A stretch of 64,000 nt of DNA from positions 434,001 through 498,000 of the forward strand of contig NW_026570295.1 in NCBI RefSeq assembly GCF_019649055.1, read 5' to 3'. Shown one piece after another: positions 1-64,000 of this stretch. Source of the DNA: Paramacrobiotus metropolitanus (Eukaryota; Tardigrada; Eutardigrada; Parachela; Macrobiotidae). Below the pieces are notes generated by a model. That model was not told where the DNA came from and did not search any database. It saw only the letters and a program-made list of their open reading frames with translations. A program made the translations under genes and the position numbers. The stretch's first letter is position 1; each line of letters opens with the position of its first letter.

Positions 1-194
1 AAAAAATTTTTTATTGCGAATTATTTTTATTTTTTGCTAATTATGTTTAATTATTTTTCTAATTATTTTTTATTAAATTTTTTCTAATTTTACAAATACG
101 CTGATATTTCGATCAATTTCATTCCAAGTAAATTGCTTCATAAAACAGTTGTTATACTGTAAATAATACAATACGTGAAAAGGGCAAAACTGAC
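1..194. other. AT-rich intron sequence at the window edge
   Basis: The stretch is strongly AT-rich, with repeated TTAATTATTTTT-like words at its very start. It follows a clean donor (exon|GTCAG) on the minus strand, so it is read as the intron after exon 14 of the MAM-A gene. No exon is seen in it, so the next exon of that gene lies outside the window. Confidence 0.6.
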
Positions 195-3100
195 CTTCTT
201 CAACGGAAACGGAGTCAATGGCCACGGGGGTGCCGCACCGGCTGTGTTCGGCGACAAAGGTCACGTGGAAGCCGATGTCGGCCTCGAAATGCGCTTCGGC
301 GTACCGCCAGCGCCCCGACTGGCCCTGATCGACGTTCCAGATGACCACGGTGTTGAGGATGGTGGTCAGGTACACCTGCAGGTACTTGTTGTCGCCGCGG
401 ATATTGTTGAAGTAGTACCAAAAGGTCACGCGTCCGTGGAAGGTCTTCCCGTCCTCCACTTGTACATTCGGGCCGTCCAGCTCACTGATCAGCTCCTGCG
501 GTTGGTCGGGCACCGCGGGACGGATGGTGCAGTTAGTCATCGCGTAACCGGAAGCTGGATGACACAAAATACAACGTTACCAATTTTTCAAGTAACAAAG
601 TTCTTAATTTCTCTAATTTTCCGTCACCGCGTTTCTCATTTTTCAGTTAACAAATCTGGCACAGTTTTTTTTTTAAAAATCGTTTAGTCTTTATTTATTA
701 GTCATTTTTCAATTCGCTCATAAATTTGTCGAGTGATCATATGTTTTGCATTTTGTGTTCCCTGTTTCTGTTTTTTTAAATTTTATTGTTATTATTATTT
801 ATACGGTGTAGTGTTTACATGGTTGGTCGTCAGGAATTCCGGCGCCGGTCTCGACGGGCCCGTTTCCGAAGACGAACGGTAGGTAGAAGCCCAAGGATCC
901 CCAGCCGTCGCAGATGCCCGTGTCAAAGGAGCAGGAGGCGCCCGGCAGCGGCGACCAGCTGTAGCAGTCACCGTGCGGTTCGGGAGTGACCAGCGGGAAG
1001 CGGGTGCTGGCCTCGGTGGTCACTGGCGCGTCCGTCGGCATGGGACACACCGGATTGCCCACTGGTTCTGTAAAAATTTAACAAATTTCCCCTTTACAAA
1101 TTATGCAGAAGCGTAAACTGTACTGCGGTGATTTAGATACGAGTATTATTAGCCTCCACGACCAGCTACTTCACTGTATCAATGTACAGAAATGTCAACA
1201 ATGTTACGATGTCTTTCCTTACCATTTAAAAGGGTTTTATGTTACACATATAAACGTATAAAATGGGGACGCGTATTTGTACTGAACCATTTCCGTTTTA
1301 CATATTCATGGAATACAAGGCCATACAGCACCATCTGTTCATACATTGTAATTCGCTTACTTTTATTGTCTCGTTTTATCATAATGCAAAGTCGTCGTCC
1401 GTATGGAACATAGATAATCGTAGCATACAGGCTGTGGACACACACACCCATTACACATCTATCGGACTGACCTTATAAATGTAATATCCGCTTGAATAAA
1501 TGTACAACTTTTTTCATTAGTACCAGTAATTAGCTACAAAAATATTAATTGATTACCATCATTCCTGTGAATAATAACCAATTAGTTAATAATCATTGTA
1601 CCTCGGTAAAGCTCTCCAACAATATCATCCAAGCCGATGCTGGTCAGCACGTCGGAATGTTCGGCGCGGAACACCAAATGTCCGGGCCCGTTCAAGCAGA
1701 AATACGCCTCCTGTTGAATCCAGCGATTGGTATCCGTGGCCGGGTCCGCGAAGGCAATTTCATCGTGCTCCAACACCGAGGAAATAGCGTGCACCGAAAA
1801 GCGGTAGTGACTGACCGCGTTGGCGTGATTGACCCAAAAGGTCACCTTCCCGTAGGTCAGTTCATCAGTCAGCGCGTTGATCTCCTCCGTGCGCAGTTTG
1901 GCGGCGTACTCCCGCCCCCCGAAACTGAGGGTGCTGTAGACGAAGCCGGAGCCCTGGTGGGCGCCGGCGCTGATCAAGGGGGCGGAGTCGTTGGTGTGCT
2001 CCCACAGGATGTCGCCGATGTTCAGCCAGCCCTTGCAGTAGCCGTCCTCGAAGTCGCAGGTCACTGCCGGGAGGGGCTCGGAGGGGAGGGGCTGGCTGGT
2101 GGGCAGGGTGCCCCCGGGGGTGCTGCCGCTGCCGGGGAAGGGCAGGATCTCCAGGTCGGCCTCGTTCTCCAGCTGGATCTCGTCCAGACCGCAGATGATG
2201 AAGTTGTTAGCGCCACAGTAAAAAACCAGCTGCAAACAGGAATCTCGGTTGTTGCTTACGATGATTACGTGGCAAAATCTCATGCTTTACCGGCGAGTAG
2301 TTCGAATGCCGATTAATAATCCAATAATATAAGAAATAATGAAATACTAACTTTAGCTTAAAGTTTCTTCTACATATTATCGTTCGCTCTTCTTCGATTC
2401 TCTTTATCCTTTACACCTACTGAAATTAATAAAAGCAATTGCTGTCTATTTTAATTTATTAGCTTGAATAGCTGCCGTTTGAAATTTTACATAACAGCTA
2501 CAGACCGTATGCATATTACTCTAATATTTTACCGAAATAAGTCCGGTAGTGTTGATAGGAATGCGGATCTGTTCCCAGTCCGGATCGGCGATACCCTGAT
2601 GACGCCAGATATTATCGCCCTGTACGCCGTTCTGATCGGCCAATCGTAGTCCCAGGTAGGAAATTCCCGTGGACACTCCGCGCTTGTAGTACCAGAGCGA
2701 AATATACCGTGCTCGGTCGTTCAAAAACTGTCGACTTTCCAACAGACCCTGCGACATATCCGCCGCTGACGTGCCTCGGAAGGCCACAAACCAGGGATCT
2801 GCCGGAGACAAAAAACGACCCATCAAGTTAACACTGATTCAATAAAATATTTTCAAATCTCGGACTTGATCCCTCATTAGGTTTAACATTATTTTATAGG
2901 TTTTTTAGTTCTTCCTTATTTTATTTAGATGTAACACTGAATTTTTCGCAGAATTTCTCGAAGAAAAAAAATACTTACCGGCTAACTGATCGGATGCCGT
3001 CGCCGGGAGATTGGTCACTCCGGCATCCTGGGTGCGCTGCCATTCGCCCTCCGATTCCGGATGCGTCCGCCAACCGCACAGGTCCGTGGCGAAGGAACAG

Positions 3101-6100
3101 GTCAAAATGGCGTCGGTGACGGCCGGCTGCGGGGTGGGTGTGCTGCGTTGGGTGGTGGTGCGCGGAGTCGTCGTTAGGAAAATTGGGCTGCTGCCGTAGA
3201 CCACCTCGCCCTCCGGTGCGAAGGTGATTTCGTCCAGTCCGAAACGGCGAATGCTCATCACACCGGCTCCGATCACAATCTGCAATAAAAACCAAATGAT
3301 GGAAGAAGAAACACAGCAAAACATTTTGTAATAACGGATCGAAGGAATTTAACAGTTTAGGTATAAGACGAAACATTATTTAACGACTTACTCTAAACTG
3401 AAAGGATTTAATTATTTCGGTATCAGCCAGCACACGTAATAATTCGCGTGCGCACTGCGCAGCTTCACGCTACTAAAAGCATTAAAGTGTGAACATTGAA
3501 AAAAAATCGTTAGAGCCACTCGTGATCTTTAGCCGTGTGTTGAGTGTAGAATCGTAAACCTTAATATCGATTACTGAGCCACCATTCTACGCTGCCCTCA
3601 GAATTTTAGACCATCTGCAAGCGAGCGTGTCAAGTGCGAAAACGGGTCAATCAATTTTGAAAAGGGAATAAAAACATGCGAATCAAAATGCATTTGCAGA
3701 AACTGTGAATTCCTCCCTAAAATTTTTCCATATTAAATCTTTACGTGTAAAAACGCGTAAAACCATAATAAAAGTGCACGTCGGTATCCGCCAAACTGCA
3801 GTCGATAATCGTTCTGCTGGCATACGACTATACGAGTACCATTAAAAAACCCCTACTGACTAAATGCAAAATTAGTGATTCATTTACGACACTTGATTAG
3901 CAAAATTCGTCTGCGCATTTGTAAAATACAGCAAAATATATTACAATGATTTACGGTATGATTTCATTTAATTCAATAGATTTCAGCCGGCCATTATTTA
4001 CTTTAAAAGTTTAAATCATAATTTTTATCAAATTCAACGTACGCTGAATTCCCGGTTGAGTGTCTCGATTAGCACGCTGTGCTGAGCCCATCTGTTGAAG
4101 GTAGTCGAGCCCAGAATCTGTCGCGAAATCGTCAGTTGTTCCCCGTCAGCGAAATTCAGGTTAACGTAGATTCCATCGCCGGCCGCCGCCGTGGCGTACA
4201 CGTAGAAGCGCAGAACCGCCCGTGCACGGAGTGTGATTGAATTGGACACCAGATGCGCTCGATCGGCGTTGCTCAGCTCGGTGCCTTGCGCGAACAAGAA
4301 CCACCCTGCAACCGCTGGATTGCAAACAGGAACACAAATGTCAAAGGTAAAACTTGTTGTTTACCATCGATATCGGGCTGGGCGACGATATTCTGCGGCG
4401 AGGCAGTGACGGTGTTGACGCGCTGCCATTGGAAAGTGTCGATGGTCTCCGTGGTCCATCCGCACAGATTCTCCGCGAAGGAGCACGTCAGGGGATTGCG
4501 TGGTGCAGACGTAGTAGTGGGCAGGGTGGAGGGGGTTGTGGTGCTCTGAGTCGTGGTGACGGTGGTGGTCGGCAGAGTGTTGGGCGCTCCTGTAACGATC
4601 GAGTTCAAGTGCTTGTTCGCAGTAGATCATGCAACGCTCTGGTGTACGTAGAACTCACATCAACGAACATCTCGATCCGCAAAACATGTGTTGTGCTTAT
4701 TCTGTCATATCATGTACATTGTAATGTACACGTGATTCAGAAAGGCAAAGAAATTACACCACAAAGTAATCGAAAGTGTAATTGAAAAACTTTGAAAGAC
4801 AGAAGTAGAACGTAAAGCTTGGCAAGAACAACTTCTTGCACAGCACTGAATATGTTTGGTTCGCAGCTTGCAAAAGTCCAAAGTTCCAAACAGCCTTTTT
4901 GTTAGAATGTTGCACGTAACCGCCCCATCGCGATAATCACCATGCACCTCCTGCCTTTACTGAGTTCACTGCACTTCACTCATATGCTTTTGTCCTTTAA
5001 AGTTTTTACTCGGTCTTCTCATGCAAGCGATACAACCCATACTTATAATTGTAATTTTGTAGATGCCAGGGGTTGTTCAGTTTCATGCTAAAGGCTTCCA
5101 TCTTCTAGAAATATCTGTACTAGTTGGAAATTTTAACGTCTCCGTGTTTGTCTCCTTTCAGCTTTCAGTTAACATTAAAATGAACAGTTTTATAAGACCT
5201 GCAGAGCGGCAGTAGCGAAATGTGTGAAGAGACGGTACAGTAAGTAAACCAAATTATTTTTTTGTTAAATCCGAAGTATTACAGCACCACCAACCGTTTT
5301 CGTCGCCAGTCCAAACGATTTCGTCGACAGCGATTTGATCCTGTGCTTCCATGCTGGCAACAAATTCAAACTAGAACAAAATATGATCGGATAATGCTAA
5401 TTTAATTAGCAATTAAACGGAAGCTCGGGGTGGCAATAACGCTGCTATAAAGGAAAACCGCGTGCCTTTATAAAAGTACTCCCGTTCAAACACCTCAACG
5501 CGCGGTGCATACCACTCGATCATTCACGCACCTCATTGAAACCGTTACTGTTGATGGTGAACTGCGCCTGGTGCCACGTATCGAATTCGCCGTTAAAAGT
5601 GCTCCCAGTGATTTCCAAAGACTGACTACCCGCCACGAACAGCAACGTTCTTCCCACCAAGGAACCGCCTTCCGATTTGAAGTTATACCAGAAACTGATC
5701 TGCGTGGTGCCAGTGTATTCAAACGCCGGTGATCGCAGACGGGAAAAGTATCGCTGGGTGAGTGAGTTGCCGGCGCGCGTCATCAGGTACTGCTCATCTG
5801 TAAACGCACTCATCTTGACCTTTTGTTACAGTGAATCACAGTGATGTGCCCGCGTACCGGTCGATGCATCGGGAGCGCCGGGAAGTCCCAAACCGATACT
5901 GGTGCCGCTCTCCACGGTCCACGAGACGTGGTTGTCCGCCGCGTTGCGCCAGGCGCACATGCCGGCACGGAAGGTGCACGTGATGAAACGGTCGAGATTA
6001 CTGGCGGCTATCGTTGTGGTCGTGGGGATGGGGGTCACGGTTGTGGTTGGTGGTCCGATCAGCGCTGCATTCGGTAGTCAATATAATACACGCATTCTTC

Positions 6101-7470
6101 AAACTAATGAACACCGGTTAAAAAAACATCAGCCGTTTACCTTCGTCTCTAAGGACAATGTTGTTTAACGCCGTCCAGAATGTGCGGCTGCGTACTTTCA
6201 GTCGAAACTTCAACTAGAAAAGTAAGACTGATATTTACGTCTCAATATCTATAGCGGTACTTAATCTCGAAGCAATTGGAAGAGTAGAGTTTTACTCGAA
6301 AAGCAGTGCTACGCGGCTCCAAGTTGACCACAAAGGGATTGGTCCAGCTGAATTGATCGTTTTTGCTATAGATCCTCAGTTCCGGTGATCCATCCGACGG
6401 CACTACATTCAACTGAATATATGGCTCGTTATTGGATCCAAACATTTGTTGAAGCACGCGAAACGTCAGCGTGGTTTGGAATGTCAAGTAGATTTCTTGC
6501 GAGAGCAGCTCGGCGTACATCTCATCACCAGTGGGACTATTCGCAGCAGCCATCCATTGCCCTGCATGCAGCGTATCATTATTCTGCCATACGTGTCGAA
6601 AATTATAGGTGCAGGGTTCAGTTGTATTATCTTCAATTTTTGAAGGATATTCAATTTCTGGAATTGAAAACCTACTGACCTGCTGCAGGAGGCTTAGCGG
6701 TAGTAGATACCGAGCCTTGCGTGACCTGCCATATTTGAGCGGGACTGGGTGTCCATCCGCAGTAGTTCCCCTCGAACTGGCATGAGATTTGGGCGTGTGC
6801 TACAGTGCTGGCGCCAACTAATGCACCTAAAAAGAGTACAACGTTTAACGCGTTATATTACGCAATTTATGAATTTGTTTTCATCGTTAATTGTCTGCAA
6901 GAAAGTGCTAATATTACTCGTACATTCCAAAATCTTACAGTTCAGCGTGCAGCTGTGTACGACAGAAGTGCAAATCAGATGGCGCGTCTTTTTGTTGTGA
7001 TAAATAATTAATGTTCACTAATTACGGCCGGTAAAGTCGGTCATTACGTAACGCACAAAATTAATAATCTACTGTGGACAGAAAATGCCGGTAAACTGGA
7101 GCGGATATGCTGATATTAATTATTAATTAACAGTACTTACCATTAATACGGGCGCTAAAATACATGTACTTGTACTTGTTAATTATCATTCTACTCGTAG
7201 CTTACAATTACTAATATTTTACGATTAATAATTATTACGTTACGCATATTTGCACTTTTCATCATACAGCCGCCCGCATAGCGACACTAGCTAGAAATAC
7301 GAGTAGACTAGTAAAATTTCTCTTAATACAGCTCAAGTATAAAATAATTTTATTACAGAGGATTTGATTAAAAATTAAAATGAACGAATGTACAGGACTT
7401 CCGTAATCGTACCTAAAATACACATCCATGCATAGCGATGCCGGTTATATTGGCCCCGACCTGGCCCCAT
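195..7470 (-). CDS. MAM-A: multi-MAM-domain secreted/receptor-like protein, 14 exons, 3' end outside window
   Basis: Exons in transcription order: 7470-7413, 6826-6680, 6561-6296, 6213-6141, 6064-5858, 5797-5532, 5370-5295, 4589-4365, 4305-4043, 3279-2979, 2798-2533, 2229-1602, 1067-819, 554-195. All junctions are GT-AG, reading phase is kept throughout, and the 1128 codons contain no stop. The chosen ATG gives a basic start, a hydrophobic core (AWMCILGALVGASTV) and an AHA|Q cleavage site. Six MAM domains start with the typical C-x-F-x(3-5)-C-x(0-1)-W signature (CQFEGNYCGW, CTFRAGMCAW, CSFAENLCGW, CSFATDLCGW, CDFEDGYCKGW, CSFDTGICDGW). Several end in a D-E-I or D-D-I motif, and Thr/Pro linkers separate some of them. 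MAM domains are extracellular adhesion modules. A transmembrane tail like that of MAM-B is expected beyond the left edge, by inference only. The least certain part is exon 1; the exon 7 donor (GTTGGT) is atypical. Confidence 0.82.
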
Positions 7471-9202
7471 GTTCCTATCTGCTTCCAAACGTCGAACGTC
7501 AAAATCTCCACAAAAAACACGATAAATATTATGGAATTCAAACCGCAGAAAAAAACGCCTTGCGTTTCTTTTACGAAATAATTCACTGGACTGCTGTAAC
7601 TCCGCGGTATCCTGCTGCTACAAGTCAAAACGTAACTTATGACCGGTAGGCGTCGGATGTACCATAACTACTGAACGTGAGAAAAGCGAAAATATCTTGC
7701 TTGAAGTTTTCTTGCGTTAGCGCGATAAGGAAGACAGTTGTTACGTTGGCGCGGGTAACAATTGTCCTTTGTATCGGCGATAAGCGGAGTAATTAGTCGT
7801 AAGCGGAAACAATGTTTCGATTGCTTTGGCTGGGTGATAAAGCAGATAAGCAGTGATAAGAAGAAGAAGAGTGGTACCATAGATTCCAGCTACTTCTGTA
7901 TGCTTCTGTATTTAATGTGTTCCTATCCGTCGACGCCATTTGTAAACCGGAGCTGTGCTGGGTTAACGTTGTTAATGACAAATAGTTGATTGTTAAATCT
8001 ATTCCACAGAAGACGGTGTTAAGCAATATGATTAGATTATGCAAAATTGCCATAATAACTTAATCAACAATCTGCTGTATCTGAGCATGCTCCTGTTACA
8101 GATATTGTGCAATTTGAAAGTAAAACACTGCAAGTGTCTGTATTAAGGTTAGTAGTGCAATATGAATCAAAGGAAATTTATAATGTATTTTCAGGTGACT
8201 TGCAGTTAACGTGGAGAAATTGTTCACCGAAACTATTGCTTTTTTGCGGCGAAGAACAACCTCGCCCTGCTGTAAACTTAAATGAGAGATATGTTTAAAT
8301 TAAAGTTTGTAAATTAAATACTCTGTGTACGTAATATCTCGGCGATTGCTTGAACTGACATAAGTAAATACAGATACAACTTTCTTGATCCATTATAATT
8401 ATATGGTATTCAGCTAGTACCTAAAGAAACCTAGTACCGTTATTGTCGGGGATATGACAGAAAAAAACAGTGATCGCAGCAGTATATAACGTATCATCGG
8501 CGTATGCACCTAATATTTATTTATACGAGTACAGAACAAGAAGTTAACATTCGTGTACCTTGTAAAATATTCCGCGTTTTATGTACGATACATATACGCG
8601 CAGCATGCTTAAGCGAGTGTAAAATTTTAATAATTGCTTTCTGTGTTTTCGTAGCGGGACACCCTTTACTAAAAATTACCACATCGCAGCATATACGCAG
8701 TTTCTGCAAATCTGTACAGTATGTGCTCGGGAGTTGCATACTTAATAACCATATCGCAATGTAATTAGACGATGAAAAACGCTGCCTCGTCATTACGCAC
8801 TGAGAATGTCATAAGGCCCTAATCCCAGTGGATTTTGACGCTACTTTTATTATTCAACAGTCATTGTGACTACGTTTTCACAGCGAACGTAAAAGCGGCA
8901 CCTGGGCCGGTAAAAATAACCACTGATTTGAAAGCTGCAAACAAATTCAGCGCGCTTAATAAAAATTTCAAGAAGGCGAATTTCTTATCACAAATGTAAA
9001 ACCACAATTTTATATTCTCGTCATGGACATTTTCAATAAAACTGTTTGCTGACACGGCCAAGTAATGCACGGGGCCGGTACACGGAGAAAGATTCTAATT
9101 TCGGAAAGACCAAAAACTGAATATAGATCACTGTTATGAATTGCCATTAAAATTTTGATTAAACTGCATAACAAGACGGGAGCTCCAAGCCTCCCCATAA
9201 AT
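7471..9202. other. Intergenic, no gene recognised
   Basis: This lies between the start of MAM-A and the end of the GPCR gene. Open frames are short, on both strands, and lack splice-linked partners or recognisable domains. I see no tRNA, no terminal inverted repeats and no copy of the repeat families found elsewhere in the window. It would hold the MAM-A promoter, but no convincing TATA box was found. Confidence 0.5.
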
Positions 9203-11811
9203 TTATGTCGTCACAGTTGGCACGGTCGACGGTCGCCGTTTAGAGCGCACCATACTGCGCCCCATCTCCACAAAGGCATTCCACACTTCCCGCAACGCCA
9301 GTGTAAAGACAATCGGGTCAGCGACAGCCTGCAGCGCATAAATGCCCCGTGCCAGCGGATAGAACACCGGGGGAAAACCCATATACGGCGCCAGCCCGTA
9401 GAACACCATAATCGGCGTCCAGCACAGTGCCACACTACAAGTGAGAAAGGTCAACATGGTGAAGGCGTGCGTATTCTCCTTCTGCTTGATGATGGTGATG
9501 GTCATCGAGTAGGCACGGGCGCGGTCACTGCGGGGTTTGGGCGGAGCCGGTGGGGCCATGGTCTCCAGGGAAATGATGGTGTCCACCCGTGGGAGGGTGG
9601 TGTTGGCTTCGTCCGAGGGTTTGCTGCTGGGCTTGGAGTCGGAGAGGTTGGTGACCTTGCGGGATTTCTTTCGGAAGTACCAGATGAAGGGGTACGCGCC
9701 CACCACGAAGATCTCCGCTATGTTGTAGATGAGCCAGTGTACAGCGCCCGACCACGCCGTCTAAGCAAAACACAGATATATTATAAAAATATTAATCCGG
9801 TTGTTTTAAAATGGCCTCCTGTTTGATAGTCATTACGGTTATTGCTTTGCTCAATGTTGCCAACAGTGGAGAGAAACGCTGAAATTTTTGTAATTTTATA
9901 CGGTATGTGTTATAATAAATAAGTGGGGAATCATCAAATGTGTTCGTAAAGTGATTGTAATCGTAACTTATCGTTTTTAAATTACAGAAGTGAGAATTAC
10001 TGACTTGCAACCAGGCGTTGCGGTTGCCAGTTTAGCGAAGTAGTCATTTTCATGAAAACTGGCCGCAGTCTTTTAAGTTACCTTTCCATATACCGTTTTT
10101 ACGACAAAATGACGCACTTGTCATGAGTTATGATTCCCTAAACCAGATCGCGGCAAAAAGTGAATCCCGCTTAGCGAAAGGCGGATCATCCTTACAGCTT
10201 TAGTTTTTGCATCAATGCAAACGTATCATTATACAGTAGTCACTAACATTTTGCCAGTCCGTTAACGCATCATTTACTAAAACTGTTTATTTCAAGTAAT
10301 TCCGACAAATTGCAATAGTATATATCATAATATATGCTATGTGTATTAATAACATTGTACGGTAGTCTGTATATCTGGAGCAAATAGAACAGTCAACAGT
10401 GCTAGGTCGGTGTTATTATGCAAATATTCATCAAAAATGCATGTTTCGGGGGTGAGTTAATAGAATTTTCTTTTACTTAATGAGTTGCCAGAATAAGAAA
10501 ATGCCCTTTTACCTATAATAATGTTTGACGCACAGAGTTGTAAGCTAAGAATAATCCGTTTATTCGCTTACCAGGATTTGACAGACGGAATAATCTTTAA
10601 TCTGGTTTTGTGAATCAGACAAGCGTCACTTTATCGCACATGCCATGTGGAAAGCTTATGGCTCTTATAAAAAAATGATTATTTGGTTTACGTCTGTCCC
10701 ATTTCGGATTACTCAACTGCAACTTCCGTGACCCACTGATATACAGTATTTCCTGGCTTTTTTATTTTATAAGCGATAATTTATGAGCAAATTTACAGTA
10801 CTCTCGATTCTTAACCATATTATTACAAGATGTGCAAACTATAAGCCTTTGACTACTGTGCCAAAACCGCGAAACAAAAGCCAAATTTCTATCGTATTAA
10901 TTCAAAACAGGGAGCTTCTAAATGTACAAAATACTGATATATACTTCTGTAGTTGATAACTATCTCGTAATCTGATTAATACGAGTATTATAGCGATTGC
11001 TCATAGTGTTATATAGCTTCCAATTACAGTATTCATGAGCGCTTGCAGTGTATTGTACCGTTTGCACGACTAAAAACCGTAGATGCCTTGTTTTAGCGCA
11101 CGTTGCGCAAACAGGCGTTTCTCTGTTCGAACCAAAGCTGTCGGTTTGTGGGAGGTGGACTTTATTGTTTAGATTTTTGAACCGCGGACCGAGTTCACCG
11201 TGCAGGCTATTTCCACTACCTGTTTTGGGTGTACATGGTACCTGTGTTTCCATATTAACTTGACATCCGAGTTTTTCCAACGGCTGCCGATACCACAATC
11301 CGTCCATGACCAGTCCCGGAACAATCAACACGTGCACATAACCCCATATCCCCACACAAATCCACACCGCCACCCGCTTACTGTGGTGCAGCCGATAGTG
11401 CAGCGGAAAGACAATCGCCCAGATGCGATTAGCACTGATGACCACGTGACACACCATCGTGCCGCCGCTGACCGCGTAACTCCCGTATAAATACAGCGAG
11501 CAGGCAACGTGCCCAAACGTCCAGCGGCCGTACAGTTCGAAGAGGACATCCAGTGGATTCTGCAGTAAAGCGATGATGATGTTGGCCGAGAAGAGGTTAA
11601 TGAGGTAGATGGTAAAGGGCGTCCGCAGGTGGGGATTAGCGTAAAAGACGTACAGAACCGTGGCGTTGACCAGCAGGACCAGGAGGAAGATGATCAGGGT
11701 GAAGATGGGGACGGCCGTCCATTGGGCGGCCGGGGGCGAGACGGTGGAAAAAATGGAAACATTCAGCAATGCGGAAGTATAATCCGTTGGCGTCGTCGCG
11801 TTTGGTGTCAT
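9203..11811 (-). CDS. Rhodopsin-class G-protein-coupled receptor, two exons, 375 aa
   Basis: Exon 1 is 11811-11242 (190 codons), ending ACACAG|GTACC. Exon 2 is 9760-9203 and starts after TTTTGCTTAG. Phase is 0 and the 1,481-bp intron is long for this locus. The extracellular N-terminus has two N-glycosylation sites (NAT, NVS). TM1-TM4 lie in exon 1. Cys105 before TM3 and Cys183 in the second extracellular loop form the usual disulfide pair. TM5 opens exon 2, a long third intracellular loop follows, TM6 carries CWTP and TM7 carries DPIVF. The TM3 DRY motif reads NRI and the NPxxY motif reads DPIVF, both departures from the class norm. The protein is a plasma-membrane receptor with unknown ligand. 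A peptide or amine receptor is possible, but I cannot assign a subfamily. Confidence 0.85.
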
Positions 11812-13560
11812 CTGACCTACGTGTCAATACATTTAGTAGTCGCAGAAACGTAAAATATAAAAATCTATATCAAGTATAATGATATTAGCTTTTTTTTAAG
11901 TATTTTTTTATAATATAAAACTAATCGGCAGCTGCTTTTTTTGCAGCAGATTTCAAGCGTTAAGGTCATCGGATTGGCGGATTGCTCAGCCGAATTCAGT
12001 GCATACCTGCTCTAATTAAGAATTTGCTAACGAACTTTGGTGTAAAGAAGAGCACAGCTTGCACAAATGTCAGATAAACCAGAGAAAAGAATAAGGAAAG
12101 AGGCGCGTATTTCTGATGTAACGGTATGGATACAGGATATCACAAGCGCATATATGGGCATATATGTATCTTCTACATACTGCAACACGCCGTAAGTTTA
12201 ACGCATCTGCATCGCCAAATATATGGAGAGACAGCACAGTCACACTGTTCTTTGCAAGTGATAATCTATCAAGTGAATAAGGATTAATGGTAATTCCCGT
12301 CGAGGTATTAAAAAGTCTGCTAGTAAAATCCAAGCATGCGAAGAGGAAAAGTCAAAGCTTAAATACAGCAACCGCTAATCAACCCAGAATATGCGTGAAA
12401 ACGGCCTTCATACGTTTAAGGCGTTGCTCTGCAAATTAATTTACATTTACAGGGATTTGTGCGCCTTACTGTGATTATCGGAAATGAGCATCTTTAATCG
12501 AGGTGGCCAAATCGGGAACACATACAGGTGCAACTCGTCCGGTGTCAGATTGTGCCGTAAAAACGCAACCGGCAGCGGATGAACATCTTCGATCCTGCTG
12601 CGTCAACGGCCAACCGGTGGGCTGTGTAGAAAGGCAGGCCGGGTATATACGCATAAACGTATTACATAATTAATCATTCGCCTGGATTCCCCGGTCTGCC
12701 CGCAGATTTCTTCCGCGCTGCGGATGGATGATTGGAGCGGTAATAATTCGCAGCAGCCACGTTTACTAAGGATAAACGTCCTTTTTTCCCGGTAATTAAC
12801 ACCTGAATTGTGTGGCGCGGCTTTTTATGCCGGGATGGCGATTTGATCTGGTGATTATCGCACGACGGATAATGCACAAAATCAAAGATCGACTACGCAG
12901 AACCAACCTGCTCACCCGGCGCCTGAAATAACTGCGCGCGCAATTAACCGCTGACACCGGCATAGCCTGCATGCAATCTGCCGCGTATCCGTTGTATCTT
13001 TAATGTTGTATACGGGATACAATATGTTCGCTTTGTGCATTATTAACTGGGACACCTATTGTTCCCGGGTTGCCGCGGGATGATAGCATCACGCAACGTA
13101 CTCGTTGTGCGCCGGTTTACCTGGTAAAAACCTGGTTAGCGTGACCTCTGGACGATGTTAACGGCACAGAGAGACTACAACGTCTGTTGCTGTATAGCAC
13201 GCAATGTACCGGAAATTTCCCGTTTGTGATCCAGAGGACCAGAATTCACATAACTCAAACCTGATTATGTTGACAAAACGTTGTCTTTTGACCGTTACGG
13301 TTTTGTATTGCAAGGGCTATTTATATTTGTGCACTGGTGTACACTTAACTGACGTCATACTTCCTGTCTTAGGGGAAACAGTCTGATAACCACATTACTG
13401 CGTAGACGTGCATCACTACTACCGTTTGTTGCGCGCTCCTGAGCGCTTTCTTACAGTTGCGCTCTTTGTACCCACTTAGTAAAAACTGTACCGACTTGTA
13501 TTTATTATTTCTTAACTAACAGCCTAAACATTTATGTTGACCGCTGTAGATCCGCAGTAG
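11812..13560. other. Intergenic, no gene recognised
   Basis: This lies upstream of the GPCR and downstream of the dead CBM14 gene. Open frames are short and show no domain. The GPCR promoter should lie at the left end, but no TATA box or other motif could be assigned. Confidence 0.45.
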
Positions 13561-13693
13561 TGACAAAATTATTGCAGTCAGTTCTACAAAACCTGTGCAC
13601 TGTGAGCTAAGCTAGGGAATAACATGTGCAGGGAATTACAGTCCGAAAATCAGTTAGTTAGGAATTAAAGTTCGAAAATCACAGTTGCACCGT

Positions 13694-14526
13694 TTACTGA
13701 GCAACAGCTTCCCATTCTACAGGAGCAGCTTCCGGGGCGGCTACTGCCGGTGATTTGATTGGCGCGGCCTCTAATGCAGCCGAAGCGAAATTGCACGCTG
13801 CCGGATACAACGGCACGGTCATTTTTCGGGCAACGTCATCAGCAACGGCACATCGGCGTTTTGGTAGAGACGGCTGTAGTAATAATCGTAGAAAGAGGAT
13901 GTCCTGCTGCAGTCGATCCACACTGAACTACCCGTCTCGGACCAGGGTGATCTGGTTGAACACCCCATGCAGTCGTCGAAAAGTAAAAGCATGTAGAGTG
14001 TCTTAGAGTCATGTTGGGCCAAAGATGCAAGGTCTCATTGCCGTTAACGTCGTAGCGGTGGAAGTCTGCAAGGCAGACCTGCATCATAAATCACTACGTG
14101 GCTTAAGTACTCAGGCAGCGGAAAACAAAGGTAGTATCCGCATCGGAGCCGGGCGGAAGGGTGCCGCTGCAAGTAAACCCATAGGAGCTTTGCTTTGCTG
14201 TCATCTGAGGAGGGTTGGATAATCTTGATCGACCTGGGAGGTAGCGAAGTTATATATACTGGTTAGGAACACTCAGTACATCCGTTCCACGCAGCCTGTC
14301 CAATGTCCCAAAGGCACATCACCGCAAGAGTTCTGGCCATAGGTCTCCACAGCCCGTTTGCTCTGTAGTCGGAGAAATTAGAAAATGCTTTACTTGAAAA
14401 AAAGGCTATACAGATACGTACTTTGATTGTACGGTGTTCCTCATAACTATGTACCTGGAGATTGGCGACTGCAACCACGGCAGTGATAATCAGGAATGAT
14501 TGTACAATCAAACAAAACTGCTTCAT
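13694..14526 (-). pseudogene. Dead CBM14 cuticle-protein gene
   Basis: This is a decayed paralogue of the genes at 15482-16322 and 18277-19094, in the same orientation. A signal-peptide exon can still be read from 14526 and ends with a possible donor (CTCCAG|GTACAT). Exon 2 around 14100-14350 is barely recognisable. In exon 3 two of the six chitin-binding cysteines are changed (RCD to RYD, LCP to LWP). In exon 4 the next cysteine is Arg, one Trp is Gly and the neighbouring Trp is a TAG stop near 13935. Frameshifts follow, after which the family tail is recognisable in pieces. The TATA box and upstream module at 14573-14662 are still present. It is most likely a non-functional tandem duplicate. 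Confidence 0.8.
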
Positions 14527-14572
14527 TGTAGACTGCCGATTATACCGCGAAATTCGCTATTTCTTTTATAGG

Positions 14573-14662
14573 TACAAAGACAATTTCTATTTCACTTCGA
14601 AGTCGGCCAGCGCGTTAACTTCCGGAGCATTGTATAACGATCATTAGAATAAAGGCTAACGA
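14573..14662 (-). promoter_or_regulatory. Promoter module of the dead CBM14 gene
   Basis: A TATA box (TATAAAAGAA read on the minus strand) lies at 14571-14580, followed upstream by the GTTAACGCGCTGGCC block at 14606-14621 and a second, weaker TTAGCC/GTTAACG-like site near 14655. The same layout precedes the four intact paralogues. Confidence 0.6.
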
Positions 14663-15481
14663 TTCGACTATAGAACAAAAACGCCTCGAGTTAATTAGAG
14701 CGGCAACGAAATGGTAGGATCAGTGTGAAAATTTAACCTTGTGTGCACAACACACCCAGTCACCCCACTCTCTTACTTTTTCGGTATGCGATACAGACTA
14801 CGTTTTCGATCTATATAATAGACAAGCAGTTTTTCTAGCTTGCTTTAATCGATTAATATTACGGTTTTCATTCCTAGTGGAATTTTATTGACACCAGTAA
14901 GTAAATGAACGAAAAGTCATCACTTTCCATGCTGCTACCGTCAGATCGGTCGGCAATTACTTAACAGAAAATTAGCGCTCTGGAACCAGATTGCGAAGTC
15001 GGACTTCATTTATGCAGACGTTAATTGCTTTGGCCTTGAGCTTGTGAATTAGCGTTCGTCGACTTGTAGGCTGCATGTAGTCTGTTTTTGTTAGCGCTTC
15101 GTTGATTTTTCTCACTACAAGCATGACGAGAATAACATTTTTTCCAGTTCAAAGTTATCGTAACAATTAACATACTTCGCATGCAAGAATAATTTCATTT
15201 TGTTAACGAACTCCGTGTTGGACACGGTATCTCGCCGGAAATTTGTTAACTAGAACGAAGTACGAAGCAAAAAGTGGAGTGAGCGGAATGGAACTATTAA
15301 AAATCCGTGGTCATACTAGTTCTTTTAATGCTTACTTTTTCTTCAAGCAAGCTCAAAGCATCCTTCGTACAGACATCACATTCAATGTTCAAATGTTACA
15401 GTCAATTGTTACAAAATCTGTGCAGTGTAGGAGAAACAAGATCGGAAGTCGACAGCGAGCCGAAGGTCACGACCGCCTCAT

Positions 15482-16322
15482 CTACTGAGCAGCAGCCTCC
15501 CCTTCAGCAGGAGCAGCTTCCGGTGCTGCTTCAGCGGCAGGAGCCTCGGCAGGCGCGGCTTCCTCCGGCGCCGGAGCGGCAACCTCCACACGGCCGGACG
15601 CAACAGCACCGGTCATTTTTCGGACAACGTCATCCAGCAGCGGCACATTGGCGCCCTGATAGAGACGGCTGTTGGAGTAGTCATCGAACTGGGCGGCCTT
15701 GCTGCAGTCCACATTGAACCACCAGTCGCAGACCAGGGTGATGGAGTTGAACACCTACAAACACACACCCACCAATCAGCGTTCAGTCGTTGACCAATGA
15801 AAGCTCGTGGTGTCATACGCTCATGTTGGGGCACAGGTACGAGGTCTGGTTGCCGTTAATGTCGCAGCGGTGGAAGACTGCAAGATAAACAGTTAATGAG
15901 CAAAAAGCCTGTTGTACTGGTCGCGTGGTGGCGTACCCTGGCAGCGGGAATCCGCGGAATTGTCAGCATAGAAACCTGGCTGATGGGTGGTGCTGCAGTC
16001 GAAGCTGCTGGGCGGAATGACGGCATTGTTGGGGTAATCTTGGCCAGCCTGGGCGGTGGCGATCAGGTTGTACTGGTCGGGCACGCTCAGTCTGGATTTT
16101 CCACGCAGTTGGTCCAATGCAGCAAAAGCCAACGGATTCTGGGTTTTCACAGCTCGCTTGCTCTACAGTTGCCCAAATAAGAAAGTGACTTACTTGGAAA
16201 AGTCTGCATGTATAAGGAAATTTTGCCTGTACTGTGTACGGTTATGCATAATGACTGCGTACCTTAATACTGGCGGCAGATGCCACAGCGACCACGGCAA
16301 GAAGAACCAGGGCGGATTTCAT
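15482..16322 (-). CDS. Secreted one-CBM14 cuticle-type protein, 205 aa
   Basis: Exons are 16322-16263, 16162-15937, 15877-15819 and 15754-15482, with GT-AG junctions and phases 0, 1, 0. The first 20 residues form a signal peptide (hydrophobic VLLAVVAVASA core). A basic SKR follows and may be a processing site. A DYPNNAVIPPSSFDC lead-in runs into six cysteines with the spacing of the chitin-binding type-2 (peritrophin-A) domain and an aromatic WWFNVDC end. The C-terminal tail of about 60 residues is rich in Ala, Glu and Pro (AEAAPEAAPAE). One CBM14 with this lead-in matches cuticular proteins analogous to peritrophins (CPAP1-like). The expected role is binding chitin in extracellular cuticle. 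Its nearest relative here is the gene at 62499-63366, which shares FNS and CDWWFN and ends in GEAAAQ. Confidence 0.88.
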
Positions 16323-16446
16323 GGTGATTATGCTTGAAATTAGGCCGTTAGTATCCAACTGAACGTTGTTACGTTGCTGCTAATTAATTAGCTACCTGGA
16401 CTGTTTGGATACCTGACTGCTGATTCTGTCGTTTGATTCACAGTTC

Positions 16447-16575
16447 TTTTATACGCATCAGGTCTGTACTCCACTTCGAACTTGGCGAGCGCGTTAACTT
16501 CCGCAGCGCTGCATAATAATCGTTAATTATTAGAAAATGAAGGTTAACGATTCCACCATAAAACAAAAGCGCCTC
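16447..16575 (-). promoter_or_regulatory. Promoter module of the CBM14 gene at 15482
   Basis: Read on the minus strand, a TATA box (TATAAAAGAA) lies at 16444-16453, about 120 bp upstream of the ATG. Upstream come a GCGGAAGTTAACGCGC block (16492-16507), a second GTTAAC followed by CTTC (16541-16550) and a TTAATTAACTAGAGG block near 16572-16586. Confidence 0.7.
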
Positions 16576-16599
16576 TAGTTAATTAATCAGAGCAAAGTC

Positions 16600-18180
16600 A
16601 CACTGAATGTTAATGTGGAAAATTTGTCTGCACAAGTTTCACCAATGTCTGCACATTGTATCACTAGCGCGATGTAAAATTAATCCGTTCGAACAGCGTT
16701 GTGTCGTTAGACGAATAAATTCACCTTTTTTCGCCTAAACACCTCATCGGTGGTGTTTACACAATCCAAAATGACTTTTTTATGACTCGAATAAGTTAGA
16801 GAACAAAACTGTTGTCATCACATTTACCGTAGTTACTTACTCAAAAATCGAGCCGGTAACAAACGTACCATCTGCGCACTGCAGACAAATTGCGCACGCA
16901 GCTAGAACTTTTATACTCTGCAGAAATTATTCGCGTATGTGCATACAGATATATGCGTTTGTAGGCAAAAAAAATTTCAAGAAATTTCCAAGGATAAAGT
17001 TTGTCAATACCGGCGTCTTTTCGCTGTTGCACCTTAGGAACACTTCCCCTCCTATCTTCCCAGCCGGATGGTTCATACACACTCCCTTTTTTGCATCAGC
17101 GTGCTTATATGAGTTACAGATTGCAAAAATGCTATTTAAAGCATTTTTTTATATACAGAGGGTGAGTCAGTTAAGTTGTCACAATTTTTCATAAATTTAT
17201 TATAATCTCCACACAGATTGCTTTTCAGAGGTGCTCCATCTGAAAGACCTTTCTCTAAATCATCAACGTAACACATTTTCTCCTAGTACCAAGCATTTTT
17301 CGACTACAACGGACAATTGTCTGCGCGACAGCCAACAAACCACGAAGCGACGTCCCTAGCTTTCCCTATTAATTTTTTGTTAAATTCCGTTCACTTCACA
17401 ACCCTTATTTTTTAGACACAGTGGGCAGATTTATGAGCATATTTCGCGCAGCTTCGGGAACAACGTGGAAAGAAACGAAAATTCGACATGGTGATACATG
17501 TAGTACTGTAAATAAAGCACTAGAAAGTAGAAATCACATCAATTTCACTGAGTTTTGTATAACGAAACAGAAAAAATCATCCAGTACTGCTAAGGCTGAA
17601 AATTTAAACATGTTTTAAATGTGCAGGGATCTGGCGCGGGAAAATGGCCAAATGGGCCGTCTTGGGGGGGGGGTTGTGGGTAAAACCCGGAAGAAGATGA
17701 CACGAGGTACTTCTTGTGTAGTGCAAGAGAAACTTACAGCATTTTACCTTCTGAGCATCAGTACTTGACGACGTATATTATCTTTGCATGTACAAGTACT
17801 CCCCAAAATATTCCCAGCTCTTGTTCCGTAATACCGTAATACAACGTTTCTAATGCTTCCCGCAAACTTGCCGGCTACTGTTCGTAAAAACCGAGTCTGT
17901 GAACCTTTAAGCGCAAAAGCATGCTGCGGGCCGGAGAGCGGACTTATTGCCATTTCGACTATTTAGGCATTATTTGCCTGAAAGACAGCGGGGTTATCGG
18001 CATTAATTTCCAGATTTATATTTTTCCAGTTTAGATTTTTGAAATTTCGGATAACTAGAAAATTAAGTCTAGCGAGGTAAAGCTTTAACCATTGAGAAAC
18101 CGTCATTATTCTTTTATTAAGCAGTCTTCTTCAGCCACGCACAAAGAATCAGTCATACAGCGATCACATGGATTGTAAAA
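16600..18180. other. Intergenic spacer between CBM14 genes
   Basis: No coding region is recognised. The strand carries an uninterrupted run of G near 17664-17673. A sequence near 17158-17185 (AGGGTGAGTCAGTTAAGTTG) looks like a transposon end, but no inverted partner was found. AATAAA on the minus strand at about 18113-18118 is a plausible polyadenylation signal for the gene at 18277. Confidence 0.4.
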
Positions 18181-18276
18181 TTGTTACAGTCTATTGTTAC
18201 AAAATCTGTGCAGTGTAGGAAAACCTCATCAGAGGCCGACAGCGAGCATGCAGTCCAAAGGTCACAACTGCATGAC

Positions 18277-19094
18277 CTACTGAGCAGCAGCTTCAGCGGG
18301 AGCAGCTTCCGGTGCTGCTTCAGCAGCCGGCGCTTCGGCAGGCGCGGCTTCTTCCGGAGCCGGAGCGGCGACCTCCACTCGGCCGGACGCAACAGCGCCA
18401 GTCACCTTGCGGACAACGTCATCTAACAGCGGCACATTGGCGCCCTGGTAGAGACGGCTGTTGGAGTAGTCGTAGAAAGAGGCGGCCTTGCTGCAGTCCA
18501 CGTCGAACCACCAGTTGCAGACCAGGGTGATTTGATTGAACACCTGCAATCACGGGGAACCCATCAAAAACCCGTCAGCCAATCAGAACTCGCGAAGACG
18601 TACAGTCATGTTGGGGCACAGGTACGACGTCAGGTTGCCGTTGACGTCACAGCGGTGGAAAACTGCAATACAGACTTTTGTTGACCGGCACTGCTGTTGT
18701 AAAGAACCACACGGTAGACTCACTCTGGCAGCGGGAAGTCGCGGAAGGATCAGCATAGAAACCAGGCTGATGGGTGCTGCTACAGTCAAAAGATCCCTGC
18801 TCGATGACGGCATTGTTGGGGTAGTCTTGACCGGCCTGGGCGGTGGCGATCAGGTTGTACTGGTCGGGCACGCTCAATCGGGATTTTCCACGCAGCTGGT
18901 CCAGTGCAGCAAAAGCCAGGGGATTCTGGGTCTTCACAGCGCGCTTGGCCTGCAGTATGCAAAATCAGGAAATGATACCAACATCTTAAGGTGTTCACGA
19001 AAACGTCTCTTAAAAAACGTTGATAATAGTTTACCTTAATACTGGCAGCAGATGCCACAGCGGCCACGGCAAGAAGAATCAGGACGGATTTCAT
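18277..19094 (-). CDS. Secreted one-CBM14 cuticle-type protein, 203 aa
   Basis: Exons are 19094-19035, 18949-18724, 18662-18604 and 18543-18277, with GT-AG junctions and phases 0, 1, 0. Residues 1-20 are a signal peptide and residues 21-23 are AKR, a possible dibasic processing point. The six chitin-binding cysteines are at residues 76, 94, 100, 111, 124 and 132, preceded by the DYPNNAVI lead-in. Residues 133-203 form a low-complexity Ala/Glu/Pro tail after a VASGRVEVAAPAPEE hinge. The product is a CPAP1-like extracellular chitin-binding protein. It is nearly the same as the gene at 46776-47614, and the two belong to a duplicated block of about 2 kb. Its own 3' region carries a conserved word (TTACAAAATCTGTGCAG) also found after the paralogues. 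Confidence 0.9.
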
Positions 19095-19191
19095 GGCGAT
19101 TGTTAAAATCTGACCGTTAATGCCCAGAAAAAAGCTGCTGGTAATTAGGCTGATTGGACCTACTGCTGGTTATTTCGCCGGATTCGCAGTT

Positions 19192-19335
19192 CTTTTATAT
19201 GAAGCCAACCTGTACCACCTCCATTCGAACTTGGCGAGCGCGTTAACTTCCGGAGCTGTGCATAATCTGTATTAGTGTAGAACGAAGGTTAACGGTTTGA
19301 CTGCAGAACATAAGCGCCTCAAGCTAATTAGAGCG
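19192..19335 (-). promoter_or_regulatory. Promoter module of the CBM14 gene at 18277
   Basis: Read on the minus strand, the TATA box (ATATAAAAG) is at 19192-19200, about 100 bp upstream of the ATG. GCTCCGGAAGTTAACGCGCT lies at 19237-19256, a second CCGTTAACCTTC at 19282-19293 and a CTCTAATTAGCTTGAGG block at 19316-19332. CCGGAAGT resembles an ETS-type core and GTTAAC a half-palindrome. The factor involved is not known. Confidence 0.75.
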
Positions 19336-20626
19336 AAATCACGAATGTTAATGTGGAACATTAGGTTTGTACAACACACCCAGTCATCCGTATTGTATCA
19401 CTGGCGCGGTTTCGTATTACCTCTTTAAATTGCTATAATATCTGTAACTGTAAGTGTAGCGAGTTCGCTTAAGCAATAAGCAACCCTAACGACGACGTTC
19501 GCTTAAACAGTAATTACACAAATCATAATGACATTTTGATGACATGAATAAGTGAAAGAACGAATATCAACATGTTTACCGTCGTTACCGTAAAATCGGT
19601 AATTAATTTACGAACAATGCTTTGAAATTGGATTACCGGCTTTTGCAGCATCTGTGCAGATGTCAAATGTCCTGGCCTTGAGCTTGCAAATTACAGCTCG
19701 GCATCTGATTTTGCAGACTCTGCTAATTTTTCCAACTACAAGTGAGCATGAAGGTAACGTCATTCTTTGCATTGCAGAGGAACCGCCGCACCATTAACGT
19801 TTAATATCAAAATACGTTATAATTACTTAAATTGTTAAAACAAATATAACAAAATTTTAAATATCGTTTCAATGGAAATGTGCCGGAACGTACAACTCTA
19901 TCATAAATTCGTGAGCATTCAAGAGAGATTACGCTTTCACCGCTTCTAACGCTAACATTTTTTTTGCGTTGCTTTATGGATTTATCATTTCTGTGAAATA
20001 ACAAAGCCATGACAACCGTTTATTTGCGCTGTACTTGTTAGAACTTTGGACATTTCGCCTAGCAGAAAAGCAAACATAAACAGATTTAGTTGCATTCAAA
20101 GAATGGCAGTTTCCGTTTAGCCAACCGTTGACACACGAGATGTTCTCGTGCAGTAGTACGTACACAATCATAATCGTGTAGAGCAAGACGAAGGGTAAGT
20201 TGGATAACGATCGTAGTTCAAGACCAACATGGACGTGGCCGAGAGTGGCATTAGTCTTTATTTATGACCTCCGAAAAAGCCGCGCATGTTCAGCAGTCGC
20301 TGCTAATTAGGTACATAGCGATATTTTATTTCGGTGTGCAATTTAGTGATTTTATTACACTGTAGCGCGAAGTTCGATCGCTATAATGGATGGATATTAG
20401 GGTACAACTTGTGCTTTTGCAGGTGCAACAATGTTTTACTTGGGACGATTTTATTTTTAAAGAATTATAGAATTTCTGAGGATTCTAATGATACTAACAA
20501 ATTGTAAGAACGAAATGATCAGAGTATAAAGCGGTCGAGAAATCGCCTTGTTAATAACAGAATTATTTATGTATGCAGGGTACGTATATGAGCGTAGTGT
20601 TGTGTCAGAGAAATGGAGTGAATACA

Positions 20627-20846
20627 GGTACTGTACTGCTACCCTGCACTTGTCCATACTTTTGTACGGTATGAGTCCACTGTACTGTAGGCGAGTGGGA
20701 GCTAAAGCCGCTCACGTTCAGTCAGCTGCCTGCAGTCTGCACGCAGTTGCAGGCCGTGTATGTGAATCGTGAAGAGCGCTCATACAACGTACGTGCGCTT
20801 GCACTGCAAAATAAATGGACAAGTGCAGGGTAGCAGTACAGTATAG
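20627..20846. repeat. Inverted repeat, ~28-bp arms
   Basis: The arm at 20627-20655 (ACTGTACTGCTACCCTGCAC followed by TTGTCCAT) recurs inverted at 20817-20845, with about 160 bp between. No target duplication or coding region was found. It may be the remains of a small transposon. Confidence 0.55.
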
Positions 20847-20929
20847 ACTATTTAGCAGGAAATCTGCGTGCAAAAAATATTTAACTGTTTGTCAATTAAT
20901 TTTTTTTCTCCACAACTTGAATTCAAAAA

Positions 20930-21066
20930 GCGTGATGACACTGAGACGTCTCTTGTTATTGTTCTTTGTTAGGCTGTTTGTGATTTTGAGATCCTCCACA
21001 AATCTTGTCGTTGATACTTGGTATGTATTTTTGCTAATGCAGTTGGTGTTCGAGGCACATTTCGGC
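20930..21066 (+). pseudogene. MAM-gene scrap: intron end plus exon start
   Basis: The 3' part of an intron and the first codons of a MAM C-terminal exon (acceptor GCAG followed by LVFEAHFGC) align with 60685-60830, where the exon starts LVIEAQLNARGF. Here the reading frame is lost after a few codons. It marks an older MAM copy that once lay beside the DIRS-like element. Confidence 0.6.
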
Positions 21067-21464
21067 TGTTCTACATAGTTTAACGACGAATGTACATAAT
21101 ACGTATTTAGTAAATTACTCTTTAGTAAGGTTAACTAAAATTGTGAGTTGCTCGTTGTGGTTTGCTACTTGGGATGTCTGATACGTAATCAGACTGTGGT
21201 ATAAATTAAAGTTAATTGTCACTTAGCTAATGTTAAATTGGCGCAATTTACGTATTCCTGTACAGTTGTTTCCCTGTTAATCCCGGCACCGGCAGCATGG
21301 TGCCGTGTGCATTTTGCCTTTCGCGCGTTACAGCTCGCTCTCACTCGCATTCGTGTTTTCGGCTACATTCATGCTGTTACGTTCGAATTTTTGGAATTTC
21401 GCTAAAATCTTCCAGCAATACCCTTCGTGTCGTTAATTAACGGTGATCAGAAGCTTTCTGCATA

Positions 21465-22756
21465 ATGCCAACAAAGAAAAAGCCTAACCGAAACCCGAGC
21501 CCGAAAAAACCGCGCTCTGGCGGCGGCACCAGAGGAGGCCGGGCTCCACAATCCAGGACGCGTCCCAGTCGAAAACGCGACCGATCCCAGTCCCCTGCTC
21601 CTACAATCAGGTCGAAAGAAAGCCGTAGTTGTGGATCCACCGGTACCCGATTTGCAAACCATGATGGTGCGACAGGACCAACAGCAGCGACAAATCCAAC
21701 AGCTCCTGGATATTGTCACACCGCTGACACCCAGGGAGCTTGGGGTTCCCCGGCCTATTTCTCCAGCAGCTGCATCTGTCATCCAGATTGAGTCGCAAAC
21801 GGACGGAAAAAGGGATGTGCACCAGCAGAGGAAGCAGCGGACGCGCGCATTGCCGACGAAGAAGTAAAAGCAGCAGTTTCCAGGAGCCGCTCGTCGTCTC
21901 GCAGCCGCTCACCCGCCCGCCCGCCGATTTTCGACCGTCTGGGTCCACATCCCTGCGGTCATCAACGAAGCGGATACCGCGCATCATCGTCCGCTCGCAA
22001 CGCTCTGCTCGATCGAGCGAAGCACCTGCCAGCAGTCTCCAGCAGGGTTCGCCGGCGACTAGCGGACCTAACGCGGTACGTCGATTCTGATTGCTTGCTA
22101 CCAAAAAACCGGGTGGAAAAACCGAAGGATGGATGCTCCAAGCTGGTAATGTCGAGAGGACACGTCGTGTTAAAGCCAAACGGAGTGCGCGTAGTCGTTG
22201 ACACCTTCACCTCCTGGATCCGCGCCTTCTCCGGTTCCTGGCATACCGCGTCACAATCGTGCCGGAGCTAGCCACGGCCCTGGCTAAGTATCAAGATCTG
22301 ATTGCGGCATACATCAACAGGGGGGTTCCGACCGCCCATTGGCTCTAGTATGACCGGCAATTCAGATCGCTCATGACAAGACACCCTCATGAAGTTGACA
22401 TGTGGGCCCGCCAGCATTACGACACTTATGCCGACTATATTCAGAACACCCTTCCCGAAGAGGCCGCCAACGATAGCACCTCAGAGGGCAAGACGAAAAA
22501 GCCAGCAGCATCCGCAGACAAATGCCGAAATTGCGGAGAAGTGGGACACTTTATTGCCCAGTGCAGGCAACCGCGTCGTGGCCAAGCAGGTTATGTCCCG
22601 CCCTTTCGCCCCACCCCAGCAGCGGTGGGCAACATCTGCCGCAATCATAACTACAGTCACTGCACTGAGCCCTGCAAATATCGGCGCCTTCACGTCTGCG
22701 AGCACTGCCGGGGAAAAGAGCACAAAGCACCCCAGTGTAAGTCCAGAAGTCGCTGA
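21465..22756 (+). pseudogene. Gag-like region of the DIRS-like element
   Basis: The region begins with a basic, Pro/Ser-rich stretch (KKKPNRNPSPKKPR). A frame change leads to QQQRQIQQLLDIVTPLTP and further changes to VDTFTSWIRAFSGFLAYRVT and YDRQFRSL, which match the W-x-R-A-F and Y-x-x-x-F-R landmarks of DIRS gag proteins. The last part (from about 22373) is an open frame with one CCHC knuckle (CRNCGEVGHFIAQC, 22524-22565) and further paired cysteines. At least one nonsense codon (TAG at about 22348) and two frameshifts are present. Confidence 0.7.
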
Positions 22757-22794
22757 GTCGTCGGGAGTTCCTGCAAGCGCTCATACGCCCCTGC

Positions 22795-24290
22795 GTGCTG
22801 ACGCTTTCGCAAGGCTGCTCACGGATCACCCTGACAACCATTTCCGTCAGTTCATCCTCATCATTTTGCGCGCCGGAGCCGACATTCGGTATACAGGACC
22901 GCAACAAAGCCGCTGTACAAATAACTCGCACTCCGCACGAGTTCACCACGATGCGCTCCTGCACAGCATCAGAAAAGAAGTTTCACTGGGTCATACCATT
23001 GGACCATTTTCTTCCCATCCGTTACCCCACTTCGTTGTTAAGGCGCTGGGGTGCCGTCCGAAGAAAGACGGAGGCCATCGGATCATAATAGACCTTTCTC
23101 AATGCTACGGAAACAGCGTTAACGATCACATCAGGGGTGACGAGATGCCCCTGCAGTACTGTTTAGTCAATGACGCCGTACGCCTAGTTGTTACCGCCGG
23201 CAAAGGTGCAGTGATGGCCAAGATGGACGTCAAGTCCGCGTTTCGTATCACTCCCGGCCGGGCGTGCTGACTGGAACCTACTGTTATTTAAAATCAGCGG
23301 TGAGTACTTTTTCGATGTAGTGCTACCATTCGGTTGCCGCTCCTCGCCGTACATCTTTGAGTTTTTCTCCATTGCTATTCACTAGTGTGTGGGAAAGAGG
23401 GCACGGCTGGATACTTTGCTGCACTACGTAGACGATTTCTTCTTTATCGGCAAACCCCGGACGATCGAGTGCGATCTGCTCATGTAGTCCATGAAGGCAG
23501 CGTGCAGCGCGCTTGGGGTGCCCTTAGCTCAGGACAAAACAGAGGGCCCCGCTACTCGGCTGACATTCCTCAGCATAGAGATTGACTCGGTGGCGCAAAC
23601 TCTAAGCCTGCCCCAAATTATGCAGCAAGAAATCTTCGAAACCCTTAAGAATTGGATCGGAAGGGACTCCTGTACCACTAACGAGCTGTAAAGTCTAATT
23701 GGCACGCTATCCTTTGCCTCAAAATGCGAACCATCCAGTCGGCTGTTTTCAAGGCGGATGATAATGCTGCTTTCCGCCTTCCACGGACGTTCCAATATCA
23801 CCCTCACCGACGACTTTCACCGTGACCTGAATTGGTGGAAAACGTTTTTGCCCCAATGGAACGGTACTGCTTCTTTCTGGAGCCTGGCTGGACCACCTCC
23901 GAAGCTTTGCATCTTTACACGGATGCGTCCGCCACGCTCGGGCTGGGAGCCTTTTATAACAACGAGTGGTTCCAGCTGAGGTGGCCGGAGTGGATCTCGC
24001 AAAGCTCGCCATCAATTGAGTACTTGGAGATGGTCCCCGTCCTCCTTGCGGCTATTGTTTGGGGGGACGCTTGCGGCGACGGAAAGTCATTTTTCATACT
24101 GACAACGCCGGCGCTGTGGAGGCATGGGCACACCTGCGCTCCAGCAGCCCGGCGTCCTTGATCTCATGCGGCACTTGACGCGGGCGGCGGCTGACAGTAA
24201 TTTTACCTTAACCTTGAAACACGTTTGTGGCGTTGACAACGGCATAGCTGATGCCTTATCTCGTTTTCAGAAAGAGTGGTTCCGAAAGCT
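22795..24290 (+). pseudogene. Reverse transcriptase-RNase H region of the DIRS-like element
   Basis: The frame from about 22980 reads RT fingers and palm motifs (GCRPKKDGGHRIIIDLS, then AKMDVKSAFRI). It is interrupted near 23262-23268 and continues as DVVLPFGCRSSPYIFE and then the active-site HYVDDFFFIG (YVDD codons 23425-23436). Stops lie near 23382, 23484 and 23688. The RNase H part includes LYTDASATLGLGAF, a downstream Glu (IEYLEMV) and the DIRS-typical terminal motif DNGIADALSRF near 24235. The reading frame changes several times. Confidence 0.75.
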
Positions 24291-25319
24291 GGCGGCCCAG
24301 GCGTTACAGTCGCCAACACCATGCCCGGACATCTTGGGGAGCCTGCAGGAGTCTTACGGCCAAACCCAGTCCTGCAGCGCCTCCCCGGTGCAAACATTTC
24401 CTCATCATCCCGAACAACATACGATTCTTCGATGAGCCGCTTCCGAACATTCTGCGTCGCAAATCGCGTAACGCCACTCCCAGCAGCTCCTGCGACGGTA
24501 GCTGCGTTCGTCGCGCAGCTTTTTGAGGACAAGGCAGATTATCGGACATGCAAAGTGCATCTGGCGGCAATTCACAATCACCATCGAGAAGCAGGGCTTC
24601 CTAACCCAACAACCGACGATCTGGTCGTGCGGGCGGTTGGTTGATACAAACGGCTTAAGGGTCCGATGCCTGACAAAAGTCTACCGATTACGATGAACGT
24701 GATGCGCATGCTTAAAACGCGACTGACTAAGCACGATAACACCGAGGAGGCCGTGATGATGTGGAGCGCGTTCTGCATGGCTTTCTTTGGGTTCATGCGA
24801 GTCAGTGAGCTAGTCAGCAAGACGTCCAGCTCGTTCGATGTGACAACAACTCTGACATGCGATAATATACGGTCGACGGGCGGGCGTGTGATAGTCTCTC
24901 TGAAACGGACGAAAACGGACCAGTGCGCAGAAGGCACTAGGATCGAGCTCACCGCCACACACCGGCCTGTGTGTCCCGTACGCGCCATCGAGGCGTACCA
25001 TCGACAGCGAGAGACGCAAGGCGAAAGTGCGAAGCATTTTTATCGCTACCCCGACTGTCGCTACCTAACGCGGGAGCGGTTGGACCGATGCCTGAAGTCT
25101 CTCCTGGAAGGCCACCCCGATCACCGGCGTTTCAGTACGCACAGCTTCCTCACTGGAGCGGCGACCGAAGCTGACGCCCAAGCGCTACCGAAGGAAGAAA
25201 TCAAGCGAGCCGGACGATGGAAAAGCGATTGCGTGGACCGTTACATCCGGCCTGATGCGCTTACCAACCCGAATTCTATCGGAGAAAAATTTGTTTGGGG
25301 GCCAAGGGACCGGGCATAG
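24276..25319 (+). pseudogene. Tyrosine recombinase of the DIRS-like element
   Basis: One frame runs from 24276 to the stop ending at 25319, broken by a single TGA at 24642-24644. An N-terminal SAM-like part (SRTTYDSSMSRFRTFC, TVAAFVAQLF) precedes the catalytic part. That part has the first catalytic Arg in FMRVSELV, a K-bearing beta-hairpin (SLKRTKTDQ), THSFLTGAAT where H-x-x-R is expected, GRWKSDCV and the nucleophile Tyr in RYIRP (codon 25242-25244). The second catalytic Arg is replaced by Leu (CTC, 25149-25151). With the stop, this predicts an inactive enzyme. Confidence 0.78.
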
Positions 25320-25604
25320 GCGGAAGGTGCCGGCAGTGAGCAATCTGTACCCCAAGGTAAGATACTCAGCTGTAATTGCGCATTTCCGGCCATGCCGGCA
25401 CCCTACAAACCTCAGTTACCGCACGGAAAGTCTGCAATATCCCAGCATACCGGATCCCAGGATCGAAAATTCGCTTACAATTTAACATGTATTATGAAGA
25501 GCATTGGAACGCCAGAGTAGTACAGTATTGCGTGGCTGGAAGATGGGCCCGAAATGGTGAGTACGACGTTTTGCACTGTCAGCTTTAAATCGCACCAGCT
25601 TTAA

Positions 25605-26003
25605 AATTTGCAAAACTTCTAAATGTTCAACTTTTCGTGAATACGTTTTTGATCGCAAAATACAAATACTTACCCTGTTTTTATCGCGATTTTATTGGAA
25701 TCTTTTTTCTAATGTCGGCATTTTTGACCAATTTTTTGACGATAATTATTGACTGGTCGAACGTCATTAACGACCGAACCCATCCCCGGCACGATCAGAT
25801 CGAACCCATTCCCGGCAAATTTGCAAAACTCCTAAATATTCAACTTTTCGTGAATACGTTTTTGATCGCAAAATACAAATACTTACCCTGTTTTTATCGT
25901 GATTTTCTTGGAATCTTTTTTCTAATGTCGGCATTTTTGACCAATTTTTTGACGATAATTATTGACTGGTCGGACGTCATTAACGACCGAACCCATCCCC
26001 GGC
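25605..26003 (+). repeat. Tandem duplication, ~208-bp unit, of MAM-gene flank
   Basis: Two nearly identical units (25605-25800 and 25813-26003) run from AAATTTGCAAAACT to CGAACCCATCCCCGGCA. They also resemble 61745-61970, where the same intron sequence leads into a MAM exon, so the unit is intron DNA from the MAM array rather than part of the DIRS-like element. Confidence 0.75.
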
Positions 26004-26011
26004 AGAACATC

Positions 26012-26955
26012 GGACAGACCAGACGTGGCACTATGTCCGCCAGAAGACCTGTGTGGCCGCAACGAGACCACCATGGTGGTGTTCCATGTTGTTCCCAGTA
26101 ATGAAGGGTCGTTTGCCGGCGTGGATGAAGTGATCTCCACCAAATGATCAAACCTGATGATATGTCAGTTGATTTTTAAGTAGATTTATTAAGTACTTAT
26201 TACGTTTGATACACAAAATGGGTTGCCCTGCCCTAACGTTGCCTAAAACAATTTGTTTTACTGACAAGAGAAGGAACGATTTGCTTAAACACTCAGAGTT
26301 TGTTGCCATGTGCTGAATCCAGACTCAAGCGCTCTAGAAGGACAGTAGTGCGGCGGCTTCCTCCTGCTTCTTCTCTGTCGTATATGTACGACGAATTCTC
26401 TTGCCGACTTGCCGATACTGCTGTAAGAAAAAGATAACTTAATCACTCCTCACGGTTTTAAAATTGTAAATTAATTTTTTAACTGGACAGACCAGACGTG
26501 GCACTATGTCCGCCAGAAGACCTGTGTGGCCGCAACGAGACCACCATGGTGGTGTTCCATGTTGTTCCCAGTAATGAAGGGTCGTTTGCCGGCGTGGATG
26601 AAGTGATCTCCACCAAATGATCAAACCTGATGATATGTCAGTTGATTTTTAAGTAGATTTATTAAGTACTTATTACGTTTGATACACAAAATGGGTTGCC
26701 CTGCCCTAACGTTGCCTAAAACAATTTGTTTTACTGACAAGAGAAGGAACGATTTGCTTAAACACTCAGAGTTTGTTGCCATGTGCTGAATCCAGACTCA
26801 AGCGCTCTAGAAGGACAGTAGTGCGGCGGCTTCCTCCTGCTTCTTCTCTGTCGTATATGTACGACGAATTCTCTTGCCGACTTGCCGATACTGCTGTAAG
26901 AAAAAGATAACTTAATCACTCCTCACGGTTTTAAAATTGTAAATTAATTTTTTAA
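26012..26955 (+). repeat. Two identical-looking 471-bp tandem copies carrying a MAM C-terminal scrap
   Basis: Unit 1 is 26012-26482 and unit 2 is 26485-26955. I found no difference between them by eye. Each starts with GGACAGACCAGACGTGGCAC and encodes a short frame (TTMVVFHVVPSNEGSFAGV, then DEVISTK and a stop) that looks like the last strand of a MAM domain. Perfect identity points to a very recent duplication or to an assembly artefact. Confidence 0.8.
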
Positions 26956-27082
26956 AGCAGTATTGTGTATTTTGTTTGTTTTTTACTTTGCGAAAGTATT
27001 TTGTATTAATTGCTGAATGAGTAATTAATTCAGATACGCAGTTTTAAATTTAGTTACGATGAATGACACTTTCCTTTTTGAA

Positions 27083-30000
27083 CTGCTCATCCTGCAGACA
27101 CAATCCACCAACGTGACCTGCGATTTTGAAGATTTTAAGACCTACGGCTGGTAGTCTACAAATGGCTGGCGCCGGTGAGCGGTCCCCACGGTCCGCCCGG
27201 TTACGGCATCAGCGAGGTCATGGAGGGCTGTATGCTGGTCAGCAGCAGCTCCCTGCCCACTCTCAACCGGCCCGTCACCCTCATCGTCCGCAGCAACATT
27301 TTCCCTGCTGTCCGCAGCGTTTTAAGCTTTTTCTAACGCGCCTACGGCCCGTGCATCCACCCCCTGCAGTTATTCGCCATCCGGGCTTATGAACGTTTCG
27401 TCCGATGGGAGACCAACAATTTCACCCAGCTCTGGGTCAACGACGTGGCACCCTTGTGTTTCAACGATTCCTCCAAGGTTAGGTGGTGTTCCTTGACTTT
27501 TGACTGGTCACGGCCTGGTGGCGGTGGCCACCCCTCGTGGCTTCACCGGCCGCCGGGCCAGTAGCATCAGTCCCAGCATCAGCGCTGTTCGGTCCATCAA
27601 GCATCAGTCCCATCATCATAAAAACACTGTTCGGACACCAGCCGGCATTCCAGGTACCTAAATGACTTACTGCACAGTCCCTGGAAATATCCATGGAACT
27701 GGCAAATATCCTTTTATTTTTCTTAATGATCATCGGCATCAAGTACTTAACAATTGGTTTACTCAGAGTTGCAAAACAGTTACTTTTTTACAAATAACGG
27801 ACATAAAATCACAATTGTGGGTGTGCAACAGCCATTTTTCAACGGTTTTCCTGTGGTCTCACTATGACGTTTTCAGTTTAATCTTATCGACTTTGGGAAA
27901 ATGCAAGTGCATGTTAAAAATTAATAAATGTTTTTCTAATTAATTGTTGGAAATTTAGGTCAGCTTCAAGCGTAATTTAAGCCGGTAACAATGGTTGGAA
28001 AAAAACCGCTTCCTGTCAGTGTCCGTAATTATTTGGTGCTGTTGCAGTTCTATAATTATCGCGTCAGTGGTTCGTGGTTCCATCGGCGTCTCGCTGTCAC
28101 CATCGCCGGATACCTGGATGCCGAGAGCCCCCTGTACAGTGTACACCGTCCCCCCAACCATTCAGGAGCAGTGGCTGCCGGTTATACCGTCACCTTCTGC
28201 AGCACTGAGCAACAGGTGATCCTCCGGGTGTCGCTAAGTGCTCATTAGTCATTTCAACTATCTGGCACCGGACCAGGTCCTCGTCATCCAGGACACTATT
28301 GGTAAATGGTATTTTGAAAAACATAGCGATTTTAAAAACACTTCTTTCTCAGAATATAAAACAACAAGGAAAATGGAGTATTTTTGAAAACAAAATAGGA
28401 AAATAGGCAATGGAATACTTTTCAAATAAATAAAAAATGAATAAAGAAGTTAAGGTCACTTTGATTGAGAATTTTTTCCAAAAATTCGAGAATAATACGT
28501 AAGTAGAACTCCTCTTGGATTAGATGATAGCAAATTAAATGGAATATTTTTTTAGAAAAAAATATATGATTGTAGGAAAGAGGAAAAGAATGGTTGTCAA
28601 ATAAACAAATAAATGTTTTTGCTGTTAAATGCCGATCATTGTCCGGATGCCTGCTTTCGATGGGAAGTGGCTGCGGAGTGGGATTTTAAGGATGGTTTGT
28701 ACGACGGATGGGAGCTGGGACTGATGTTGACGGTTAACGGGCAGGAGACGTCGGCGAAGGGCTTTGTTGTGGCCAGTTACAGCAGTGTACCGACGCCGTC
28801 GTACAATATTGAGACCGGTAAGCACAGAAAACTGTGCTGAATTTAAATGTTATGCATTCGCTGCCAGGAATTTTATTTGTATGGTGGATAATAAGAGTTT
28901 TGTTACACCTGCTTTGCAGAGATCTAGAAGCTCGTCATTAAGTTTCGCCGACGTACAAAGAATTCTTAAAAATACTGACCACAGAATACAGATCATATAC
29001 CGGTATTTTGTACGATGATATCGTAGAACAGTGGCACAATAAGTTGTTGCAGCAGCTAATGAAGTCTTTCCGCGGTTGCCATGCGCAGTGATAACATACT
29101 TTGCTTGATAAAAATAATACACTTTTTTTACAATATAAATTCTTTTGATTATCCAGTCTACGTAACTGTTGAGAACGGTAGCCTATTCAAGTGGAGACTG
29201 TAGTCGCCGTTTTTGCACACCGAAAATGTCAGAATTTGATTGCGATTTTATCGGCACAAAATTCGGGAGCGATAAAAGCGGTCAAAGGCACTTGTATCGT
29301 GATACTTATTAAAGGTTAAACTAGTTATTCATGAAGGTTTCCTTATTTCACAAACGAATTTCCATATTCCTTTTTTAAAATTTACAACAGACTCAGCAGC
29401 CAGTGCGACTTGTTAGGTACTACATACATCGTGCCATTTATCAAAGATGTAACTGTGCGTAATAATGATAATTGTTTTAGGAAATGTGTCAGTATGTTAT
29501 GGTGAGTGCCGACAGTGATAAAGTCCCGGTATTTAGACAAACAAATGGGGAGTGACGTTTTCCACGTGGTGAAACAAAATGTAAGTTACACATTACCGCG
29601 ATTGCTCCGCTGGCGACAGCTTCCTGGTGAATCACGGCTACTTCGACAGCAACCCGGCAAGTCTCGGCCGTCCGCTCGCCCAGCGCGACCTTTGCGGCTG
29701 AGCGCAGCCAGGGCAGTATTTCCTTCTGGTGCTACAGCCACGGCCAGTTCCCGGCCACCAACAACCTGGGCGTGGTCGTCATATGGACGCCGTCCTGCAC
29801 AACGTGGAAGCGGCGTTCCATCGAGACCACGCTCTTCATCGAGGTCATACCCGGCCGCTGGAATTACGTCCACCAGACCGCAATCATCCCCAAGGGTGAC
29901 CACTACGCCGTGGTCTTCACCACGCAGATGCACGGTGCGAAGCCTTCATGTTATCGATGAAACCCTTATCTTGAAAAGCTAGTGAAAAAAATCTAAGAAA

Positions 30001-32575
30001 CATTCGTTATGCATCATGGCACACCAGCAACGCCAACCGTCAATGGATGCAGGGTTTGTGTCTGAAATTCGGAATAAGACCTTCAAGGTGAGTAAATAAT
30101 ATTAATTGTTTGTGGGTTGGGCGTGTGAAGAATGTGGCCTGTGTCGCTGGAATCTGGAATTCGAAGGAACATTCGCTGCGCGCGATTTCGTGATTCGTCT
30201 GGATGCGTTCCATCTGGCGGAGATTGGACCGGTGGTGGGTTGTCTCGAGTGGACGACACCGCGATCGCCTGTTTCTGTTACGACAACGGGACCGGTCACT
30301 CTTCTCACGATGCCCACGACGCTCTCCGTTGTGTGGCATAAGCTGATTGAACTTTCTCGACTTGGTATTCGCGGCAGTAATTTTCCCATGTAGTCGGCGT
30401 ATTGGACTTTTTCAGCTACTATTCCGACGACATTGTCTATTTTAATTTTGTGTAAATGGTGCTTAATTACATTCATGTAATTAAGCACCAGGTGGCACCA
30501 GGTGCAGTTCACCGTCAACAGTAACAGTTTCAATGAGATAGGGTCATGGTCAATTAGCATACAGCGTATATGCACCGGGTGGTAGGGCGAATGATTGGCC
30601 CTACCATGATGCGAATGACGAATCAGCATGGATCCACTTTCGTATGTAACAAATTTGCAGGGATCTGCTTTTATGTAACGAGACGTGGTGGAGTTTGGTT
30701 CTAGTTTGAATTTGTCGTCAGTATGGAATCGCAGGGTCGAATCGCTATCGACGAAATCGTTTGGATTGGTGACGAAAACGGTTAGTACTCAGAGGCGCTG
30801 TATAGTCTACATGTACGAAGAGAAGCAGTGCTGATAGAATACGTAGCACTTTCAATTTTTGTGTTTGCTTAATAATAAAGTAGAAACGGAAGCGAAACAG
30901 CCACTGATAGAAGTTAGAAATCTTTAGAATAAAACTGGACGATTTCCGGCAGCTGATAGATTATTAATAACGCTACGACTGGACATCGTTACTGCATCGT
31001 TACTGCGTTTTCCAGCGTTACTGGAAAAACGTTACTGCATTTTAAAACGTCAACTTATGTGACATTACTACATAATTATGTTTGTGTCGGTTATCGCGAT
31101 GCGGCAGTTACCTTCAAAATTCTAACAAAAAAGTCTGTCTTGGCGTCTCGCTGAGTCGCTGGCACTTGCAGCTGCTCGCACTCTGCAGTCTTTTCGTCCA
31201 AATTCCTTCGAATTGGGAGCTTTTGCCTTATACTGTGTAGTTTTGTTTCCCACAATTTATCAATCACGCATTTTTTGTTTTGCTCCTTTCTACCTTTCAT
31301 ATGCACTGTGCGGTACAGGACCTGAGGAGCCAGCACAGCACATTCTGTATCGGAGGATCGATGTTTTTTGTTTATAGTTTATTCCCATGTTAGGAGACTA
31401 CAGAGAACAGCATCTGTCTTCTATCGCTGTTCAAAGCATTTAATCGCGTTCTTGTACAAGAGCCCCCAACACCCTGGTCCCTGCCGACCACCCCCGTCAC
31501 CACGACTCCGTCCACTCTGCCCACCTGCTCCACGCAATCCCCAGACGTGCTCCTTCGCGGAGAGTCTTTGAGGATGGACCGCGGAGACCACGTGCCCCTT
31601 TCAATGGCAGCGTGTCAACACCGTCACAGCCGCACCGCAGGACAACATTGCACAGCCCGATACCCGTGGTAAACCTGATCTCTGTGATACTCTGAGATTG
31701 TCACTGCTTGGCAGATGATAATCCAGCTGTTGCAGGGTGGTTCTTGTTCGCGCAAGGCAGCGAGGTGACCACGGGGGATCGCGACGCACTTTGTATCCAG
31801 TTAGCTTACACTCCGTGCACGGACGGTTCTGCGCTTCTACGTGTACGCCACGGCGGCGGCCGGCGATGGAATCTACGTTAACCTGAATTTCGCCGACGGT
31901 GAGCAGGTGACGATTTCGCGACAGATCCTGGGCTCTGCTACCTTCAACAGATGGGCACAACACAGCGTGCTAAACGAGACACGCAACCGGGAATTCAGCG
32001 TACGTTGACTCGAATAGGTCTTGATCTGAAATGAATTGACCTGCCAAAATAGGGTGAATTGAACGAGAAAGTAACGCATACTGTTATTTATTGTGAGATA
32101 CGAGTAGATTTTGATTTGTTTTACAAATACGCCAGACAAATTTTGTTCAATAAGTCTCTGCATATATCAGCAAGTTGTTATTTAGGCGGGAGTTTTTTAA
32201 ACAGTTTTCTCGTAAGTAAGCAGAATGATTATCGCCTTCATTTTGGAAAAAGAACTGCACTTCTATTATGATTTTACGCATATGTGAAATTTGGAAAAAT
32301 TGTAGAGAGGAATTGGGAAACACGAAAATACAACTGTTGTTTTATTTGTCTGTTTATTTCCATTTTTGAAATATATGGCGTAGCATTGTAGGAAAAGCGT
32401 AGAGGGGTGGTTGAGTAAGAGAATGGCAAAATTCTATTCAGAGTGGTTGAATGTTTCGCCATGTACGAAATTAATAAATTTCTGCATTCCTTTATTACAA
32501 AATTTTTGCTGTGTTCTTCTTCCATCAGTTGGTTTGTTTTGCAGATTGTGATCGGAGCCGGTGTGATTATTAATA
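27083..32575 (+). pseudogene. MAM gene copy 1, decayed
   Basis: Exon remnants in gene order: 27101-27477 (STNVTCDFEDFKTYGW, then a stop and frameshifts), 28060-28250, 28640-28818 (WEVAAEWDFKDGLYDGW), 29600-29935 (SFWCYSHGQFPATNN, WNYVHQTAIIPKGDH), 30140-30335 (LEFEGTFAARDF plus a Thr-rich linker), 30707-30782 (matches MAM-A exon 7, IAIDEIVWIGDENG), 31465-31672 (matches exon 8, with TGA in place of the signature Cys codon at 31567-31569), 31738-32007 (matches exon 9, frameshifted) and 32545-32565 (only the first codons of exon 10, IVIGAGV). Exon 11 is missing. Every coding piece has stops, shifts or truncations, so no MAM protein can be made from this copy. It parallels copy 2 at 48.9-57.1 kb. 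Confidence 0.75.
30455..30490. repeat. Near-perfect palindrome, 16-bp arms
   Basis: TGGTGCTTAATTACAT, two bases, then its complement ATGTAATTAAGCACCA. The aligned site in copy 2 (55020-55045) has only the left arm, so the right arm arose in copy 1 after duplication. A foldback or template-switch event is likely. Confidence 0.7.
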
Positions 32576-32861
32576 TATTATGCAACTAATTTAAACAGTA
32601 AATATAATAAAGGTAATTATGTAAAGTGACGGCTTTCAATAATTCAGCAATATCGAACATTTAGCGAATTAAAGAAGAAAAAAATGATAATCGAAGAAAC
32701 CTTAAACTGCAATTCGTACTTGTATCTGTAAGTTGTAGTTCATTCTTTATTTTACTAATATTTGATGCTGTAATTACCGGCATTACACTACGTATTCGTC
32801 AGCACGCATGAGATTTCGCCACGTAATCATCGTAGGCAACAACCGAGATTGCTTTTTGCAG

Positions 32862-35726
32862 CTGGCTTTGTACTGCGGCGCCAACAACTGCATAATCTGC
32901 GGTCTGGACGAGATCCAGCTGGAGAACGAGGCCGACCTGGAGATACTGCCCTTCCCCGGCAGCGGCAGCACCCCCGGGGGCACCCTGCCCACCAGCCAGC
33001 CCCTCCCCTCCGAGCCCCTCCCGGCAGTGACCTGTGACTTCGAGGACGGCTACTGCAAGGGCTGGCTGAACATCGGCGACATCCTGTGGGAGCACACCAA
33101 CGACTCCGCCCCCTTGATCAGCGCCGGCGCCTACCAGGGCTCCGGCTTCGTCTACAGCACCCTCAGTTTCGGGGGGCGGGAGTACGCCGCCAAACTGCGC
33201 ACGGAGGAGATCAACGCGCTGACGGACGAACTGACCTACGGGAAGGTGACCTTTTGGGTCAATCACGCCAACGCGGTCAGCCACTACCGCTTCTCGGTGC
33301 ATGCCATCTCCTCGGTGCTGGAGCACGATGAGATCGCCTTCGCGGATCCGGCCACGGATACCAACCGCTGGATTCAGCAGGAGGCGTATTTCTGCTTGAA
33401 CGGACCCGGGCATTTGGTGTTCCGCGCGGAGCACTCCGACGTGCTGACCAGTATCGGCTTGGATGATATCGTGGGAGAGCTTTACCGAGGTGCGAATATT
33501 TATTGATTAACTAGTTATTATTCAAAGAAATCATGGTAATTAAGTAACAGTTAATTTATAGTTAGGGTGACACTATAGCCACCCCAAACACCTCCGCTTT
33601 TTAAGGCCACCCCTTTCCCGCACCCCGTTAATTATAGGAACCCTTTTTTCATTAATGAATTTCTTTTTTAGACACTCCATGTTTTTTATAGGCACCTCTT
33701 AAGTAAGTGAATTTGCGCACAGAATGCTTATACGACGATACATGTACAAAGCTTGTACGAGTACTTTACACGTTAGATGCGGTTACCTCTAAAAATCTCT
33801 ATCGCCTTCGTCAGCCATACAAAGCAAAAATTAATGGCTACAGGCCCACAGATATAAATTGCCTACTGGTAAGGCGACCACTGTTACCGACGTCGCAAAC
33901 CTTTTGAAACAAAGCGGAAATTATCGAACGTGGAGGAAGAAACGAACAAATGTTAAATCACGTCTTAAATTAAATTCGCGATAAAGATCCTAACATTTTC
34001 GTTGATGTAATTGCTTCCGACGCGGGAAAGATCACGAATATCACGTTAATTAGAGCAGAAACTGGATATAAGAGTGACGGCCGAGTAAGTTGTCGTTGGT
34101 ATACGGTCAATGTCATCTGATCAGTCGAACAGACCAATTATTGGGTGGAAAGCATAATTTAAATTCATGAATTAGTGTAGTATCAAAATTCTTAAAATAT
34201 CACGCGTTGCCCTAAATCAGTTAAAAATTAAAAAAAAACAACAGAAATTGGTGCCTATAAAAAACCAAAATATGGTGTCTATATCTCATTACTAGCTGAA
34301 AAGTGTGGCTATAAAAAACAGGGTGCGAAAAGGGGTGGCTATATAAAACGGGGGTGAAAGGGGGTGGCTATAGTGATTTCCTTATAGTTAATTAGTATTA
34401 ACGAAAATAGTTTTTGTAAATTTGATTAGCCGTATACTGCAATAAGGTCAATTCGAGTAATAATATCTCTATTATTGGATATGTTAGGAGCCCGTGTGCT
34501 ACGATTATCAGTATAGAATACGGACGGTAACAGTGGATTATGGTACAACCAGATCATTAAAAATAGGAGAATTATAGTGGGGCTGTATTCCGTAAATATG
34601 TAAAATAAAAATGTTTCTGTAGAAATACGCGTAGCATTTTTATACGTTTATGTGTGTATCGATATCTTTTAATATGGAACCGTTGTTGGTGTTTCTGTAC
34701 TTTGATACCAATGAAGTAATTGGTCATGGAGGTTAATACTCGTATCTTGAAAGCCACCACCGTGCTTGCGCATAATTTTAACTAAACATTTGTATAATTT
34801 TGCAGAACCAGTGGGCAATCCGGTGTGTCCCATGCCGACGGCCGAACCGGTGACCACCAAGGCCAGCACGCGATTCCCGCTGGTGACCTCGAGCCGCACG
34901 GTGACTGCTACAGCTGGTCGCCGTTGCCGGGCGCCTCCTGCACTTTCGACACAGGCATTTGCGACGGCTGGGGATCCTTGGGCTTCTACCTACCCTTCGT
35001 CTTCGGAAACGGCCCCGTGGAGACCGGCGCCGGAATTCCCGACGACCAACCATGTGAGTACCCTATGAATGATGCAAATAACCAGAATTTAGAAAACTGA
35101 AATATGAAAATAAGGAATAACCCGATAAATTAAAGAATGGTTAAGATGAAATTTACCTGATTATTAAAATAAGGAAATATAAAAGGTGACCATTCCGCAC
35201 ACAACCTTTCGCTACCCTTTACTCCGTACACAACCTAAACAATTTTTGCTAAGACAGCTTTAAAGACTATGAAATTAGAAATGCGGTGGCGCTGAATGTA
35301 AAAATTAGAAAAATCAGTTACTCAATCAATTAGAAAATTAGTAACGTTGTATTTTGTGTCATCCAGCTTCGGGTTGCGCGATGACCAACTGCACCGTGCG
35401 TCCCGCGGTGCCCGACCAGCCCCAGGAACTGATCAGCGAGCTGGACGGCCCGAATGTGCAGGTGGAGGACGGGAAGTTTTTCCACGGACGCGTGACCTTT
35501 TGGTACTACTTCAACAACATCCGCGGCGACAACAAGTACCTGCAGGTGTATCTGACCACCATCCTCAGCACCGTAGTCATCTGGAACGTCGATCAGGGCC
35601 AGTCCGGGCGCTGGCGGTACGCCGAAGCGCATTTCGAGGCCGACATCGGCTTCCACGTGACCTTTGTCGCCGAGCACAGCCAGTGCGGCACGCCTGTTGC
35701 CATTGACTCCGTTTCCACTGAAAAAG
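32862..35726 (+). pseudogene. MAM-B 5' exons, counterpart of MAM-A exons 12-14, damaged
   Basis: Exons 32862-33489, 34806-35053 and 35367-35726 match MAM-A exons 12, 13 and 14 in length (628, 248 versus 249, 360) and almost base for base. The first encodes the MAM-end strand LALYCGANNCIICGLDEIQ, a Pro/Ser linker and a full MAM domain (VTCDFEDGYCKGW). The second carries the GASCTFDTGICDGW MAM start but lacks one base near 34885, where MAM-A reads VTPEPH. The third has the MAM core (RVTFWYYFNNIRGDNK), but its donor is AT instead of GT at 35727-35728. Upstream exons exist only as the wrecked copy 1. The chain is probably not translated as a whole, although single-base consensus errors could explain the missing base. 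Confidence 0.75.
33565..34381. mobile_element. Non-autonomous Mutator-like (MULE-type) element, 817 bp
   Basis: The ends are long imperfect inverted repeats of about 140 bp made of repeated TATAGCCACC/TATAGGCACC words (left GGGTGACACTATAGCCACCC, right, inverted, GGAAATCACTATAGCCACCC). A perfect 9-bp direct repeat TTATAGTTA flanks it (33556-33564 and 34382-34390). The matching intron of MAM-A near 1500-1550 lacks the element and has one TTGTAGCTA at that spot. No transposase frame is present. A 9-bp duplication with long inverted repeats is typical of Mutator-like elements. Confidence 0.8.
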
Positions 35727-35869
35727 ATCAGTTGTTGCCTTTTTTTGTGTTTTAATAATTAGCCGGTTTCTTATGAAGCACTTAACTTGGAAAAAATCAG
35801 TTGAAATAATAGCGAAGCTGCGCCCAGATACGCAACATTTTCGTTCTATTATTTATTTTACTTGCCGAT

Positions 35870-36780
35870 TTTTAATTTCTTTTATTCGAAACAGCCCCAA
35901 ATGTGCTGGGTGCCGCGAAAGTTGAGGTACCAAAATTAGCAATTACGAAGCCATAGTACTGTTGTCTGGACTCATGGTGCAGTGGCTTTAGCATAATGAT
36001 CGGTGTTCTTTGCCAGCTCAGGTAACCGTCAAAATTTGAGAGTGATGGAAATATAGAAAAAAATGTACCGCAACATATTTTTGCAGTTACCGAAACCTTC
36101 CCGTTTTTTAATTCCTGCTTGCTAGTTCTTATTGTCTTTCTGTTCGAAAGTGGCCCCAAAAAACTGCTGCATTTAGAGCGTCGCGAAAACGGAAACCTGA
36201 AACTTTCTACCATTGGACTACAGTACTGGTGTGGTAGTGCAGTGGCTAATATCATCGTCGGCTAGATTATGGTGTCAGTAACGGTGCAGGCATGAAAATT
36301 GGCGGGTTTCTAATTTGAAGTGGTGTAGTCAGAGTTGCAAATGTTTTTATTACTACTTTTTGCGTTCTCAAATAAAACGTATTCAAACAAAAACACAGAC
36401 AATCAGGTCATCTAGAAAAATTACAAAAGTATGAGAAATAAATTCAAATTATCCACGCACCGAAACTGAATGCGAACCTTTGCGTTCTATGTGTAATTCC
36501 TACTTGGAAATTTTTAGTGTGTTTTTATGAGAAAATAACCCCGCATGTGAGTGCCGCGAAAATTAAAACCTTCAAAATATTGGACCATATTATTATTCTC
36601 GTAGTGCAGTGGTTAACGTCAAAGCTGACAGCGCTTTCAAATTTAATAATCATGGGATTTTGCGTGTTTATAATTTAAATTTTTATTCGGAGTCATAAAT
36701 ATGTTTATTACTACTTTTTGCGCGATCTCAAGTTAACAGTATTAAAACACAAACGTAGACAATTAGGTGAAGTAAGAAAA
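35870..36780 (+). repeat. Three degenerate repeats in an intron, possibly tRNA-derived SINE-like
   Basis: A motif (GCCCCAAATGTGCTGGGTGC, CGCGAAA, then a ~50-bp gap and GTGCAGTGGCT) occurs near 35893-35990, 36153-36245 and 36538-36610. The last two are each followed by TTTTTATTACTACTTTTTGCG-like DNA (about 36345 and 36708). GTAGTGCAGTGGCTA resembles a tRNA A-box. A matching B-box is weak, so a SINE origin is only a suggestion. Confidence 0.4.
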
Positions 36781-36961
36781 ACATATCAAATTAGGAAAAA
36801 TACCGCATTTCGAACCTGATGAATTAAAGTCCCAAAATGATTCTCAAATGATTTAAATTGTACTTTAATACCTGTTTGCTTCTTTTCAATAAGTATTTTT
36901 ATCCATAGTGAATGACTGAATGGTAATTAATGTTTCATTAATGATCTTATTTTTATCATAG

Positions 36962-39900
36962 ATTTATTGGGCCCCGAGCAGCAGTGTCCGCCGCAGAAGT
37001 TCGACCACACGGTGACATGCGACTTCCAGACCGACGAGCCGACCAACTATATCTGCGGATGGGACATTCAGTCCGGCAGCGGCATCACATGGAACTGGAT
37101 CAACAGTAAGCAACATTCAATTTCCCTTTAATTGATAGTTAAATGCTTAAGTAAATTACATGAAAAATATAAGAACAAACATAAATAATTACTTTAAAAA
37201 AAATACGTAATTAAACGGATGAATAAATGTACAACTAAATGTAGATAAATAAACGATTTAATAATTACCTACGCATTTTTGTCTAGATGCCTCCAACTTC
37301 TTCTTGGCGACCATCCCCACCAACGCCTCGGCAGCCGCCCCGGCGACGCGCTTAATCAGCATGCACGTCAACCAGTTCCCGCCCAATCCCACCAAACTGA
37401 CCTTCCGCTACCGCTTCCCGCGCGATGTGCACGGCGGTTACCTGAAGCTGAACGTGAAGATCTTCGAGGAAGAGTACGAAATCTGGCGCGCCACGCCCAC
37501 TTTACAGTGGCAGACGGCGACGGTGTACCTGTGCTTCGAGCCGGGCTACCAGCTGGTGCTGGAGACCACGGCGCTGGACGTCAGCGTCGACGATTTCGTG
37601 CTGGTCGGCGAGACCGCGCTGGTACAGCCGGGCGAGATCGACGGCTACTGTCGCTCGCCGTTGGTGACGTGCGGCTTCGAGGACGGCTTCTGTGGATGGA
37701 GAGAGACCAGCTTCCATCGCTATCGCGAAGACGCCGGACAGAATGCCGCGCTCGGAACATGGTAAGGCACTTCAGTATTAATTCTTTCAATTTTTTTGTT
37801 TATTTGTTTTTTAAATTTTAATTTTTCTAGGTTTTGTTTTTGTGTGTTTTATCATTTTTTATATTTTAATCTTTTATTTTAATCTAGTGATTCTGTCCGT
37901 TTCTTTCCATTTTATTCTCTTATTTTTACTTTTTGTTATACTTATTAAGGCATTTCTACGAAACATGTTATCACGAATTATATCATGAATTATTTACAAT
38001 AATTTTCAAGAAGCATAATTATTTAGTATTGTAGAAAATTGTTATTATTAATGTTTGCCGATTTTCATAAAGTTTTTTCAATGAAAATATTCCATGGAAA
38101 TTGTATAAGAGATATTGATCACCGTGTATCTGCGTAGGTATGTTAAGGCAGAATCGGCGGACAGTGAACCGACCACTCCGGTGTTGCGTATATACGACAC
38201 GATGAAACTGCGCGCCGCCACCCAGTTCACCTTCTATTGCTTCCTGCACGGCGTCAGTTGAGCCTAATCAAGGGCCACAAGGGCTACGATGGGAGCTATG
38301 AGCAGGTGTTGTGGACGGCGGAGGAGACCGGTCCGACTGGCTGGCGGATGGCCGAGGTTACCGTGCGCGATGAGAACCCCTTTACCGTAAGTTTCTATCC
38401 ATAATTATTCCTTAACAGTAGATACTAGGGATTAGTATATTATCACCAGAAACGGGTTCCGCGTTCACGTTTGGTTTGAAACGTAAAACAAATTAAAACA
38501 TCTTGTGCTGTTCTGCCAAATAAAAAAAAATTCTTGCACCCCGGCCGAATTTTTCCCGGCTTGGCTGCTCGATAATCAATCAATCTACCTCGGTATTTGT
38601 TCCCGAAATCGTCGCAGATGAAATCAGGCACTACAGCTACGAAGTGAGCTCTTCGGCATTTGAAGATGAGGTGATTGCACCAACTAACGTTATCAACGGA
38701 TAAGTTAGTCGGTCAAAATGTTGATGTTTGCAAAAATAGTTTTCAGGAATAATATCATGTTTTAAGCTGCGATGTGGAAGCAGTTCGATCGTATTAGTTC
38801 TGCTTTTTTGACCCCAGAACATCGTGCCACTTGTCTACGTTATAATCGTGAACGATAGCCTTCAACAAATCCGTAATTACTGTAGATAGAAACAAATCAG
38901 TCTGCATGATCAAACAGCTGCAGGATCAAATTATCCGTGAAAAATCCATAATTTTATAGTAATTTCCTTTACACATAATTCCTACAATTGTAGCGCTTAA
39001 TCTGAATAATAAATAAGAATATACATGTAATATAAACCCGATGAGCCCCATATAATTGATGCATAAATATGGCTTCATATAGTTCAGTTTCAGTAAGGCA
39101 GCATTAATCGATTCGTAATGAGCAACTGACAATATTCCGCCTTGCAGCTGTTCTTCTTGGCGAACTTCCCGGCTGCCGACAGCGCCGTCGGTCTGGACGG
39201 TTTCGTCTTAGACAACGAAGCGTCCTTGTCTGGCGAAGTGCCCCCCGACACCTACACCTGCCCCGGCGCCCCGCAGACCACCATTTCGAAGCGGAAAACT
39301 GCGGCTGGATGAACGCCCTGTACTACCGCAACTACTTCGAGATCCTCAACACCTCCTTTGGCACCCCACCGGCCGTCATCCTCGGCGCCAAATACGGCTC
39401 CAACTACCTCGCTTCCCAGTCCTCCAATTCTATAAACGGCAGCAATAACGTGGCGCGCATCATGAGCCGCCCGATCACCTCGGCCATGCCGTACAACACG
39501 CAGGTGACCTTTTGGTACAACATCGCGGCCTATCAGTTGCGCTACTTCCGGCTGATCGTCCGCCAGAACGAGGTGGACGAGATCGTGTGGGAGCGCAGCG
39601 GCGGAAGTGCTCCCGGCTGGAAGGAGGCCGTGTTGACGGTGTGCGGGAAGGCCGGCGCGCATTTGATCCTGGAGGTGGCCTTCACCCTGCCGGACAGTGT
39701 GGTGGCCGTGGATGACGTCAGGTACCGCGGCGAGAACAATCTGGCGGCCTCCGTGCCCGGCTTGTGCCCCGTGGTCAGCTGTCATTTCGAGGACGGCTTC
39801 TGTGGATGGCTGAGTGACATCCGCGCCGCTCCCTTTAACAACAGGTAAGCAATATGGTTCTGATAAAGAAATAAAAATGTTGGGCATAAAATAAAAATGT

Positions 39901-42900
39901 TGTGCAGTACTAGTTGTTGTATAGCGTATACTGCGTATGTACAATACAGTTGTACGTACTACTCTAGGGACACATGCCGGAAGAAAGTAGGGGTGCAGAC
40001 TAGGCATCCTTCGTTTTTTTGCGCTATCACTAAATCGAATTATTCTTCGTTGATTTGAGCACTAATAATTGCATTTTGCCGGATTGTGCAGATGGGTCCG
40101 CTCAACGAGCCGAATCGATTACCACGACCACCCGAACAACGGCAAATCCGGCCGGTTCCACGTCCAGTCCACCGGCATCCCCAACCAGGCCCTTAGCATA
40201 GCGCGCCTGTACACGCCCTGCCTTGCTGTCTCCTCTGACTCCAGCCTGGACTTCTTCGTTCACTTGTATGGACCCTCCATCCAGTACGTCCAACTGAAGT
40301 CCCTTTCCAACGCCGCCAACAACGAGACCGTCCTCTGGAGCAGCAGCAGCGTTCAGTCCAACGCCTGGCTGCACCCCACCCTCCCCGTCCCCGCCTCCAC
40401 CAACGTCGTCTTCATCCTGGAAGCGGCCTTCTCCGACGCCGACTCCACCGTCGCCATCGACCAGATCCGCTTGCTCAACGAAGCGGAAGTGGTCACTTTG
40501 GGCGACAACTGTCCCGGCGTGGCGCCGGTGACCCCGGCGACCACCCGCCCCACGCGGCCAACCGTCACCACCCCGGTACCGCCCCTGCCCACCGGGACGT
40601 TGAGCTGCTCCTTCAATTCCCATTTCTGCGGGTACGGATATCAAGGTTTCAGGATATCCAACACCAGTGAGGACATAACGACCTCCGTGGGCGGTGGCAT
40701 GGCGCTGTTCCAACCGAACAGTCAGCAACGTCACGCCAATTTATTGTCGCGTGGGTTCTACGTGCGGGAACGCATGCAGGTGTTCTTCTTCTACTTCGCC
40801 CATGCGGATGTGGAAACATTCACGGTGAAGGCGCATTACGTCGTCAATGGACAGATCACCTCGACGGATGTCTTGTTTGAACTGCACGGAAGCGCCGCCC
40901 TGGGCGGGATGGCGTTTGGACGCTGGATCCCCGGTCGGGTGACGCTTTGTGTGCCCGGATTCTCGCCGTTGGTACAGCTGGAGTTCAGCGTCACAGCTGG
41001 GTAAGTAGCAGACCTGGGCAGTTATGGAATTTGGACTCATAGTTAGAGTTAATAGTTAATCGCAGCTCGCGAGTTAAGTTACGAGTTGAGTTAGCGACAA
41101 TAACTCGAGTTAACTCGCGTTAAAATAAAAAAAATCGCTTTTCAATAAAAAAATTCTGCACTTTATTAACCATTTTCAACTAATCTCTTATGCGTACTAG
41201 TATCACTATTACCAGATTTGAAACACATTTCAGAATTAAAATTTTTCGAGCAAGTGTTTTCAGAACTCGCATCAGTGCAATTAGCTCGTCTGGGACCCAG
41301 GGAAGCGCCGGCAACGCTGGACTTTTACACTATGGTGTATTAGTATGGTTCTCTGTACATGGCTGCCAAACATGGCGTTACACGGCTCGGACTGTTTTCC
41401 CAATGGACAAGTAGCAGAAACACACAGACAACAAATTCCCTTGTGGTTTTGCTGCAGAACATTGGCGTCCTCCTACCGTTGACCAAAGTTTGTTCTCTAA
41501 AAAACTCCCCGTCTGTTCTCTGCACGCTGCTAGAGCCTGGACGTGTTACTGCATTATGTTAATTAAAGCTCAAATGATGTAAAAGACTACAATCACAGTC
41601 AGAATGCACTGATTGCACTCGCACTCCACAATACTTACGTAGAAGAAGAGAAGCGTTTTGCTCGGACTGTTTCCCTCTATTGCTGCTGTCACCCGCCTGG
41701 ATAGTGATGCGTTACCGCAGTACATCTGATTAAATCTGGCGCACTAAAGAAGTGCCGTGTTTAGCTACAGCCTACAACGTAGAAACTCCAGCCAGGTAAC
41801 GGCAGCAGTACAGGGAGACGGTTCGAGTGTAGTGGTTTTCCCCTTATATTCATCTAGCCAATGCCTTGGGCGGTCGTACTGTTCGTTGGCACGAACAGTT
41901 TTGAACATAGATGCTTTTATAATTTCGAAAATTTATGCGATACACGGTTAGAATAATATTCTTTCTGATGATATTTCTGAAACTCAGTTTCATTTTTAAC
42001 ATCAACTGAAATCTGCAGAGTTACGCTAAACTCGAGTTGCGCTATATTATTTTTGAGTTGCGCTAGAGTTAAGTTTTCGTCCTCGCGAGTTAAGCTTCAG
42101 AGTTAAGTTATAACTCGTTAACTCGAAAAAAACTCGCGTTAAGTTAAATAGTTAAAATTAACTGCCCAGGTCTGGTAAGTAGAATTATAAATAATAAAAA
42201 TTGTGAATTTTTGTGCATAAAATATTAAGGAAAATATTTAAAAAATTCAAAACAGTATTAAACAGTATTTATTTATTTAAACAAAACAGTATTTAAAAAA
42301 TTCAAAACATTTTAAACAGATGAAAATTTATGAAAATTGGTAATAGTAATCAGTTTTACTCAGTATGGACGCTTCACGCAGTGTTTGATCCCTGAATAAT
42401 TAATCATTCTGCCTCTTCTGTATGCATAAGAAAAAACGAAGTGTAGTGCGTTTGTTTTTATGTGGTAAGCTAATTCTCAGCTGTCGGAAACTTAAAGTCA
42501 GGCTCAGGTTGAATCCCTTACACTACGATAATTTGATGCCGGCAAACGGTATTCATATTCAGTATTTTGCGCTTTGACGACCAGGATTCCATCGTACACA
42601 GCAGCCACTTATGTTCGCGTCCGTCTGTCTGAATGCTATTAGAATTTAATACAGTAGTAACTTTTTAGAAAGAAATTTTCGGTCAACGTTGTTTTAAGAA
42701 AAGAAAATAAAATGGAACGGTTTTTCAAATTTGAATTCGTTATCTCTTTAATAAAAAAATGTAAAGAAAAGACAAGGGAATATCATGCAATAAAATACAA
42801 GAAATGTGCATAAAATAAAACGGAAATGTTTTTGAAATTGTGATTCTTGCTGTTTATTCGGAATTTGCTGCAGAGCCGGTTCCTCGTCGGAATTTGCTCT

Positions 42901-45043
42901 TGACGAGATCATCATCAACCGCGAAACCCAGGCCACCTCCCTTACCCCTCTGAACAGCACCCTGGACTGCGGCCCGATCAATCGACCTAATTCCCTGACC
43001 TGCGAAGACATCGCCCCCGGCGCGCCCTTCTGCGGCTGGCAGGCCCCGCCCGGCGTCACCACCCAGGTTCTGCCCGGCACGCACGAGACCGCGCTGGTCG
43101 TCCTGGGCGAAGCGCTGTCCGCCGGTCCCGTGCAGGTCGTCAGCGGGGAGATCCCGCCGCATTCCGAACCGACCAACTTCGCCTTCAAGTACATGCTGGT
43201 CACCCGCGCCCGCCTGCAGGTGGATCTCCTGGTGGGCGGGGACAACAGTCTGCCCTATCCCTTGGCCCCCACGGAGAACGCCGAACGCTGGAATTCCGCC
43301 GTGGTGGAGGTTCCCGCCAGCGATCAGCCCAGCCGAATTGTACGTTCGCATTTTGTGTTATGGTTTCTAAGGTTGTTTTTCCACAACACACAACATCAGT
43401 TAGTTTAATATTATTATATATTATCAGTATTTAACAGATTAATAAAGGTATCAGTGAGGCTGCTTACAAAGTGAAATAAACAGCACAACAAACAGCGTTT
43501 AAAATCAAACTAATTAGAAGTAAAATGTTATTATTAACATTAAAAAATAAAGCAAAATGTTTGTCTATAATAACTTACTTAGTAAGCGATTGGTGGAATT
43601 TGTTTAATTACTGGTGCTTCGAAATTAAGTTTTTAATATACTGCATGCCTTGTATATGTAAGCAGTTTTAGTTTTGACAACTTTAATCTGTTCAGATTGG
43701 CGTTTGCTTGTCAAACTATACAGCTGGTTACCTGAATGCATATTGGTGATTAAGTAACGGTTAATTTTTTATTTGATTTTGCCGCCAGTTTACGATTGGC
43801 ATGTGTTTTGCAGACCTTCCGCGTCAGTGTCCTGGAGGTGCAGAACCGTCAGGAGCCGGGAGTCGTGCCGGCGTTGTTCGCGCTGACGGACACGTGGTAC
43901 TCGGCTGAAGAAGGTAAGCGACGTGCTAATTTAACGGGGAACAGCACTAAACGCTATGGTTCTGTGCAGGCTTCGTGGCGCAACTGGACAACGTGACCAC
44001 CACCGTCTCTCCCGTCACCACCGAGCCGACGGCAACATCCGGATCGACGGTGACATCGGTCACCACCGGGCCAACGGGCACCGCTGGGTCCACGACCACA
44101 TCCGGACCGACGGTAACATCAGTGACATCAGAGTCCCCGACACCAACAACCGGTACGCAACCCTTATTGTCTGTCGCCAGAAAATACAGTTTCTGTTGTT
44201 CGTCCTCAATATGCTCGATATTATGGTAAATAATTCTGCAAAATTCCCGAGATCTTTCGAAATTATTTAGTCTCCACAGATTTCGATTGTAATTGTTTTC
44301 CTTTTAGTTTTCGGTGAATGTGTGAATGGGGCCTTATGCTCTCGTTACTCGTATTGTCGGTTAATAGTTTGTTTAATTTTTTCAAAAGCTTGTTTTCTTA
44401 GTAATTCTTAGTTCTATTTTTTTGCGGCTACAAGCGGCATTGATTTCAGTAATGGCATTTTTGGCTGTTAAACACCTTTCCGAAGATTTATCTTTGGTCA
44501 ATTTCGTTGTTGCGGTCAATATTTTGCTCTTTGTTCCCATATTGTTCCTTCAACTCTGACGGTCCGTTTTATTTATTTCCTTTTTTTGTGGTTTTTGCAG
44601 TTTGTCATTTTATTTTCTGATCATTACTAAATAACTTAAAATGCAATCGATTTTTTTACCGTGCAGTTCCGACGACGAACGCCACCACCCCGCCCATCGT
44701 CGTCCGGCCGACGAGCGCACCCCAGGCCTACAGCACGCAGGACATCGTGCTGATCAGCGTGGGCTCGGTGGCCGGCGCCCTGGTGCTGCTGGGCGTGGTC
44801 ATCGCGCTGCTGCACTTGCGCAGCAAGCGCCGCGAGCGCCAGGGCCGCAGCTACGAGGAGCACGTCGTCACCGAGACGCCGCTGACGGAGATGTCCACGC
44901 GCACCTCCACCATGTCCAAACCGCCGGCCTACAGCAGCAAACCCCCAACACCGCCGCCCGCCAGCGGCCAGAGCACGCCGCCGCCCTCGCAGCCGACGGT
45001 GGCCGCCTTCCGCACCAAGGGCTTCGACGAGGAGACGCTTTAA
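36962..45043 (+). CDS. MAM-B 3' half: MAM repeats, mucin-like stalk, transmembrane helix, PPAY tail
   Basis: Exons: 36962-37105, 37287-37761, 38138-38386, 39148-39844, 40092-41000, 42874-43339, 43814-43913, 43970-44152, 44667-45043. All junctions are GT-AG with matching phase. MAM starts include CDFQTDEPTNYICGW, CGFEDGFCGW, HFEAENCGW, CHFEDGFCGW and CSFNSHFCGY; the last domain (CEDIAPGAPFCGW) is divergent. A Thr/Ser-rich stalk (VTTEPTATSGSTVTS) follows, then a helix (IVLISVGSVAGALVLLGVVI), a basic stop-transfer (RSKRRER) and a cytoplasmic tail with PPAY, a WW-domain ligand, and EETL at the end. This makes it a type I membrane receptor or adhesion protein. Two exons need a one-base correction to stay in frame (near 38250 and 39280), so it is either recently dead or carries consensus errors. 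The last five exons are clean. Confidence 0.75.
41009..42174. mobile_element. Non-autonomous hAT-type element inserted at a splice donor
   Basis: The terminal inverted repeat CAGACCTGGGCAGTTA occurs at 41009-41024 and, inverted, at 42159-42174. A perfect 8-bp direct repeat GTAAGTAG flanks the element (41001-41008 and 42175-42182). The 8-bp length, the CAG start and the nTnnnnAn pattern of the duplication all fit hAT transposons. The duplicated octamer is the donor of the exon ending at 41000. Both ends also carry many AACTCGAGTTAACTCG-like words that could pair. No transposase frame is seen in the 1,166 bp. Confidence 0.88.
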
Positions 45044-46675
45044 ACGTTGTTGATACTCTTAAATTAATGTGCTTTTGGAATTTGTATACTGTGATGAATA
45101 GACAGTTTTCCTATTTAATTTTTTATATTTATCCCCCGAATTTCTGGATTTTCTAGTCGGTAATTTATTACAAAATCTGTGAAAAACTATTAAAGGTCTA
45201 TTGTGGCATTGTGCGGTGGCAGTCACATTGAAACTACAAGTACAAATGGCAGGATATCACTTTCCGTCGCAAATGTCAAATCCTTGCCAGCACACGATGG
45301 CTTCTAATATAAGTAAGAGGAGTACGGGAAGCGAGAAAAGAATGGACGACCTTTCCACCTAACGATAAGGAAGATTCTGCGACACTGACCTTTTTATACC
45401 GTTACCGACCACGACAGCATCGGTAGAGCGACTCTGTATCGATCTCAATCTGCTGCAGTGAAGAATTCGGAGTGGAATCCCTATAATATCCTGGAAGCTC
45501 TGGAATCACTGTCTGGAACCCTGAAAAATCCAACGTGGTCATCCGGTCGACGTAGAAGAGACGAATCCGAAATCCGTGGCAGCTCTCCAGATGGATGGTT
45601 GCAGAGAAGTAAACACAACGCCAGCGCCAGATGGAAACCGAGGCGAACAACAAGATTTCTGTGCGAGCAAATAGCAATGCTCATGCAAGAAGTGACCTTT
45701 AATCACTAGCAATGAGAGTAACACTACACAGATACCAGGTATTCGCTTTACGGTAGTCCGAGAAAACTACAAGTAACAACGAAGATAGGAAAACCGAAAA
45801 TGTGCGAGTAGCCCAAAATCACTGAAACTCTCGGAGTGTTGTTGACTGAATCATTCCGCTGTACTTACCGTATATAGACTTCGAGATGCGCGCAGGCATC
45901 GAGCATACGTAAAACCAACAAAGATGTACTAGTTAGCCATTGGCTGCAACAGCTAAGACAACAACAACATTGGTCAAAGGTAAAGCAGCATCTACCGAAG
46001 TAAATGAGCCAGACAAGCATCAGAAAGTGCATGTACAAGTAGGATATAAATTTAATATAGGAAAAGCGACAAAAGCACAAAGAAATCTTTTGAATGCGAA
46101 ATAGATCAAAATGCATATGTACTCTTTATGTATCCAATATACAGCGGTAAAAAAGCAAAATTTACTTGCTTAGTATCTATAGTTTAGTTAATATTATGCC
46201 ATCGTTGGAATCGAATCAGTCATCCAGTCTACCCTACAAATTGTACATGTAAATTGTGTTAACTGCTTAATCTGTGGACATTTTTTAATAATTTCCGCCA
46301 GCGGAGGCCCGTTGCTGCTCATTGAACTTTATTGTCGAATTAAACGGTATTTCATATACTACGTATATCAAGTAATCAAAGATATGTTGTATCATTTGTA
46401 TTTCTGTATATCTACCGGTAGATACCACTTATTACAACCACAGTCAGTCGTGTTATGTCCATTCCAGATTTGTATTTTCTGCAAGTTATCATGTGGTGCA
46501 ACTGCTTTCATATCTTTGCAGTTTTAAATTACCAACGAACTCAAACGAGCCGGCTGCAGCCTGCAAGCAACGCTTGCAAGCAACCCTCCTTGAGAAACCG
46601 TAATAGATCGGTTGATTTATTTCTTGCTTTTTCATCAAGCCCAGAGCATCACTCGTACAGCGATCACATTGATTG
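45044..46675. other. Intergenic after MAM-B
   Basis: The MAM-B 3' untranslated region lies here, with ATTAAA near 45189 as a weak polyadenylation signal. Open frames at 45402-45709 on either strand have no recognisable domain or splice partner. Otherwise I see nothing. Confidence 0.45.
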
Positions 46676-46775
46676 TTCAAAAGTTACAGTCCATGTTTAC
46701 AAAATCTGTGCAGTTCAGTATAACCAGATCATAGGTCAACGGTGACAAGCGGTCAAAAGGTCACGACAGCATCAT

Positions 46776-47614
46776 TTACTGAGCAGCAGCTTCAGCGGGA
46801 GCAGCTTCCGGTGCGGCTTCAGCAGCCGGGGCCTCGACCGGCGCGGCTTCCTCCGGAGCCGGAGCGGCGGCAACTTCCACACGACCAGATGCAACAGCGC
46901 CAGTCACCTTGCGGACAACGTCATCCAACAGCGGCACATTGGCGCCCTGGTAGAGACGGCTGTTGGAGTAGTCGTAGAAAGAAGCGGCCTTGCTGCAGTC
47001 CACGTCGAACCACCAGTTGCAGACCAGGGTGATCTGGTTGAACACCTGCAAACACAGACAGGCCATCAGAAGTCCGAATTCAGTCAGCCAATGAGAGCCC
47101 GTGATGACGTACAGTCATGTTGGGGCACAGGTACGAGGTCTGGTTGCCGTTGACGTCGCAGCGGTGGAAAACTGCAAGACAGACAGTTGTTGACCAGAGC
47201 ATTTGTCGTAAAGAATCACGTAGTAGACTTACTCTGGCAGCGGGAAGACGCAGAAGGATCAGCATAGAAACCTGGCTGATGGGTGCTGCTGCAGTCAAAA
47301 AATCCCTGCTCGATCACAGCATTGTTGGGGTAATCTTGACCGGCCTGGGCGGTGGCGATCAGGTTGTACTGGTCGGGCACGCTCAGTCTGGATTTTCCAC
47401 GCAGTTGGTCCAGTGCAGCGAATGCCAGCGGATTCTGGGTCTTCACTGCACGCTTGGCCTGCAAGATGCAAAATTAGGAAATATGAAAATATATTAATCA
47501 ACATTGTAAGGTGTTCATCAAAACGTCTTCATAAAACCTTTGGCAATAGATTACCTTAAGACTGGCTGCAGATGCCACAGCGACCACGGCAAGAAAAATC
47601 AGGACGGATTTCAT
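46776..47614 (-). CDS. Secreted one-CBM14 cuticle-type protein, 204 aa
   Basis: Exons are 47614-47555, 47458-47233, 47171-47113 and 47045-46776, with the same phases (0, 1, 0) and the same exon 1-3 lengths (60, 226, 59) as the other intact members. Signal peptide of 20 residues, then AKR, a DYPNNAVIEQGFFDC lead-in, six chitin-binding cysteines, a CNWWFDVDC end and an Ala/Glu/Pro-rich tail with one extra Ala compared with the gene at 18277-18543. The product should be an extracellular chitin-binding cuticle component (CPAP1-like). It lies between MAM-B and MAM copy 2, on the opposite strand to both. Confidence 0.9.
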
Positions 47615-47712
47615 GGCGATAGTTAAAACGTGACCGTTAATGCCCAGAAAAAAGCTGCAGGTAATTAGGGTGATTGGACCTGAGTGCTGATTATTTCGCC
47701 GGATCCGCCGTT

Positions 47713-47860
47713 CTTTTATATGAGCCAATCTGTACAATGTACCTCGCTTCGAACTTGGCGAGCGCGTTAACTTCCGGAGCTGTGCATAATCGTTATTAGT
47801 GTAGAATGAAGGTTAACGGTTTGACTGTAAAACAAAAGTGCCTCAAGTTAATTAGTGCAA
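47713..47860 (-). promoter_or_regulatory. Promoter module of the CBM14 gene at 46776
   Basis: TATA box (ATATAAAAG) at 47713-47721 on the minus strand. GCTCCGGAAGTTAACGCGCT lies at 47761-47780, a second CCGTTAACCTTC at 47808-47819 and CACTAATTAACTTGAGG at 47841-47857. Spacing matches the module at 19192-19335. Confidence 0.75.
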
Positions 47861-49067
47861 AATCACGACGAATGTTGATCTGAAACATTAGGCTTGTACA
47901 GCACACCCAGCCATCCTTATTGTATCACTTACGCGGTTTCGTATTACCTGTTTAAATTGCTATAATATCTGTAGCTGTAACTGTAAGTGTAGCGAGTTCG
48001 CTTAAGCAACCATAACGACGACGTTCGCTTAAGCAGCAACTACAAAACAGTAATCACACAATTCATAATGACACTTTTATGCCATGAAAAAGCGAAAGAA
48101 CGAATATCAACATGTTTACTGTCGTTACCGTAAAATCCAGCTGGTAATTAAATTATGACCAATGCTTTGAAATTAGATTACCGGCTTTTGCAACACCTGT
48201 GCAGATGATAAATGTCCTGGCCTTGAGCTGCAAATTACAGCTCGGCATCTAATTCTGCAAACTCTTTGCTAATGTTTCCAACTAAAAGTGAGCATGAAGG
48301 TAACGTCATTCTTTGCATTGCAGAGGAGCCGCCGCACCATTACCCTTAAATATCAAGATACGTTCTATTTGAACTCTTAAAATAAATTATAAAATGTTAA
48401 ATATCGCTTCAAGGGAAATTTGCCGGAACGTAACTCTATAACACATTCGTGAGCATTTCAGAGAATTTACGCTTTCCCCGCTCCTAACGTTAACAACTTT
48501 TTTGCGTTGCTTTATGGATTTCTATGAAACGACGAAGCCGTGACAATCGTTGCTCTTGGTTTGGTGATTATTTTAGCTTGTGTTTTAAGCGCGCTTCAGT
48601 TCGCGATGACTCTACAGCGGTCTGGACAATGTTGTCTGGACAACCTGGACAACGCCCGCGTGATTCCGCATATAGCACTGAAACCAGCCCGACACCTTCC
48701 GGCTTTACCACCACGGAACCTCCGGGTGCTCTCTCTGCTTAAGTCGCCTTCCAGGCTTCAGCCGATCGTAGCGCTTCACTGTAAATACCGTAAACAAATG
48801 TAATCGTCGAAGTGTTGTAACGAGCTGAAACTGTGTTGTGACATGTCAGAGTTATAGCGGTGGCCTTTGTCTGTTGCAAGTAAATAATTTTTTTCCCAAG
48901 TTATTGTTATGTAAAATTCAGTTCACCTTCAAGTGTAATTTAAGCCGGTAAAAATGGTTTGGAAAAAACTGCATGCTGTCAGTGTCCGTAATTTTTTTGT
49001 GGTTTTGCAGTTCTGTTACCGCGTCAATGATCGCAGTTCCATCGGCGTTCGCTGTGACCATCGCCAA

Positions 49068-49805
49068 TATTCACCATACAAACGAAATTCCTGGCAGCGA
49101 ATGCGTACTATTAATTGTAAAATTCAACACAATTTCCTGTGCTTACCGGTCTCAGTGTGCGACGGCGCCGGTATACTGCTGTCATGGGCCACCACAAAGC
49201 CCTTCGCCGACACCTCCTGCGTCAGCCCCAGCTCCCATCCATCGCACAAACCATGTTTAAAATCCCACTCCGCAGCCACTTCCCATTTGAAGCAGTCATA
49301 CGGACAATGATCTGCATTTAACAGCACAAATATTTTTTATTTATCTGAAACCATTCTTTTCTTCTTTCGTACATATATTTTTTTTAAAAACATTATTCCA
49401 TTTAATGTTCTATCATCTAATCCAAGAATAGTTCTACTTACTATTTTCAATTTTTTTGGAAAAAATCCACAACAAAAGTGACCTTAACGGTCATATTTTT
49501 ATATATTTGAAAAGTATTCCATTGTCATTTTTCCTACTTTATTTTCAAAAATTCTCCATTTTCTGTTTATTTCATATGCTGAAGATGTGTTTTTGAATTC
49601 GCTATGTTTTGCAAAAAACCATTTAAAACCAATAGTGTCCTCAATGGTGAGGAACTCGTCCGGTGCCTGATAGGTGAATTAGCAATTAGCAACACCCGGA
49701 GGACGACCATCTGTTGTCCAGTGCTGCAGAAGGTGACGGTAACCGGCAGCCCACTGCTCGTGGACGGTTGGGGGGACGGTGTACACGGGGTTCTCGGCGT
49801 CCAGG
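49068..49805. other. Inverted segment inside MAM copy 2
   Basis: The segment is the reverse complement of copy 1 positions about 28108-28888, while sequence on both sides stays collinear with copy 1. The left join lies in CCATCGCCA|ATATTCACCATAC and the right join in CCAGGTAT|CAGCAGAGTTTTG. In copy 1 the matching points read GCCGG|ATACCTGG and GGATAATA|AGAG, with short AT-rich inverted similarity. Confidence 0.75.
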
Positions 49806-50398
49806 TATCAGCAGAGTTTTGTTACCCCTGCTATGCAAGGTGGTCTAAAAGCTCGTCATTAGGTTCTGCCGACATGACAGAAATTTTTAAAACTGATGGC
49901 TGCTGATCATAATGTTATACCGGTATTTTGCATGATGATATCGTAGAGTAGTGGCACAATAAGTTTGCACAGCATTTTAATATAGTGTTTCCGCGTTGTG
50001 CCATGCGCAGTAATAGCATGTTTTGCTTGATAAAAAAATGAAATATTTTTTGATAAAAAAATGAAATATTTTTTTTACTCGTACAACACAAATTCTTTTT
50101 TGATCATCCGGTCTTCGTAACTGTTGAGAACGGTAACCTATTCAAGCGCAGTCCCCGTGTTTGCATCCCGAAAATGTCAGAATGTGACTGCGATTTTATC
50201 GGCATAAAATTCATGAGCGATGAATGCGGCAAAAGGTGCTTGTATCGTGATACTTATTAAAGGTTAAAGAAGTTGTTCCTTATTTCACAAACGAATTTCC
50301 ATATTTTTCTTTTTTAAAAAAATACAGGCGACTCGCCTGTCAGTCTTGTTATATACTACATCGTGCCATTCCTCTACGATGTAACTGTGGATAATAAT

Positions 50399-50901
50399 GG
50401 TAGAGGTCAATTACATTTGGGCAACCGATGCGCGTCGGGTAACGGAGTAACGCGTAAAAAACCATCCATGACTTAGCGAAAAAATTATCGTCCAGTCGTA
50501 AGTCGAGTACGCTTCCGCGCCAAGAAAGAAATTGAACACCGAAGTGGAACTGAAAAACTCATTTTTAATGCTGTAATGTGGTAAATGCGGTATTACGTCA
50601 AAAAAGTTAATTATGAGTTTTGGAATGTGACTCTGGGTCGTTGCATTTACTTTTGGTCCAAACACACACAAATTTTGTTGATCTGTGCAGGAGAGTTACG
50701 AGTTACTCGTGGTTTGGGTAATGGTTGCGCTTCGACGTCGAAGCGCAACGCTTACGCGGACAAGTAAGCTGAAAACCCATCCCAGATTTTGTGACTGCGA
50801 ATCAGAATGTTTGCTTGTTTACGCGCTGTTACGTCATATTTTTTACGCGTTTCCCCGTTACCCGACGCGCAACGCTTACCCAAATGTAATTGACCTCCAC
50901 C
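50399..50901. mobile_element. 503-bp MITE with ~60-bp inverted ends
   Basis: The left end GGTAGAGGTCAATTACATTT and right end (inverted GGTGGAGGTCAATTACATTT) stay similar for about 60 bp, through CGCGTCGGGTAACGG and CGCGTAAAAAA. AAT flanks both sides (50396-50398 and 50902-50904), a possible 3-bp target duplication. The aligned place in copy 1 (near 29465) has no such insert. No coding region. The centre holds a perfect 26-bp palindrome at 50724-50749. Confidence 0.75.
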
Positions 50902-52148
50902 AATGATCATTCATCAGCATGTTGTGGTCAGTGCCAACAGTAATAAAGTGACAGTATTTAGACAACCGATGGGGAGTGACGTTTCGCACGTGTTGAAACG
51001 AAATGTAAAGTTCACATTACTGCCATTTGCTCCGCAGGCGACATCTTCCTGGTGAACCACTGCTTCTTCGACAGCGACCCGGCGGCCATTGGTGGTTCTG
51101 GCCACGTCGATCGGCCGTCCGCTCGCCCGTCGTGACCTTTGGGCTGAGCACAGCCAGGGCCGCATCTCCTTCTGGTACAACAGCCACGGCCAGTCCCGGC
51201 CACAACAACCGGGGAGTGATCGTCATATGGACGCCGCCGTGCACAACGTGGAGGCGGCCATCGAGATCCCGCTCCTCATCCAGGTCATTCCCGGCCGCTG
51301 GAACTACGTCCACCAGACCGCCATCATCCCCAAGGGCGTCCACTACGCCGTGGTCTTCACCACGCAGACACGCTGCGAATTCTTTTTATGACTGTCGATG
51401 AAATCCTTATGGAGAAAAGCTCGTTAAGAAAAACCAAGAAACATTCGTTATCCATTATTTGGCACATCGACAACGTCAGTTATCCGTCAATAGATGCAGG
51501 GTTTGTGTCTGAATGAGCCCTTCCAAGTGGGTGAATGAAATTGAATTTCCGTGGGGTGGACGCGTGAAGAATGCATGTGTCCCGCATGTAGCTGGAATTC
51601 GAAGGAATATTCGCCGCGCGTGATTTCGTTACTGGTTTGGATGCGTTCCCTCTGGCGGAGATCGGACCCGTGGTGAGTTGTCTGGAATTAACGACACCGC
51701 GACCGCCTGTTTCCGTTACCACGACGGGACCGGCCACCCTCCTTACGGTGCCCACGACGCTACCAGATTATTATCGCTCCTTAAAAAAGGCCTACGATAT
51801 ACGGTGCGATATACGGTAGGCTCCTAAACGTCACAACGGAGTACCCTTACCGGACCGTCATACGATAAGTGTGACGGTAAGTGATGATCCTATCGTTATT
51901 CTGGTGTGGGCGTACCGTTGCTTTTTGCGAAGTAGCAACCGCCACCTTTGGCATGTACTTGGATATCAGTTCCGCTCGATCCAATGAATTCTTGAATTCT
52001 GATTGGTTGTTCGTATCTCTTTATGCTTTTTGCTGATTAAAAAACTGCATGCAGCAAGAAAAAAGGGAAAGTTTTTTATCTCTTTTGGATATTTTTGAGG
52101 TTTTTTGCAGTTTACTGTAAGTGTAGTCACGTTCTTTTGTTACTGGAA

Positions 52149-53446
52149 ATGGAGGCTCCGACACCACCAACGTCTGAAGCAGGCCTTGATATTCCTAATG
52201 TTCGAGTGCTAAAATGTCGATTTAACGCCACTTCTGATCTCGTTCTCCTGGACCTCGTCAAGCATTACAATCCCTATGTCGCGGACAATAAAAGTGCTGC
52301 TTGGAAAGATATCGTGAGAGCTTTGAATGACACTAAGGTAAGAATCAACCGTTGTTACCAACAATGATGTGTTTATAAAAAGTGTAAGTAATTTCCGTGC
52401 TTCTGTGATTACTCAACCACGACTGTATTTCTTAGATTTTTGTGAAACCTGTGACGGAAAGAGCTGCTAAGGATCGGCTTGCAAATTTGGTCACCTGGTT
52501 CAAAGCAAAAGATTTGCGAAATAAAAGCCGCAGTGGTACCGAGGAGCAATATGGACGCATGGAAATCTTCCTCACCGAGATATGTGAACTTATAAAGGGA
52601 TCCGAGGATGCGGAGGCGGAAAAGAAACGCGCAGCTACTCAAGCACAGAAAGAGCGCCAAGAAATCTCCAACATTATGAAAACTGCTGGCGAACACGGCC
52701 GCAAAATTCCAAACGATGAGGAAGACCACCTGAATTTGGCAACATGTACGTGTGAAAGACCATAAAAGCGTTAATTTTAAAATTAAAACGGAAAATTAAC
52801 TTCTCTTAATAATTTTATTATTTACTTCCATTTTATTAGTTAAGGCGAAGCACAACAATTATAATTTATTTATGCATAACACATGCGCTGCAGCAGTTAA
52901 ATTAATGCATTTCAAAAGTTTAAAATTCTAGTAATTTAAGTGAGACTTGTTTACATTTTCTGTCAATAATAAATTAGTTTTTTTTTTGTAAATTTAATAG
53001 CAGCGGCTTCTTCGCGGGATTTAAACAAGGAGGAATGGATGCAGGAGACGGGCTGTGGCGAGCAAGATTGGGTCGAAGAACTGAAGACTCGAGAGGTCCT
53101 AAAACATTCGGCAAAGCGTATGAAAATTTCCCCGCGAAAATTTAAGTTTGTTGGATGTCCCAAAAAACCGCTGGAGAAAAAGCTCCGCACGTCGCGCTCA
53201 AATGCGGCAAAAGCCCAGAATGTTGATGTTGAAGAGAAGTGGCTCGACAACTTTAAGGAGTCAGACAATAAGCGCCTGGAGTTCGAAAAATCAAAAGCCG
53301 CTGAAGAAATGGCCGCTAAAATGAAACTGGCCGAAGATGCTAAAGAAGTGCGCTTAAAGGAACTAGAAGTGGAGAAATTACGTCTTCAGGTCGACCTGAA
53401 AAAAATTGAAAACGAAAAAAATCAGGAAAAATATTATGGCTTGTAG
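52149..53446 (+). CDS. Myb/SANT-like DNA-binding protein of the Harbinger-like element, 314 aa
   Basis: Exons 52149-52337, 52436-52745 and 53001-53446 join in phase (0, then 1) to 315 codons including the stop. The N-terminal part (DLVLLDLVKHYNPYVADN, AAWKDIVRALND) is the Myb/SANT-like trihelix pattern with spaced aromatic residues. The middle (RAAKDRLANLVTWFKAKDLR, EEQYGRMEIFLTEICELI) completes it, and a Lys/Glu-rich coiled coil closes the protein (residues about 235-314). In Harbinger elements such a protein helps carry the transposase to the nucleus and to the element ends. The gene shows no break and could still be translated. ATG 52149 is chosen because the MEAPTPP start fits; an in-frame upstream start at 52095 is not excluded. 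Confidence 0.8.
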
Positions 53447-53452
53447 ATTTTT

Positions 53453-54670
53453 TTAATCTCGCAAATACTCTTCGAGAAATGGTGGTTCTAAATTAAAATA
53501 CTGGCTAGCCTGATTTGGATACAAACAGTTTCTGCAGTTCGTCAGTAACACAGCAATTCTGAAAATCTTATTAACAGGTTTCTCAAATATCTTCATCTGC
53601 TTTTTAAAATCAACAAAGGCAAATTCTTTGACGACTTCCTTGAAGCCCCACTCAACAGATTCCCTTACTGTCGACATAGCCTCGTTGATAGCTTCTTTCA
53701 GGGGATTACTGGCTGCCTCTACTTGGGAAAATGGATTAATTAACAGATCTTTGCGGCCGTAACCAGAATCTCCGTAGATGTAAAACTTCTGCTGAAAATT
53801 AGCCTGCTTGTCTCTGAACTGCTGTAGGAAATTACTTTCTGCAAAGAGTCGGCTGTCGTGCATCGATCCTTCTTTACCACCATAAAGGTTACCAATCATT
53901 CCTACAAAAAGCACAAGATATTATAATATCAGTGAATTAATTCCGAATTTAGCCAAAAATTTTATAGCTCAGATATTCACTAAACAATGCATACGTGCAT
54001 AAAAAAATATAGCATAAATGTTAATTTTTATTTACCGTTTGGAAAGAGAACAGACTGCCACTTGGTGCAGTGAAATCTTTTGTGACCGCTGTACATAATC
54101 CGCTGATATCTTTTAGGCCGACATATTTCTCGTGCAGTTCCATCTATAAATCCAATCACACCAGGATAAACACCGCCTTTCGCTGTGATGGCGCGCGAAA
54201 ATTCGTCGAAGTCTCCTTCCATTAACCAGCGCTGCTCAAGGTCACGAAGTAAATGAGACCAGTGTGCGTCTATTGTTTCCAGAGTGTGATAAAAAATTCT
54301 CATCAAAGATCCATGAGAGCGACCAAAGATGGCTCGCAGATCACACCATCGATTTGGGTACGACATCCGTCGTAATACGATACACAGCGCTTCCGTTCCT
54401 GTACACCTATCCCGTTCCGAAGTTCGAACTGATTCCGGAATACGCAGGGCAACTCGCAGCCTATCAATATCATCTTTTCTAACTCGAAACATTCTCCAGC
54501 AGTCAACATCAGAAAAGCGATCAAGATCAAATGCCTGCTCAGCCCACACTTCCTGAGTTTCACGATATCGAGCCGCATCCTGTCTTTTTTTTCAGGAGTC
54601 TCAAGGCCGTAAACCGTTTTTTATCTATTCTACCAGTTCTCAGTAGATTCGCAATTATAAACCACCGCAT
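53453..54670 (-). CDS. PIF/Harbinger-like DDE transposase, one homopolymer frameshift
   Basis: Exons 54670-54036 and 53901-53453. Removing one base from the run of eight T (54585-54592 on the plus strand) gives exactly 361 codons, a normal length. The N-terminal part (CWRMFRVRKDDIDRLRVALR, TEALCIVLRRMSYPNRW, LRAIFGRSHGSLMRIF) is the helix-turn-helix region of DDE_Tnp_4 proteins. Catalytic residues: Asp in GFIDGT (codon 54142-54144), Asp in YGDSGYGR (53768-53770), Glu in ESVEWGF (53651-53653). It would cut and join DNA at the element ends in the nucleus. The shift in a homopolymer may be a sequencing error, so this copy may or may not be active. Without the correction, translation would have to begin downstream of 54592, leaving about 333 codons that still contain all three catalytic residues. 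Confidence 0.82.
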
Positions 54671-54892
54671 TCTAGCTATCGAAAAATTCCGTAAAATAAA
54701 ACGCTAGTGTTGAAAACTGACTTCGTTTTTTGCAAACATAAAATGGATTAATGAGTGTATAATTATTCACCGTACACCGTGTTATCCCGGCTGCGATCAC
54801 ACAGGTTGTGCGCCGGTGCGCTTCCGGTGCGGTCGGCATCGACCGTATATCGCTACCGTCTACCGGGCCTGTAGGGCGATAATAATCTGGTA

Positions 54893-57800
54893 CCGTTGTG
54901 TTGCGTACGCTGATTGAAGTTTTCCTACTTGGTATTCGCGACAGTAATTTTTCCTGTTTAGTCGGCATGTTGGACTTTTCCATTATTCCGGCTAAATTGT
55001 CCACTTTAATTTTGTATAAATGGTGCTTAATTACATACATGCCAATTGAGCCAGGCGCATTCCACCGGCAACAGCTAGTAACGGTTTCAGTGAGGTAGGG
55101 GTCATGGTCGATCCGAGTAGGCTATGTACCTGGTGTTACGTAGCATGGATCCACTTTCGTTTGTACCGAATTAGCAGGGATCTACTTTTATACAACGAGA
55201 CATTTTGGTTCTGGTTTGAATTCGTTGCCAGTATGGAATCGCATAATCGAATCACAGTCGACGAAATCGTTTGGAATGGTGACAAAAACGTTTAGTACTC
55301 GTAGTCGCTGTATAATCTCATAAACGAATAAAAGCAGTGCTGTTATAATACGTAATACTTTGAATTTTTTCGGTTACAAGGAAAAGAGTTACTGTACTGT
55401 ATTTTCACGAGTTTAAAGAAACGAAAATTAAAAATATAATATCTTCCCTAAACATAATATTCACGGAATCACGTGAGGTACGTACATACATACGGTATGT
55501 CACGTATGTGTGTGTCGGTTATCGCGATGCGGCAGTTACCTTCAAAATTTTAACAAAAAAGCCGGCGTCCAGCTGAGTCGCTGCAGCTGCTCGCGCACTG
55601 CAAATTAACGGGATCTGCATACCCTGCGGCAAACACAATTTGTCTTTTCGTGCAGATTTCTTCCTACTAAGAGCTTTTACTTGATAGTTTTGTCTCCCAC
55701 AATTTATGAATCACGTTTTCTTTTGTTTAGCTCCTTTCTGCCTTTCATATGCACTGTGCGGTACATGATCACTGTGTACCGCACAGTCATATGCACTGTG
55801 CGGAACCAGCATATCACATTGTGCATCGAAGGATGGATGGGTCAGTTTTTCCAGTGTTAGCATCTACAGAGAACAGCATCTACCTTCTCTCGTTATTCAA
55901 AGCATTTGAGCGCGTTCTTGTACAAAAGCGCCCAACACTCTACCGACCACCACCGTCACCACGGCCCAGAGCACCACGACCTCCTCCACCCTGTCCACCA
56001 CCACGTCTGCACCCGCAATCCCCTGACGTGCTCTTTCGCGGAGAATCTGTGCGGATGGACCACAGAGACGACGGACACCTTCCAATGGCAGCGCGTCAAC
56101 ACCGTCACTACATCGCCGCAAAACATCATTGCGCAGCCCGATACCGATGGTAAACAACAAGTTTTGCCTTTGACACTTGTGGATTTTCCCTGTTTCCTGT
56201 TTGCACTCCAGCTGTTGTAGGGTGATTCGTGTTCGCGTAAGGCACCGAGCTGAGCAACGCCGATCGCGCGCATCTGGTATCCAATTCAATCGCACTCCGT
56301 GCAAGGGCGGTTCTGCGCTTCTTCGTGTACCCCACAGCGGCGGCCGGCGATGGAATCTACCTTAACCTGAATTTCGCCGACGGTGAGCAGTGACGATTTC
56401 GCGAGAGATCCTCGGCTTGACGACCATCAACAGATGGGCTTAAATACCGCTTAATACAGCGTACTATTCGAGACACTCTCCGGGAATTCAGCGTACGTTG
56501 GCTCGAATAATTCTTGATTTAAAATGGATTTAACCAGCCCGAGATGGGGTGAATGGTATCATTGGTACTGTATGTAAAAGCCAAGCATACTGTAAATTAT
56601 TGTCAGATAGGTATTGATTTATTTTTGATATACGCAGACAAATTTTGTTCACTGTTTAATAAACCAGTGGTTTTTTATTTAACTGTCAGTACTGTAATGT
56701 TTTGAAAAAAACAAGATTCTTGTACGGAAGCAGAATGTTTATCGGCTGCATTGAGGCGAAAAAATAAAAGTTTTTGCGCATTTGCGAAATTGAATTTGGA
56801 AAAATTTTACGGAGGAATTGGCAGTTGGGTAAAAACCATTTGATTGCCTGTTTGTATTCCCTTTTCAGATCTGGTATTCCTAGGACCGCCGGGAAATGGG
56901 AAGGTAAGGCGGTCGCAAAATCACGGGTCCCCGACGATTTGCAGACGTTCGTCTGCAGATGGTGTAAAGTTTTAGGAAAGGCGTAGACGAGTGTTTCACT
57001 AAATAAATAATTTAAGAAAGTCAACGCAGAATAGTTGGTTGTTTCGGCAATAATGAAATCTACCATCCATTGTGAATTTTTTATTCTTTACTTTTTCCGT
57101 CATTTGATTTTTGTTGCAGATTGTTATCAGTGCTGGTGTGGTGAGCATCCGCCGTTTCGGCCTCGATTAAATCACTTTCGCACCGGAGGGCGAGGTGGTC
57201 TTTGGCAACAGCCCCGTTTTCCTGACGACGACTCCCCGCACCACCACCCAACGCAGCACGCCCACGCCGCAGCCGGCAGTCAGCGACGCTATGTTGACCT
57301 GCTCCTTCGCCACAGACTTGTGCGGCTGGCGGACGCATCCGGAATCGGAGGGCGTCGGGCAGCGCGTTCTGAACGCCGGCGCGACCAACCTCCCGGCGAC
57401 GACTTCCGACATCGAAAGTATTTAATCGAAAATTTCGCAAAAAAACCAATAATCAGAAGCGTCACACGAAATATCGAGTAGGAAATGCATTAATACATAA
57501 TATATGAAATCTTTATCGACAATCATCGATAATTGTTTTGTAAATCTTTTTTCTGTTAAGTTTTTTAAATGTGGAATATCTAGATGGGTTTTTTTCCCGG
57601 TTTGTGGCCTTCCGCGGCACGTCAGCAGCGGATTTGTCGCAGGTTCTCTTGGTAAGTCGGCAGTTTTTGAACGATCTAGCATGGTATATTTCTTTCAGTT
57701 TCAGGTACTACAACCTTGGAGTGTCCACCGGAATTTCCTATCTGGGACGGCAATTGACCGTTACAAGGCGATAATATCTGGCGCCATCACGGATTGAGGG

Positions 57801-58078
57801 AACTGCCGATCCGGACTAAGAACGGATCCGAATTTCTATCAATACTACGGGACCTATGTCGGTAAATACCCTGCAAATAATTTAAAGGAATACACATTGG
57901 CATATAAATGTATAAATTTACAGAGACTAAAATAGAGATAATATTGCAGTTAAATCCATATTGCGGTATGCCGAAGCGCATTTCGAGGCCGACATCGGCT
58001 TCCACGTGACCTTCGTCGCCGAGCACAGCTGGTGCGGTACCCCCGTGGCCATCGACTCCGTTTCCGTTGAAGAAGGTC
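54893..58078 (+). pseudogene. MAM gene copy 2, second part, decayed
   Basis: After the Harbinger-like element the copy resumes collinear with copy 1 from 30338. Remnants: 55218-55292 (exon 7 type, VDEIVWNGDKNV), 55935-56148 (exon 8 type, TCSFAENLCGWTTETTDTFQ), 56220-56490 (exon 9 type, shifted), 57119-57417 (exon 10 type, SIRRFGLD, a TAA stop in place of Glu, ITFAPEGEV, CSFATDLCGW), 57593-57840 (exon 11 type, FVAFRGTSAADLSQVLL, later shifted) and 57963-58073 (only the last part of exon 14, EAHFEADIGFHVTFVAEHSW). Exons 12, 13 and the first two thirds of exon 14 are missing. The exon 14 donor is still GT here. Not translatable as a whole. Confidence 0.75.
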
Positions 58079-58104
58079 CGTTTCCGCCTTTTCTGTGTTG
58101 TATT

Positions 58105-58187
58105 ATTTGTTGTCTTTTTTGGATGTGTGTTGTCTTTTTTGGATGTGTGTTGTCTTTTTGGATGTTGTTTTTTTGGATGTGTGTTGT
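58105..58187 (+). repeat. Minisatellite, ~20-bp unit, about four copies
   Basis: Units of the form TGTTGTCTTTTTTGGATGTG are repeated head to tail, the last two shortened. They lie just after the truncated exon of MAM copy 2. Confidence 0.75.
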
Positions 58188-58289
58188 CTAACAGGAATCT
58201 TGCGATGCAATATACTTGGAAAGAATTAATCGAAATATTAGCATTGCTGCAAAATCAATACAAATACTAGTTAGTAAATCAATACCGTC

Positions 58290-58575
58290 CCGGGGAAATA
58301 CCGAAATAGCCGAAAAACCGCCGCGTTGGTCGGTGCACTGTGAGCACACTGGAAGGCAAGTGGGTCAGAACTATCCCCGCTATCCAGCCCGCTCAAAGGA
58401 CTTGGAACTGTCCCTTATAAAGAGGGGTGGCGGCCAGTGCTTTGAGCGACTGGAAGTGGAGCAGATCCGCCACCGCTCCCAGTGCGGACAGCCACTGAAC
58501 GACCACGGCCGAGCAACCCGACAAGCTGGACATTGACCCCGTCCCGGGGAAGTAGCCGAAAAACCGCCGCGTCTG
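58290..58575 (+). repeat. Direct repeat, ~35-40 bp, ~250 bp apart
   Basis: CCGTCCCGGGGAA and AGCCGAAAAACCGCCGCG occur together at about 58289-58325 and 58538-58573, the first with a few extra bases between them. The GC-rich DNA between them is open in several frames but shows no domain. It may be a fragment of an unidentified element. Confidence 0.5.
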
Positions 58576-58842
58576 GTATTTCACGGAAGAGGGATTCATT
58601 CGCGACGAACGAACCGATGTTATCACTGGTACAGACATATGTTGAATTGATTCCTGGAATTTTGAATTTAGTCTTTTTAATTTCATCGATTTTACTCCTT
58701 GCTAAACCCGTATCAATTTTTTAAATGTTATTTCGGAAATTTTCCGTTTTGAATTTTTAAAAATTGTTGTTTAATTTTTCCCGTGAATCTTTTTGAAGTT
58801 TTTTTTATAATTTGTGTGGATGACAACGAAGCATGATATCTA

Positions 58843-59762
58843 CAGCCCTGCCGGGCCAAGTTGGGACAGTTTTTCTCAAAAATTCCCATGAACCACCCGT
58901 CACCAGATCACAACTAATCAAATATGAAAGTTGTCCCTGTGGGTGTCCAACATCTTTTGCACTTGAGGTTTCCATGCTCAGAGCGTACTTTGATTTTTGG
59001 TAGAATAAAAACTAGGATAGACTAGCTGAAAAAAGTGGTTGAACCCATCGAACTTGTAAGCCCCTGCCCTATTCAAAATTTGCTTTAAATTTCTGGTGAT
59101 CTGGTGATCCAAAAGCAATTACTTTAAACGGATTGCCATCTAGTCCTCTTGCGAATTAGTCTATTTGCCAGCCGATTCCGACCAGGGGTCTGTGACCTTT
59201 ACAGTCTGCCTGCAGACACCTGAACTCTTGAGGGTTACCTCATCTGAATGCTCGCCGTACAGTCGCATGGCGTCTTATGCATATGTTTTTGGAAAAATCT
59301 CGTACAGGAGGACCTTAGCGTCTATCCAAGTTCTCCTATTTTCATAACAAGCCCGGAATATTGCGGTCGCAGAGTTTGAACTGCAGCTACAACCTTTTTT
59401 CATCTCCAGCTTTGTCGGTGTCTGACTCCACTTATTCAGCACAACGATCTCTTCGCCTGAGCAATATATTTCAGTCAAACGTTAAAGTTGTATGATGGTA
59501 TCCATGGGTCATCCAAGGAAAATGCCGATTCAAGGTTACCACATTCTGTGCGCTAGGCAACCCTATTTTTCGAAAGGTGCGTTATAACATACTGGTTTAT
59601 GGGAAAGATATCTTATTTATTGACAACGTATCGGTTTTGACATCTTCGGATTCGTAATAAAAAGTTACACTAACAATATTGTAAGTTAAAAGTTAAACGA
59701 CGTATACAACTATTTCTAGAATTTATTTTATACAAGTGTCCCAACTTGGCCCGGCAGGGCTG
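58843..59762. mobile_element. 920-bp TA-flanked element, Tc1/mariner-like by ends
   Basis: A perfect 26-bp inverted repeat begins CAGCCCTGCCGGGCCAAGTT (58843-58868) and returns at 59737-59762. TA flanks both sides. Open frames inside (59157-59478 on either strand) show no transposase motif, so it looks non-autonomous. The right end lies 23 bp before the acceptor of a MAM exon at 59786. Assignment to Tc1/mariner rests only on the TA duplication. Confidence 0.72.
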
Positions 59763-59785
59763 TAGTTGCATGAATTTCTTTGCAG

Positions 59786-60974
59786 AATATGGCGAGCCGG
59801 CGTCGCACAGTGGTGTGGCCTGCTATTTCCAGTGTGGCGCCACCTGTGGCTGGCAGCCGCCCAGTCGGCCGGCCGTCGGCTGGCGAGCGGTCAACGGATC
59901 GTACGGTGTCGGCCCGTACGCCGTGTACAACGACGACAGCGAAGGATACCTCGTGGCCGACAGCCAGGACGTCGCCGCCATCACCGACACCCTCCAGATG
60001 CGCTCCAAGGCCTTCCCCTATGTTAACAGCAGCATGGCCTTCGCCTACCGCGCCTTCGGACATGGAATCAAACATCTGCGGCTGTATGGTGAACACGCCG
60101 CAACCAGCGGTTTCTGTTGAGGGAAACCGGGGATGCGTCGCGGATGTGGCTGTACACGTTGGTCTCCGTCTGCTTCAACGAGCCTGTTGGTATGTGTTGA
60201 CTGTTGTGACATGGAAACCGAAACGTTAAACAGCGGTAATTTACAGTATTTCAGTTCCCTACCACTGTAACATTCTCGTTTTGCTGAACTGGATATTAGT
60301 GCTGCAAACGTAGTGTTATGACAGCAGTTAGGAATGCAGCGAACTCCATTGCTGCTTTGGATTTATGCAATAGTGGCAATTTTGCTGATGCGTAAGTCTT
60401 CAATATTTGCCAATCTGTTTTTGTAAAACTTGCGTTAACCAAAGGAGCTCCAGGAATTTTAACCGGTTTCGGTATCAAATTTTGTGATGACCTTCGTTTT
60501 CTTAGTTTTCATATTCTTGGTGAGTAATCAGCTGTGCTACTCTGTAGTGTTGTAATTTGCCGTTGTAATATGAGGGCTATGCACGTAGTGTGGTGGCAGA
60601 TAGTCAAAATGTGTGCAAATTCAGAAAACGTTGAACAGTTATTCGTGAATCGTGAATATTTTTTTGCACGACTTGGCTCCATCAAAAGAGTGTGCATGGC
60701 ACAGAGACATCTTTTGTTATTGCTTAAGCTGTTGTCGTTTTGGGATCGCCCACAAATCATTTCGCTCAGATCTGTATATTAAATTTCGCTGTTGCAGTTG
60801 GTGATCGAGGCGCAGCTCAACGCACGCGGCTTCTACGTGGCCATCGACCACGACATCATGAACCAGGATCTCGACACGAACGAAATGCCCGGCGCTGGAT
60901 CTCTACACAACCTCCCCACCCATCACCACCGATTCTGGCCTGACAACGGGACCGACCACACCAGCGCCCATTAT
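59786..60974 (+). pseudogene. MAM-domain remnant
   Basis: After acceptor TTTCTTTGCAG an exon reads GEPASHSGVACYFQCGATCGW, a MAM start, through DSQDVAAITDTLQMRSKAF and HLRLYGEHAATSGF. A frame change near 60115 is needed to continue into RETGDASRMWLYTLVSVCFN. After an intron, LVIEAQLNARGFYVAIDHDI (60799 onward) is a MAM end. A Thr/Pro linker (PITTDSGLTTGPTTPAPI) follows in another frame and is cut by the MITE at 60975. Two frame changes make translation unlikely. The small intron ends in DNA also found at 20930-21066. Confidence 0.7.
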
Positions 60975-61550
60975 TAGTGAGGCGGCGAAACAGGTGTAGG
61001 GTGATGGTTTGAGTCGAAAGTCGATCGAACGGCTTGAACTGTGGCTACTGGTAGAAGTGCGCAAACGCTGCACTGTTGCCAAATTACAACCGTTGAATGG
61101 CGTTCGAAGTTCTTTTGTTTTGTTAACACTAGTTAGCTAGCTAGTCAAATACTTTTTTAAATTCCAATTCGAAGATTTTTCTGATATTTCCCCTCGCGCA
61201 CAGCAGGTTTTCCATTGCAAGTTATTTAGTTTTACAGTTGAAGCTAACGATATAATTCGATAAAATACAGCGAACTTTGACTTTTTTCTGGTTTTTCCAA
61301 CTGGGATGTTTTTTCCACCTTATAAAAATTTTATTGTCAAATTTTAATTTTAGCAACATCAAAATTTAACCAGTCTGGCAAAACCGTTATCACGCGGTCC
61401 ACGCCAACATACCGTCTTCTGATTGGTTGCGATTTTGGCCGTTATGTGGCATATTGCGCTTGCGCACTTCTATCATTAGTCACAGTTCAAGCCGTTCGAT
61501 CGACTTTCGACTCCAAACCATCAACTTACACCTGTTTCGCCGCCTCACTA
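60975..61550. mobile_element. 576-bp MITE with ~80-bp inverted ends
   Basis: TAGTGAGGCGGCGAAACAGG starts the left end and, inverted, closes the right end. Similarity continues through TCGAAAGTCGATCGAACGGC to GAAGTGCGCAA, about 80 bp. TTAT lies on both sides (60971-60974 and 61551-61554); a TA duplication with ends GTGAGGCGG is the other reading. The inside is AT-rich with no frame. It sits at the end of a MAM linker exon. Confidence 0.8.
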
Positions 61551-61924
61551 TTATATCAGTACGTGAGCCACAAATTGCTCAGCTTAGTGACTAATCCCTA
61601 ATAATGTTGAATTATTAGGGATTGGTCAAATTGATTAAAACTGTGAATTGCCCTTTGTGTTAAATACGAGTAATATACGTGTGGTCAGAACGATACGCTG
61701 CGAGTGTATTCGAACGTTGTCTTATGGCAGAAGGCGTGGCTTTATTACTACAATTATTAGAAATTTGTAAAACTTTGAAAGTATTCAACTCCTTGTGAAT
61801 AGTCTTTTGCACTATATACTCTGTATTACAAAATAATTATCAGCATTTTTATCGCGATTTTCTGGAACTGCTTAATAGTTACCACATTTTTTTGCAAATA
61901 CTTTGACGGTAATGTTTAACTGGT

Positions 61925-62175
61925 CGAATGCCTGCAGCGGAACCCGTCCGCGGCACGATCATCTGTGATTTCGGTGATGGCAACCACGTGAACATGTGCG
62001 GCTGGCAGAACGCCGGCAGTCTGCAGCAGCAGTGGACACCGCTGCTCCGCATCGGATGCAACAGAATGTCAGCAGTGTTCGAAGCGGAACCGGGTAATTT
62101 CTTTGCCGGCGCCGTATCTGACCATCCCGACACCTTCCGGCTTGACCACCACGGAACCGCAGGTTACGCTGCGTA
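61925..62175 (+). pseudogene. MAM-domain start fragment
   Basis: VRGTIICDFGDGNHVNMCGW is a clear MAM start with the Cys-x-Phe and Cys-Gly-Trp landmarks, running to about 62095. Linker-like text (IPTPSGLTTTEPQVT) follows in another frame. The preceding 200 bp resemble 25605-25800. No continuing exon was found before the CBM14 gene on the other strand. Confidence 0.6.
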
Positions 62176-62498
62176 AGTCGCATTCGAAGATGTTGAGTGG
62201 TGTTATCTTGATTTCCAGACTTGCATTTTTGCACGTTAGTATCTTGAGCTTTCGGAATATTGCTCAAATTTTCGCAATTGCGGTCTGACGAGGTGGAACT
62301 GACTTCAACCATTGAAAACCCGTAACTGGTTGTTTTTATTTACTGTTTGTCAATCAAGCCCAAAGTCAGCATCATTCGTACAGCGATCACATTGTTTGTT
62401 CATGAATTACAGTCCATTGTTACAAAATCTGTGCAGTATAGGAAACCAGATCGAAGGTTGAGAGCGAGCCAGCAGTCTATAGGTTACGAGCGCCTCAT

Positions 62499-63366
62499 CT
62501 ACTGAGCAGCAGCCTCGCCTTCAGCGGGAGCCGCTTCCGGTGCTGCTTCAGCAGCCGGGGCCTCGGCCGGCGCGGCTTCTTCTGGAGCCGGCGCGGCGAC
62601 CTCCACACGACCGGAGGCAACGGCACCGGTCAGTTTGCGGACAACGTCATCCAGCAGAGGCACGTTGGCGCCCTGGTAGAGACGGCTGTTGGAGTAGTCA
62701 TCGAACTGGGCGGCCTTGCTGCAGTCCACATTGAACCACCAATCACAGACCAGGGTGATGGAATTGAAAACCTACAAACACAGACAGCCAATCAGCGTTC
62801 TGTCGTCAGCCAATCAGAGCGCGCGGTGACGTACACTCATATTGGGGCACAGGTACGAGGTCTGGTTGCCGTTGATGTCGCAGCGGTGGAAGACTGCAAG
62901 ACAGAGGGTTAATAATCAAGAAAACCTGATGTAAACAGGCATGTAATGGATTACCCTGGCATCGGGAACCCGCGGAGTTGTCAGCATAGAAACCTGGCTG
63001 GTGGGTGGTGCTGCAGTCAAAGCTACTGGCCGGAATGACGGCATTATTGGGGTAATCCTGACCAGCACGGGCGGTAGCGATCAGGTTGTACTGGTCGGGT
63101 ACGGTCAACTTGTTGCGGCCCCGCAGCTGATCCAACGCCGCAAAGGCTAAGGGGTTCTGGGTCTTCACAGCGCGCTTAGCCTACAAAAGATTAACAGCTA
63201 CAAAATGGGACTAAAGCTGTTAGTACCGGAAATAGCCACTACAAAAAAATTAAGATGGAAACTACGTAAAGTTTACATTGAGTACTGTGGCTTTTGATAT
63301 TGTTACCTTAATGCTGGCGGCGGAAGCCACAGCAACGAGGGCAAGAAGAACCAGAATGGACTTCAT
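62499..63366 (-). CDS. Secreted one-CBM14 cuticle-type protein, 205 aa
   Basis: Exons 63366-63307, 63180-62955, 62893-62835 and 62771-62499, with GT-AG junctions and the family phases. Signal peptide of 20 residues (SILVLLALVAVASAAS), AKR, then GRNKLTVPDQ where the other members have GKSRLSVPDQ. The CBM14 domain has all six cysteines and ends in CDWWFNVDC. The tail ends in GEAAAQ as in the gene at 15482. It should be a CPAP1-like extracellular chitin-binding protein. It is the most isolated member and is separated from the next CBM14 gene by MAM copy 2. Confidence 0.88.
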
Positions 63367-63466
63367 GGCTAGTACTGAAAGGGACCGTTAGTATTAAGGA
63401 AAGCGCCGCTGGATTGTAGAATTGCTTGAACGGCTGCCTGATGAAAATGTAGCTTGCTTAGCGGTT

Positions 63467-63605
63467 CTTTTATACGAAGTCAAGTTTTTCTGCTTCGAAC
63501 TTGGCGCGAACGTTAACTTCCGCAGCATTGCATAAGGTCCACTAAAACAAGGGTTAACGATTTAATTAGAACAGAAGCGCCCGGAGTTAATTAAAACTGA
63601 ATCAG
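63467..63605 (-). promoter_or_regulatory. Promoter module of the CBM14 gene at 62499
   Basis: TATA box (TATAAAAGAA) at 63465-63474 on the minus strand. TGCGGAAGTTAACGTTCGC lies at 63507-63525, a second GTTAACCCTT near 63551-63560 and TTAATTAACTCCGGG at 63580-63594. The central GCGC core of the first block is altered compared with the other genes. Confidence 0.65.
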
Positions 63606-64000
63606 CCTATTAAGCAGTGTACTGTGTTCCATCGACGATTCTATCATTTCTTGTTACTTAATATCAATCGCGACAAATTTTGACCAATACGTGAAACAAC
63701 GATTTTGGAATGTCAACGATTTTACAGTCGCCGGCGTAATGATACAGCCGGCAATTAATTTTTATTAATTATTCTGATACATCTAGCCATTTTTACATAA
63801 TTAATTGTTGGACGGTTGTTCGTTGGCCGCCCCGGTCGGCCTTGAGCTTGTAAATGACCACTTCGTGTTAGCAGAGGCAGTAAAATCGATGTACGTAAAT
63901 TGACTAACTTAAAATTTCCAAGACTCTAAGATCGGCTGGCTTATGTTGAGTGGTGTTTAGTCATTTTTCGCCAGATAATTAAAGAAGACATTAAATATAA
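63606..64000. other. Intergenic at right edge
   Basis: AT-rich upstream DNA. CGGCCTTGAGCTTGTAAAT at 63838-63856 resembles words upstream of the other CBM14 genes (CTGGCCTTGAGCTTGCAAAT at 19670; CTTTGGCCTTGAGCTTGTGA near 15029), so part of the upstream region is shared by the family. No gene seen. Confidence 0.45.

Follow-up and report, generated by a model that had tools for sequence, protein, structure and literature searches.

The hAT transposon hobo of Drosophila melanogaster, a member of the Ac family, inserts at a palindromic 14-bp target motif, GTNCGNAC, flanks included (PMC3276498), and Hermes prefers targets of the form nTnnnnAn (PMC10368747), a pattern that has also served as a mark of the Ac family (PMC8961557). 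Mar and other hAT MITEs of the Buster family are deletion-derived and carry 8-bp duplications (PMC3517528). In the open-licence literature we found neither a published hAT insertion that duplicates an existing donor nor any transposon described as inserting into existing donors at a constant register and restoring them. Here we describe a hAT element inserted at a splice donor in a 64,000-nucleotide stretch of Paramacrobiotus metropolitanus DNA, all of which we call the window, and compare it with other members of its family in the genome.

The element is non-autonomous and 1,166 bp long (41009..42174, no strand assigned), and is delimited by perfect 16-bp inverted ends and by its similarity to other copies. 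Its left terminal inverted repeat, CAGACCTGGGCAGTTA (41009..41024, plus strand), agrees with end matches across the genome, and the right one (42159..42174, minus strand) is the exact reverse complement of CAGACCTGGGCAGTTA, with an acceptor-like CAG on the plus strand at 42167-42169. Whichever strand is read, a CAG lies 5 bases from the element's 3' end. No transposase was found among the open frames of this copy. It is 99.7% identical to two other copies (L019 and L014), which points to recent movement, and its ends align with those of the 4,443-bp copy L111 at 74% over 314 columns and 84% over 158 columns.

The 16-bp end has 262 matches in the genome at no more than one mismatch, vs. 1 for a reversed control pattern. 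We examined part of this family, 112 places comprising the window site and 111 others, some of them single ends. Octamers that were equal or differed at one base flanked 82 of the 112; the remaining 30 were dropped because the partner end was absent or the octamers had at least two differences. Partner ends were chosen by the best duplication match, which slightly favours acceptance. Such pairs at 82 of 112 family places mean that the equal octamers at the window site are not a product of chance. Removal of three places that repeat an insertion already counted, in duplicated flanks, left 79 independent insertions. Flanks are shared at different places by L049 and L050, by L012, L114 and L090, and by L020 and L096, which represent duplicated regions or unmerged assembly haplotypes.

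Most independent copies are short (208-1,798 bp in 78 of 79). The exception in length, L111 (C210:20153-24595; L111:251-4693), has perfect ends and the duplication CAAGGAAC; it carries a hAT C-terminal dimerisation domain (PF05699, E 8.6e-13) among hAT transposase pieces that are spread over several open frames, and the solved structure most closely related to one such piece is Hermes (E 5.5e-7). L111 is thus a possible source of the family's mobility. Another copy, L036, is a deletion derivative of L111, about 98% identical over three stretches, whose PF05699 match has one stop inside. With its 8-bp duplications, the short terminal inverted repeats of the window copy and the PF05699 transposase of L111, the family has the features of hAT elements, and its target motif assigns it to the Ac/hobo/Hermes type. 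The hAT identity proposed in the initial annotation is thus borne out, with Hermes as the closest solved relative.

At the insertion site, the upstream exon belongs to a MAM-domain gene (40092..41000, plus strand). It ends ...GTC ACA GCT GG, with its last base at 41000, directly at the donor, and its start is placed by the AG at 40090-40091. This exon is delineated by an open frame (40069-41004), by a MAM match at C75:474090-474479 (window 40090-40479) and by the exon-bearing stretch of an inverted paralog, which is 91% identical. The left copy of the target duplication, GTAAGTAG (41001-41008, plus strand), provides positions +1 to +8 of the 5' splice site. The right copy of GTAAGTAG (42175-42182, plus strand) is intronic and constitutes a second donor, predicted to be unused. 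The remainder of the pre-existing intron follows (42183..42873, plus strand), with its acceptor AG at 42872-42873. The next exon (AGCCGGTTCC..., 42874..43339, plus strand) lies in an open frame (42836-43408), and its end is placed by the following GTACGTTC.

When 41000 is joined to 42874, the product reads ...LEFSVTAG and continues across the joint as AGSSSEFALDEI..., and the second exon completes the MAM match. The Pfam match to the joined product covers residues 19-148 and spans the joint at 132, but is weak, at 20.6 bits (E 4e-4) against a cut-off of 26.4. A neighbouring MAM repeat, located in the open frame of the upstream exon, reaches 48.8 bits. The site's own 80-aa frame, taken alone, had no match in the Pfam scan, and the gene assignment draws on the neighbouring MAM match, the paralog and the joined exons. 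No Rfam family matched the window at its gathering score. MAM-domain matches are clustered at C75:395000-435000 (minus strand), C75:469000-494000 (plus strand) and C4:628000-650000, and the window gene belongs to one of these clusters.

The inverted paralog, on the same contig (L041, C75:404000-409500), provides the empty site. It reads ...CACCGCTGG GTAAGTAG AATTATAAATAATAAAAATTGTGAA..., with a single GTAAGTAG and no element, and the junction ...GCTGG GTAAGTAG AATTATAAATAATAAAAATT... shows the equivalent exon end and intron. The introns of the two genes are 82-92% identical, the remainder of the window intron matching its element-free counterpart at 92.4% over 92 columns and 81.6% over 625 columns. 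On this comparison, the empty site proves that the window site received an insertion. Because the paralog has both the donor and the intron in the absence of the element, both are older than the insertion, and no intron was created. The initial annotation had described an element flanked by a duplicated donor octamer and had read it as the copying of a pre-existing donor; the window sequence and the empty paralog agree with it on both points, and its coordinates (40992-42182) were right except for the start, which falls inside the exon. In the paralog intron (L041:2230-2480), the acceptor and exon start occur in two copies about 200 bp apart (GCTGCAGAGACCGTTTCGCGTCGG... and CTGCAGAGCCGGTTCCGCGTCGG...); this looks like a duplication of the exon start in which the first copy is degenerate.

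The empty site bears directly on the reading in which the element, acting as an Introner, itself made the intron, using its duplication as the donor and its right end as the acceptor. A donor is indeed present in the duplication, as in published Introners, which draw 5' splice sites from their duplications (PMC9860276), and the CAG near the 3' end is available in either orientation. However, the intron is present in the element-free paralog, and the acceptor lies beyond the element at all three supported loci described here. Moreover, use of the terminal CAG by an exonic insertion would leave GTCTG plus the 8-bp duplicate in the message, 13 extra nucleotides that would shift the frame. We therefore rejected this reading for the window site, where the intron predates the element; it is contradicted at the other two supported loci as well, and we regard it as very improbable overall. 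The earlier proposal that such an element could create a new intron is unsupported on the same grounds.

Instead, the whole element appears to be intronic, starting at intron position +9, and normal splicing from the left donor is predicted. The right-hand donor copy, preceded by CTG, is also a plausible donor, and a 5-nt exon, GTCTG, could arise between the CAG at 42167-42169 and this donor. This is unlikely, because there is no clear pyrimidine run before that CAG.

Two other insertions of the family were found at supported donors. In a DNA-PKcs-like gene (L038, C62:588074-589555), the exon (E 3.6e-34) ends CATCTG and is followed by GTAAGAAC, the element and a second GTAAGAAC. Joining this exon to the next improves the match to 4e-44, with a 4-residue alignment gap shortly after the joint; because the joint falls in a poorly conserved stretch, the exact exon end rests on the donor sequence together with homology. 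In an M13-peptidase gene on the minus strand (L078, C68:64791-65942), the exon ends CCAAAG and is followed by GTACGTAT, the element and GTACGTAT again. Downstream of the element, a short intron ending TTTTTTTCAG leads to the next exon, and the joined exons match PF05649 (E 3e-32) and align with neprilysin without a gap at the joint. At both loci, as read by eye, a further stretch of intron and a separate acceptor lie 3' of the element. At L017 (C8:1992806-1994288), a minus-strand open frame with MSGQQEPPRPCPG... reaches the target octamer, and the insertion may therefore be exonic and within coding sequence.

The target motif of the family, derived from sets of 36 and 62 sites, is palindromic and close to GTACGTAC, and three bases beyond it A and T are preferred. 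In the 62-site motif, the frequencies of T at position 2 and of A at position 7 are both 0.83, position 4 is C in 0.48 and T in 0.19, and position 5 is G in 0.48 and A in 0.19. GT occupies duplication position 1 on one or both strands at 66 of 79 sites. The Ac-family consensus of hobo and Hermes duplications, nTnnnnAn, which the initial annotation had named as the target preference, fits 56 of 79 independent insertions. Some copies, L120 and L121, lie in sequence dense with GTAC, GTAGTAC or words resembling GTAAGTAC, so that their flanks match the motif repeatedly.

We call the placement of donor position +1 on duplication base 1 register 1. A motif built from the 76 sites other than the three donor cases gives a generic donor in this register 18.3 times the affinity of the mean octamer (bootstrap 14.1-23.2), and rates GTAAGTAG at 82-fold, GTAAGAAC at 60-fold and GTACGTAT at 246-fold. 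Under the 62-site motif, to which the window site and L038 contribute, the generic donor scores 23-fold at register 1 and at most 4.3-fold at other registers; these were compared by donor score and, for L037 and L104, by inspection of the flanks. The scores of four further donors in the paralogous gene, chosen by eye, are widely spread (0.5, 3, 5 and 118 times the mean), so many real donors are not good targets. Judged by these scores, for which donor base frequencies were assumed, donors are favoured landing sites through their resemblance to the motif.

The observed number of donor insertions agrees with this. At least 3 of the 79 insertions lie at supported donors, in the window, in the DNA-PKcs-like gene and in the M13-peptidase gene, all at register 1. 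This is a lower bound, since the screen covered only upstream frames of at least 40 aa and shorter exons would be missed: of 87 oriented sites with GT at register 1, 33 had such a frame, and 39 of 40 frames were Pfam-scanned, one alternative window frame being omitted. Only L038 and L078 passed the Pfam cut-off in this screen; two weak matches below it, SHOCT and CoiA_N, were taken as noise. Wider flanks of L029, L037, L042, L053, L067, L071, L104, L001 and L034 yielded no supported exon end. For an assumed 40,000-150,000 donors, the expectation among 79 insertions is 0.02-0.07 under uniform landing and 0.34-1.28 under the motif. Three of 79 has a probability under the motif of 0.005 at 40,000 donors, 0.055 at 100,000 and 0.14 at 150,000. 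The count therefore greatly exceeds the uniform expectation and lies near that of the motif; if donors are few it is somewhat higher than the latter, and the motif may then not be the whole story.

Random landing on a donor, with the window case picked out from many elements, would account for the window case by itself, which is indeed a post hoc choice, and given the uniform expectation a single case is not impossible. Two more exact-donor cases among the other 78 insertions speak against it, as uniform landing of 79 insertions would give at least two such cases with a probability of 2e-4 to 2e-3 across the assumed range of donor numbers, and the register observed is the one that the motif predicts. 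We consider plain chance improbable.

As for what is recognised, a count near the motif prediction means that the transposase need not sense an exon border, and a suitable donor octamer suffices. GTAAGT occurs at register 1 on either strand in 5 of 79 insertions (the window, L004, L007, L009 and L031, with L004 showing it in one copy only), with a background of 0.0006 per octamer. Exon evidence exists for one of these five, the window, and the octamer rather than the exon border thus seems to be recognised. A GTAAGT duplication was rejected as a mark of a donor, as L004, L007, L009 and L031 have GTAAGTAC without exon evidence; the L007 site resembles a spacer between genes. The initial annotation had suggested that donors may be natural landing places, and this is upheld by the 3 of 79 insertions at supported donors and the roughly 18-fold motif affinity.

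A further reading assigns only a minor role to affinity: exonic and splice-disrupting insertions would be purged, and exact-donor insertions would survive through the regenerated donor. If donors are few, the surplus beyond what the motif predicts leaves room for such a filter, yet a donor bias already follows from the motif of the other 76 sites. Because insertions deep in introns or between genes are equally neutral, survival alone is unlikely to give an excess of about 40-fold or more (3 vs. 0.02-0.07). We regard selection as an unlikely main cause.

Our preferred explanation, which we hold to be likely, is that a hobo/Hermes-type transposase hits donor-like octamers, that the 8-bp duplication regenerates the donor and that the element is spliced out. 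It is backed by the element and its ends, the duplication, the empty site, the target motif and three exact-donor insertions in three genes. A family member such as L111 would provide the transposase in trans, and this transposase would prefer a palindromic octamer near GTACGTAC, which the animal 5' splice site, GTRAGTAN, resembles at register 1. The donor would be cut with an 8-bp stagger, and gap filling would restore the full donor (+1 to +8) next to the exon and place another beyond the element. From intron position +9 onward, the element would be removed together with the intron, so that the insertion would be nearly neutral and able to persist. Normal splicing from the left donor, neutrality and mobilisation in trans are what we infer from this arrangement.

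A transposon that enters a splice site would be expected to damage it. In this family, target motif and duplication length together would make an exact donor insertion self-repairing, a simple, countable route by which transposons may lengthen introns at little cost. Any annotated genome that contains a hAT family whose duplication motif is of the GT...AC form would allow a test of this route, and hobo in Drosophila is such a case, with 1,198 insertion sites in PMC3276498. More tentatively, the hobo-type hAT motif may mimic the 5' splice site, offering a register-locked safe landing in which the donor is regenerated and genes are colonised without harm; we think this possible rather than probable. 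If true, the same would be expected of hAT elements in general whose motifs resemble GTNCGNAC. Such a landing could also be a ready-made first half of an Introner, which would then need a well-placed acceptor, and is a plausible starting point for transposon-made introns.

The element itself is an ordinary hAT, and donors in target duplications are already described for Introners (PMC9860276); what our small numbers suggest as new is fixed-register landing on existing donors and their regeneration. By target motif, the family resembles hobo, with the same 8-bp duplication and a GTACGTAC-like motif beside GTNCGNAC, A and T being favoured three bases outside; the main text on hobo does not contain the word 'splice' and draws no link to donors (PMC3276498). 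Hermes is the best solved relative of the L111 transposase piece, and its preferred target pattern (PMC10368747) is shared by most family sites, but the family here consists mostly of short copies. Like Mar and the Buster MITEs, these are deletion-derived and have 8-bp duplications; the Buster motif, however, is nnnTAnnn (PMC3517528), whereas this family prefers C-G at positions 4-5 and so departs from the Buster consensus. With Introners the family shares a 5' splice site within the transposon's target duplication (PMC9860276). Neither a new intron in an exon (window and paralog) nor an element supplying both splice boundaries (three supported loci) was found. Introners convert exon sequence to new intron, whereas the insertion described here duplicated a donor that was already in place and lengthened the intron behind it.
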